Source: Tetracentron sinense (taxonomy: Eukaryota; Streptophyta; Magnoliopsida; Trochodendrales; Trochodendraceae). Taken from it: 64,000 nt of DNA. Positions 1-64,000 of this stretch are shown piece after piece (the first letter of the stretch is position 1; each line of letters opens with the position of its first letter). A program made the translations under genes and the position numbers. Below the pieces are notes generated by a model. It saw only the letters and a program-made list of their open reading frames with translations. It was not told the origin of the DNA and searched no databases. Location: positions 14,882,938 through 14,946,937 of the forward strand of contig CM026574.1 of assembly GCA_015143295.1 (NCBI GenBank), given 5' to 3'.

Positions 1-325
1 GAAACGGGCTTCTATAAATGTGAATTTTCTTTCCTATGATAACGGCCAACTACCGAAACCACCTCGACATTCTCTGGTTATTGATCTCTTTGGAGAAACT
101 TCACATTCTGGATGAAAGTACCCCCCATCTTCAGATTTGATTACCTACCCTTTACATCTTTGGCTGCAATTAAATGGCTTCCACTGGATGAAATATCTGA
201 TATGATTTTTTTTTCCAGAATAGATGTCGCTTTGTTCCATGGCCTAATCTTCTATAGCGTCATCGTTATTCAGTAGAAAGGCGGGTTTTTTTTCCATCTA
301 ATAAAATGTGGATCAAGAACCACTC

Positions 326-406
326 CTACCAGTGCAAAGAGCGAATCCTTCGAAGAACACGTGATTGTTTTTGCTTCTCCTCAACCGGGATCAGGCTTTC
401 CATGAG
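326..406 (-). CDS. Terminal exon of the bZIP gene, 26 codons plus stop
   Basis: This exon continues the zipper with LMESLIPVEEK and ends in RVLRRIRSLHW before TAG, the expected carboxyl end of GBF4-type bZIPs. A clean acceptor (TTGCATGCAG) sits just upstream on the minus strand at 407-416. It is in phase with exon 3, which ends KERFKQ. No alternative terminal exon with this tail was found nearer to exon 3, so the long intron is the best explanation. Confidence 0.9.
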   Translation of the reverse strand, partial: LMESLIPVEEKQKQSRVLRRIRSLHW

Positions 407-3400
407 CTGCATGCAAATCAATTGGACAGTTAGTTCTGCAGTAAGCTACTCTTGAAAATGGAGTACTCAGTTATCTTCATCCGGTATACAATCACCTTTA
501 AAAGACGTGAGCAAAAACATTAGAAAATAATTTATATAGAAACAGTAAACACATCAAACTGCCATTGAAGTTGGTCTACAAACATGGAGGTCATTATTTT
601 ACAAACAGAAATGTCAATTACCAGGCAACAGTACGGAAGTGCGCCTTTGTTCATTGAAAATTTAATTCATTAGAAATTCCTAGCTTCAGTTCAAATTATA
701 TTGTAGGAATAAACTAACCTTGGCCTTTTGCGTAAACAAGGGTTTACAGCCTAAAGATGTGTGCCCTATAGAGAAGGAAGACACCTTACATAAAAAAAAG
801 AAAAAGAAAAGCCGGGCCTAATATCTGTTGCAGCACTAAGCAAATTTAAAAGAAATGTGTCTTAAGATTCATCACATGGAGGTCATTATGATGGAAATTC
901 CAGAAAAAATGTGACAAGTTTGTTCCTTAAGTGTATCTCATACTAAGATTCTTAGTTCGTTAAAAAATTTAAGCATTGAAAATTTCATTTGGGCCTATAT
1001 GGATAAAAATATTGATTAGTACCAAGTTATTTGGAATAAAGATTCCAAAGAACAAACAACCCATATACACACACTCCTACTCAGGTCAGCAAAGGATGCT
1101 CATTCACATTGAAAGAAATTTAAAATATTACATGAGGCTAAAACTTACTTTTTATAAAGTAAAGCTGCACTCAGAAAAGTAAAGCTTCAATCAGAAGTCA
1201 GAACAATCATTAACGAGTAAACAAAATGGGAACCACAACCACCAGAAAAGAAGAAAACAAATCACCCAATTGAGTGAAATTAAATAGGATGCTTGCCATT
1301 ATCCAATCAGTTCAATTGTTCACCTACCATGCGTAGGATCCAGGGGACAATGCATCCCAAACCACTGATCCATCACGCACCATGCTGTTATGCTATACTA
1401 ATCATCACTGTCTGTGATACTAGACTAAAATTATACCGAAACATAACTAAACTCTAAAGTTACTACAACTGATCTTTGAAAAAATAAAGGAATCTGCAGG
1501 ACTGAGACCATATTTTCCAGTTTAACAATACAAGATGATTCAATCTTCTTTATTGATGATCACATCAAAGGAAATAAAGTAGCGTAGTCAAGGCGTTGCC
1601 TAGGCATTCTTGGCAAGGTATGGAATAGATGGGGGGCGGTGTGTTCTGGGCAAGCGCCAAGGCGACACCCGGATGCCTAATTGCTGGGCGATGGCCTAGC
1701 CGCTGCACTTCTACTTTTTTTTGATCGATATACCAAGCAAATATATAAAAAGGAAAGCATCACAAGTACAAAGGAGTAGGCTGCACTTCTACTTATTGTT
1801 ATCTATTATATTAATCAATATTAATTATGTTTATTATACTTTAATTAAATGAAAACTTAGTTTGTTATTAGTTAATCTTAACTATATATAATTGACTCTC
1901 TCTCATTTAACATTTTAGGGCAGAGGAGAAAAGAAAAGGCAGAGAGGTACTTACCTACGCCAACCATCGGCAGTCATCACCAGTGTCCACCATTGGTAGT
2001 TACCCCTGACGGCCTGCAGTCTTCAACGAGGTAATCTACCTCTTTTTTTCCCTCTCCCACTCTGCGGATTCTATGTAAAAGGAAGGAGCACTGGCAGCTG
2101 TTAACGAGGTAGACTACCATCCTTTTTTTTTAAGTCCTCTATTTTTTTTCCTTTCTCTGTTAGTCATTCCCTTTGCTGATTGGGGTTTGTTAAAAGGAGG
2201 GGGAGGACCACCGGCACATTCCCTTTTATGTGGAATGTGGAGTTGTGGACAAAGTTTCATGTTTATTTTTGTTCATGATGAATGTTGGTTGTTATTTCAA
2301 ATACCATTTGAGCCACCTTTTCTAAGTAGTTCATGACATTGTTACAAATCTCCCAAGAAATACCTAATTTCTCGCGAGAAATACCGAGAAAAACATTTAA
2401 AGTTTACAATTCCATTTTTATCACGGTATTTTAGAAGTATTGCGAGAAATGCAATTTTCTATTTTTATCACTTAATATCCCGAGATTTAGCCGATATTTT
2501 AAAAATATCGCAAAAAATATCAAATATTGTTGGTTTGATGAATTGATGATATTTATTACTATTCCCTATAATTTTGATTATTATTTTATTCATTGCCGAG
2601 ATTTAGGTAAGAAATACCTGGAAAAAAAATCCATATTTGAAAATCTCCCAAGAAAAACTCCAGCCGATAAAAACCTGAGAACAAGATTTTTGTAGCACTG
2701 GTTCATGAGTACATGGTGCTCTTTTTTGTTGGTAGTGTATTATCTTTTTGAGTGCATATCTCTTTAACTCTTGTATATATATAAATAAATTATTTATTTC
2801 TATTGCCTCGCCTAGCTAAGCCTGATCGCCTAGACGTCTTGATTATATTAAAATAAAGAAGTATATCTAACTACCTGTGAGACCTAATACTATTAACAAA
2901 AAACTATTAAAGCATCACCTAATGTCGTTCTGTTTTATGCTAAAATTCTGAAAGATGGAATCTAGACAAATTTTGACATAAAGGACTCAACACTAGATGC
3001 TTTGTCTGATACATATGGTAAATACAAATCGTACTAAACAAATAGATATTTGGAAGGTTTTGGATAATTGAACCATACAGGAAGTTCAGTATCAATGAGA
3101 ATTTCATATTCAAGGGAGTTAATTGAAGTCTAGGCAAACCCCTATAATTTATTAGATCAGATGCAGCTTCCCCAACACAAAACATCCTAGGGCATCCAGA
3201 TTCATCCTAAGCACTATAAATTCAACAAAAAAACATGTCTGAATTTCCAAAAAACACCATCAACTTTGATAACATGCTTGACATATCATAATTTGATAAA
3301 TTGCCCAATCAAATTTGACAATCTTAAGAGATCTCTTTATGTTCTCCTGATATTTCTTCAGACATTTAAGGCATGTGCTTTATGGTTTCATTAGGAATGC

Positions 3401-6400
3401 TTTCCTTTTCAACTCTACAACTTATGTGACCATTTAATATAGCCTACCCCAATGAACCATAAAATTAGTTCACTGGTTCCAGAAGGGGATATGTGACAAG
3501 GCAGTGATGAGGTCCATTACCAAGCCTTGAAATACTTTTGGTTTTCAGGTGAGTTTTAGTGACTCTTCCCACTGTTATCCACAGGGGAGGCTACTCAAGT
3601 GTACTTTCAGCCAAGCCTATACTAAAGAAACAGGTCACTAGAATTTGTAATGACAGGAATATTGTAGGCAACGAAATTGCCACACCTAATGGGTCGAGGT
3701 GCACCAATATCAGTGCATCCGCATCACACCATATCAAATGATGTGTATTAACTATTAACACTTTCATCACACTCAAATCATTTGATGAGGGGTTCTAAAT
3801 TCTAATTTTGGTATACGTGTGTGCTTTATATCTAAGCCAAATGGGTGGGGTGTACCAAATTTAGGTATACCCACTTCACACCAAATCAAAGGGAGTGGAG
3901 TATGTGCACCACCACATCTTCTCTCCCTTTCATGCCTCTCATTCTCCCCACCTTTTTCCACACTTCTCTCTCCATATCTATCTATGACCAGGGGGGCGGG
4001 GGGGTTAAGAAGCATAATACACTCACCCTCTCTCTCTCTCTCTCACATATGTCCGCAGAGAGTTCTCTCATCTCGCGGTCAGCCGTCTCATCATTCTCAT
4101 CCCACCACATCTATAGGGGTGTATCAAGAATGATACACCCCACCCATAGTACATCAGCTCACCATCTCTCCTTTCTCTACGCAAGCCAACCAACCACCCC
4201 AATGTTTGATCCTTTATCCTTATCCCTTCACCTTCCTTCCCTTTCTCTCACATCTCCCACTCACCAACAACCACATACTCTCCCACTCTCACATTTTCTT
4301 GGGATCACTGTTTGACCCTTTATCCTAATCCCTCCACCTTCCTTCCCTTTCCCTCACGTCTCCCACTCACCACCAACCACATACTCTCCCACTCTCAAGT
4401 TTTCTTGTAATCCTCATCTAAATCAAAGAGTGCAAGGGACAGCAATCAAGAGGGGAGATAAGCCTCTTGGTTTGGGGATAACAGAAGGGGATAGAGACTC
4501 ATCTCCCTAGGTACAATCCAATGGCTATGACCTAGGCTGGCTGGCTGCATACGGGAAAGAGGGAGGAGACGGAGGAGAAAGAGAAACTCCAATAGAGGAG
4601 CTCTCGGTCCATCAAAACAAGGACAGCACCCCAGGTTCCTCCCTTCATCATCATCTTTCCTTCTCTAATAAAGAGAGAACCCATCAAAAAGAGGCAGGCT
4701 GAATATCATAGCAGCTCCCAAAGCAGGGGCTGCATGATCACAGAAAATGGGGGGTTGCATACCAAAATAGAGGAGACCAGAGAGTTTCTCCAAAGAAGGC
4801 AACAGTGCCCCACCTTCCTCTACCTCATGTCCCTCTCTTCTCTTATGTAGAGAGAGGAAAACAGCAAGGTGCAAAGGAGGGGCTGGCTGAAATTTATCAG
4901 CCACCAAAACAGGGGGCTAAGATGAGAACAAAAAAAGGGCAGAAACCAGAAAGGGAGCTCTCGGTTGGTCAGTCACAACACTGCTTCACAGTGTCCTCAG
5001 ATCATACATGGCAATAACCCCAATGACTTGGGACCATTGACTGGCCAATGGTTGGACCTTGAGATGGTCCTGCCTTGAAAAAAACTGAAGGCAACATCTT
5101 CATCCCGATAGCAAAGGGGACTAAAAGGAGGAGCAGCCACCCCAAAAAAGGGGAGGGCAAAAGGAGGGCACCCAACCAGGTGCACACCATGCAGAGTGGC
5201 TCCTCCACTCTGTGACAGGTCAGCCTAAAAGGTAGACCTGTCTCAAGGCACCCCAAAAGGGGAGTATGAGGCAGCAGACCCTAAAAGGGCCCGCTAAGGG
5301 ACTAGTTGAAAGACCAGGCCCGCACGTCAGTTAAAGCCCATAAAGGGAACACCTTATTGGCTAACCCCTGTGCCCATCAATTTATAGAGCCTGCAACCCA
5401 AATTGGCTTTAGAATCTCTTGGTTCCTCGAAAGGGGAGCTGTTATTGAGGGGACATGTTGGCACCCCAAAAGAGGAGTCTTCATTAACCGGGGCTTCCAA
5501 GAAGGGACTAGTTTTAGTGGACCGCCCCACGGGTCGTTCCATGTACAAGTCGGTCTATGGGTCGATCCATGTACAAGCCAACTCACAGATTGCTCCATGG
5601 ATAGGCAAATAGCCCCACATATAGGCAAATCCATGAATCGCTCTTGCCTTCTGGCCAGAAGAAGAGAAATTCAAAGGAAAGATACAAGAGTTCTCCAAAA
5701 TAGAGAGCTCCACTATTTCCTAATTTTTAGGAAATTCTTATACCAAACAAAAGATTTTATAATATAAATTCCACTGAAACTAAAGAATATAAAAAAGGTA
5801 GAAAAGAAAGCCATAGAATTGAAAGCCTTTTTTTTAAAATGAAGAGCAGGTCTCAAAATAATTGGACCCACCATCCTAACCATAGAGAGAAAAAAAGCAA
5901 GGAGAAGAAGAGAGGAGAGTACCTTGGCTTCACACCACTCTCTTCGCAGGAGAACTCAAAAGCACGAAGCTCCAATATCTCTTTTCATCCCCTTAAAATC
6001 TGTCTCTACAAGAGTATATATACTTCAAAAGAAAAACCTTATTCAGAGAATTACGAAATTACCCCCTTATATACTCTTGTAGAGACAGATTTTAAGGGGA
6101 TGGAAAGAGATATTGGAGCTTCGTGCTTTTGAGTTCTCCTGTGAAGGGAGTGGTGTGAAGCCGATGTGAAACCAAGGTACTCTTCCCTCTCCTCTCTTCT
6201 TCTCCTTGCTTTATTTCTCTCTGTTCCTTTTCTGTGCAAGCCATTGAATCAAGCCCTAAACCCCAACCAGATTGCTGCCACCCCTGTCATTGCTCCCATA
6301 GTGCTGCTACACTCACCCAGCACCCTATAGTACGTCTGTACAGCCCCATAATCCCTGTCCATTGTGGCTGCACATGCCCTAACCCTAGAGAAACCCCTGT

Positions 6401-7397
6401 CTTGGATTGTTGGAACCTTTTAGCCTTCCTAAGGCTAAAACAGTAGGTTTACATCTTGACCTTTTGCTGTCCCAAACCTATAACAACCAGTGTTTGGCTA
6501 TCACTCCTTCCCTAACTCCTACAGTCCCTTCCCATTGCATCCGTACCAATCCTTAACGTAATTTTAATTTGTGTTCGTTTTCCTATGATAAAGCTGTTGG
6601 GTTTTGTATTATTGAAATCAAGATTAGCTGGAACCAAAACCTGTATTTGTTTGATTAACATTGTCAAGTCTAATCTGTTTTTTTAAGGATTGAAGAGATC
6701 CCATTGATCATTGATTGATATCCCTAAGCTAGTAGAAGTTCCCACTTCCATTACGATCACTCGATTAAATTTGTAGGTTTGTCACTGTAGGATTGTGATT
6801 TAACCTAGGATATTGCTGATCGTCTTTTTGGAGTTCTGTATGGTGATTGTGGAATTCAAATAATTTTATATTTATTATTATTGCTGCAATTGGAATTCTG
6901 ATCTCACAAACACATCATCCTAGGTTAGTCGCATTGTCCTGCATCAGACATCCTAGCCAAGTAACAAAAAATGGAGTTTTGTTCAAAAATTCGCGTTTTA
7001 TTCGCGAATTTTTGGGTTGCCGAAGCATTCGGCGTTTAAATCGCATTTTTTTTATAAAAAAAAAAAAACGCCATTTTTATGAATAATTCGTGTTTTTTAC
7101 GAATTATTCCCGAACTTTCCAAATTATTCCCGAATAATTCCCAAATTATTTCAGAATGATTCAAAAATATTACTTATTTTGTATATATTTTAATCAAATT
7201 GTTCTGTATATTTTTATAATTATTAATTTCTTTTTATTTTTTTCCCAAACCCTGACTTTGTCACTATGCATCCTAGAACTTCTGTGTTTATGCTATGGTA
7301 GGAGAACTAGTTGAACAAAATCAACCGAAGTATGAAAAATTGGTTTGAGTATGAGTCGTAAAATTTGTTCAAAACTCTTATTGTAGAACTATGATTT

Positions 7398-7432
<35 letters not shown>

Positions 7433-10400
7433 TGTGTGTGAGCATATATATATTTATATAGGGGAATGGTTCTTTTTTTGATCGATGAACTTGTTACCTT
7501 CACTAGTCCTTTTTACCCATATGTATTGAATACCATTCAATTAAATATAAGGGTATTTTCGTAAGGGACAATTCATTAAATAGGGGAGAGAAAAAGTACA
7601 AGAAAATTCAAAGTGTATTTTCGTGTATTTTCTCACTCCTACATATAATGAATGGTTCCCTGTGAAAATACTAAAATACCCATTAATTTTAGCGAGTTTG
7701 ATAATTAATACGGAGGTAAAATTGTCTTCGTGGTCGTTACGAAATTCACCCATTAGTGAACGTTAGCAACACCATGTATACATAGAGAGATTAAAGTTAC
7801 AATTTGTGTTCCCTTCTACTGGAAAAACCACATAGATTGGGCCAAGTTCTTGTTGACTAGACATCAAGTCTCGTAGAACCTTGCGAATACTTAACCAACA
7901 ATATGAGGTAGAATGAGAATTTAGTTCAACCACCCTCAAAGGCACACACATAACTCACTGACATCTCTTCTATGTACCTCCCACTCCAACCTTCTGCTAT
8001 TACTAAAGAGGGCATTCTCTGTCACAAACACCATAACCCTTTCAATTGTAACACATGCCCACCATAATCACCAGAACAACCCTAACCAGTCAAATCCTCC
8101 ACGATAATGGTTCTACTATGTCCAAAACACCTCTTGATAATGGGCTTCAAGTCACCAAAAAATCCAAGCTGCAAAGGTTTTTTTAGTATGATTAGAGGTA
8201 GGACAACTCATAATAACATACCCCATCCTTCAAATATTCAAAACTTAGACAGTCAAGGTGATGTAGGACTATGCAAGGAAACATATCCTCTGTGTTCTTC
8301 CCTGGATTCTTCCCAGTGGCCAGCGTTTTTGGAGGCTAGGATCTCTCCAAGAGGTGGTTACAACTACTAAATTTGTACAACTCATTGATCCTGACCTTCC
8401 AACACTCATGGCCACAGAGAAGAACCCAGGGAAGAACACAGACAATTTACTTCCACTATGCAATGGCCTAAAGTCTAATGTACCCCAAGTCATCAATCCA
8501 ATGTGACATGGGGGTCTTTTTCTTCTTCCTCCGCCTTTGGCAAACCTGAAATTCATTGGGCTTTTGGATGTGCGCATTACAAGGTTTAGAGAATTTGTTT
8601 ACCCCTTCTCAATTCAACATCCACTTTGTATCATAGTAATGTAGATGGCGAACATTACCTTGCAAATGCAACTGTAACATGCTTGATGATGTAATATGAT
8701 GCATTCATGGTGGGACCTACAATGTTCACATCTCATCTCAACAAGAGGGCCCACAAAAAGAATTGGTTGCTGTCCTAAAGCATTAATATCATAACAAACA
8801 ATAAGATTTGATTTTAGCATGGTTTTGTAGTAAGCCTTGGCCTTTAAGTTTCTAGGTAATTAATTAGGTTTCATCATATTTTATATGACATTAATTTTGT
8901 AATCTTGAGTGTTGACTTTTAATGATACTTGTCAAGTTCTGTATGCGTCTTAAATTTTTTAAGAAAGGTTGTTAGTTCAAGGAGTCTTTTGAGTTTCCAA
9001 TGCTTGAGAATTCTGGAAGACATTAGAAAAGAGTTCGTCAATTTTTTAAAGTTCTAGAATAATCCAGAGTTGTTGGAGTTATAATTGTTTAGATTCAATA
9101 TATGTAATTTCTATATAAGGCCAAGGGAGCAAGCTCGTAAGAACAACTTTTGTGATCAATCTTACAGAAATTATTTGAATAAGTTAAGCCTAGTTCCTGT
9201 AGTTCCAGCAAAGATTACTGTTGCTTAAGGATTTAAATGGTGGTTGACTGCATTACAATCCCCACATGAAAGTTTCAAAACTTAGTACTTACGCAAAAAA
9301 ATAACTTCTTATAACTATTGGACCTAGTAAACCTACATATAAAGGTAAGCCTGACACACGGTCAAGACTATTAATTTTTTGAAATTTTGTGGCTTGACTT
9401 TTCTCATCAATGTAGCTGAAAAAGCACTTGAACTGCGATTATGCACCATGTATACCATTAAAGATGCCATCAACTTTCATCAATTCGATCAGAGAAAAAA
9501 CTTACCTCTAAGTTCTATCAGTTGAAGGACCATACCAGAAAAGAGAATGATGCATTAAATAGCCTGCATTAGAAGATCTTTGATCCTTTTCGTAGCACAT
9601 TAAGAATATCTAAATTCAAGTGGGCTACCCTCAATTTAAAGATCTCTATGGTGTCCTTTAACACAACAGATTTCATCTTACACTCCTTGCATTTTCCCAT
9701 TTAACCAAAGGTAGGAAAAATTGTCACCAAAGGTCAACTAGTCTAGTAACACTCTAGTTCTAGAAGCTTGACTAGGGCAAGACAAGGTTTTGTCAATGGA
9801 AAGTAGATTGTGCAAATTTAAAAAGTCATTGATTTTAATCAAAATGTACAATGAAGAAATGTTCACTTTTCAAACATATCCGTGTCTCATGTATAATATA
9901 GTGCTACTATTTACATTTTCTTCCGTAGAAAAAGCCATGAGTAGATCAAGTGTCGACCTGAGTAACTCAAAAAATTAGGAACGCCAGAAACCAGGCCAAG
10001 TCAATGAAAGATTTTTACCTACATTTCCCTCCAAGTAGCCAGACAAATGTTTTTACTTGCTGAGTTTTCCCATTATGCATTTTCTTCTTCTTTTTTTTGA
10101 ATGGGGAAAGAGAAGAGGGGGGGGGGGGAGTAATATGAATTCCAATATGCAAAGAGGATCATCCATTTACATCTAGTTCTCCTAAGAGTTAACAGCCTTC
10201 TTGGATTTCCCTACGAGTGTCACAGATGGACAAATTCTTTTATATACCCAATGATGCCACTTGTTGACTGTTCTTGTATATTTTTAGTTGGATATCACTT
10301 TTGTTGAGTATGTTCCTGACTTTCTTTCCAAGGGAAGTTACTTTGTGATGGTGGCTTCCCGAAGGGGAGAAGTGCACCGATGAGGGAAGCAGATCACAAG

Positions 10401-13400
10401 TGCTTCTTCCCTCTGAAAATAGTGCATCCATCTAGTTCTGAGCTGAGAGAGAGTCACTCCTTGGACAAGGCGCTTCAATTTCAGCCGTGTGAGCTTAAGA
10501 CATATCAAAAACAAAAGATGAAGGCACAGTCCTGAGCAATTCACCACCCAATTTGCACTTAAGGCTTACTTACCCGATTTTTTGATTAAGGAGCCAAACA
10601 ACTAGTTCCACTCACCGAGTTTCAGACTATATATTTCTCTTCCCTTTCTTTTGAGTTTTTTCATTTCTGTTTTATATTGCAAAAAGAAATAAAATCACTT
10701 TCAAATTGCGAAGAGAATGTAGGACCCCCTACTTCTGTGAAAGAGTTAGTGCCCTCATTGAAATTCCTATGAGCATGACTAGATAAATATTAACATCAGC
10801 ACAAGGCCCTTTATGTACAAAATGTTGTCGGGTAATCTCCGAAAACCTTCCAACTAGCCTGAAGCCCAAATGATCGGCTTCTTTTGTTCTTCCAATTTTT
10901 CCATCAACTTCTATTTTGGGGGATGATTCTCCAAAAAATATCTCCAAATTTATTTCTCTCAAATATTCCCCCTTTTAATAAATCAACAAAAATGATCAAT
11001 TCATTCAAGAGATTATGAAACAAGATTCTCTCAATAGAGTTCAAAGTATCAAACTGAATCATGAATTTACAAAGCTCCATGGGATGGTTAGCCATCTCAT
11101 CATTGGAGTTATCCAATAGAACATAAGAATCAAGCTGTCAAGAAACACGTAATTAAATGTAGATAGAAGTACACTAGGAGGGCACCCCTGGAATCACCAT
11201 ATAAATTTCTGTCCATACTGTTAAAAGAAGTTACCTAAAAAATTATTCACCCTAAAAAAAAATTAAGTTCTCCCACCAAGATTTTATAGGCCAACATAAA
11301 GCCTGAGGCAAATACCATAAGAGTCGAACAAACATTTTGACATCTGACTTACATACACAAGACCCAAAAAGAAAAAAGAAACATTAAATTCCCGGTTGAT
11401 AAATACCCATAATTTAATTTCATAAAATTTGTATCAGTTAAACAATTCTCTTGAGTTATAGAATTCCTTCATTTATTCAAGTAATGAAATTGAGTTGCAG
11501 AAACTTGATCAAGTAGATCCAATGAAAAAATTGCAAAATTTAAGACAAACTTGATCATCTTTTGAAGTAGTCATAGATCTGATTTTGTTTCCAGAAAATC
11601 CACTGCCTACTTAAATTGAACACAGAGAGCCTACAGCTAAGCCATCTGAAAATTTTGCAAGTATCTTTTCAAGGATTTAAAACTATAAAGTATGTGAATC
11701 CATTGAAACCATCAGGCAGTAATTGTGAACATTAGTCCTATCCATAGTGACCAAATAACCGTATAATACCACACTGCTAGTCCACTAATCACACAGCTTG
11801 CCTACCCAAAAGGGAAAAAAAACAAAGTTTTTACACCCTTTACTTCCAGGTCTGGCTGCTTTCTTGATTGATGTTTGGAACAGAGTTCGGCAAATACACA
11901 ACTCTGGTCAGGTGAAATGATTACTATTTTGTGACGTATTTGATGGCAACATGGTGCTGTCAATCTCACCTCAGTCATTTACATGGTATCACGACTATAT
12001 AAAATATGTTCTCCTAATTATCCATGATAGAGCGTTATGTCGAATTCTAACTCAACACATGCATAAGATTATTAGCATATACCATGTAGAACATTTAGTT
12101 AACTTTATGCAACCAATTACCAGAGGATTCAAACAAATAATAAGGTACTTCCAACCTAAAATTTTCAGCATAACCAGCAAATCACTATAATATTATTACT
12201 TTCAGGGAAGTGCTCGCCTGCACGGTGCATGAAGCCATAAACATATAAACATTGTCAAAATTTCTGAAGTTAGAACAACAAAGATTTTTATGGTAAATCA
12301 ATACATTCTTCAACTGCCACACCTACAAAGGGGTTTCAGTCTTCATTCAATTTTTTGCCATTTGTATTAGAATGAAAGAACCCTTAAAGGGCGAAACTAA
12401 GCTCAATTTTGTTGATCTTCGCCAATCAAAATGCAAAGTTTGAATTATGAATAAGCGAATATACAAAACTATATACAATCCATACCTGCTTAAACCTTTC
12501 CTTCATCTGTTGTTCCTGCAAATAAGTTTTTTTCATTAGTTCATATTTCATAATGCAAATGATGCAAACTACATGAGATCTTAAGGAAAAGCCCAATAGT
12601 AGTTGATTGACAGGGTAGAATTGGACAATGAAATTGGATCTTGAAAAAAATGCCCCATCATGCTGTCACTCAGAAATCTGAAGACACTGAACCATTTCTC
12701 TTTCACTCAACCATACATGCCTATCCCAATTTTCTCAAACTGTCTCATATAATGGATCTAAATGTGAATCCATTACATGAATCCTACAGAATACATAACT
12801 GTGCAACTTGAATCCGAAGGTGGAAGAAGATAAAAGTTTTGCTAAACAGGCTAAACCAAGAAATTATGCCCTATACCCAGCAAAACAACTGTAGAACTTC
12901 ATATCCACAATATAAAACATGCATAAAAGCTGGAAATTCAAACAGTACCTGTTCTCTCACTAGCCGTGCATTCTCCTGTTCCAGTTGTGTCACTATTGTT
13001 TCTAGCTCGTTCGTGTAGGCCTAAAGTTCAAAGAAAACAATACATATTCATCAGCTCAATCAAAGAGAGATGAAGAACAACAAGAACATGTCACAGCAAA
13101 ATCACCTGCTTCCGCTCCCTCGATCTAGCTGCAGACTCTCTGTTCTTAATCATCCTCCGCTGTCTCTGCTGAGCTACCCTATCGATCGGTTCTTGCAGGG
13201 CACGCCTCTTCCCCCTCCCTCGTCCTCCTCCTTCTACTCCATTCCCAAACCCTAAAATAGGCCCCTCAAACTGCTGCTGCTGCTGCTGAAATTGATCATT
13301 CATCATCGAATTAACAGCAAAAATACCTTGCCCTGGCTCCTCTGCAGCCGAAATCCTCACATCCTCCTCTCTAACTGCTCCCGCCATCGTCAGAAAATCC

Positions 13401-13756
13401 TCCAAAGTCATTTCTCCGGTAGCTCTTAACTCCCGATCACCACCACCAGCGGAGATCTCTTTCCAGACCTCTTCAACCGTCTTGTTACCAACGTTCTTCG
13501 GCAGCGAAACACTCCCTTGCCGTGACAACACACCTCCACCGTTCGCCTCTCCGTCGCCACCGCCGGCTTCCGGAATAACCTCGGCCGCAGGATTATCTCC
13601 ATAGATGTTCTTTAAAAGCTCGTCCATACTCATGGATCCAAAGTTCTTGCTCGGATCGGTCTGAAGCTCGGCGATCGTTAGCGAATATAAAGAAGACTGA
13701 CGTGCTAGATCCGAATTCGCCGAAGTCGAAGATGCCATCACCTTCGACGACGCCAT
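326..13756 (-). CDS. Group A bZIP transcription factor, GBF4/ABF-like, four exons
   Basis: Likely nuclear DNA-binding factor of the ABA-response bZIP group, whose members bind ACGTG (ABRE/G-box) sites as dimers. Exons: 13106-13756, 12949-13020, 12486-12515 and 326-406; all junctions are GT-AG and phase 0, giving 277 residues. Conserved blocks: C1 near residues 19-55 (RQSSLYSLT, then MDELLKNIYGDN), C2 near 77-102 (LSRQGSVSLP, then VEEVWKEI), C3 near 114-130 (MTLEDFLTMAGA), basic region near 198-217 (NRESAARSRERKQ), zipper leucines at 223, 230 and 237, and a C-terminal RVLRRIRSLHW tail. The two RQxS-type sites are the kind that SnRK2 kinases phosphorylate in relatives. The start is the only in-frame ATG before the C1 block. 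The odd feature is intron 3, 12,079 bp, which isolates the last 26 codons. GBF4 is the nearest name I recognise; a close paralogue in group A is possible. Confidence 0.93.
1580..2850. mobile_element. hAT-like non-autonomous element inside bZIP intron 3
   Basis: The ends are imperfect inverted repeats (left TAGCGTAGTCAAGGCG; right, read inwards, TAATATAATCAAGACG). They are flanked by an identical 8-bp direct repeat, AAATAAAG, at 1572-1579 and 2851-2858, the size hAT transposases make. The 1,271-bp interior has no transposase frame; it holds several TTTCTCG/CGAGAAAT-type inverted motifs around 2350-2690. It was mobilised in trans if it is indeed hAT. Confidence 0.65.
4203..4415. repeat. Two-copy tandem duplication, unit about 106 bp
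   Basis: The segment beginning TGTTTGATCCTTTATCC recurs 106 bp later as TGTTTGACCCTTTATCC, and the copies stay aligned through the pyrimidine-rich text to about 4415 with few differences. It lies in CT-rich DNA inside bZIP intron 3. Confidence 0.75.
5884..6222. repeat. Long inverted repeat (foldback hairpin) in bZIP intron 3
   Basis: The left arm (5884-6020) and right arm (6069-6222) are reverse complements over about 135 bp with few mismatches and one extra 11-bp stretch in the right arm; the spacer is 48 bp. Outer ends read GAGAGAAAAAAAGCAAGG and CCTTGCTTTATTTCTCTC. I found no target duplication. It could be a foldback MITE or a young hairpin locus; lying in an intron, it would be transcribed as a stem. 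Confidence 0.85.
7400..7430. repeat. TA dinucleotide microsatellite
   Basis: An uninterrupted TA run is followed by a short GTGTGTG tract. Similar TA runs lie at about 38049-38074 and 60478-60512. Confidence 0.9.
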
Positions 13757-14035
13757 CTCTGCGGATTTCTAGGGTTTCTGAGATTTCACTCTCTCGATAT
13801 TAGGGTTTTGAAATTGATTTTTCTCTGCTAAGATTAGAAAAGCTGGCCAATCTTCATCTCCTTCTGTGAGCGTCGCGTGAGTCCCGCTAACGGTTTGAGT
13901 TAGAGAGAGAGAGAGAGAAGCAATACCGGGAAACCAGAAGTGGTTTTGGTTTTGGGAAGTGGTATTGAGAAATTGCTATAAATGGGTAAAAGAGGGCGGC
14001 AGGTTGCCGCTTAAATGGGTTTAGCCGTTTATAAG
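13757..14035 (-). promoter_or_regulatory. bZIP gene 5' leader and core promoter
   Basis: A TATAAA box (minus strand) lies at 14028-14033, about 270 bp before the ATG, so a leader of roughly 240 bp is expected. The leader has a pyrimidine-rich CT run (13904-13919 as GA on plus) and a telo-box AAACCCTAA at 13800-13808, both common in plant leaders. The transcription start is inferred from the TATA position only. Confidence 0.5.
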
Positions 14036-14524
14036 TTGACCCGGTTTCGGGTTTGGAGCTTTTCTACTACATTCTTACTTCTCAGTTCTACTTCTCTGCC
14101 GTGCCAAGCCAAATGTGTAGATCCTATCACAGGTCAACGTGGTCTCTTTAAGTTTTATTAACTTTGATTTAAGATTTATTAACCCTAGATTTAATAATAT
14201 AATACTAGTTTTTTTAAAAATATATAGAAAATGTTAATATTTTTTGTTGATAAAACGCTAATAATTTATTAATTTGAATGAAAGAAGGGTGTACATGAAC
14301 CGAACCTGAAAATTAAAACTTTTACTTGAGGCAATCAAATTTTTCTTAGTATATATTCCAATTCTAAAAAAGTCTGATACCTCAGTCTGTTACTTTTGCA
14401 AAATTGTAAGTTGTTGAGATCTTAAGGATTAAAAATTCTTGACCAAAGTTTAATGTTTTTTTCGCAATACTTTTTCTTCTAAAAACTAATGTTATATTGT
14501 TGACCCTCAAGAGTTAGTGAATCT

Positions 14525-14625
14525 TAGCCACAGTTAATAGGGATTAATATGAACATGCGTTGACATGTGGGTGTGATTGAACTCAAGAAGAGTTCAATCA
14601 CAATTGATTGTGATCCAACCTCTGC
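14525..14625 (-). mobile_element. Eroded Helitron fragment
   Basis: Read on the minus strand, this matches the middle of the Helitron family seen at 57,674 and 60,512: GATTGAACTC, a short gap, GAGTTCAATCACA, then an AACATG/TTAACTCCTATTAAC-like stretch. Both ends are missing or unrecognisable. The rest of 14,040-15,670 is AT-rich and shows no gene. Confidence 0.5.
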
Positions 14626-15671
14626 TGCTATTTAAAAAATAATCCTCGCAGCCCTACTTTCAAGCAGTCTCTACTATCACTCAAAAACCAACATATGATC
14701 TTACTTTGTAAAAAGTCAACACTTGTACTTACTTTAACACGTGTTGATTTTTGGCTAAGAGAATGGAATGATTAGGGCTAGCACGCATCTTTTAAAAATA
14801 CCCTCTGTTAAGTGATATTTAGATGATATACCCCTCTTTAGCAGGGGTGGCAATCGAGCAGGACAGTTTGAAGCTCGATTGTTCAGCCCAAATTTTGGGT
14901 TGGTACAGACTTCTTTACTTTGCTTTGGGATGGACTGAATTTGTGTTGAAATTTATACCTAAAGTAAATTCTGGATTGAGCTTGGAATACCCTTTGCTCA
15001 ACCTGAATTCAATCGAAGTTGAACGGTTAAAAGTTGCCGAGCTTGAGCTTAGGTACTTGGACTGAGATTGAGCTCGGGCTGAACTTAGGATAAGGTATTG
15101 AACCTTGGGCTAATCCCAGTCCGACTCGATTGCCACCCCTACTCTTTAGACACTTACAAATATTCATTTATTTATACCTCTCTAATTGCTCCAATGACAG
15201 GAGTATAGGTATAAGGGAGGATTTGATTTCGAATCTCTTCGGGGTGAGGCAGCTGGTATGGATACCAATTTGTTAGTAAAAAAACTATTGACCTACTAAG
15301 TTTGGATAATTAATGCATTTGACAAAATAAAAAATAAAAACGCCACACCATGCGTTTTTAGAGTAACTAATTGTACACTTTTAAATAAGGGTGTCGTGTA
15401 GAATTTTATCCACAAAATTTCTTGTTAAACGGATTTGACTTAGGTTGAATGCGCCTATTCAAAAATCATAAAAATGCACATCTAAGTCCGGGCCATTGAC
15501 ACCCCTACTTTGATTTTTTGGTGACAGACACCCTACTTTGATACCCAAACTTTTTAAGAGGATTAGAAACATAATAAGGTCAATGCTCCTCACGCACTTT
15601 GCCACCATAATTTTGGATAGGCCAAATAGCAGTTCTTTTATAGATCATAAGTCATCTTAGATTAGTCTGAG

Positions 15672-15899
15672 GTGGTGTTTGTTAACACTAGTCTAAAAAG
15701 AAGTGTTTATTTGAAAATTATGCTTAGTTGGACTTCCATGCAACTATTTTTAAACTAGTGTTAACAAACCTTCAACTTAACAATCTAAAATCTCTAAAAT
15801 GTAGGCATGCAACTCACCTTCAACTTAACAATCTAAAGTCCAACTAAGCATAATTTTCAAATAAATACTTCTTTTTAGACTAGTGTTAACAAACACCAC
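15672..15899. repeat. Foldback element with 62-bp inverted arms
   Basis: Arms at 15672-15733 and 15838-15899 are reverse complements with about one mismatch (outer motif GTGGTGTTTGTTAAC). The spacer carries the short direct repeat CTTCAACTTAACAATCTAAA twice. It looks like a young MITE, but I could not define a target duplication, so the superfamily is open. Confidence 0.75.
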
Positions 15900-15941
15900 T
15901 GTAATGGACTGGTCCAAGGTATTAGACATGTGTGGTCTGAT

Positions 15942-16174
15942 CCAGTGTTATCAAAACCGGACCGGTCGGTTGAACCGGAAAAACTGGGAACTGGTCCCCT
16001 TACCGGTTCCCAAAACCCCCAAACCCGGAACTCTTTAAGAACCGGCCAGAATTGGGAAAAATGAAAAAAAATAGTTTTTTACAAAAAAAAAAAAAAGTAC
16101 AAGGTTGAACCAGACCGGTGGAACTCGGAACCGGCCACTCTGCTGATTCGAGGCCTGGTCCGGTTCTGAAAATA
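15942..16174. mobile_element. hAT-like MITE with CCGG-rich termini
   Basis: The ends are inverted (left CAGTGTTATCAAAACCGGAC; right read inwards TATTTTCAGAACCGGACC). They are flanked by an identical 10-bp direct repeat GTGGTCTGAT at 15932-15941 and 16175-16184; 8 of those bases would suit hAT. The 233-bp body is full of CCGG/GGTTC motifs and has a poly-A stretch; it encodes nothing. Confidence 0.75.
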
Positions 16175-16184
16175 GTGGTCTGAT

Positions 16185-17838
16185 TTGCAGTGACTAGACC
16201 AGGTATTCTTGTCAAATGATCGGATTGGTTAGTCTAAATAACAGACTGGGAAGACTGGGATAACTGAGGCTGTTTGTAAACTAAATAGGTTAGTCCAGCC
16301 ACTGGCTAGTTAGTTTGATATGGTGATAATTCAGACCATGTTTTGGCTTGGATCTAGGATCTATGGACTGGTTCAATTCAAGCTTGAGCCTAACCAAGAA
16401 GATTCAAGCCAAGCTTGAGCATAGATGAAAAATTTTTAAACCACTAAGTAGGGCTAAGCTCAGCTCAGCCTAGCTCGAATACACCTATGCGCATACGCAC
16501 ACACATACAAAGTACACCTCATAACATCTAAAATACTTACCCTCACCCTTGCCATGCGCCTATGTGCTCGCAATAAATGTGATGCACCTCACACAAGCGC
16601 TACATGCCTTAGTGGTGCTCTTAATAACACATGGACATTAGAGCCTTTATTAGATCTCTTGAAAACATATAGGGACTAAAGACATAAGAGGCGTGCTAGC
16701 CCTACTCTCAGTCAAACTCTACTCTTAGCCTTCAACAACCACCTATCCATTATCAAATTATGGTGGTTAAAGCACTATCTCTCATCAATAATGGACAAGT
16801 GATTGGTGGAGGCTGAGAATAAAGTTTGACTGAGAGTAGGATTAGCATTCCTCAAGACATGAAGAAGAATCTTAAAAGAGTGTTCTTTGCATCAGTCTTA
16901 AGAGACCAAACACTACAAAAAACCACATCATAAGGGATTTTAGTCTCCATTAAAACCCAATCATACAGCTCCTAATAATACAGCTCCTAATGAGCTAGTT
17001 TTTTTTATCTTTAAACAAATTTAAATCACAACAAGGAGCCGAAGTCTGGAAAGCTTAGCATGGCTTATATAAAGAAGGAACATATGTTATACTAGAGATG
17101 GGCTCCATGGTGTTTTAAGGAGGATCAAGATTGATGCTCCTTGTGCATCTTTTGTGACATGGAGACCTTAACTTTAAATCAGACCATCCAATTTGTTGGA
17201 AACTCTCTTGATTACATTTTACAACAAATAATAAATAATTTAAATAATGTATAGTGAGAATCAATCGTTTGATGGAACCAATTGACTCTCCATTTAACAA
17301 GGGACTGACAATCTCATTATAAAACAAAGAATAAAGATAATATTTTGAACTCCGCTCGCTTAATTTGTGTAACAATGGAGGAAACAATGATATGAAAAAC
17401 AAGACAAATTCTCTGTAATGACATTGTATACCAATTGAAAGCTTTGATAGTGCGTTTGTTTTGGATACAAAATATCACGGGTCCAAATCCTATCATCCCT
17501 ATCTATTATTTCCTCTATGAACAGTAACGATTCGGCCATACATAATCTTTTGTTTTATGATACTAGTTCTATTATTTCCTAAAATTGGTATAAAAGAGAG
17601 CGGCATACAAATTGAGCAAATATTACCTAGAGTTATGGTCTACATGCGGACAAATTGTGCAAGGAGCAAGAACCTTGATGCTCCTTGAAACAATACATTC
17701 TCGAAACTACTTGAAACATTACATTCTCGAAAAGGTCTTGGGTTTGATATCAAAGGGCAACAGTCTAATAAAATATATAGATTTATTAATAAAGTTTCAA
17801 GAAATTGAGGGTATTTATAATTGTCGAGGCAGAGGAGT
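16185..17838. other. Intergenic stretch without a recognised gene
   Basis: AT-rich DNA. Two segments near 16,690 and 16,830 are partly inverted copies of each other (AGTCAAACTCTACTCTTAGCC against GGCTGAGAATAAAGTTTGACT). No open frame here looks like a real protein. Confidence 0.5.
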
Positions 17839-17848
17839 ATTCCTTAAT

Positions 17849-18140
17849 GGCCTTGGCTTGCCTCTGGCGAAGCCAGAAAGGGCTTATCTCGGGGTTCCAT
17901 AGAATAGGTGACATGTGGTGGAGAAGTCAAAATCATGGGACCCATGATTTTAACTTCTCCACCTATAATAAGACATGTGGCGATAAGTGTGTGAGAATAA
18001 GGGTGTGAGATATCAAATGGGGAGAAGTCAAAATTATAGGGAGAAAATGGAATGACTTCTCCCCATTTTTACGCCAAGTGTCGCACAATGTATGAAACCC
18101 CGAGAGCCCTTTCTGGCTTCGCCAGAGACAATCCGAGGCC
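17849..18140. mobile_element. MULE-like MITE, copy 1
   Basis: This 292-bp element starts GGCCTTGGCTTGCCTCTGGC and ends with the inverse, GCCAGAGACAATCCGAGGCC. A perfect 10-bp target duplication, ATTCCTTAAT, lies at 17839-17848 and 18141-18150. Inside, GGAGAAGTCAAAATCAT and its inverse repeat, so it can fold. The 9-10-bp target size points to Mutator-type mobilisation. The family also has copies at 30810, 31282, 35781 and probably 36038. Confidence 0.85.
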
Positions 18141-18215
18141 ATTCCTTAATAACCTTCATTTATCTACTTAGTTATTAGGGTTGGTGGAGTAAGTGGATCC
18201 TTCACACCATACCAA

Positions 18216-18674
18216 GGTGTGTTTGTTAGGCGAGACTCAGAGAGAGAATGTAAAATAAAAGTAAATTTTTATACTTTTCTTGAGTTTGGTGTGAAAAACA
18301 CATTTTTATTTTCTTGTATTTTTTCAAAAGTAATAAATTTACTTCCAAATATTTCATCCATCTTTTAATGTTTCGAAAGAAAATTTAAATTTATCTTTCT
18401 TTTCTTTTCTTTTCCTTTCTTTCATCCACTTTTTCGTTAAACAAGCACACAATGAAAGAAAGTTAAAGAAAAGTGAGTTTTCTTTCACTTTTCTTGCGCT
18501 CAGTGTGCAAGAAACACAATTTCATTTTTTTTTTTGTATTTTCTAATAGTAACAAACTTTCTCCCAAAAACTCTTTCTGTCTTTTATAGTTATTTTAAGA
18601 GAAAATTTAAATTTCTTTTTTTTCTCATTCCCTAACTTTCTTTTACCCACTTTCTCGTCAAACGAATGCACACC
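18216..18674. mobile_element. MITE-like element made of two tandem halves
   Basis: The outer ends are inverted (GGTGTGTTTGTTAGGCGAG at left; GGTGTGCATTCGTTTGACGAG read inwards from right). The interior contains the same text twice, head to tail: a TTTTCTTG...GTGTG...AACACA core followed by AAAGAAAATTTAAATTT and a CACTTTTTCGT/CACTTTCTCGT end at about 18430 and 18655. No clear target duplication was found, so family assignment is open. Confidence 0.55.
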
Positions 18675-18905
18675 AACCCTCAAATGAGGGGCATACATAG
18701 GTTTTCCTTGCCTACTAGTCAATACCTAACACGATCTTCTACAGTAGCTATCAGTTAATAAATCATGAAAGTTCAAAAGAGTTGCACGTGTCTCATTTAA
18801 CCCAAATAGAGTCAAATTTGGCAGCTTTTTTTTTTTTTTTTGGTAGGAAACTAATAATTTATTCAAATAAAGGAACGATGTACATGGGTCTGGAGGTTAT
18901 AACCT

Positions 18906-19652
18906 CTACCATAAAAGATCCAGATTTTCCTTGGTACATATTCCAGTTTGAAAAAACTTTGATGCCTCCACATTTGCTATTTTTGCAAGATTATGAGCTT
19001 CTGAATTTTGAGATCTACGCACCCACGAAATAGAGGAATTTGAGAAATTTCTCCATAAAATTTTGATGTCTTCAAAGATTGACTTGATATCCCAATGAGG
19101 GGGCCCTGCATCCTCACAAATAGCATGCATAATAGATTGAGAGTCACCTTCGAGGATGAACTTATTCCAATTATTTTGGAGGCAGAGCATCAACCCTAGA
19201 AAAACCGCTTTTGCCTCAGCTTGTCTCGCATTGCTAGGACAGATGGGAAAACAAAACGAGGCAACACACCTGCCAGTATGAGTCCGAGCCAGCCCACCCA
19301 CGCTTGATATGGAGCCATCCGCAGAAGAAGACCCATCCACATTAATCTTCAACCAACCACTCGGAGGGGCGATCCATTGAAAATTATTTGAATCAGCTTT
19401 TGGAGGTCTAGACATTGAAGAAGTGAAGATATCTGAAGCCGGGTTAGCATTTTGAGCGGAAGAGACTAACTCCAGAGCATACACATTTTCTCTCTCAACT
19501 GTATTGCGAGGATCAGGTTTGGATTTCTCAAAAATAAACTCATTTCTAGTTTTCCAGATCATCCACAGCACACAAATAATTCTTATAGTTGCCTCAAAAT
19601 TATTAGCCTTAAACATATTTCCTTTCGACCACCGGTCCCACCACTTCTCCAT
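18906..19652 (-). pseudogene. LINE RNase H domain (RVT_3 type)
   Basis: A plant L1-type RNase H. Visible are WLKINVDGSS (first catalytic Asp), ARQAEAKAVFLGL (Glu), ILEGDSQSIMHAI (Asp) and the closing SWVRRSQNSEAHNLAKIA. It continues the reverse transcriptase frame through the zinc-knuckle stretch (19,660-19,940), which carries an in-frame TAA after RCVWFG. With two in-frame stops over 2.7 kb the copy is dead but not old. Function in life: removes RNA from the cDNA hybrid. Confidence 0.88.
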
Positions 19653-19946
19653 AGATACGACATTGCCCTTTTCACAATGATAGCTAATTGATTATCCAAA
19701 CCATACACATCTTGCAAACTCACATTCGAGGAAAAGATGAACTCCAGACTCGAGTTCATTTCCACACATTTTGCAAACCGGGTCAACATCAATATTCCTC
19801 CTTTTAAGATTTTCCCTTACTGCCAGTATATCTGAAATACACCTCCACATGAATAAAAGCAATTTAGAAGGAAGCGGGATCTTCCATAATGAACTCCATC
19901 TTGATTCCTGGATATTATCTGTGGATGAGGATGCATTTTTTAGTCT

Positions 19947-21524
19947 CTAAGGGTCATTCATGGTAGCCAAATGATAAGCAGATTTTACACTAAAAACTCC
20001 CTTGGGTTCAAAGTGCCATACCCATGAGTCTCTTACACCAAGGACACTAGGTTGAATCTCCCATATATTCTTTCTCTCTATGCTGGAAAATAAATTGCAG
20101 ATAAGTTCAGTTTTCCATTGTTTTGAAATAGGGTCAAGAAAATGAGAGACTCTATTGAAAAGGCACCCCTCTGGTTTTGGGGATACGGCTAGAAAATGAG
20201 GCATATTTGGTAGCCAAGGATCTTTCCAATGATCAATTGAGAAGCCCGAACCGACCTGTCGCTGGATACCAAGCTTGAGAAGGTCCCGCCTATAAAGGAT
20301 TCTTTTCCAGCCCCAGGATTCTCTGTAACAACTTCTAGCATGCATAAAATCATTGTTAGGAAAATAGAGAGACTTTAAAATTCTGCTCCACAAGAGGTTT
20401 GGCATGAGAGTCAATCTCCAAGCTTGTTTTGCTAGCAGAGCCTGGTTGAAGAAAGCCATATTTCTGAAACCAAGACCCCCAGCAGATTTGGAATAGCACA
20501 TTTTTCTCCAGCTTCGCCAATGGATTCGACTTTCCTCCTCTTTTTGACCCCACCAATACTGAGATATCGCTGAATTAATAAAGTCGAACCATTTAGATGT
20601 TATTTTGAAACAGCTCATAGCATAACAAGGAATAGATTGAGCCACTGCTTTGATCAATATAGCTCTCCCAGCTTGTGATAAAAGAGAACCTTTCCATCCT
20701 TTGATTTTAGAGAGTATCCTTTCCTTTAGATACCCAAATAATTTTGTTTTTGATCTTCCGAACATTGTTGGTAGACCCAAATATTTGTCTGGAGGGGCTA
20801 GAGATGGAATATTCAGATGGGCTGACAGAGATAATCTTTTCGCTTCTGGAGTATTACTACTGAAGGTGATTCCTGATTTTTGAAAATTAATGGCTTGCCC
20901 TGATGCTTTGCAATAACAATCAAGAATCTCCATAAGGTGATTGCATTCATCTAGCTCTGCATTTAGAAAAAGAAAACTGTCATCTGCAAAAAGAAGATGA
21001 GAGAGAGGAGGAGCTGTTCTGGCCACTTTAATACCACTCAATAGACTACAGTCTAAGGAATGTCTGATCATCGAAGATAGAGCTTCAATACACATGATGA
21101 ATAAATATGGGGATAAAGGATCCCCTTGTCGAAGCCCTCTGGAAGGATAAATGTTACCGACAGGCTCTCCATTAATGAGAACAGAAAAAGAAACAGTCTT
21201 CACACACTGTATAATAAGTTGCCTCCATCTTGCACAAAACCCCATTTTTTCCATCACCCTTTCAAGAAAAGACCATTCCAGCCGGTCATAAGCTTTACTC
21301 ATATCAAGCTTCATTGCGAGTTGATGTTTTCCCCCATGTTTGAGTCTTTTTAGATAGTGAAAGATCTCATGAGCTATAAGAACATTGTCAGTAATTTGTC
21401 TTCCTGCCACAAAAGCCAACTGCTCTGGACCGATTAACCCTGGGAGTAATTTTTTGAGCCTATTAGCCAGGACTTTTGAGATGACATTATAGACAACATT
21501 GCATAAGCTTATTGGTCGGAATTG
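19947..21524 (-). pseudogene. LINE reverse transcriptase fragment
   Basis: About 525 codons of an L1-type reverse transcriptase. The motifs in order are FRPISLCNV, KLDMSKAYDRLEW, SRGLRQGDPLSPYLFIMCIEAL, the catalytic FADDS box, and DKYLGLPTMFGRSK, followed by the zf-RVT linker (SAGGLGFRNM, then FSVKSAY). It lacks the first part of the RT domain through 5' truncation. The first seven residues of the open frame (to GQI) come from target DNA, not the element. An in-frame TAG ends it after NDP, and the same frame resumes beyond. Confidence 0.93.
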
Positions 21525-22339
21525 AATTTGGCCGCTTTGACCCAATTAGGATTAAAGTAAATTTTAACAAAAACTGAAATCGTACATATGATTCATAATT
21601 CGTGTGGCTATTGGAGGATGGATGATCATAATTCTTATGGTTACCATTGGTTACCAGATGACACTCGTCCGGTCGGTACTTAGATGATCGGGAGTGTATT
21701 CATAATTGTTACAGAGCACAAAGATAAAGTCCTTAACCAACCAAAATAAATTGACACAATAACACCCAAGGGCATGCATTCTAAAGACAAAGCAGCGAAT
21801 CCAGGGACAGAAATAGGAACATGGCAGTTGCTTGGTTTATCCTTAGTTTACAAATACACAAATACATTATTATTATGTATAACAGATTTGCTAATTAATT
21901 TATCATTTTTCAGCCGTTGGACAAAAAACCTTAATCCTTAGTTCCGTGGGACTTTCGTTTATAATTATTAATAAAATGATTATCATATCATTAAGATAAT
22001 TTCCTAGACTTCCCCATATTACATTATCAAATGCTCGTGGATTCCTTTTATAACTAGGGCGAGACTTGCATAAGGTGCTTTAAATTTATAATCAAAGAAA
22101 AAATTATATTTTTAGAGTTCACATGAAAGATTTCACTTTTGAAAATAACGGGATGAAGGCAATGAATGAGCCGGTTAGAAAGAGCAATTATCATCTCATC
22201 GGGCCGAGGAGCGGACTATTGCTTCTCACCCTCATGAGGCCCCTTTCACTATCCTTGAACTATGGTTAGCCAGTTTTAACCATGTGGTTAATTTTATTTT
22301 TTTTAAATAATGGTTAGATGCTTTAACTCTAAAGGTTAA

Positions 22340-24348
22340 TGTAGAGACTCGAACCTTCTTTTATGCCTTTAATACAATTAATATGGGTATAATAATCTTT
22401 TGTTATGTTTTTATGCATATTTAATTATATCTAAGCAGTGTAGTGTGACTTAAATATTTAAGTATTAATAGGGTGAAAAATCAGAGCGGACGATCGATCG
22501 CAGGATTTCGACGATCGATCGCCTAAAACCTGAAATCTGGGTAAGCCCCTGTTTTGTGTGACGATCGATCGTCCTGAATTATAAAATTTGGGAAGCTTCT
22601 GTTTCTTCGACGATCGATTATATCAGATGTGACGATCGATCGCCAGACGAGCGACGATCAATCGTCCAATATGACGATCGATCATAAGTCGAGATTCAAG
22701 TTTTTAAAAGAGTTAGGAAAATAAGGATTTTAAACCCCTAGCCTATAAATATCACTTCTAATTTGAGGGTTTTAAACTCTAAAGGGTTTCTAACTTAATT
22801 TGGCAAAAAGGGGAGAGAAAACCTAAAGTTTCAAGAAAATTTGACTCGAAGGAGAAGAGTTTTGCTTGGAGAAGAAGAAGATTTGCTTGAAGATCAACCC
22901 CAAAGCTTTAAGGAGCTTCATCTTGCGATTTGGATCCAAGGGAAGAATCTCAAAGGTTGATATGCCTTCTAACTTACTCTATTAAGTAATCTTTAAACTT
23001 AAGTAGGTTGATTAAGAGTTTTCTTGTATGATTTTCATGAGAAATGATATATAATGATGAATGAGAGATTTTATTCATGAAATAAAGATTTTGACATATG
23101 TTTAAAATTATGAGAATTAGTATTTTATGCTCTATGCTTTGTTAATTGATAATCATTGAAAATGATGGAATGGAAATGACGATGTATTGAGTTTGAATGG
23201 ATGGTAATGGGATTGGATGTATGTTTATGGTGATGTAAGTTTGAATGGATGATGGGCTAGATGAAATGAAGGAAGGGTGTTTGTTTTTATGTATGAATGT
23301 GAGTGAGATGAATTGAATATTATGGAATGAAATATAGAAATGGGTAAATCATGCTACAATGTTAACTATGATTCTTATGTCAGATTATGCTAAAATGTTA
23401 AGTATGATTCTTGTATTAAATTATGTTCTTTGTATATTGATTGGTGATGAATATTCGGGTAAGCCAATACTTAGAGGAAAATCTTCCAAACTGAAAATTC
23501 TCTAACTATATGGTATGAGATAGTATAGTAGAGTTTCCATGCTAAGCAATGACCAACTCGAATGTCAATTACGACACTCAAGCACACGTTAACTTGCATA
23601 GTAAGTCTATAAGTCTCATGAGTCTCACATGTCTTACAAGCATGCATGCATAAAGAATATCTCACAAACTCGTAAGTATTAGTCTATGGAAGGGACATAG
23701 AATCTCATAAGAATTATCGCGCAAGTTCATAAGTATTACCTCGCAAGCTCATAAAAACATGTATTATATAAGATCAAGTCTAAGAGTTTCTCACGCTCAC
23801 AAGTCTATACGAGTCAAGATGAAGATATATCTCGCATGCTCTTACGCACTCTGATTATATGTTTACGAAATAATTATGCTATTGAATATATTCAAATGAT
23901 ATTATGTTGTGAGTTAGACTGCTTATCCACTGAGTGCTTTCAATACTCAGTCGACATGTTATTGTCGACAAGTTTAGAGTCGGAACCAATAGCGGAACTT
24001 TGGATAGAGGAGGTGTACAAAGAAGAGGAAGAAGGTGATCTCTTCACCGAGGAAATGAGGGACCATGACCGGTCTCCTTACTATTAGATTTCTTATTTTC
24101 GTTTTAAGAGAATTGTAATAGCTTTAAATGATGTGGCATAGAGTTTATACTTTGTGGATTTTAATCATGGTGAGTTATGTTAGGTAAATTACATTTGTAC
24201 AAAATGGTTTGGTTATAGCGAAATTTTATTATTCTCATTTTTGGAGACTAGTGTTGTATGCTTTGTAAGTCATGAGATTTAAGCAGGTTTAAGAAATGTG
24301 GCGACCCAATATCCTATTTTAGTCAAGGTAGGATTTGGGGTCGTTACA
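22340..24348. mobile_element. Solo LTR with GATCGATC palindromes
   Basis: A 2,009-bp unit beginning TGTAGAGAC and ending GTCGTTACA, with a perfect 5-bp direct repeat GTTAA at 22335-22339 and 24349-24353, typical of LTR-element insertion. It has a TATA-like CCTATAAATATC near 22740. No internal domain lies on either side, so it is a solo LTR left by recombination. Near 22480-22690 it carries about seven CGATCGATCG-type palindromes. Superfamily is probably Ty3/gypsy, inferred from length only. Confidence 0.75.
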
Positions 24349-25669
24349 GTTAATGAGTTTTAACCACAATTAAAGGAGTTAAAAGAGGACACATGTCCCA
24401 AGGGTATTATAATTCACAAAATGTCACAATGTTATTATAGTCACTTTTTAAACATTTTTTAATGCAATTCAAAGGAAGTAGATGAATGAGGCTCTTTGTT
24501 TAGCAGTTCAAAATGATAAATTAATTTGCAAATCTATTATACATAACAATGTATTTGCAAACTAGGAAAAACCTAACAACTGATACGCAAAAACTTTTTT
24601 TCTAAAACATAGGCAGGAAATCATTTGACTCAAAAAAATTTCCTGATTGTCCCCAAGTTTAGGGTTTTCCCAAATACCTAAGTTTTGAAAACTATTCTCT
24701 CTAATGTGGCTTATGAACATTTTCTCATCATTTAACATTTATGAAAAGTTTTAAATATCCAATCTACTGCCACCAACACTTAAGAAGAAGAGTTTTTTTT
24801 TTTAATTATATATATTTTTTTAAAAAGAAAAGGAAAACATGGGTTTATGTATGTACATAAGAAGAACCTTCAGTCTGCATGTTCTCACAAAAGTTTCCGA
24901 CATAAACGAAGCCCGTTCAAAGTTCCTCACTCCCCTGATCTTCCCTTCACACGAAGCTCCTCACTCATTTTGTGCGTGAAAATACATATTTGATTTTACA
25001 TTTATCCTAACCTAAAAAATATGTTTAAATTTTCTTCACCTCCATTGTTGATTTTGATTAAGGGTTAATGAGTGTTTTAGGACGACTTTAACAAGAGTGT
25101 TTTGAAACAATATGAAATATTCACAAAATCTTGAGTTTTAATGGAGTTTTTGCGCGCATGATCAATAAATGTCGAAACTATAGGTTATACAATTTTCCAT
25201 ACATATAATGACTTATCATCTTCAACCTTCGAATGCGACCTATATCAATATGAAATATCAGCCTATTTCGACCCAATTTCTTGGGAATTGACCATACATC
25301 ATAAACCATGAAAAATCAAATACTTGAGAATAAGAATTTTTCTTAGACTAATCATACTTGCAATGATTTTAATTAATTTATTTTTGAAAAACACATGAAA
25401 GCTGAGAATTATGGATTTTCTTATATTAATGGCATTTTTTCATTCTAAGCTTCAACTTAAGAGTTTAAAACAAATTTGTACATGACGTTCTGTCATGATC
25501 TTGCTTGATGCGGTCGGAGTGAAAAACCTTTTGTTGGAGCTTGAAGCCTTAACCTAAATGTCATTCTTCTCTCTCTCTCTCTCTCTCTCTCTTCTTTTTC
25601 ATAAATGGTTGAGATTAAAATGATCAAAAACCATTATTTGACGCTTGTGTGTAGCCTTCACATATGTAT

Positions 25670-28600
25670 AGGCCTCTTGATCAGTGCTAATTGTTACACA
25701 TTTTTGCACCTTAAACTGCATTTATTAATCCTGTTAACCCCTTTATCCATTATGTTACTTCACTTGGGTGTGTTTAGTGTTTTCAGGTTCACACGAGGAA
25801 AAGAAGACTAAAATGAGGAATTACAAGTTTTAAAGACTCATATGAACTTCAACTGAGCAAAAGAAAACAAATGAGAAGAAAATGAGCAAAAGAACAAAAT
25901 TGTAGAAATTTGCCTTGATGGATCGATCGACCAAAACCGCCTTTCTATAGAGGGATATGTTGGTCTTTTTACATAAAAAATTTATGAAACTTTCAGGATA
26001 GATTTTAGATGACCTGAAGTGACTATGGTTCAAATTTCAGGTTAATCCGATAAGAATTGAGCTCTCTAGAATTATTCAAAGTTCAGTGATAAAACCGTAA
26101 ATACTTGCGATCGATCGGCCAAGGGATGGCCGATCAATTAGACTGAGCTGGGATCGATCAGCCATCCCTTTGACCGATCGATCGGAGAGCACCGTTTTGA
26201 CTAATTTTAAATTCGTGAAAACTTCCATTTTTGGACCCATTTTGGAGACCTCTAAAGCTGAAAAAGTAGAGTTTTCTCCTTCCTATAAATTGGAAAATAA
26301 CATCATCATACAAGAGTCAGAATTTTGAGGATTTGAAAGAAAGAAGGATCTGGAAATTTGTGAGGTTGAAGGATGGATTCTTCGCGTTATTCGTCAAAAG
26401 CGGTGTCGCTTGTAAGCACCAAATTTTTACACCCCTAACTAACCATGGTTAAGCCTCTTAACCATGATTAATCCCCAGCCAAAGCCTCTTGACCCTAAGA
26501 ATCAACTCTAGCAAACCTTAGGTTTTAACCTTAGTTAAACCTAACCCTAGGTAAACCCTAGAACCTAACCCTAGGTGTAACCCTAACAAACCCTAGGTTT
26601 CAACCCTAGCCTAGCCGAGCCCTAGCCTAGCCAAGCCTTAGTCATAGCCTAGCCCTAGTCCAAGCCGTAGTAAGCCCTAGGCCTTTAGGGCTTCATCCCT
26701 AAGTCAAAAAACCCATAAAACTCGATTTTGGCCCAAGCAAGGGCCCAACAATTCAAAAAACACTCAACCAGTACCGCGTGCAGGCCTGGGCCAAGGCTGC
26801 TGGGCAAAAACCCCTCAGTGTTGGTAATGGGATTACCAACACCCAGGATTTTCAAAGCCTTGGGGGTGTTGGTAATCCCAGTATCGACACCTCTAGTTTC
26901 CGTTATCTGCTGCACGCCACCTCCCTGCACACATAGTGCACGCCTGCAACCGCCCCTCTCTGGCTTGTACACCCCTCTCCACTCCATGACGGCCCCCTCC
27001 AACCTCTGTACAAATGTGTCCCTTGGACCTCCCCTATAAGTAGCAGACCCCCACCTCCACCAAAATCCATCTGCAAACCCCCCTACTTCGAATCCTTGTT
27101 TGAATTCAAACCCAAGCCATCAGTCCAAAGCCTCTAGGCCTTCCCAATAGCTCCACGAAGCCTTTGCCCCCTTCCCAACACCTGGGTAGCAGCACCACCG
27201 TGCTCCACCGCCTGCAGCAACTCCTCGATCACACACAGCGCCACCGCAAACCACCACGTGACCAGCAGGGTAGGGCTTCCCCCTACCCCTTGTTAATTTA
27301 TTTTGTTAAATCCATGTGAGCCCCTGGTCCATTCCAGGGGAGTTACTATTTCATTTTTCGGCAATAAACCCACTGTGGTGTCTCTCCCACCTTGATCTTA
27401 GGTGTGGGGAATCCCCTACGGGCACACCAGTACTTGGAGTAGCTTCAAAGGTCCTAAGAGTCCCTCAAGCCATGAGGGAACCCCTGGTTCCTCCCTTGCA
27501 GCAGCCCCATAAGGCATTTTGAGTTTTCTGAAAAAAATCTAGGGTGTCGGCAATCTCTGTGCCAACACCATTGCACTTCTCTGTCCTAGGGCCTGTGGAC
27601 CCCACCTGAGCATCCCCAGGGCCCAATCAAGGGTTAGGGTTGGACCTCTAGGTCTCCCATACATTTTATCAAAAGACACCAAGAGCCATGGTTAAGCCTA
27701 ACTAGGGTTAAATTTCCAAAAACCAAAGGGTTTCAGAATGTCGGCAATCAAACTGCCGACATTCATTATTTTATGTGAATGTTGAACAGTGCCACTTTGG
27801 CACACTGTGGGGCACACATCAGACCACCACCGGGGCCTACCCTAGGTTCATTTTGTTCCCCTCATTGCCCTCTTCAAAATCAGGGGTCGATCATCCCTTA
27901 ACTCATCCCCTAACCATAGTTACAAGGGTCCAAATTTGGTTAAAAATCACTCAAACGGTCAGTAATCCGTTTATCGATAGTATGTTTTTTTTTGGAATTT
28001 GGGGCCTTACAGTGGGCCCACAGCCCATGGGGGTCCTCCACTGACCTTGACTTGGCCTCTGGGGCCCATCCCAACTTGACCAAGTCACTATTTGCCTTAA
28101 CCATGGTTAACTCAACCATGATCAAGAATTAACCATAGTTAGTTGAAATAATCAACTTGGAAAAATTCCAGAAAATCATGAAAAATCATAAAAATTCTGA
28201 AACTTGGGAAAATGTATTTTTCTGAATTATGCTCATGCCTAACTATGGTTAGATGAGCTTAACCATGATTCACATTTGGTTTAACCATGGTTAAGCCCAT
28301 TTAAACCTTGGTTAAAATCTCAAAAATCATGAAAAATGCAAATAGGGCAAAAAAAATGTTCAAAACATGCCCAACTATGGTTATCTGTACTAACCATGGT
28401 CAAAACTCATGTCTTAACCATGGTTAGCCCACTTAACTTGGGAAAGTTAGGGAAAATCCCTAAAAAGGCTCAAATCATTCTTAAGGACCATAATTTGAAT
28501 TTGGACCTTGCCCCGAGCCTACCGGGCTCACCCTAGGCCTATTGGGCCAAACCCTAGCCTACCGAGCTCACCCAAGGCCTACCGAGCCTAATCTCGACCT

Positions 28601-30010
28601 ACTGGGCCAAACCCTAGCCCACCGGGCTTACCCAAGGCCTACCGGGCCTAATTTCGGCTTACTGGGTCAAACCCTAATCTACCGGACTTCCTCTCGGCCT
28701 ACCGGGCCTAAGCCTACTGGACTTTAACCTAAGCCTACCGGGCCCAAATCAACTTAGCCAAGCACTTGACCAACCCGGTCAACTCAACCCTAATCTACCA
28801 GACTAGACCTTAAGCCACCCTTTGGTGCACACATAACACTCCCTCTAGCCTCGGCATGGGCTCATGTGCCAGAACTACGCTCGGTCTGATCTCACCCCAA
28901 TGTAAGTATGTAGGCAACCCAACCCGAGTTCGACTCTAGTTTAATTTTTCATTTCTTGGATTAATATAAAATAAATCTATGACAATTGATTAACAACTTG
29001 ACTTTAATTGGCTTAAACCTAGTAAGTAGGGAACCGTTGCAAAACGGAAGTGCCGGGTGCCTAACACCTTCCCCAGGCTTAACCGAATCTCTTACCTAGA
29101 ACTCTATGCAAACCAAGACCTTACCCATTGTATGAGATTTATCTCTACCGAATAAATAAGTGGCGACTCTAAACATAAAATCAACCAACCACATCGCCAA
29201 ATAGCACCCTTGTGGGCGGGACCGAAATCCTTGTTCACATCTCTTGCCCTTAACATGAACTAATATCTTTTTTTAGGGTTTAGATGAAACTCATTCAAAT
29301 AATTGTATCACTTGTATTTTAATAGATTGTATATTTGATTTCAATATGATCTTATCATTGTGTTAGATTTTATTGTGTGGAGATTGAAATCATTCATATC
29401 ATCTTTCTGTGATTATTGATATGAATTTTATGCAATGGTATTACTGTCAATAGATATTCTATGTCTAGGCAAGATGAGTGATTTCACAACCGTAGTTCAG
29501 TGTGTATCACTTGTGCTAACCGAAGATATGATATGCCTAGAATTTGATATCTCGAATCATTCTTGTTTGGATAAGTTGAGACTTGTAGTCAATCTTATCT
29601 CTATTGTTTACGCTTGAGAGTCCTAAAAGAATGTATGTGGATTTGATTATGAAGCTAGTGGTAGATTTAAATACCTTAGATCTTTTTTCACCGATATATT
29701 ACCAAAAACTCTTAGTTTAATTAGTTAAAATAAAATCTGTTAGTTTAATGTTTGATCTTAGGTTAACATCAATCAATCTTATTACTCATTGACTTAGAAA
29801 TAATCTCCAGAAAAAGGTAAAGAAACCAGCGCAATCTTCTGTAATTCGACATCCCATACTAGTCACTAGTCTATAAAATTATAGCTACTATGAGGTATAT
29901 TAAATTGACGATCATCTCTTTAAAACTTAGGTATTTGGAGAACAATCCAAAATTGGGACAATCAAGAAATTTCTCCTTTGAATTACTACAATTACAATTG
30001 ATTACACACT
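25670..30010. mobile_element. Possible older LTR that hosts the 26,411 solo LTR
   Basis: Flanks of the 2.8-kb solo LTR read together like one degraded long LTR: a TATA-like CCTATAAATTGG near 26280, GATCGATCG palindromes at 25920-26190, then on the other side an AT-rich U5-like tail to about 30,000. The borders are guesses and I found no target duplication for it. Confidence 0.25.
26411..29239 (+). mobile_element. Solo LTR, probably Tat/Ogre-type, 2.8 kb
   Basis: It starts TGTAAGCACCAAATTTTTAC and ends CCTTGTTCACA. Flanks TCGCT (26406-26410) and TCTCT (29240-29244) are a 5-bp target duplication with one mismatch. Support for an LTR: CTATAAGTA near 27031-27039 as TATA box, and downstream motifs often seen in long Tat-type LTRs (GGGTGCCTAACACCTTCCCC, GTGGCGACTC, ATCGCCAAATAGCACCC). 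It is rich in ACCATGGTTAA palindromes and holds imperfect CCTACCGGGC-type repeats at 28,500-28,790. Confidence 0.65.
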
Positions 30011-30809
30011 AAGTCTGTCATGAATGTAAGTTGTCATTGCCATTAATAAGTTTTATAATAAATAATTCTATTTGATTAGAACTTTATTCATAAGTGATTA
30101 TCTAATTATTTAAACAAATATCTCTCATTCTTAAAGCATCTTGTAGGCACCATACAATGCAAAATTAGGAACTTATTGTTATAGATCGCATAATCCTAAA
30201 AGTACATAACCAATCACCCAAGTGTAATCCTACAATTAATGCTGACCTATGTATAATTAGGAAATGTAAGGTGGTAAGCCAGACAAATGGTAACTGCCAA
30301 TAACTGGTGCGTATTGGGTGGAAAAATAATGAGTTCTTGATCAGGAGGAGCCACATCTCACCCCTCGTCACCTGACACATGTCCCTTTTGAACTCCCTAT
30401 ATTTTTAAGAGTTCTGATTAAAGGACAAGACTAATCAAATTTCAATACATTGAAAAAGAAAAAATTAAATTAAAACAAAAAAATAGCTTTAATTCCACGA
30501 GTCAATTTGCAATTAGTTGGTGAGTTTAGAAAAGGACCCCGAGGTTCCTTTCCATTTTCGATCTTTGTTTTCAGGAGATAAAAAAAGGAGTAAGGTTAAA
30601 AATATCAACCACGTAGTTAAAATGGACACATATCCAGAAACCAAGTGAGGAGCGGTTATTACTCATTGGGCTAGGGGTGGGATCTACGTACCACAAACCG
30701 GTACGGGTTAACAAACCTCAGTTCATATGTGCCTTCTAGTGTAACCAAAAAAAATTTTAAATTTGAATTTTCACTTATTTTCTCTCATCCAACATCAGCA
30801 CATATGCAA

Positions 30810-31066
30810 GGCTCAGGATTGTCTCTGGCGATGCCTGAAAAGTGGTCTCGGGCTTCCACACATTACGTGACATTTAGTAAAAAAAATTATTTTATTTTCT
30901 TTCATAATTTTATACCACATGTGGTGATAAAATAGTGAGAAATAAGGGAAGAGATATCAAGTGGGAAAAAATCAAAATCATCAGAGAAAATGAAATGACT
31001 TCACCCCTTTTTTATTGCCACATCTCATAATGTGTGAAAACCCGAGACCACAAGCAATCCTTCGTC
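30810..31066. mobile_element. MULE-like MITE, copy 2
   Basis: Ends GGCTCAGGATTGTCTCTGGC and, at right, GCAATCCTTCGTC are imperfectly inverted. A perfect 9-bp target duplication CATATGCAA lies at 30801-30809 and 31067-31075. The interior shares GGGAAGAGATATCAAGTGGG and AAAATGACTTC-type text with copies 1 and 3. Confidence 0.8.
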
Positions 31067-31281
31067 CATATGCAATTGCATTTGCAAGTGGCTGTGATCC
31101 TATCTCCTCCGTTCAATTGGCAAGGTTAGCTCCCGAAACCTTCTCCTTCCCACCCCTATATGAAAAGTCAACCAACCAAGCAGTGATTAGGGACCCCCAT
31201 TTCATCATGTAGGTGTGTCCACGTATTCCTATTAATCTGTGCTAGGAAACCCTTATAGCTCCACCTCCCTCTCTTTTGAGA

Positions 31282-31553
31282 GGCATAAAATTGGCTCTAG
31301 CATATGCCAGAAAAGTGGTATCGGGCAAATGAGAGAAGGTATTTCATTTTCTTTCAATGTTTTTGACTTCTCCCCACTTGATATATCTTCCTTTTTTATC
31401 CTCACATGTCATATGATGAAATGAGAGAAGCTATTTCATTTTCTTTAATGTTTTTGACTTCTCCCCCACTTGATATCTCTTCCTTTTTTATCCTCACATA
31501 TGTGTCGAACCCGAGACCACATTTCTGGTATCCCATAGAGACCATCTCATGCC
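31282..31553. mobile_element. MULE-like MITE, copy 3, with internal duplication
   Basis: A perfect 9-bp target duplication CTTTTGAGA lies at 31273-31281 and 31554-31562. Terminal repeats of about 44 bp run GGCATAAAATTGGCTC inwards at left and GGCATGAGATGGTCTC inwards at right. The interior carries a segment of roughly 85-90 bp twice in tandem (ATGAGAGAAGGTATTTCATT and ATGAGAGAAGCTATTTCATT), absent from copies 1 and 2. Confidence 0.82.
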
Positions 31554-31761
31554 CTTTTGAGAGAGTGCGTGGGTGGAATGGCCTGGTGGGCTGTGGTCTG
31601 CATGTATTTATTTTAAAATAAGGGGACTGATCAAATACTTTACGCATCTGCATTCCGTCTTGCAGAATGGGGGACGCCCCTCCTCTTGCCACATGTTCCC
31701 TATAACCCTTTTTAATCTTGTTTAAGGTTTATTAATTTAAGAATTAATTAATTATTTAAAA

Positions 31762-32300
31762 AAAAAACCAAGGGTAGATAGATGAACCTTAGGAGTGAGT
31801 GAATCTTAACCATAATTAGTGGGTGTTGAAAGGAACCAGGGTGACTTGTAGGTTCTCTTTAACTATAATTAAACTTAAAATTAATAAATTTTTATTTTTT
31901 TATCCTAAAAACCAAGGTTAGATGGATGAACCCTAGGGGTGAGTGAATCTTAACCATAGCTAGTGGGTGTTAAAAGGGACATATGGTGGCTTATAGAGTC
32001 TCCTTTTAACTATGATTAAACTTAACTACTTAAGGTTAATTTGTTTTAATTCTAAAAACCAATGTTAGATGGATGAACCCTAAGGGTGAGTTGATCTTAA
32101 CCACAGTTATTGAGTGTTAAAAGGAACATGTGACGGCTTGTAGAACCCCATTTAACTATGATTAAACTTAACTAAACTAAAGTTAATATTTTTTTAATTT
32201 TTTTATTCTAAAAACCAAAGTTATATAGCTGAACCTAGGGGTTAGATGGAAGTTAAAGAATCTTAACCATAATTAATGATGATATTGAAAGAGGTAGAGT
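31762..32300. repeat. Tandem array of about 146-bp units, nearly four copies
   Basis: The phrase AAAAACCAAGGTTAGATGGA recurs at about 31766, 31908, 32054 and 32210, each followed by GAACCCTA-GGGGTGAGTGAATC, TTAACCATAATTAGTGGGTG and TTAAAAGGGACA-like text. Single copies or halves of the same phrase, in both orientations, recur at about 32580, 32840, 33790, 33895, 34550 and 40920, so the unit belongs to a dispersed family. Confidence 0.75.
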
Positions 32301-33040
32301 GAGTGAGTCTTAAAGAGCACGTGACATCCCCTAAACGTGCCCGCCTTATATTCCCTTAAAAAAAAACAATACATAAAATCTTAATTTTGTATACGATGAA
32401 CCCAAACAAAATTTTGTACCTTTTTTTTTTTTTTTTTTTTTAATTAAGAGCAATAGTTGGCTCCACGTGCAAGGACAGAACTATTGCTCAATGCTCTCCC
32501 AAAGCTGCCCCTTCCACCTTCCATGAGGTCAGGTTAAGTTTTTTTGACCCTACGGTTAAATTTTTTTATTTTATTTGTCTAAAACCAAGGGTATAGGTGA
32601 ACCTTAGGGCTGTGTGAACCTTAACCATAGTTAAAGATAGTTAAAAGAGGGACGCATGACAAGGAAAAGGGAGCCGAGACACCTCTCCTCGTGTCACCGA
32701 CCGATGAGGTGATTATTTCCTTTTTTTTAAAAAAATATGTATAATATAAAGGGATTGATATTTTAGGCGTCCATGTGTCCCTTTTAATCCTTTTTAACCT
32801 AGTTAGGATTTATTAAGTTAAGATTTTTTTAACGAAAGGTAGATGTATAAACCCTAGAGATGAGTTAATCTTAACCATAATTAATGGGTGTCAAAATGGA
32901 CACGGTCAAGTAAGGAGGCCCACAAGCTCCACCCCGTAGAACGCGAATGAAAAAAACAATCTTCGTAATATAAAAATATTAATTATATAATGAATTTATC
33001 AAAAGGCTATTGAGACTGCACATGGTAGAGACCACCTTGG

Positions 33041-33165
33041 GACCATCCAGGGTGGAGACCATTCCCAACAACACAAGAATTCAATTTTTTTTTGTAATGC
33101 ACTTTTTTTTTTCTCCATGTTGTTGGGAACGGTCTTGAGGTGATCTCCACCTTGGATAGTCTTAA
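33041..33165. repeat. Short inverted repeat with 10-bp asymmetry
   Basis: Left arm GACCATCCAGGGTGGAGACC then ATTCCCAACAAC (33041-33073); right arm GTTGTTGGGAACGGTC then GATCTCCACCTTGGATAGTC (33118-33165). The right arm has about ten extra bases. It is probably a MITE; no target duplication was seen. Confidence 0.55.
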
Positions 33166-34618
33166 TAGAATTTCTTTTATTGAAATGCTATATTAACTAA
33201 TCTTAAGACCACTAATGACCCATTACCAAAAAAACAATAAAAATTGGAGGGTACACCCCCCAACCCCAAGGCTCCATACACTAATCCCATTAATATTTTT
33301 CATACATGTACGTGGCCCCAACAAAAATTCCTGGCTCCGGCCCTGCTGGCCTGAGTTTCTGTAAGTATGGTGGGTTATTGTGTTTAACCCAATAAAACCA
33401 TATCCCGTTTAACATTTTTTTGACTATAGTTAAATTTAATTATATATACCAGTTGGCAGCCCGTGCAATGCATTTGTGAGAGGGGGAGGGGGAGAGAGAT
33501 TGGAAGGTGAGAATCTAGTAAGGATAATTTGAAAAAAAAAATTAAAGAATATTTTAGGTGTAGAAATTTGAAGGACATTTTAGATATAAAAAATTGTGAA
33601 AGACACATTGGTTATAGAAATATGACATAAGGACGTTTTGAGAACCAACAAATTTTAGGGGCATTTGGATATAACAAAGAAAGGGGGTGGGCAGAGCCTT
33701 GGCGAAACATTCTTCTTTTGGAGCATTTTGCTAAGAGAGCGAGGAATCCGATTACACCACTCAAGTCATGTGTCCCTTTTAACACTCTTTAACCATGGTT
33801 AAGATTCACCCACTCCTAGGGTTCACCCATTTATCCTTAGTTTTTAGAGTTAATGAATTTTAACTAACGTTTTAAAAAAATTAATATTTTTTCTAAAAAC
33901 CAAAGATAGGTGGGTGAACTCTAAGGGTGAGTAAATCTTAACCATAATTAAGGAGTGTTAAAAGGGACACATTACAACCTCAGGGCGTAACCGGATTCTT
34001 AGGTGAATTTGGAAAATATAGTACATTTTTAAGAAGGGCATAGATGAGAAAATAAGATAAGGAAAATGGAAAACGGACCCCAAGGTCAGCTTAGAAGTTG
34101 ACCCAGTGACCTCATTGGTCCACGTGCCTTTTTTACCACCCATCGACTGTGGTTCACTCCCTAAGGTTAGGCTATCTAACCATGGTTTTTAGAAGAAAAA
34201 AAAACAATAAACAATAAACAAAATTACTAATTTTAATTTAATTTAACTTAACCATAATTAAACATGGGTTAAAAGGGACATAGGACACTTGGATCCGCTT
34301 AGAAGTGGTGGACTCATAAGATAATAAAAGGGGTAGTATTGAAATTTAGTAAAATATCAATCAATGTTTTAATCTTATCATTAGTAAAAGAAGGGGTAGT
34401 ATTGAAATTTACTAAATAAATAATCAACATTATTAACACCTTTGATTGTAAAGAGTAAATTTGGAATTAACAAAAATTTCAGTCGACGTTTTGAACAATG
34501 CATCAACATTATAATAGTAGAGATATATTAAAAAAAATTAAGGTGGATGGATGAACCCTAAGGAAAGAACAATTAGAAATTGTCAAAAAGTGGTGTGAGG
34601 ACCAACAGGAATCATATC

Positions 34619-34800
34619 CCCCGTGCCTCTTGCGTGAGTAATAGGGATGTGACCTTCCATGAGAAGGTCTAGGGATCTAATCCCTTGGGGTAAGGGTTGC
34701 AAGAGCCTCAATGCCCCTGACTAGTAACCGTACTAACTCTACTAACTACTTACCATACTAATTCTACTGATGTATGCCGATAAAAACAAATAAATAAAAA
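34619..34800 (+). mobile_element. tRNA-derived SINE, family A copy 1
   Basis: A box-like text (TGCGTGAGTAATAGGGATGTG) and B box-like text (GGTCTAGGGATCTAATCCC) stand about 30 bp apart, followed by TTGCAAGAGC, a CTAACTCTACTAACTAC stretch and an A-rich tail. The same arrangement recurs at 62757-62920, showing a family. RNA polymerase III transcription is inferred from the boxes. Confidence 0.65.
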
Positions 34801-35297
34801 GAAGAAGGGAACCGCATTCCCTTCCAAAACCGCCTCCCTCTTACCCTTATGCCTTACTAATAGGGAAAATGACATGTCCTCCTCATTGGTCCACTCCTAA
34901 TCATAAACTCTGGTTAAAATTCATTCATTTCAGGTTAAGCAATCATTTTTAGAAAAAAAAAAAAAAATCAAATGATAACTTTAATTTAGTTAAATTTAAT
35001 CCGGGTTAAAAGGAACACGGGGAGATAAGCAGCAGAACCGGGTCAGTTAATCACTGCTCTTACTAATATCACTCTTCTCATGTCTCTCTCTTAAAAAAAA
35101 AAACAAACTGGAAAAGGTGAAGCTATCGAGGTTGACCGTTCAACAACGACAATTGACAAGTTGTCCTTCTTCAGCTTTTTTAACGGCGCCTCAGATCCTG
35201 GTGTCACGAGAAGACGTAAAATTAAGCTGAAATGATTAAAATACCCTTATTGATGAAACGATTAACTTAACAAATAAAAAAATGAACGGTTTAAATA

Positions 35298-35429
35298 TCA
35301 TGCGGAGCTCTGCACGGTGCGGAGTTCCCGTTGTACGCACCGGGTGGCAAATGTGTAATTACGCATAATTACACATTTGCCACCCGGTGTGTACAACGGG
35401 AGCTCCGCACCGTGCAGAGCTCTGCATGA
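35298..35429. repeat. Near-perfect 132-bp palindrome
   Basis: Two arms of about 64 bp meet with almost no loop around TAATTACGCATAATTA. Outer ends are TCATGCGGAGCTCTGCAC and its inverse, with only a few mismatches. The flanks both contain AAATA (35293-35297 and 35430-35434), a possible 5-bp duplication. The GC-rich arms contrast with the AT-rich neighbourhood. Confidence 0.9.
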
Positions 35430-35780
35430 AAATAAATCCCAAAAATGAAACGATTAAAATTTCATCATGAATTTCTACACAATAAATTTTATCAGAATTG
35501 ATTTTTGGCCAAAAAAATCTAATCCAAATGCCACCTAACTTACTGCCGGATTAGACCATGTAGTCTAATGTGCATGATAAAGTTATCAGTGGTGCATGCC
35601 CGTATTTTTCTTACATATCAACTCCAGTTAAGATTCACTTATTCATAGGGTTAAGCAATTTAAATTTATTTTTTTAAAAACAAAAATATTTGAATTTTCT
35701 TAAGCTTATGAATGGTTATAAGAGTGTTATAAGGGACAGGTGGCCATGGTGTAGTATGCTAATCATTGCCCATTAAAATA

Positions 35781-36020
35781 GACTTTAGATTGTCTCTGGC
35801 GAAGTTTGTAAGAAGAGAAATCATTTCAATTTCTTCCTTGATTATTGACTTCTCCTCATATATATCTCTGTACCCTTTTTCTCACAACTTATCGTCATGT
35901 GTTGAGACGTGTAGAAGTCAAAATTCAAAGGGACAATAATTTGACTTCTCCCACCACATGGCACAAACAAATAGATACCCTTAAGGGGCATTTTGGCTTC
36001 GCCAGAAGCAATTCAAAGCC
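35781..36020. mobile_element. MULE-like MITE, copy 4
   Basis: Starts GACTTTAGATTGTCTCTGGC and ends GCCAGAAGCAATTCAAAGCC, an inverted pair. The target duplication is ATTAAAATA at 35772-35780 and ATTAAAATT at 36021-36029. The interior has TTGACTTCTCC and its inverse, as in copy 1. Confidence 0.8.
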
Positions 36021-36037
36021 ATTAAAATTACCCTTAT

Positions 36038-36218
36038 GGGAGGAATGCTGTCATGGCGGCATTGGATTATTTCTGTCAAAAGCCAAAAAAAAAATTGGTT
36101 CCCCCCCCCCCCCCCACCCCACTTTGACATCTCTCTCTCTCTTTCGCAACACGTCGGATGATACGTGGAGTCGGAGAACATATTTTTTTTTGGCATCTGC
36201 TAAAGACAATCCGTTGCC
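36038..36218. mobile_element. MULE-like MITE, copy 5 (abuts copy 4)
   Basis: The right end ...AAAGACAATCCGTTGCC and an inner left sequence GGCATTGGATTATTTCTGTC (from 36058) are inverted and resemble the other copies. TACCCTTAT occurs at 36029-36037 and 36219-36227, a possible target duplication, which leaves 20 unexplained bases at the left end. A run of about 15 C at 36100 is a likely slippage site. Confidence 0.5.
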
Positions 36219-36229
36219 TACCCTTATAG

Positions 36230-38087
36230 TTAAGAATTTTTTTTTGAAAAAAAAAGAACATATGATTTGAACCAAATCTAAGGTAACAGAAAAGCAGAGA
36301 TGATTTACGGCGGTGAGAGAGCTTGAAAATCTGGGGCTAACATTTCTAAGTAGTTTTGGGAATCTTCAACGGAGAATATGATTTATTATCCATAATTGAG
36401 TTTCCACGGCCACAACAATCTCTAATTTTTTTTTTTTGCTGAGATATCATTTACTTATAGTTAGTAGTTAGCTTGAGGATTGAAGTTCTTACAACTCAAC
36501 TCATTGCCTACGAGAGAAAGAATAGATCCCTAATACCTCTCACTTGAAAAAGGTCATACCCTACCATTGGAGCAAGAGGTTGGGTGTTTTTTTTGTGTGG
36601 AAATAATATCATGTAACTAACCCACTCTAAACTCTCACACAACCAAAACCTAAGGTAGCAGCTAATGGGGGTAAGTCCAAACAACCACTCCAAAAAAGCC
36701 CGTCTTAAAGAGGGTTGATGGCCCCACTTCCCAACAATCTCAATAAGCAGTATAAGAAAAACGTGGCTATGCCGATAAACTTGGAGTAAATTTTAAAATT
36801 TTCCCAAGCTCTTATTATTGTCATTATCCTTTCAATAGGTGAAAAAAATAGTTTTTAGAAAATTGGTTAAATTTGCGACAATAGTGTGAATTTGGAAAGG
36901 TTGCGATTAGGCTAAAATTTCTCCTTTATCAATTATGCTCCCTTCACTCTCCATCCTTTTTCCTCGATTCTGTAGTTTTTTTTTATTCTGTCTGCCAAAA
37001 TCCATCTCAACAAGCTACTGTTGTTTAAGCTATTACTGTTGCAACAATCACAATCAATGGTCATTACTCAACCCACAAACCTCCACCCCATGGAACAATA
37101 ATAGTTGGTACTTGCCAAATATTTTTCACAAACCTATCAACAATTAACTAAAATAATCCCCCCACTTGCCTACAAGAAATTGCTCCCCCCATCACTTGCC
37201 TACAAGAAAATCCTATACACCAAGCATTACAATATAAGTAATTGCCACTTCCATACGTTTTGTTTTTCCTTCTTGGTAACGAGAATCTGATTTTGGATTG
37301 TACATCATCATAGTAAGTGTTAACAACACTACAAGTAATCGTCACTTCTCTATGTTCTTCTTTTTCCCTCTTTGGTACCAAGAATCTGATTCCAGGATCT
37401 ACATTCTTCTAAAAAAAAAACAAATTAGTGGAAGGTGGTTACATTTCCCCCCCAAAAAAAAAAAAAAATCGTGGGAGGTATCCCAAGTCCCAACCCTTTG
37501 GGTTAGGACTATTCCCCCAAGGTGCCAAAGTGGACCGCATTCCGCCACACCATATAAGTCCCGAAAAAAATACATGCAAGCTACCCCTACGGGAGAGTGA
37601 AAAGTCGAACCCAAGACCATCCCCTTACGAGGCATAAGTCCTAAGTCCTTCTACATTCCTCCCAAAAAGAGGGGAAAAAAAATAATATGGTGTGGGCCAC
37701 ACAAGAGGTATAGTATTCTTTCCCCTTATTGGGCGAATGTAAAAGGGAGCGAGTGCATCTAGCACTCCAACACCAATAAGGTCAAAGCATTTTTGCCCCC
37801 CGATGTAAAGAGAAGCTCTTTTTCAAGACATCGTGAACACCTGAACACTCAATCAAAGTATCGACGTAAATAGATTAAACAGCAAAAACCGCACTATTTT
37901 CTCTCCCACTCTCAATTGCTATTTATTGTCTCCAGGATATTCATATCCTCGCAGACTTACCTTCTTCATTTCCAAGTCTCATATCAAAACCACCAACATT
38001 AGAGAGAGAAAGTTACAGGGTAGAGCGGTTTCCGGTTTTCAAGTACCATATATATATATAAATATATATTATATATACGGTTTTGTA
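36230..38087. other. MED26 downstream region, no gene
   Basis: This is 3' flank of the MED26 gene plus AT-rich and homopolymer-rich DNA (C and A runs at 37447-37468). It will contain the MED26 3' UTR next to 38087; the polyadenylation site was not identified. No other coding sequence is supported. Confidence 0.5.
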
Positions 38088-39915
38088 TCACCAGTGTCTC
38101 GCCTGAAAACCGCCCTTGTTCTTCGCAAAGAACGAGTTCTTGGGTTTTGGTATGTCGTGAAGTTCCATCACCTGAATTGTTCTTTGCTTTTTTGCTTCAA
38201 ATACACACACAAACAATTTACACTAATTAGTAAAAGGAAAACCCATATGAGAATCAAAGACTAAATCTTAAAAAGAAAATAAATAATAAAAATTCCAAAC
38301 CATTTTGAGCTTCCTGGTAGTTCTCATGAAGCCGTTTTCTAGCTGAAGCCAGTCTTTCAGGATCGATGGTGCTGTTCTTTTGTTCTCTCTGTTTCTGCAA
38401 ATCAAAATATATTAAAAATTAAAAAAACCCTTGAAAGAATAAAAAAGAAAGAAATTTGATTGATTTAATCTCTGTACATTTGGAAGAGCAGAAGCATGTA
38501 CAGGAGGTGCGGATTGGGTTGGTTTGGTTGGAGTTTCTCTTCGAGGAATTACTTTCACTTTCGGTTCTGATTCTGAATTGTTCTTATCTGAGCCAGAGCT
38601 CCAATCTGTAATCAATGAAAATAAAAGTAAATTCATAGAAGAATCACTGATCAATTGAATCTGATTCGATGCTTACTGTGTGGATTTGGAGAGATGGCGA
38701 AATCAGGAACCTGAAAAGATTAAATAATAAAATAAAATAAGGAAAAAAAATGGATTTTTTTGAGAGGATTCAGGCCACAAAATACTCTGGATTTGGAGAC
38801 ACCTCTTTTACCTGGTAATGACCATTTTGGGTGCTTTTCTGGGGGTTCTGTAGAGGGGAGTCTCCATCAGCTGTCAATACCGCCATTAATGACATTTCGT
38901 TAAGCTTTTGATACTGGTTTTTAATCTACTTTCTGCATGTTCTTCCATAAAACAGATAAAAGATAAGAAATTGTAGATTATTTTACCAATGAGTGTAGAA
39001 GCTGCGATTTCTCCTGGGGTATTCAATTTCACCCATTCGTCTACGAGTTCTTTCCATTTCCTGTAACAAATAAAAAATAAAAACCCCGAAACGAAGAGCT
39101 TTTACGTTTTTCATTTTTTCTTCTTCTTTGATTTCCAATATTGAGTAAAATTTGATTTTTCAAACCTGACTAGTTGCTTAACCAATCTTCGTACTTCGTT
39201 TGATGAATGCTTCCGCAAACGGTTCACATGCCTTCCGATATCTGTTTCCTGAAAATCAAATAAGAAAAAACAAGATAATTTCAACAAAAACGAAAAGACA
39301 AGAGGGAATTCAAAGAGGCTTTTTGTTTTCGTTATTGTTTTACCTCGAGAGCTTTGAATGTTATATCCATGTCTGCGAGGTTTTGAAGCAGATTAACCAG
39401 AGAATCTTCGGACTGAGAAAGAAATATCAGTGAAAAATGAAAATGAAAATCAGAAACGGCTGAAGCAAGAAAAATTACAGCGGCTTAAGATCGAGATAAT
39501 AAACCTGATCAGGATCTTCAAGGTGTTCTTTGATAGCACCAATTTTGGTCTGTTCTTCATCAATTGAACGCCCATAGCTTTCATCTGGAGTTTCATCTCT
39601 GTGGATCGACTGCGGAGTCGAAGGTGAACCTCCTTTTCCTTCATGGCTACTGCTCTCCTTCTCTACCGAAGCCTCCGTACGTGATTGATGTTTCTCCTCC
39701 TTAATAATTCCATTGCTACTTGGCCTTGGAGGATCGAGATCGCAGTTCAGACACCGTGGAACAATCGGCGCGTAAAGCCGCTCGACGATTCCGTCTCTTC
39801 GATCCTTCAGTTCCTTTCCATAATCCAAAAAAGCTACCGAAATTGCAGTGTCGATGAACGTCCACAAATCCTCGCCCGAACTCCTCAAAATCGACCGAAA
39901 TTCGTCGAAATCCAT
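38088..39915 (-). CDS. MED26C: Mediator of RNA polymerase II subunit 26, MED26c-like, nine exons
   Basis: A nuclear Mediator subunit; in this family the TFIIS N-terminal (LW) domain contacts elongation and initiation factors. Exons: 39505-39915, 39344-39412, 39166-39248, 38987-39060, 38812-38870, 38677-38710, 38478-38605, 38301-38394 and 38088-38194. All junctions are GT-AG with matching phases, giving 352 residues. The start [10 protein letters not shown]...[10 protein letters not shown]...DYGKEL matches the plant MED26c opening; an upstream in-frame stretch lacks an ATG. The LW domain covers about residues 125-212 ([52 protein letters not shown]). Then come a Ser/Pro-rich linker and the basic tail [18 protein letters not shown] ending ARHW, the expected terminus. 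Length is normal and the gene looks intact. The introns are short, in contrast to the bZIP gene. Confidence 0.95.
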
Positions 39916-40670
39916 CTTCTCAAACCTGTTCCAGACTCGATCTAGTCTCCGATCAGCGAATTTCACTATTTTTTCGATCAAAAACCAATTTCAGATCGGA
40001 ATTTCTTATCTCTGGTTTCCCGATTTCATGAAATGAGTATGCAAACCACCGGATCTATATTCAGAGCATGCGATTTCATCAATACGGTTGAAAACCTAGT
40101 CATGACATCATCAAACCTGCAAATCCATCGATTATCTTCTTATCAAGTGCTCGGAAACAGATTCGATCTCCGTTTGCAGAGAAACCATTCATCCATTCAC
40201 CATCAACCGACAAAGAAATCTGAAGATAGAGATGATAGATCTGACGATAAGAACACTCCAAATCGGAGAAAAAAACGTCACTACTTGTGAACGATCAGAA
40301 AGCCTAAAATCTTGTTCGAAAATCTAAGAATTCCACCAGAGAAAAAGGTGAAATCTTTTAAAGATCTGAGCTTGAAAAGCTGTATCAGCTTTGGATTGCT
40401 GAAAAACTCCAACATGTTCCATTGATCCACATTGAAATTGCAGATAATAAAAGAAAAATCAGAGCATAATTTGTTAATAATCTTAAATTTCTTTACTTAT
40501 TCTTTTGGCTTTTTTTGGCTGAGGTTTGAAGTACCATTCCTTCGATGCTCTTCCAAAACTGCTATCGCTTGCTCTTCCTTTCAGAAAAAGAGAGGAGAGA
40601 GACAAAGGGAAGCGAAAGAATTATCGGTCTCTTTCGGCTGTGAATATTACTCCAATTTTTAGGGTTTTTG
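39916..40670 (-). promoter_or_regulatory. MED26 leader and promoter region
   Basis: No other gene overlaps here. A telo-box (AAACCCTAA on minus) lies at 40659-40667 and a CT-rich stretch (minus) at about 40590-40612, both usual in promoters or leaders of plant housekeeping genes. No clear TATA box was found. A leader intron is possible but cannot be placed. Confidence 0.4.
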
Positions 40671-40954
40671 TCCGTTAGCATATTCTCTCTATTTTAGTGA
40701 AATTACGATGATGCCCATCTTGTTTGTCTTAAATGATTGGTCTAAAATACACGAATGTAAGTAAGTTTATCACTTTATCTTGACATTAAGAAAAGAGCAA
40801 TAGTTTGCTCCATTGGCGAGGAGCGAACTATTGCTCCTCGCTCTGACATAGCCGACCCTTGAACTCTCACTTACTCCGGTTAGAGTTTTTTAACCCTTAA
40901 GTTAATTTATTTTATTTTATTTTTCTAAAAACAAAAGGTAGATGGTGAACCTAA

Positions 40955-41100
40955 TGCTATATTTGGTTGTTGAGAAAATACGTGAAAACATGGAAAAGAA
41001 AAAAAATTTTCGATTTTTAATACAAATTTTAATTGTGTTTTGCCCAATTTTCATTTCATTTCCATGTTTTCACTTATTTTCTCAGCAACCAAATATAGAA
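40955..41100. mobile_element. Harbinger/Tourist-type MITE
   Basis: A 146-bp element with 40-bp-plus terminal inverted repeats (CTATATTTGGTTGTTGAGAA inwards at left; CTATATTTGGTTGCTGAGAA at right). A TAA direct repeat flanks it at 40952-40954 and 41101-41103, the 3-bp target typical of PIF/Harbinger. It sits inside a copy of the dispersed 146-bp repeat family, so it is the later arrival. Confidence 0.8.
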
Positions 41101-41103
41101 TAA

Positions 41104-42322
41104 GGGTGTATGAATCTTAACCACAGTTAAATAGAGTTAGTTAAATGAAGTTAGAAAGGAGACACATGCAAGAAAATTAGAGCCGAGATGCCCCACTTTG
41201 CATCACCTACTATTATTTTCTTTCAAAAATGGTGAGAAAAATTTAGTCATTAAAGAACAAGGAAGATATTCGAACAGATTCCCAAAAATAAATAATAAAT
41301 AAATAAAGGATGGAGATATATTTGGATAGAGCAAAGGTAGGTCAAATTTCTCTCTTATCCACTTTTATCTTTGCCGATAAAAAGGTAAAAAATAGTGATG
41401 AACACACAAAAAGTTGTTATATATATATGTAAAAAAAAATATTATTTTTTCTTATCTATAAAAAGAGAAAATGGATAAGAAGGACAGTTAACTCATAAAG
41501 ATATGAAACAGTTTTGAGTATTGGTATTACAACAATTTGTAGGAAATACAGTAAAAAAAATTGTTCATTAAAAACAAGACGTGAAACAATTGGATGAGAA
41601 TATATTTGGGTATGATACAGTTTTGAATAAAAAATTTGATACTATAAATTTGTAAATATCAAATAATAAGATTACATCTCATTTCAATCACTTACAAACT
41701 ATTTGAGTTGCACCTTCTCATTATATATCAAATGACCAATAACAATTCATGAGGATAAAGTTACAATAAAATAAACAATTACATCATAACTTTAGATGCT
41801 AAATAAAAATAATTTGGAACCTAATAAAATAAACCTTCAAATACTTAATGAAAATAGAGAATAGAACAACAACATGCATTTTACATATAATTTTTCTTTG
41901 GAGCGTTTGATGAGATAAGAATAATGTTAGGGGTAAAGCAAATATTTATCAAAGAGTCTAGAGAAAAAAATGTGTAGTTGAAGAATAATTTGGGGGGTAG
42001 CAGATGGACATCAGGGGTGTTTGGTATATATATATATATTTCTCTAAAAATAACACGATGACGAGAAAGAAACAAAACCTATTTTGGCAACGAGATAATT
42101 TTGAGTCCTTAAAGAAGATAGAGAGGAGTTGCCTACGACAAACTCAAAAAGATAGAAACTATAGTGATCAATTTAACAAATATAAAGAGGAGGTGACGAG
42201 AGTTGAGACTTGAGTTGACACTTACCCCTGGTGTATTTGAGGAAGAAGAACAGAAAAACTAGGATGAAGAAGAAGAAAGAAGAAAACAAAACTAAAATTT
42301 AATAAAGGAGTTTTTAAGGCAT
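41104..42322. other. AT-rich intergenic stretch
   Basis: No gene, transposon ends or strong repeats were recognised apart from short TA runs near 41430 and 42030. Confidence 0.4.
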
Positions 42323-42331
42323 ATAATTCAA

Positions 42332-42548
42332 GAGTCAGTCTATGGGTATTCCCAATTATACTCCTAAATATACTCCATAATCCTAACCGTTTATAACCTA
42401 CCACTAAGGGTCAAGATTTCAGTTGGCTTATTTTGTCTTTTCTATTGCCACATCAGTTGGAATCCTAACCGTTTAATAATTGAGATAAACGGTTAGGATT
42501 AGAGAGTATATATGGGAGTACACTTTGGGAGTATCCCTAGACTAATTC
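42332..42548. mobile_element. MULE-like MITE, second family
   Basis: A perfect 9-bp target duplication ATAATTCAA lies at 42323-42331 and 42549-42557. Terminal inverted repeats of roughly 65 bp: GAGTCAGTCTATGGGTATTC inwards at left against GAATTAGTCTAGGGATACTC at right, both reaching ATCCTAACCGTTTA. A related, eroded piece (CCTATGGCTACTCCTAAATA) lies near 59903. Confidence 0.85.
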
Positions 42549-42822
42549 ATAATTCAAATACATATAAAACTATTCGTGTGTAATAAATATAAATATATAT
42601 ATATTTGTTTGTAAAATATCAATCAATTTGTGTATTATATGTGTGTAATTTACATATTTGCAAACTATGGGCATATAGGGTCCAAAGTCCAGCTAATCAG
42701 ATCCTGATCCATTTACAGCCCTAATCCTAATGCCAAAAAATATATTATTTCTCAATTTTATTTTTTAAAGATTCTAATTGGATTAGTATTGATTACACCA
42801 AGGACTTATGCTGACCAACTAA

Positions 42823-43641
42823 TTAAGGATAAATGGGACACATGCAGAATAGGGAACGAGCTCGCTTTTGTTGTTTTGTGCACGAAAGTGACACGTGGAC
42901 GTATGTTTGAGTCACGTGCTTAAAATAGGAGGATACACATTATCTGATGCATAGCTTTCACGTTGTACAAATTAAGACGTATCCGTGGTCTTGCGAAACA
43001 ACGTTCTCGTTGTAGTTTCGACAACGTTTCCGTTGTCTTGTGCACAATGTAGACGTTGTATTCTCGACAACGTTTTCGGTGTTAATTGAACGACGAACTC
43101 GCCGTAATTCAGATAAGGATGTTCAGGTCATATTTTAAGACATATACAACGTATTCGAGCTCGAGTCAACAACGAGACCGACTCGCAGGAGGAGATAAGC
43201 AGGAAGCGATCGATTGTTCTGACAAGTGGGCCGAAAGCACTGCCTCGGTATTTAATGCAGGTCACTTCTGTGTGCTGTCAGACTCAACCGACTGAACTAA
43301 TGGTAGGCTTTCACGTGTGGTGCAACATGTGGTAGATTTTACTGACATATTTGGTAATAAGTGCAGGACACGTGTTATGGGCATCTATGGGCATCTATGG
43401 CCATACCAAAGGTTAACCTATAAATACCCCGAGAATTTCAGTGTTACAGGGATCGAAAGATAGACATATTTTATCAGTGCTCCTACTTGCTTTACTGTTC
43501 ATCATCTTCTTCTTCATCTACTTATTTTATCATTGAAGTACAGGTCAGAGTATCACACCCTCAAACTTCTATCTTCTACCAGTAAATCAGAGGTGAACAT
43601 TTGCTGCTGACGTGTGTCATTTCCGGTATTTTTCCTCCTCA
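42823..43641 (+). mobile_element. Old solo LTR of the same Tat family as 44,549
   Basis: It aligns along its length with the LTRs of the 44,549-56,057 element: ACGTGG and CACGTGCTTAAAATAG near the start, the ACAACG-N4-CGTTGT dyads, GAGTCAACAACGAGACCGAC, CTATAAATACCCCG as TATA box, and an end GGTATTTTTCCTCCTCA. It is clearly more diverged than the two LTRs are from each other, no internal domains flank it, and no target duplication remains, so it is an older solo copy. The first 30 bases align poorly. Confidence 0.75.
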
Positions 43642-43829
43642 GTGTAATCGCTTAAGAGTTTCTCAAGCATAAGCTCGGTAGGATCTTGTTTCATTAAACA
43701 GAAATTTCAAATTTAATGAATACAATAATGAATTTGGACATTTTTCGTAATCATTTATGAATTGTCTACCATCATTAATTCCACGAATAAGATCATTAAA
43801 TTAGGTTGCTTTTCAACAATCCTTGCATG

Positions 43830-44021
43830 CCCACGTGCTGGGTCAGTTGGTTGAGCACCACGCCTCATAAAACGGAGGTCTCGGTTTCGACTCCCAAAAA
43901 CTTCGATTTGCTTCCTCTTGGTGTGACCGTGTGGGTGTCTAGAATGGGGCAGAGAGGAATAGTCCCGCCAAAGGTTGGGATACCTTTTCGTTGTCAAAAA
44001 TAAAATAAAACAAGTAAAATA
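43830..44021 (+). mobile_element. tRNA-derived SINE, family B
   Basis: The head is tRNA-like: an A box GGGTCAGTTGGTTGAGCA and a B box GGTTTCGACTCCC at tRNA-like spacing, then an unrelated body (GTGACCGTGTGGGTGTCTAG, CCCGCCAAAGGTTGGGATAC) and the tail AAAATAAAATAAAAC. A 15-bp target duplication with two mismatches (AACAATCCTTGCATG at 43815-43829; AACAATCCATGAATG at 44022-44036) confirms retroposition. It is not a functional tRNA because it cannot form the arms. Confidence 0.82.
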
Positions 44022-44548
44022 AACAATCCATGAATGTAACTAAGGTACATAGTTCCATAAACATGTCATTATGTTCCACTTGAAAGGTGTGGTATCAGTC
44101 CGTCTTCATTGAATGCCTTATGGGTATCTTAGATCTCCCGCATTGCCCCAAAATCATTCCCATGGCAACGAGTGACACTCTGATTTAGTAATTACGAACT
44201 TATGTCTAATACTAAGAGAAAAAGGCTAAAAGTGAAAGAACGATAGAAGGGCATTGTCTATCTTGACATATCCCAAAGGATGTACTAATGATGATAGATC
44301 ATCTTGAAAGTACAATTTTCTTTATGATTGGGGTAAATATGGTGTTAAAACTAACATACACAGCATCCATCCAAAAAAATAACGACAAATAGAAACACAA
44401 ATTAATAGCAAAGATTTACACATAGGTGTCTATGCCTACAGCCATAGAGGGATTCTTTCACTAATTTGATGTAAACATTGATTACAATCATCTCAACTCT
44501 CCTTCTATCTCGATTTATGTGTGATGAATAAAACCTACTCATAATGCA

Positions 44549-45444
44549 TGTAACGGATAAAATTCGTAAAATCAACTTAGCGTTGGAGAACGAGTTCGTT
44601 TTTGTTGTTTTGTTTACGAAAGTAACACGTGGACACGAGTTGGGGTCACGTGCTTAAAATAGAGGGATCACACGTTGTCTGATGCACAACGTTCACGTTG
44701 TGCGCATTACGACGTCTTTGTTTTCTTGTAGAACAACGCTTCCGTTGTGGCTTGACAACGTGCTCGTTGTCTGAAGCACAACATAACCATTGTACTCTTG
44801 ACAACGTTTTTGTCGTTACATGAACAACGAGTCCGTTGTCTCACCGACAACGATGTCCTGACTGTATTTTAAGACATCTACACCGTAACCGAGCTTGAGT
44901 CAACAACGAGACCGACTCGTAGGAGGAAGTGATCAGGAGGCGATCCATAATTCTGACAGGTGTGCCGAAAGCACTGTTTTGTGCCGAAAGCACTGTCTTG
45001 GCATTTAATGCTGGTCACTTCTGCGTACTGTCAGATCCCGGCCGACTGAACTCATAGTAGGCTCTCACGTGTGATGCAACAGGTGACAGATATGTCTGAC
45101 ATATTTGGCAATGAGTGCAAGACACGTGGTATGGACATCTATGGCCATCCATGGTCATCGATGGCCATACCAACCTTACCCTATAAATACCCCGTGATTT
45201 TTAGTGCTGGAGATCACGTTTTTGGCCGTACTTCAGAGGATACTTGTTCAGTGCTTCTCAGAATCTTGCGTAACTTTCGGTGCCTATTTCAGAGTTTACT
45301 GTTCATCATCTTCTACATCTACTTACTTTACCATCGGAGTACAGGTCAGGGTGTCACACCCTCCACTCCAACCTTCTACCGGTAAATCAGAGCGTGTGTA
45401 GAGCTGTAGCTGACGCGTGTTCGTGACGGTATTTTTCCCCTTCA
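44549..45444 (+). repeat. 5' LTR of the Tat element
   Basis: It begins TGTAACGGATAAAATTCG and ends GGTATTTTTCCCCTTCA. TATA box CTATAAATACCCC starts near 45181. U3 carries ACAACG-N4-CGTTGT dyads at 44686, 44733, 44755 and 44824 and ACGTG cores near 44627, 44647 and 45067. It is 19 bp longer than the 3' LTR through one short tandem duplication. Confidence 0.95.
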
Positions 45445-45445
45445 A

Positions 45446-45465
45446 AATTGGCGTCGTCTGTGGGA
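45446..45465 (+). other. Primer binding site of the Tat element
   Basis: TTGGCGTCGTCTGTGGGAAC stands directly after the 5' LTR. TGGCGYCGT-type sites are used by Tat and related elements and are usually read as complementary to the 3' end of tRNA-Asp; the tRNA identity is inferred. Confidence 0.65.
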
Positions 45466-45503
45466 ACAATCTGTAAACGAACCCCCCTTTGCTCTTTGTG
45501 ATC

Positions 45504-47100
45504 ATGGCTGATCAGTCATTGGTGTTCGGGCGTGAGGATCAAACCCCTCAGGCCACTCCTTTTGCACCTTCTGTCGTGCACATCCCTGGGGTCAGTCCTT
45601 CGTCTGGGCAACCAGAGAGGACCGTGCCTCCTCCTGTTGAGCTTTCTGTTTCTGATCGCATTTTGGCGATGTTGCAAAGGCAGCAGTCTGCTCTGGATCA
45701 GATCACCAGGCAGCAGCAGTTGATGCAGGAGAGGCTGGAGGCGTTCGAGCATAGCAGGCTCGAGGTGGATGAAGTGCCACTGCAGAGGCCTTCCGTGAGA
45801 CGTCAGCTTGACTTCTCTTCTTCTCTTTCTGCACCGGAGAACCGTGAAACCAGGTCTGTGCTTCTTCCTACTGAAGGGGATGTAAGGCAGCCTCAGGTTC
45901 GGGCAGAGCAGAGTATTCCTTCAGATCGTGTGGATTTGCGAGAATGGGCAGGGCGAGAAGACTTGAGAGGGGGTACCGGAGGTGCAGACGCCCAGAAGAC
46001 TTGGGTGACTGCCAAGGAGGTGGAGGCTTTGATCGGTGCTCGTGTTAAGAGCATGAAGGGAGGGATTCCTGACCACTTTGCTCAGTCAGCAAAGGACAAC
46101 GTTGAGAACTCTCCTTTCACAGACGCCATCAATCAGTCATATACTTCTTCCAAGTTTATAACTCTGATCTTCCCCATGTACACTGGAAGGATGGATCCAG
46201 AGGAGCATTTGTTTGATTTCAAACATGCGATAGCTGTTCGCAATCCAGATGATGACCTGTATTGCAAAGCTTTCCCCAACAGCCTGTCTGGGGCAGCGTC
46301 GAAGTGGTTTCGGAACTTGCCTCCTGGTTCCATCAGTAATTTCTCAGAGCTCAGGTCAGCTTTTATTGATCGTTTCATTATCAATAAAAAGAAGAAAGCA
46401 GGTGCAGATACTCTCTTCTCTTTGAGGATGAAGCCGGCTGAATCCTTGACGGACTTTATTTCGCGTTTCACTGATGAAGTCCACAACATCGATAAAGTCG
46501 ATGAAGGGAGCTATGTCGCTGCTTTCAAGAATGCTATCCCTAGGCATTCCGAGCTCTATAAGTCCTTGGCTCTTGACTATCCTGTCAAGATGGACGAGAT
46601 GATGGTTCGTGCCACTAAGTACGGAAGGTATGAGGAGGACGTATCCGTTGTGCCGAAGCCCAGGACGAGAGTGGTGGATGTCGTAGAGAGGACACACCGA
46701 TCTTCGAAGAGGAAGGAGAAGAAGCAGAGGTACGAGTCTTCATCATCTGAGGACTCACCACCAAGGAAGCAGAAGGAGAGAGTAGTCTATGTGACTCAGC
46801 GGGATCAGCCGGTTTAGCGTCCGCTTGAAGGAAACTTTAATCAGCAGCAGAGTAGGACGGAGAGACGTCCTAATGATCAGCAGCAGGCGAGGCAGCAGTA
46901 TCAGCCACGCCAGGTGCAGCCTCAAGTACAGCAAGAGAGAGGCGTGCAGCCTAGTGAGCGGCGACCTTTTGCAGATCGAGCACCGCCCATCAATTTCACA
47001 GTTAGCCCGGCGACCATCATGAGGTCAATGGAGGATCAGGCGTACTTCGAGTGGCCGGTTAGGGCTGTGCAGGATGTTACATCGGGACCCCGGATGCATG
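45504..47100 (+). pseudogene. Tat element gag region
   Basis: Encodes a structural polyprotein for the virus-like particle. It opens MADQSLVFGREDQTPQATPF, then a glutamine-rich coiled segment (LQRQQSALDQITRQQQLMQE), then the retrotransposon gag domain (FPMYTGRMDPEEHLFDFKHA, GAASKWFRNLPPGSISNF, ADTLFSLRMKPAESLTDFIS) and a basic Ser/Lys-rich tail. A zinc-knuckle-like region (EYCHYHKCRGHLTYQC) follows near 47100-47145. Part of a broken element. Confidence 0.88.
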
Positions 47101-47449
47101 AGTATTGTCATTATCACAAGTGCCGTGGTCATCTCACCTACCAATGTCGTATTCTGAGGGAGTACTTGGAGAGGCTGGTTCAGGAAGGGTACTTGGGAGA
47201 GTATCTTGCTTCTGGCAACGGCGGCATGGAGCATGTCAGGGAGCCGGTATCCCAGTCTCGTGGAGGAGAACCTGCCAGTAATCCAAGTACCAGTGGAGGA
47301 GCTTCCTTTGGCACGATCAATGTCATTTGCCGCGCGCGAGCGCCTGAAGCAGATGTGGAGAGGAACTTCAGGGCGAAGGCCAGGAAGCTGTCTCACGATG
47401 CTGCAGTGTGTCAGGTGCAAGTGCCTACCAGAAGCGTTGAGCAGACACT

Positions 47450-47810
47450 TACTTTCACTGATCGTGATCTGGCAGCAGTAATCCGACCTCACTATGATGC
47501 TCTTGTTCTCACCATGAGAATAAGAGATTTCGACATCAAGAGAGTGCTCGTGGATTCCGGGAGTGGAGCAGACATCTTGTAACTTCATGCTTTCACCCAG
47601 ATGAAGCTGGATCCTTCCGTTCTTATCTCTGCTCAGACTCCACTGTTCGGATTTGATGGCAGCTCGATGAAGCCTGTAGGCGACGTTGTCTTACCCGTTG
47701 TGACTGGACCCGTTGTCCTTCAGACCAGGTTCTCCTTTCTGGATGCGCCATCGCCTTACAATGCCATCTTGGGTCGTTGGTGGACCCATGAGATGAAGGC
47801 TGTTCCGTCC
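47450..47810 (+). pseudogene. Tat element aspartic protease region
   Basis: The retropepsin active-site motif appears as VLVDSGSGADI, with FGFDG and YNAILGRWW-like motifs after it, the pattern of Ty3/gypsy proteases (the last is usually YNAILGR). It would process gag-pol. It lies between gag and reverse transcriptase as expected. Confidence 0.82.
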
Positions 47811-48129
47811 TCATACTATTAGGTGTTGAAATATCCAACGCAGGACGGGCCTCAAGAGATCAAGGGTGATCAGTTGGCATCGCAGAAGTGCGATTTTCCT
47901 GCTTCCGTTGTGCCTCCATAGCAGTTACAGGTCGTTCCCGTTGTGGAAGAGAGCTCGGAAACCTCGTTGTGCAGACCTTCCGTTGAGCCCACAAGAGCTG
48001 TCAATTTGGGAACGGAAGAAAAGCCAAAGGTGTTGCAGGTCGGGACGAGCTTGACAGCGAAGGAAGAGCTCGAGTTGCTGAATTTCCTTAGGCAGAACCT
48101 TGATGTCTTTGCATAGTCTCACAAAGACA

Positions 48130-48860
48130 TGACTGGCATCGATCCGAGTGTTATCTGTCATCACCTCAATGTTGACCCTGCTATCCCTCCAGTGAAGCAG
48201 AAACCTCGGAGGCTTGCTCCAGCTTATCATGATGCAGTGAACGAGGAGATTGACAAGCTGATTCAGTTCGGGTTCATTCAGGAGGTGCAGTACCCTGATT
48301 GGATAGCCAATGTTGTGGCTGTGCCTAAGAAGAACGGGAAGGTGAGAGTTTGTATTGACTTCACTGGTGTCAATAAGGCCTGCCCCAAGGACTTTTTTCC
48401 TATGCCAAGGATAGACTCGCTCATCAACGCCACTGCTGGCCACGAGATGTTATCCTTCATGGATGGTTATTCAGGCTATAACCAGATCCTCCTGGCGGAA
48501 GCAGACCGAGAGAAGACCACCTTCATAACGGAGCGGGGCTTGTTCTGTTATCGAGTGATGCCTTTTGGCTTGAAGAATGCAGGTGCCACCTATCAATGTC
48601 TTATGAATCTCATGTTTGGATCACTTCTTGGCAAAACGGTTGAAGTTTACATCGATGATATCGTTGTGAAGAGTCGAGTACGAGGTACTCTGGTGACGGA
48701 CCTTGCTGATCCTTTCTCTGTTCTGCGATCTTTCAATCTAAAGATCAACCCAGAGAAGTGTACCTTTGGGGTTACCTCAGGAAAATTTTTGGCTTATCTT
48801 GTGAGTCAGCGGGGGATTAAGGCTAATCCAGCTCAGATCCGTGCTTTGCTGGACATGCTA
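48130..48860 (+). pseudogene. Tat element reverse transcriptase region
   Basis: Motifs in order: KQKPRRLAPAYHDAVNEEID, WIANVVAVPKKNGKVRVCID, MDGYSGYNQILLAEADREKT, FCYRVMPFGLKNAGATYQ, the catalytic VYIDDIVVKS, and FNLKINPEKCTFGVTSGKFL. This is the typical non-chromovirus Ty3/gypsy RT. Confidence 0.93.
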
Positions 48861-48899
48861 GAGCCTAAGTCGAAGAAGGAGATCCAGAAGCTGACAGGC

Positions 48900-49950
48900 C
48901 GGATTGCAACACTCAATCGGTTTATCTCCAAGTCATCCGATCGTTGCAAACCTCTTTTCGAGTTGCTGAGAAAGGACTCCATTTTTGCATGGACTCCAGA
49001 GTGTTCTCGAGCATTCCTTGCCTTGAAGGAATATTTAGGCTCAGCTCCTATCCTTTCGGTACCTGAGCCAGATGAAATCTTATATCTTTATCTATCTGTT
49101 TCAGAGCAAGCCCTTGGTTCCGTCCTGGTCAGGAGTTGTGATGGGGTGGAGAAACCTGTTTATTTCATCAATAAAACCTTTCTCAAGGCGGAGTGCAATT
49201 ATAACAAGTTCGAGAAGGTATGTCTAGCTCTTGTCTTTTCTGCGGAAAAGCTTCGTCCTTACTTTCATGCTCATTCTATCGTTGTCATTACAACGTATCC
49301 CTTGAAAGTCGTGCTGGGACGACCTTAGCTGGCGGGGAGGATGTCGAAGTGGGTTGTGGCTCTGAGGAGTTCGATATTCAGTATCGGGCTAGGAGTTCAG
49401 AAAAGGGGCAAGCAATGGCAGGTTTTCTTTCTGATTTCCCTGTGGAGGAGGAAGCAGAGGAGGTGGTTGTTGATCTTCGAGAACTTCCTATTGAAGTTGA
49501 CAACGGAGATGTCGTTGTGGATGGAGCCGAGTCATCAGAGTGGAATGATTGGTTATTGTACGTGGACGGATCTTCTAATTTTAGTGGTTCAGGACTGGGC
49601 GTTGTGCTTATAAGTCCGGAGAACATCAAAGTGCAGAAGATGTCACATCTTGGGTTCACTGCCTCCAACAATGAAGCTGAGTACGAAGCCTTACTGCTTG
49701 GGTTGCAGAGTGCTTGAGAGCTGCAGATCTCCATGTTGAGAGTGTTTTGTGATTCACAGCTCGTGGTGAATCAGGTGAAGGTGTTTATGACTGCAAGGAC
49801 GACCGGATGAAGCAGTATGCTACTCTCATTCGTTCGCAGTTTGAAGCATTCACCGTTGTGGAGATCAGGCACATCCGGAGAGATGAGAACAGGCATGCTG
49901 ACGTTTTGGCATATCTAGCTTCCATGGTGCAGGCTGACGAGCCTAAGGCT
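48900..49950 (+). pseudogene. Tat element RNase H regions
   Basis: The first, RT-linked RNase H has RFISKSSDRCKPLFELLRKD, CSRAFLALKEYL and YLSVSEQALGSVLV. A second, archaeal-type RNase H follows (WLLYVDGSSNFSGSGLGVVL, ASNNEAEYEALLLGL, RHIRRDENRHADVLAYLAS). Two RNase H domains in tandem are characteristic of the Tat lineage, which supports the classification. Confidence 0.85.
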
Positions 49951-50189
49951 ACTCTGATGGAGTTCCAAGAGTATCATTCAATAGCTCTCCAAGCACAGCG
50001 AAAAGTGTTTTTTGTCAATCCAGTTCCGAGCTGGATGACAGGGCTGGTGGCTTATCTGAAGGATGGAATTCTTCCTATCAGTGTGAAGGAGTTGAGGCAC
50101 ATTCTGTTCAAGGCAACTCGTTATGCCTTGGTGCAAGGAAAGTTGTTCAGGAAATCTTTTGGTGGGCCTTTGTTGAAGTGTGTTCATCC

Positions 50190-51282
50190 TGCAGATGTGG
50201 AGAGAATACTTGCTGAGTTGCATGAAGGTATATGTGGTATACATTCAGGCGGGAGAACCATTGCCCATCGAGCTCTGGGGTAAGGTTACTTCTGGCCTTA
50301 CATGCAGGCTGATGCTCAGAAGTATGTGAAGAAGTGCAGCCAGTGCCAGCTGTTTGCTCGTTTGATTCATGCTCCGGCTCAAGAGCTCAACACTGTATCT
50401 CAGCCTTGGCCATTTGCGCGTTGGGGGCTTGATATTGTAAGACCTTTCCCTAGGGCTCCAGGGAATCTGATCTTTCTTCTAGTGGCAACTGATTACTTCT
50501 CTCGTTGGATTGAAGCTGTTCCTCTTGCTCGTATCAGAGAGCAAGAGGTGAAGAAGTTCTTGTGGGAACATATCATCTGCAGATTTGGCATACCGCAATC
50601 CATCAATACTGACAACGGGAAGCAGTTTTCAGGACGTTTGATTGCCAACTTTTACAGCGAGCTGAAGATCAGGCATGTTTTCTCTTCCCCATATTATCCT
50701 CAGGGGAATGGATTGGCCGAGGCAGCCAATAAGAATATTCTCAATGCCTTGAAGAGAAGACTGGAAGATTCGAAGGGGAAGTGGACCGCCGAGCTGCACA
50801 ACGTTTTGTGGGGGTACAGAACAACTTCGAGGAGTCCTACCAATGAAACTCCTTTCTCTCTAGCGTATGGTATGGAAGCTGTTATTCCTACTGAGATCAG
50901 TTTGCCTACAGTGCGTTCTTGGCACAACAAGAAGAAGGATGGAGAGAAAGATCAGAACACAGAGCTTATGGCTATTCATCTCGATCTGCTAGAAGAGAAG
51001 CGAGAAGATGCCAGCATTCAGATGAGGAGGTATCAGCAACGATTGAGGAAAACCTACAACAAGAAAGTACAACGGAGAGTGCTGCAGGTCGGTGATCTCG
51101 TTCTCCGAAGAGTGTTCCAGAACACGAGAGAGCTTAACAGTGGCAAGTTGGGACCTAACTGGGAAGGGCCTTATATCGTAGAACGATTGGGAAGTCCTGG
51201 AGTCTGTTACTTGAAAGACTTACAAGGTAACCTCATCTCAAAATCCTGGAACATTATGAATTTGAGGCAATTCTTTCAATAG
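50190..51282 (+). pseudogene. Tat element integrase region
   Basis: The zinc-binding start is seen as GGRTIAHRALG followed by CSQCQ; the catalytic core has WGLDIVRPFPRAPGN, FLLVATDYFSRWIEAVPL, FGIPQSINTDNGKQF and SPYYPQGNGLAEAANK, with YRTTSRSPTNETPFSLAYGM after it. The C-terminal part (VLQVGDLVLRRVFQNTRELN, KLGPNWEGPYIV) lacks a chromodomain, again fitting Tat. Confidence 0.92.
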
Positions 51283-52075
51283 AATCTATGTTATGCTACT
51301 ACATGCATCGTTGTGCTTACAAGTTTTCAGTGACTTTACATAATCATAGTGCTCATATTTCAACATATGACTTGCAATATTATGCGCCTGCTCGTTGTCT
51401 ACACTATTCTCTGTATGGTTCATCAGTGTAATATTGTGAATGTTTTGCAAGTAATTTCAATAAAATTTTGACTGAACAACCTACTCATAACGAACACGAG
51501 TGGCTTATATAAGGGTGTCATCTGAGCAAATCCAGTGGCTTATCCTAATGACATCCTCTGAGCATGTGCTTCGAAACTGAGTTACATTGTGTTCATCATA
51601 TGAATTTTATTTGTCAGATTGCATTCACATTAAACTACGCAAATGATGTATCTGGAGTAGTACTTGTTCGTAGTGCTTGTTCGTAGTGCTTTGATCGTAG
51701 TATTTGTTCGTAGTACTTGTTCATAGTGCTTTGCTTGTAGTGCTCTACTCGTAGTGTTCTGATCGTAGTGCTTTGATCAAAATAATTTGTTTAAGTATGT
51801 GCATCTGTTATAATTTTTACCCTCATACATACATTCACATAGTAAAGTGCCATATTCACATCAATGCTGTGAACAGTGAAAATTAATTCAACTACTTGTG
51901 CTGTATTGTTTGTGCATACGTTGTGCTACGTTACGAGGTGGAAAGAAACACGTACATAAGAAAGTAAGTGATCCATTCATGCAGAAGACCCATTTCTGGG
52001 TAATTACAGTAACAAAGGAAAGAAAAGAGTTTACATCATCAAAAGAGAAACAGAAACATGAAGGGGAGCAGCAGA

Positions 52076-54560
52076 TCAGGCGAGCTCAAGGTCAGCGTCT
52101 GTCGTCGTTGCAGCAGGGGCAGAAGTAGAGGCTTCAGCAGTTGGGGTTTTTTCTGGAGTAGCTTCATCGGCAGCAACAGGAGCTTCGGGAGCAGTTGGCT
52201 CGAAGTACGGCTCAGCTGGGAGAGGTGTAGGACCTTCGAGAGAGTGAGGTTGCTCAACGCCTTGGACCTCGGTCTCGTTGTCTAGCTCGATCACGTCTTT
52301 GCTCTGAAGCTCAGAGAACGTGATGGCGTCCTCTTCATTGTCTTCTTTCAGACGGCCTTGCTGGCGGAGCGATTCGAGTGTCTCTTTCTCGGTCTCTGCC
52401 CGATCCTCCTCCAAGAGTGTGTCCAGCTGAGACTGATAGTGTTGTTGCAGTCTCAGGGTCACGGTCCTCTCGATGGTCTCTTCAGCTTTCTTGGCCTCCT
52501 CGAGCTCCTCCGCCAGTGCTGTCCTGGCTGCCTCAGTTTCCTCCAGCTGTCTGCCCAAAGCTTGGGAGACGAGCTCCAATTCGCTGATGCGTAGAACAGC
52601 GTTCTCTACCTCCTGTTTGGCCTTCTTCTCGGCCTCCTTTGCTGATCGTGTCTCAGCCTCAGCTTTTTCTTGTGCCTTGGTGACAGCTTTGAACTTCTCC
52701 TCGACGCGAACAGCGCCAGCTTTGGCTTGAGACTGATCAAAGTCTGCCTTGAGTCTCTCCTCGGCGAGAGTCTTCTCCAGCGTCTCAATCCTGTCTTGCC
52801 AGTACTTGATCCCGTCTCGGAGGTGATTGTAGCTATAATGGCTACGATCACAGAGTTCGTGCACGAGCACGTTCATCTGCAAGGAAGTATCCGGGCATTA
52901 GCACAATGAGGAGTAAAATTTCAGCAGTAGAGTAAGAAGAAGAGGAAGTAAGAAACTTACTAACGCCACAGACTGGCAGGCGGCGTAGGACAGTTCGGCC
53001 AGATTGAGATTGCCGACGTCAGTAATGTCTCGGGGCAACCTCATAGCATGAGTCAGAACTCGGGCGGCCTTGTCGGATCTTTGCACCGAGTCGTTTACAG
53101 TCGGTCTCCCGTACCGAGAGAAGTCGGGCGACCAGTCCAGAGCGCTCGCCGGTAGCATACGAGCTGGAAGACTCGTTGTGCCAGCTTCCGTTGCGGCCAG
53201 GGCAACCACAGCGGAACTCGAACTGGCTGGAGCAGTTGCAGCTCGAGAGGGGGTAGGTGCCGAGCTGGCTTCGGGCACCGCCGTTGTCACTTCTGCTCCT
53301 GGAATTGTTACAGGAACGGCAGAGGTGGAGGGGGGAGCAGCAATGGCTGCGTTCTCTTTCTCTAGGCGTATGTCCGCCTTCGCTTTCTTTCTGGCCTCGT
53401 ACTCGGCCTGGGTCGGCGGCTTTCTTTTCGGGTCAGCAGTCGCTGTACCCTTGGAAGGAGGGTTCTTCTTCTTCAATGGTGGTGGCGGTGGTGGCAGCAG
53501 AAATGCAGGGCGAGCAGACCTTGGCTTCCTACTCAGCGGAGGTGGATCTATGCCAGCCATGTCTTCTTCTTCTTCTTCGTCTAAATTAGTTGCTGGTGAA
53601 GGTGCAGAAGTAGAAGCACCTGGATGCTGTTGCTGTTGTTGTGGTTGTTGTTGTCGTCGTTGAGCAGTTGCAATAGGAGTGCTGAAGGCCACCCACGTGT
53701 CAGGCTCCAGTGGTTGCCACCGGACGTATTCCCCACCTCGAACACGTTTGATGTTGGTAAGGAGGCCTTCTTCTTCTGGGGCCAACTTCTTATATGGGAT
53801 CTTCTTTCCGTCAACTGCACACAGAAAAAAGCAGAATGAGTACAACGAGAGTCAGCAGGACGAAAGCATACAACGTACAACGAAAACAGAGTCAGAACAG
53901 TGGTGCACAACGGACAACGGACGACCGTAGTAGTATACCTGGTTTCGCTTGGAAGACATTGGGGACCGTAGAATTCTCTGCCTTCCAACCGCCAGACACA
54001 ACGAAAGGAGTGGCTTTCCACCCTCTTTCTCTATCGAGAATGCCAGAGACGAGCTCTGGATGTAGAGGTTTCTTGTTCCACGAGTAGTAGCAGAACAAAC
54101 CATCGTCAGTGCCTCGGCATCTGACAGCATGGCAGAAGTGGAATAGATGCTTAGCTTCTATTGGGTAATCGTCCTTGATGAATTTGATCATCATGGACAT
54201 ATATTTGTAGAAGCTTGGATGCATTTGTCCCGGTGCGAGTTGCAGGGTGGACAGAATGTCATCCAGGACGGGATGGAGAGGGAAGCGGAGGCCAGACTCG
54301 AGCTGGGAGAGGTAGACGACGGTACAAGCAGAACGCTTATCAATGAGAGCGTCATCTCGCTTGAAGTGGAGATTGACGTGGGAAGGGAAGTCGAAACGTT
54401 CCCTGTAGTGGTTCAGATGTGCCAACTGATGTTGGTGCAGAGCTGAGGATTGTTCGATGTAGGCACCATGAGGTGCGCTACCTGTGCAACTGGCCTCATC
54501 TTCAGTAGGGCCTCTAACTTCCTCTAACCTAATGGGTTCTACGGAAATGTTGGCAGCCAT
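52076..54560 (-). pseudogene. Antisense gene carried by the Tat element (PF04195-like plus coiled coil)
   Basis: Three open blocks on the minus strand, about 53,940-54,560, 52,940-53,820 and 52,080-52,880, separated by two short gaps with GT and AG ends, so they look like exons of one spliced gene. Block 1 starts MAANISVEP and has LSQLESGLRFPLHPVLDDIL and LAPGQMHPSFYKYM, the signature of the putative gypsy-type transposon domain PF04195. Block 2 is rich in Gln, Pro, Ala and Ser (low complexity). Block 3 is a long Glu/Lys/Ala coiled coil (EEKFKAVTKAQEKAEAETRS) with an acidic, Ala/Pro tail. Extra antisense frames between pol and the 3' LTR are known in Tat elements; their function is unknown. 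This one looks open throughout. Confidence 0.75.
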
Positions 54561-54832
54561 AATAGTTGGAAGAAACAACGAAAATGAACAAAGAACAGTG
54601 AACAGAACACAGAAGAATACCCAGAATAGAATCACTCAAAGAACCAGAGAAGAAGAGAGAGAGGGAGAAACAGTAAGAAATATTAAGGAGAAGGGTGAAG
54701 AGCATACCGAACAGAAGACGACTGAGAGAGACTATTAAGAGCTTGAGGAAGATGAACTTTCGGTTGAGAAAAAAATTCGGCAGAGTAACAGTACTTGAAG
54801 GAACAGGGTGAAAGAGAAGGTGCGTTCGATGG

Positions 54833-54847
54833 AGATTTATAAGCATC
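54833..54847 (-). promoter_or_regulatory. Possible TATA box for the antisense gene
   Basis: On the minus strand the text reads GCTTATAAATCTCC, about 280 bp before the antisense ATG. Together with the open coding blocks it suggests a separate minus-strand promoter inside the element. Position only; no transcript evidence. Confidence 0.4.
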
Positions 54848-55168
54848 ACAGATATGTGAAACTACACCACAACCCTTCATCAGAGCCGTACACCTGTGTC
54901 CAAGGGGAGAAGAGCAGTGGCAAGATCGTCTTTTCATCAAAAGAGAGTAACCGTCAGAGTTATTAAAGCATTTTGAAAATCGAAACGGCGATGATGACAG
55001 CCTGTCCGCATTAACGCGACGTGACGGCTAGCACGCGCAACCAGCTGGCGTGAACGGTCGATCTTCTCAGCGAGCGTTTAAAGCACACAACGTTACATCT
55101 TCTGGAGCAGTGCCAGGTATGATCTTTTTGTCCGTTTATGACACTTCGAACTACGTTCCAAGCATCAT

Positions 55169-55180
55169 AAAGGGGCAAAT
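55169..55180 (+). other. Polypurine tract of the Tat element
   Basis: AAAGGGGCAAAT directly precedes the 3' LTR, the place and composition expected for the plus-strand primer. Confidence 0.75.
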
Positions 55181-56057
55181 TGTAACGGATAAAATTCGTA
55201 AAATCAACTTAGCGTTCGAGAACGAGCTCGTTTTTGTTGTTTTGTTCACGAAAGTGATACGTGGACACAAGTTGGGGTCACGTGCTTAAAATAGAGGGAT
55301 CACACGTTGTCTGATGCACAACGTTCACGTTGTGCGCATTACGACGTCTTTGTTTTCTTGTAGAACAACGCTTCCGTTGTGGCTTGACAACGTGCTCGTT
55401 GTCTGAAGCACAATGTAACCATTGTACTCTTGACAACGTTTTTGTCGTTACATGAACAACGAGTCCATTGTCTCACCGACAACGATGTCCTGACTGTATT
55501 TTAAGACATCTACACCGTAACCGAGCTTGAGTCAACAACGAGACCGACTCGTAGGAGGAAGTGATCAGGAGGCGATCCATAATTCTGACAGGTGTGCCGA
55601 AAGCACTGTCTTGGCATTTAATACTGGTCACTTCTGCGTACTGTCAGATCCCGGCCGACTGAACTCATAGTAGGCTCTCACGTGTGATGCAACAGGTGAC
55701 AGATATGTCTGACATATTTGGCAATGAGTGCAAGACACGTGGTATGGACATCTATGGCCATCCATGGTCATCGATGGCCATACCAACCTTACCCTATAAA
55801 TACCCCGTGATTTTTAGTGCTGGAGACCACGTTTTTGGCCGTACTTCAGAGGATACTTGTTCAGTGCTTCCCAGAATCTTGCGTAACTTTCGGTGCCTAT
55901 TTCAGAGTTTACTGTTCATCATCTTCTACATCTACTTACTTTACCATCGGAGTACAGGTCAGGGTGTCACACCCTCCACTCCAACCTTCTACCGGTAAAC
56001 CAGAGCGTGTGTGGAGCTGTAGCTGACGCGTGTTCGTGACGGTATTTTTCTCCTTCA
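55181..56057 (+). repeat. 3' LTR of the Tat element
   Basis: It matches the 5' LTR base for base apart from about 15 substitutions and one 19-bp length difference. It ends TTTTTCTCCTTCA and is followed by the target duplication ATGCA. Confidence 0.95.
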
Positions 56058-56563
56058 ATGCATTTATCTATCAGGTACAATGAAATTAACATTATATTAC
56101 CCCCTACAATATCGGGGAGTTGAGTTTGGTGTACATGGAATCCAAAATAATGATCAACCATAATACGGGGCACAATCATCACATGACCTTATATTGACTA
56201 ACATCCCCTTAGTAAGCATATACTCAATAATACAAGTTCGAGTATTCAACCATGCTTTTAGTCAATTCGTGAAAGCACCTCACCTAAGTAAAATGCATGA
56301 GTTACATGACATATTGTTTTTTTTTTTACTTCCTTACTTGTCCCCAAGTTGTTGTCCTCTTTAACTTATGTTGTTATCCATTTACAACTTTTTTCCTTAT
56401 CTAAAAATGTCCAAAATCCTTCAAAAATGAAGTAATGAGTTGAGACGTCCCTTGCCAGTTAGGTCAACCTAGAAAAGGCTATCTTCCTAATTAAATGTGT
56501 AGCTTCTACTACGCGAGGTTCAAATGAGGAAAGACTTATGATGGATTCCTAAGCCTCTAGAGA

Positions 56564-56869
56564 CAGGGGTGGAGCCACATGGGGCCCGGGCGGCTGAAGC
56601 CCCCTCCTGAAATTTTGAAAAAAAAAATTCCTATAGACCTATTAAGGGCATAGCCCGGGAGTGAGGCGGAGCCGAGGGGGGAATATGTGTTCTAACCCCC
56701 CCTAAACTGTTGAGTAACAAACATATACCTTACAAACCGACACAAACAGATGTGGCCTATGTACTTGACTCTAAAAAAATATATATCAGGGGCTACGCCC
56801 CGAACCTCTATTATTAGCCCCCCTCCCTCCCTCCCTCCCCCGCGCAAGAGAATCTTGGCTCTGCCCCTA
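56564..56869. mobile_element. hAT-like MITE
   Basis: The ends CAGGGGTGGAGCCA at left and TAGGGGCAGAGCCA read inwards at right are typical of a widespread plant hAT MITE type. Flanks TCTAGAGA (56556-56563) and CCTAGAGA (56870-56877) form an 8-bp target duplication with one mismatch. The interior has GGGCATAGCCCGGG and CTCCCTCC runs and no coding sequence. Confidence 0.78.
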
Positions 56870-57094
56870 CCTAGAGATGAGGAAGGTTGTAGCAAACAAC
56901 GAAATACTTCGATGAGTTGAAAATAAGCATACATCTAGCTATTCTGAGAGCATGACAATAATACCACCACAGTCAAAAAGCCGTGTTCCCTTCAAATAAC
57001 ACACACCCTAATGCCACTAGCTTGCTAAAGCAACTAGATTGGCACTAGCTCTTAGTATTTTTAGCTACATCCTGTGATATGAAATGTCCTATTA

Positions 57095-57490
57095 AAGGAT
57101 AGCATGATATATACCCTTTCCTAAACTTTATATACCTAAGAATCTTGTAAATTGCATCAAAGTGTTCTTTTCTAGGGCTTCACATGAATTGACTCACAAC
57201 ACAATTAACATATGCAATTTCCGGTCGGGTGGTCGTAAGGTATATCAGCCAACCAATCAGTCTCCTATACACCGTAGCATCAACTAGACCATCATCGATG
57301 CCATGAGTCAGACCGTGATTTTGTTTAATAGGAAAAATTACATGGTTTTTATGGATCATTCAACTTATTTTAATTAATAAATTTCAAGTGCATACTTCTT
57401 TTGAGAAAAGAAAATACCATTGTTCGATCTCACCACTTCAATGCCTAAAATGCACGAGGAGCTTGTTTGAGACCATAGAGAACTGACTCA
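57095..57490 (-). mobile_element. Copia reverse transcriptase fossil
   Basis: Minus-strand translation gives SVLYGLKQAPRAF near 57,435-57,482 and GLVDATVYRRLIGWLIYLTT near 57,210-57,300, then an RKEHFDAIYKILRYIKF stretch near 57,105-57,170; these are Ty1/copia RT and post-RT motifs in the right order. No LTRs were recognised. It is old and broken in several places. Confidence 0.75.
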
Positions 57491-57673
57491 TTAAATAAAG
57501 GGCTGCCAAACTAAAGAGAAGTCTAGTGGGTATTGCATTCAGCTCCTCTTTCTCTCTTCAAGCTTGTGGATGATGAGTCCTAAAGCTAGCTAGAACAAGA
57601 GCTTGATGGGCCGTGGGAAGTATGAAAATTTTCAATGTCCGACCAAGTCTCGATAAACTTCATTTTTCATGTA

Positions 57674-57949
57674 TCTTTACTATTATAATGGGAGAGGCAG
57701 GCTACGCCTGAATTTTTTGAAATTCCTAAACTACCCTTATATAAAACAAAACTTTAATTTAATGTTTTACTTTAATTACCAAACTACCCTCATTTGCCTA
57801 TTTAGAGAATAGAATCACAGTCAATCACGATTGAACTCGGGGAGAGTTCAATCACACCCACGGGTTAACATGTGACCCTTTTAACTCCTATTAACTATGA
57901 TTAACTCCTTTCCCTCGCTCTCACGTGCATCGCACGTGCCACCCGCTAG
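57674..57949 (+). mobile_element. Non-autonomous Helitron, 276 bp
   Basis: Starts TCTTTACTATTATAATGGG after an A (57673) and ends in the hairpin CACGTGCATCGCACGTG followed by CCACCCGCTAG and a T (57950): 5' TC, 3' hairpin plus CTAG, insertion between A and T, as Helitrons do. No Rep/helicase is encoded. Its body has GATTGAACTCGGGGAGAGTT, shared with the copies at 60,512 and 60,888. Confidence 0.88.
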
Positions 57950-57950
57950 T

Positions 57951-60471
57951 ACAAGAATAAATGAACACTATATCTGATAGTCTCAATGGGTAGTGGCTTG
58001 GATCATAGAGTTTGCCTTTTCTCGTTCACATTGATAGTTTGAGATCAGTTTAAGCTGCTTTTCTTAGAGGGATCGTGTTTTTGAATCAAATCAAAGCATT
58101 GCAACCCGTTAAAAAGTGTGTGCTTTAATGGAGAGAATGGACATGGTTGACTTAGGTTGAGAGTAGGAAAGGCATGAGAGTAGGAATAGTCCTTAATTTT
58201 AATTTTGGTTGACTAGGCTCTCTCTTTAAGCGTTTTTTTGGCAGATTTTGACGGATGCTATTCAATTACACCAAACTCTCAAACAAATAACGAATTAGGG
58301 GAGAGATCTTTGGACGTTACAACTACATAAAATAAACTACCTATTTGGTTGAGAGTTTGAAACCACTAAAGTTTCTTATGCCCCCAAGTTACAATAAAGG
58401 AAGTTTGTTTCGTTAACGACAGCCATTTCTCTATACTATTTCTACATGCTTTACTCCACCCACTTCACGTTATTTTCGCCAATAAAGGGTCCCTGGTATC
58501 ATTTAGGCTTGAGAGATGCTAGTCCCACACTTTCATACTCTCATTGTGGTGGTAACACATGTCGCTACTTTTCCCAGTTACCAATGGAATAGTTGATATT
58601 ATAATGACATTTTAAATATTTGTTTTCTTAACTGTTGAAGAATAGCAATGACAAGTGTTGCCATCAGAGTGAGAGTTTGGAAGTGTCCATATGGGGCTAG
58701 CATTTCCCGTTGTGAGCCTTCACTTAGATGGATTCCCACTATTTTTTTTTTTTTTAATTAGAATTTTTAGTTCTTAATTGATTAGACGGTCAAGATATGC
58801 TTGAGTTCAATCTGAGTTTTGGGCCCATAAAAGACTTGGCGGCCCACACGATTGAATCGTTTGCTTAGCAGGTAGTCTATTGGGAATGTACGTACTCAAG
58901 TCCTTCACAAATTTTCATTTCAGATTTTGCTAGTTTCACTCTCACACTTGTGCATTCGCCCCAAAAGGGAATGAAAGACAAGAAATTTTGTTGAGGCCAA
59001 CATTGACCTAAGACGCCTTACTGGCCAAATGCATAAGGAGTAGAGTGCAGCCTAGAGATGGAATCAGGATTTTCTAGTTTGGGGTGGAGGGATGGGTATG
59101 CAATGGCAGATTGAAAATTGCAATAATTATTGATGGATTTTTGTGGAGAATGATTAAGCAAGTACAAAATATTTGGAGAATGCGGGCTGTAGCCCCTTTT
59201 CTTTTGATGACTAATATTGGGTTTGTGGAGAACTGATTTCGTATGTATCTTAATTATGGGTATTGTGTCTACTTGTTTACCAGATAGTTGTATATTGTCC
59301 TATGGCTATCTCCTGTTAAATAATTAAATAATACGAAATAAAAAATATATTTTATTTTCAAAAGTTCAGTTATGCTCTTATCCCTGGATATGTTCTATTA
59401 AAAAATCAAATAATCTACTATAATTTTCTGACCGGACAACTACCCCTTCTACAATGATTATACTCAATTAAGCAATTAAATAACTTAATAACAAAATAGA
59501 TTTTCCCATAAGTTTAAGGGCCACCTGCCCATTCCCATGGCTATAGCTGCTATGTCTTAAAAAAACTATTGTTCTTCAAAAATTGAGGGGGGACACATGC
59601 CCCCATTTTGAGTGCAGCTATCATTTATTTCACTCCTCACACTCATCACCAAGAGTGGAGCTAGCAATCCCCATTACGATAATGTCCACCAATCCACCCC
59701 CATATTTTATGGAAGGATAATGCTAGCAACACTTTAAAGAGCCACCCTCCTTTTGATTGACGAGTTGCTACTTGAAAATACGTGTCTTTCCCTTAATGGA
59801 AAGCAATAACAAGTGTTTTCTCTTTGAAAAAAGTAAGATTAAAAGCTAGCATTACCTTTTATGGAAAATAGTTGTAATGCACTATATACTATATAGTCCT
59901 ATGGCTACTCCTAAATATACTCTCATACATACTCTCGAATTTTAATCATTCATGACTAATCATTAAGGGTCGAGATTAATGCCGAGTTGGCATGCTTTTG
60001 AGAACTATAATGGCTGTAAACTCTAGCATTTATCTAATTTATTAAAAAAGTAGAAAAAAACTTGACAACGATTTCCGTTCTAAACAACGTAAGCCTAAGT
60101 TACATAAAATAAAGCCCACCTTCTTTAACTTTCCTTATCAATTTGATCACTTCTAAAACTTAAATAATTAAACAACTCAATGGCGCAAATAACTATAAAA
60201 AAATTAAAATTTATTGTATAAAGTATAAACTATAATACCTCCAGCGTATTACGAGGGTTGTGGATCGAACTAAATAATAATACTCAACTAAATAATAATA
60301 CTCACCTGCCTCTGCTTATCTTATTAGCCATGTAAGAAGGAAAAATTAGTAGGCAAGGAAGATAAATAAAACATAATAAACCCAAACTAACAAAGAAAAA
60401 TCTTAAGAGAAGTCAAGTATCTCGTGGAAGAAAATGTAGCAAGATGTAATACACAATACAGTTATAGCCTC

Positions 60472-60477
<6 letters not shown>
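57951..60477. other. Intergenic stretch, no gene recognised
   Basis: AT-rich DNA with T runs (58741-58755), a piece of the second MULE-MITE family (about 59,890-60,020) and no open frame resembling a protein. Confidence 0.45.
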
Positions 60478-60511
<34 letters not shown>

Positions 60512-60515
<4 letters not shown>

Positions 60516-60887
60516 TATTATAATGCGAGATGCATGCGTAGATGATATTTTCGAAATTCCCAAATTACACTTATATAAAAACAAAACATTGATTTAATGT
60601 TTTACTTTAATTCTCAAACTACACTTGCCTTTGATTTAATGTTTTACTTTCATTCCTAAACTACCCCTTGTCATCTATCTATTTAGAATCACAGCCAACC
60701 GCGATTGACCTTGGGGAGAGTTCAATCACACCCGTGAGTTAACAAGTGCCCCTTTTAATTCGTATTAATTATGGTTAACTCATTTCCCTCGCTCTCACGT
60801 GCATTGCAAGTGCCACTAGCGAGTTCAATCAGGTGTCGTTAACTCCTTCCCCTCGCTCTCACGTGCATCGCACGTGCCACCCGCTAG
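60512..60887 (+). mobile_element. Non-autonomous Helitron with two successive 3' ends
   Basis: It starts with ACTATTATAATGCGAGATGC and ends CACGTGCATCGCACGTG then CCACCCGCTAG. About 70 bp earlier there is a first, decayed end (CACGTGCATTGCAAGTG then CCACTAG), so the 3' terminus is present twice. The 5' TC is lost in the adjoining TA microsatellite (60478-60512). Confidence 0.8.
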
Positions 60888-61146
60888 TAACTATTATAAT
60901 GCGAGAGGCAAGCGTAGCCTGATTTTTCTGAAATTCCCAAATTATCCTTATATAAAACAAAACTTTGATTTAATGTTTTACTTATTTCCCAAACTACCCC
61001 TTGCTCATCTATCTATTTAAAGATAGTCACAGCCAATCGCGATTGAACTCGGGGAGAGTTCAATCGCACCTACAGGTTAACATGTGTCCCTTTTAACTCC
61101 TATTAACTGTGGTTAACTCCTTCCCTTCGCGCGTGCCTCCCGCTAC
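60888..61146 (+). mobile_element. Non-autonomous Helitron joined head to tail to the previous one
   Basis: It begins immediately after the previous CTAG with TAACTATTATAATGCGAGAGG and ends GCGCGTGCCTCCCGCTAC; its 3' hairpin is eroded. Body text (GATTGAACTCGGGGAGAGTT, TTAACTCCTATTAACTGTGG) matches the 57,674 copy. Confidence 0.75.
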
Positions 61147-61564
61147 TATATATATATATATATTAATGAACGGATAAACAAACGATGAAATTTAGATAAG
61201 ATAGAAATATTTTCTGATTGAGGAGAGAGAGAAGAAAAATAAAAATCTTAGTCACTTATCTATTAACTAAATATAAGGCAGACTTTTTTCTCCCCTCCTC
61301 CTTTCGCCACGTAAGATTATAATGTTCTCATCTTATGACACATGTCACACTGATCACCTTGTTCTTCTCATTCTCAAACGACACACCTCTCTCTGTCTCT
61401 TTCCTCTATCTTCTATCCTCAAACGACACAACTCTTGTGAAGAGTTATCTCAAATGTATAGATTAGTATTAACCCATTAATTGAAAAAAAAATAAAGACA
61501 TGTTGATTAGGCACCCTATCCCAATCTCTATCCACACTACTCTTTGTTAGAGTTCCCAATAACC

Positions 61565-61986
61565 TCATCCATCTTCCCTATTAAAGGGCCGGAAGTGAGA
61601 AAACGTGCGTGCGCTACCTTCTTCTTCTTCATCTTCATAAATTCTGAACTCACTCTCTTGGTTATTTGGATCAAGAAATCCAAACTCATCATTCTCTCTT
61701 GGTTGTAAATTGAAATTTTGATTCCCTTTTTTGTGCAAATCAGGTTTTAGTAGGGGTTTTGTGCGGTGCGGGATCATCCTAACCGCCCACCTGTATGTGT
61801 GGTGCGGGATCGAGCATCTTGAGGTTGAGCAGGTTCGGATGGGAATGTAGAGAAGGGGTATGGTACTGTTGCAATCATGAAGGGAGAGTAGCGAGATTCA
61901 TATGGGGGTATCTCGGTGGCGGCCAAGGCTGAGGTATTTAGAATCAAATTTTTTCCTTGATCACAATATTGTGTAGTTATCATCAA
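61565..61986 (-). other. Two adjoining short minus-strand open frames of unknown status
   Basis: Frame 1 (61774-61986) includes EIPPYESRYSPFMIATVPYP; frame 2 (61565-61777) includes ENDEFGFLDPNNQESEF and an acidic run YEDEEEEG. The composition looks more protein-like than neighbouring frames and the two overlap by four bases in different frames. The plus strand here has a CTTCTTCTTCTTCATC leader-like stretch, so this may equally be noncoding. I recognise no family. Confidence 0.2.
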
Positions 61987-62377
61987 TTTGTAAATTCAAT
62001 TGAAATTATGACAATAGATGTTACGGGACATGGAGAATTTGGTTATGCTTCATAGCATACACTAGATGTACATAAATTGTTTGTGGTGTATGATTATTGA
62101 ATATTTGTTTTTTTAGCATTTAGTTTGAGAAAGGTGTTTGATTAAGGATGTTAATTTTGTAGCTTTTAATTTAAGGTTAGTAATGATTATTAGAAATAGA
62201 GAACAATTACATGTGCAATTAGGTCTCACAAGCATATGTATTACTTCTATATACATAAATAAAGTATACCATAATTTTATATTAGAATATATAATCTTAA
62301 AATCTGTGCTATTAATAATGTGTATTAGACAATTTCTTTTCATCCAATTTGCATTTTTCAATTTTATTTTATTTTTT

Positions 62378-62412
62378 GTCCCGTGCGATGCACGGGGTGT
62401 TTTTGGTAGTAT
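62378..62412 (+). mobile_element. Possible Helitron 3' end
   Basis: CCCGTGCGATGCACGGG forms a perfect GC-rich hairpin followed after nine bases by GTAGT, close to the Helitron arrangement of hairpin then CTRR-T. The matching 5' end was not found. Confidence 0.4.
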
Positions 62413-62756
62413 TTATTATAAGTAAGGATTATCTAATAAAAAATTTAATCACTTAAGATAAGATAAGTCGGGACTTTCCAATCGATTCCTCGTTTTTGGT
62501 TAATTCAACTACAATACAAGTCGGTAGCTCAAGGCAAGACAAAGGACTTTCTTATAGTCCTTTCAAGCCTCTATTAATAAATTGTCCTTTCAGGTCTCTA
62601 TTAAGGAGCGTTTTAGCTCCATTTCTTGTATCTTTCTAATATGGTTAAATAAAATGTTAATTAAGGGGCATGCCAAGGTCCTTTAAAATGTTCTGGGTTA
62701 ATTAACAATTTTTTTTTTAAAAAATAAATAATAAAGAGCCCTTAACAAGGTTTGAA

Positions 62757-62920
62757 CACCTCACCTCTTGCGTGAGTGGTAGGGGTGTGTCCTTCGATAG
62801 AGGGAGGTCTAGGATCCAATCCTCTTGGGTATGAGTTGCAAGAGCTTCACTGCCTAAGCTAACCTCTGACCGTACTGACTCTACTACTCTACTAATGTAT
62901 GTCTACACCAAAAAAAAAAA
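62757..62920 (+). mobile_element. tRNA-derived SINE, family A copy 2
   Basis: Same layout as the copy at 34,619: TGCGTGAGTGGTAGGGGTGTG (A box-like), GGTCTAGGATCCAATCCTC (B box-like), GAGTTGCAAGAGC, CTACTCTACTAATGTATG and a pure A tail. A 7-bp direct repeat GTTTGAA lies at 62750-62756 and 62921-62927. Confidence 0.75.
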
Positions 62921-62927
62921 GTTTGAA

Positions 62928-64000
62928 ATGTTAAAAATATCAATAAATTTAGCCCCAAAACCGATTATTTCTAAAACTTTGATTATTTCGGCAAAATGAT
63001 AAAAGAAAATTAAAATATTTTATTGAAACAAAATATTCTCACTAGCCCGTGTTTCACCAAATTTCAACTGAAATAAGTAATTTTTTGTATCTAATATATT
63101 TACATAAATATCATTATTCTAATTTTTGAAACAAATTTTAAAAATTAGGAAATTTCACGAAAAATTGAAAATATATCAAATTTTTTGAAAAGTATTTCAA
63201 TAAAATATTGGTTTATGTTAAAAAAATTATATGAAAAATTTTGGCCGAAATCATGAAGCTTGTGATAAATGTCATTTTGGTTTCGGAGGGGGGAATGACA
63301 CCGAAATTTGGTGAATTAATTCCAAAATTTCAAATCATGGTACTTACCAATATAATAGTAACAAAAAAGGGAGAATGTAATGGGTATTACTTATTAAAAA
63401 ACAATAAAATTTTAATTACCAAAATAGATTGCTATTAAAAGAAAAATAGATTGCTATCTAATAAAATAATATAATACGTTCAAAAAAATTATTAAAACAT
63501 ATATTTTTTTTAATTGAAAAGAAAACACGGTACTGTCATGCAGTTTTCTTTTTTTTTTTTTTTTTTTTTGGGGGTGGGGGGCATACATCTCTCCCTTTTT
63601 ATCACCACATGTCGGATGATGTGTGGACATCCGAGCGCACGCCTCGGCCGCCGTCCACTAGAGGTAATCTTTTTTTTTTGGTAAACTCAGTAACACCACC
63701 AGAGGTAATCGGATGCCTTCTTTTGGTGGGTAATATAATATGTATGATATCATTTGGTAGGCAAAAACGAGCTGGTTAGGCAGAACCAAAACCAGTTGCA
63801 GATAGATGTGTACGTCATGATCTCTCTCAACACTCAAAAGTCTCAAGCTAGGGGATGATTTTGTTTATTACTTTCTAGAGTTGCATTTAGATGAGCATAG
63901 ATAGGAAATTAGCTTGGACATACAAATAATGCACGTAAAAGATGACACCTTATGGATGAGATATACATATATTTCGTCACCGTTGAACTCGGTACGCATA
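62928..64000. other. AT-rich end of the window
   Basis: No gene recognised. A T run of more than 20 bases with a G run lies at 63548-63585. The text TATCACCACATGTCGGATGATG near 63600 resembles the interior of the MULE-like MITE family, but no ends could be placed. Confidence 0.4.

Follow-up and report, generated by a model that had tools for sequence, protein, structure and literature searches.

The region between pol and the 3' LTR of a Retand-type retrotransposon from Tetracentron sinense very probably carries a single spliced gene of three exons on the minus strand, judged from reading frames and from comparison among copies. Within the window, the 64,000-nucleotide stretch of DNA analyzed here, this gene runs from an ATG at 54560 to a stop codon at 52078-52076, and its three blocks join at GT-AG borders into a single 759-codon frame with a 758-aa product. 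Reasoning by analogy, we favor, with moderate confidence, its interpretation as an antisense accessory gene of the element: one three-exon gene for an HBZ-like nuclear accessory protein.

Exon map and host retrotransposon

Exon 1 (53939-54560, minus strand; 207 codons plus 1 nt) is an open frame with a PF04195/TRP28-like stretch at 54129-54320. It is followed by intron 1 (53815-53938; 124 nt, GTATAC...GTGCAG, phase 1), which contains a branch-point-like CTGAC at 53855-53851, and by exon 2 (52961-53814). Intron 2 (52877-52960; 84 nt, GTAAGT...TTGCAG, phase 0), with a branch-point-like CTAAT at 52901-52897, leads into exon 3 (52076-52876; 266 codons plus stop), which encodes a predicted long helix (52313-52873) and then a proline/alanine-rich tail. 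Read-through of either intron is impossible because each contains an in-frame stop; the remaining five frames across each exon contain 3 to 17 stops. A preliminary description of this DNA had proposed three open antisense blocks at 52076-54560, apparently spliced and preceded by a TATA-like motif on the minus strand. Its coordinates proved exact and all blocks are open, the splicing is borne out as sequence by one frame running through two GT-AG introns, and the motif was found as TATAAAT at 54841-54835 (minus strand), 281 nt ahead of the ATG, where motif comparison across copies marks it as a TATA box candidate.

The gene lies in an 11.5-kb Tat/Retand-type LTR retrotransposon (44549-56057, plus strand). 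The features by which an LTR retrotransposon is recognized are all present: a 5' LTR of 896 bp (44549-45444) with the PBS directly after 45444, a 3' LTR of 877 bp (55181-56057) with a purine tract ahead of 55181, and an ATGCA target-site duplication on either side of the element. Between the two LTRs, 15 of 877 aligned sites are different (K2P 0.0174), and there is one 19-nt gap. Assuming 0.7 to 1.3e-8 substitutions per site and year in plants, this divergence corresponds to an age of roughly 0.7 to 1.2 million years. Gag-pol (45477-51282, plus strand) had been described as broken, and the window copy indeed consists of six open pieces of at least 150 aa, delimited by ORFs and Pfam matches. 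These match gag (PF03732), RT (PF00078), RNase H (PF17919), and integrase (PF00665), while two of the six are without any family match. A second RNase H-like piece matches PF13456 at the expected place with E = 3.5e-4, its 20.9 bits lying below the cut-off of 21.6; in Ogre and Retand, a second RNase H lies between RNase H and integrase (PMC6317226). Between pol and the antisense gene is a short tandem array of 13/40-nt units (51657-51778), as found in about half of published Retand elements (PMC11963269). The POL-3'LTR region (51283-55180; 3.9 kb) contains the antisense gene and agrees with that of Retand elements, which spans 2,933 to about 6,560 bp and bears antisense ORFs; the LTR, internal, and POL-3'LTR sizes of the element all fall within the ranges given in that survey (PMC11963269). 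An Rfam scan of 44500-56100 returned nothing at gathering scores.

Several further repeats were seen near the element. A partial LTR-like copy 1.7 kb upstream (42854-43242), which matches parts of the element's LTRs at 76-88% identity, is perhaps a solo LTR or a remnant. An inverted repeat at 40950-41105, with 60-nt arms that are 87% complementary and spaced by 36 nt, looks like a small hairpin transposon. On the other side, two direct repeats, of 94 and 145 nt, each occur three times within 57679-61166, together with a TA microsatellite.

Constraint and splice signals among copies

Related copies were collected from the 1.16-Gb genome (1,479 contigs), with matches at megabase coordinates on C1 to C24; the search scored 150 of 2,697 exon-1 candidates, 121 of 26,588 integrase candidates, and 40 of 1,037 5'-flank candidates, so that copy numbers are lower bounds. 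We compared 27 copies of 6-8 kb, picked independently of the exons (20 by integrase and 7 by the non-coding 5' flank), which with 4 partial copies from the exon-1 search and the window gave an alignment of 32 rows. Omega was calculated over 30 rows (excluding L007 and L020 and including three partial copies from the exon-1 search) from two-state codon columns differing at one base. These were split into singletons, which are mostly post-insertion changes, and shared variants, which come mostly from the transposing lineage, and the expected ratio of nonsynonymous (N) to synonymous (S) changes was derived from the mutation spectrum of the flank and introns. In the codon columns that remained once multi-state columns and columns with a multiple change had been excluded (74/207, 163/284, and 126/266 in exons 1-3; 56/332 in integrase), shared variants gave an omega of 0.29 in exon 1 (N 14, S 22; 95% 0.13-0.57), 0.20 in exon 2 (N 12, S 27; 0.10-0.39), and 0.24 in exon 3 (N 12, S 24; 0.12-0.48). 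The corresponding value for integrase over 27 rows, 0.06 (N 7, S 50), is flattered because most copies were picked by integrase. Singletons gave 0.50, 0.57, and 0.75 for exons 1-3 and 0.49 for integrase. The dN/dS comparison that had been proposed as a check on the blocks therefore speaks against their neutral evolution, and the per-exon range of 0.20-0.29 suggests, at the level of sequence, purifying selection on the codons of all three exons among the copies. Variants, indels, and splice sites were counted over related sequences, and the counts are not independent.

Control frames varied in how much they could tell. Shifted frames on the same strand gave omega values of 1.28 to 3.73 for shared variants. 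Two other controls were noisy. When the 5' flank was treated as coding, its three frames yielded 2.19, 0.48, and 0.92; four intron frames had a defined value, 0.26-0.65, each based on 4 to 7 shared variants. On the sense strand, the mirror frame scored low as well (0.32, 0.33, and 0.32 for exons 1-3; 0.29 for integrase), because it shares its third positions with the antisense frame. With 9, 3, and 10 stops in exons 1, 2, and 3, it is not the coding frame, and the coding strand is decided by stops and not by omega.

Indels shorter than 60 nt were counted per copy against the window in 31 copies, L020 included, so that jointly inherited indels were counted repeatedly. Those in threes versus those not in threes numbered 0/2 in exon 1, 58/17 in exon 2, and 3/27 in exon 3, compared to 0/14 in intron 1, 0/9 in intron 2, 11/111 in the 5' flank, and 1/17 in the 3' flank. 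By hand count, the truncated and misaligned L020 contributes 19 of the 27 out-of-frame indels in exon 3, 6 of the 17 in exon 2, and 2 of the 9 in intron 2. Exon 3 indels are mostly out of frame even without this copy (8 versus 2 in threes), and the indel argument thus rests on exon 2. In one subfamily (L016, L019, L022, L023, L024, and L027), the antisense region is 79.7-85.1% and pol 89.5-92.2% identical to the window, indicating that the antisense region evolves faster than pol.

Intactness was scored in 27 full-cover rows including the window (L020, L007, and three other partial copies were excluded). Donor 1 is GT and acceptor 1 is AG in all 27; GT stands at donor 2 in 26, the other row having a gap, and AG at acceptor 2 in 24, the others being two AA and one gap. 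The antisense gene as a whole, with ATG, frame, stop, and splice sites, is intact in 6 of the 27 rows, the window among them. The preliminary description had singled out the open antisense gene beside a broken gag-pol as special, a contrast that this count does not support, and we dropped the openness of the window copy as a sign of care. With so few intact rows, old copies evidently degenerate, and selection operates in the transposing lineage.

The TATA box candidate was followed in the same alignment. TATAAA is retained in 26 of 30 rows, a count that excludes L020 and the 31st row, L013, which ends short of the position. A 12-bp deletion removes it in L017, L029, L030, and L031, which nonetheless form a multi-copy subline; this subline may rely on protein supplied in trans or on another start. 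A further 11 diverged copies match the window at 72% over the 20 bases that begin at 54840, and every one has TATAAA.

A genome search with PF04195 found at least 23 places above cut-off (29.5 to 34.5 bits) among the 150 of 1,515 candidates scored, and 10 of these, hand-picked mostly for long frames, make up a divergent set. Nine of the ten match all three exons in the same order, and L036 matches exon 1 only. Exon 1 of these nine is 65-86% identical to the window; grouping the nine copies plus the window by exon-1 identity gives five groups at 80% and eight at 90%. At synonymous sites of exon 1, 60-77% differ from the window in eight of the nine copies and 29% in L043. Comparison with the window gave a finite dN/dS in 7 of 10 cases for exon 1 (0.05-0.22), in 8 of 9 for exon 2 (0.14-0.39), and in 5 of 9 for exon 3 (0.13-0.29); the remaining comparisons were saturated, and overlapping matches were left unmerged, so that some codons (e.g., in L044 exon 3) were counted twice. 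In L038/L046, the one divergent copy checked for this, RT is 80% identical and again on the strand opposite the antisense gene. Its 5-kb piece gave no integrase match, and this copy may carry a deletion or be non-autonomous.

Splice signals mostly persist across this divergence. In the nine copies, donor 1 is GT in 9/9, acceptor 1 AG in 7/9, donor 2 GT in 5/9, and acceptor 2 AG in 7/9, so that 28 of 36 dinucleotides are canonical and 8 are not; positions were set by protein alignment, and the place of donor 2 in L037, L039, and L040 shifts with the extent of that alignment. YTRAY, the usual plant branch-point form, occurs 14-45 nt before the 3' end of both introns in all ten sequences, against shuffled means of 2.7 and 3.4, figures that serve only as a guide since the ten sequences are related. 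Eight of the nine copies share 50-66% identity with the window in intron 1 (shuffled, 44-48%) and 30-42% in intron 2 (shuffled, 46-51%); the shuffled values come from pairwise and the real ones from joint alignment, so that the two are not strictly comparable. L043 is closer, at 85% and 71%. As aligned, intron 1 keeps some resemblance across the divergent copies and intron 2 hardly any. Intron lengths change by non-multiples of three, so that only splicing keeps one frame, and read-through or a fixed frameshift is ruled out. The first codon of exon 3 is ATG in only 4 of 10 sequences (the window, L038, L039, and L043) and TTG, CTG, or CTA in the others, which speaks against a separate ORF starting there. 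Canonical introns are thus retained in position and phase over this divergence, as expected of a spliced coding gene.

Minus-strand introns can persist in an LTR element because its cycle reverse-transcribes the sense RNA, where these sequences do not read as splice sites. The spliced junctions 1 and 2 (33 and 34 bases, up to 3 mismatches) had no occurrence each in the genome, while the exon 1-intron 1 border, a control for the junction 1 search only, occurred 280 times. As the patterns fit the close family only, the absence of intron-less junctions leaves splicing neither supported nor refuted.

Features of the predicted protein

The 758-aa product is laid out as a PF04195-like (TRP28) N terminus, a linker with a bipartite nuclear-localization-like motif, and a long C-terminal helix. 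The PF04195 likeness proposed for the first block stands as a profile match, at E = 1e-4 for exon 1 of the window copy and in 10/10 aligned members of the diverged-copy group at E up to 0.1 (best, 3e-7); the window copy itself, however, scores 22.9 bits, below the Pfam cut-off of 26.2. By profile comparison, then, it is the aligned group rather than the window copy alone that belongs with PF04195. Searching an exon 1 profile against solved structures found no relative (best E, 1.2), and structure prediction for exon 1 alone was without a usable model (pLDDT 33), so that DNA binding by TRP28 is without support here.

Exon 2 opens with some 35 residues that, by eye, are better kept and extend the exon 1 block, which means that intron 1 cuts a conserved block. 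The remainder diverges fast and is a low-complexity linker, as had been said of the middle block. Within exon 2 lies the bipartite motif KRKPPTQAEYEARKKAK (protein residues 337-353; 53378-53428, minus strand), identified by pattern match. The pattern (KR, 9-12 residues, basic cluster) is present in 10/10 peptides against a shuffled mean of 0.28 of 10, although it was composed after the motif had been seen, and other exon 2 stretches also fit it in 8 of 10 sequences. From this sequence evidence, we consider a nuclear site of action of the antisense protein likely. The fast-changing linker also contains a methionine codon (53560-53558, minus strand, gacATGg) that recurs nearby in 10/10 sequences and is a possible internal start of a shorter form with the nuclear motif and the helix and without TRP28.

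For exon 3 alone, AlphaFold2 predicts one helix over residues 2-188, with ten-residue block means of 91-97 across residues 11-160. Of the coiled coil proposed for this block, the single long helix is thus upheld by prediction, but the heptad test is not significant for 3.5-residue hydrophobic periodicity (P = 0.11). Exon 3 also matched CUX1_N below the cut-off (E 0.03), which we set aside as mere helix similarity. A search of viral contigs for relatives gave 30 pattern matches, of which 0 were confirmed.

Proposed role and relation to known antisense genes

The HBZ gene of HTLV-1 starts in the 3' LTR, whereas the candidate promoter of the antisense gene described here is internal; HBZ is not known to have a counterpart of TRP28. 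The comparison between the two is an analogy, with no homology claimed: the HBZ mRNA comes from the minus strand close to the 3' end of its retroelement and encodes a nuclear leucine-zipper protein, which acts on HTLV-1's own transcription (PMC3185765). HBZ also has spliced forms (PMC6237760). By the mechanism that we propose, RNA polymerase II would initiate minus-strand transcription close to the TATA box at 54841, and the host spliceosome would remove both introns, allowing the 758-aa protein to be made. The bipartite basic motif would carry this protein into the nucleus, the long helix of exon 3 would make it an oligomer, and the TRP28 domain might bind DNA or chromatin belonging to the element or to its pre-integration complex. 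So bound, the protein could tune sense transcription or a nuclear transposition step, as HBZ does for HTLV-1. That it is a regulator of the element, rather than having another nuclear role, is a reading that by analogy falls just short of an even call.

The closest competitor, which we hold to be unlikely yet worth serious attention, keeps the spliced protein and assigns it a non-regulatory nuclear step, in which it travels with the pre-integration complex and aids import or integration-site choice. The kept basic motif fits such a role, as does the DNA-related function that a prediction program suggested for TRP28 (PMC11963269), whereas a separate minus-strand mRNA would be an odd source for a structural component. 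Alternatively, the antisense RNA itself might be functional, through double-stranded RNA, silencing, or self-limitation, with the protein as a by-product. Functions of this kind have been proposed for antisense transcripts generally (PMC7264820), and the two RNAs, antisense and sense, would overlap for 2.5 kb or more. We nevertheless regard this as improbable in view of the codon-level constraint and the exon 2 indels in threes; moreover, exon-1 identity stays at 65-86% although at least 60% of synonymous sites have changed in eight of nine copies, which points to the protein.

Recent capture of a host gene by the element would account for gene-like introns and a promoter, and capture in antisense would be expected to preserve the introns. 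It is a very improbable origin, given that the gene is found in nine divergent copies, opposite RT in the one checked (L038/L046), and that TRP28 is reported to be without similarity outside transposable elements (PMC11963269). The spread of a three-exon gene over nine divergent copies, which with the window make five groups at 80% identity, argues for an old resident rather than a recent capture; an old capture of a host gene may have taken place. Least credible of all is a neutral fossil whose open stretches and GT-AG borders arose by chance. GT and AG are common dinucleotides and just 6 of 27 rows are intact, but the low omega of shared variants, the exon 2 indels in threes, the kept splice signals, and the kept basic motif stand so firmly against it that we give it next to no weight.

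Much of this arrangement has precedents among plant retrotransposons. In the survey of Vicient (2025, PMC11963269), antisense TRP28 ORFs occur in 97% of recently active Retand clusters, and SMC-like antisense ORFs are also reported. The TRP28 ORFs resemble the gene described here in their position between pol and the 3' LTR, antisense strand, PF04195 match, and accompanying tandem array, and a comparison with the antisense gene of HTLV has already been drawn there. The difference is that several antisense ORFs, some of them SMC-like, are listed singly in that survey, while here they are exons of one gene. Gene23 of maize Grande is another antisense gene between pol and the 3' LTR; it is transcribed from its own promoter and yields a nuclear protein (Gomez-Orte 2013, as told in PMC7264820). 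The bipartite basic motif found here fits that nuclear site. ORF2 of PvRetro13, antisense and SMC-like, is comparable by description only to the exon 3 helix, and was reported as its own ORF, whereas the helix here is one exon of a larger gene (PMC7264820). In the accessible text of PMC11963269, the word "intron" is absent and "splic" appears in the reference list only; in that of PMC7264820, "intron" is likewise absent, and the text urges a search for antisense and spliced transcripts. Relative to these portions of the two papers, the view of antisense ORFs as exons of one old spliced gene is new, although its priority is uncertain.

We see about an even chance that this view extends to the family, such that the separately catalogued Retand antisense ORFs would be exons of a single ancestral, intron-bearing minus-strand gene encoding a nuclear, oligomeric, DNA-binding accessory protein. 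A spliced antisense regulator would then have evolved independently of that of HTLV, its introns surviving through replication via the other strand. If this is true, ORF-by-ORF annotation splits one gene, and work on the protein should address the 758-aa spliced product. The exon map supplies junctions that can be checked against plant RNA data, and it thereby makes the question of antisense ORF function testable.
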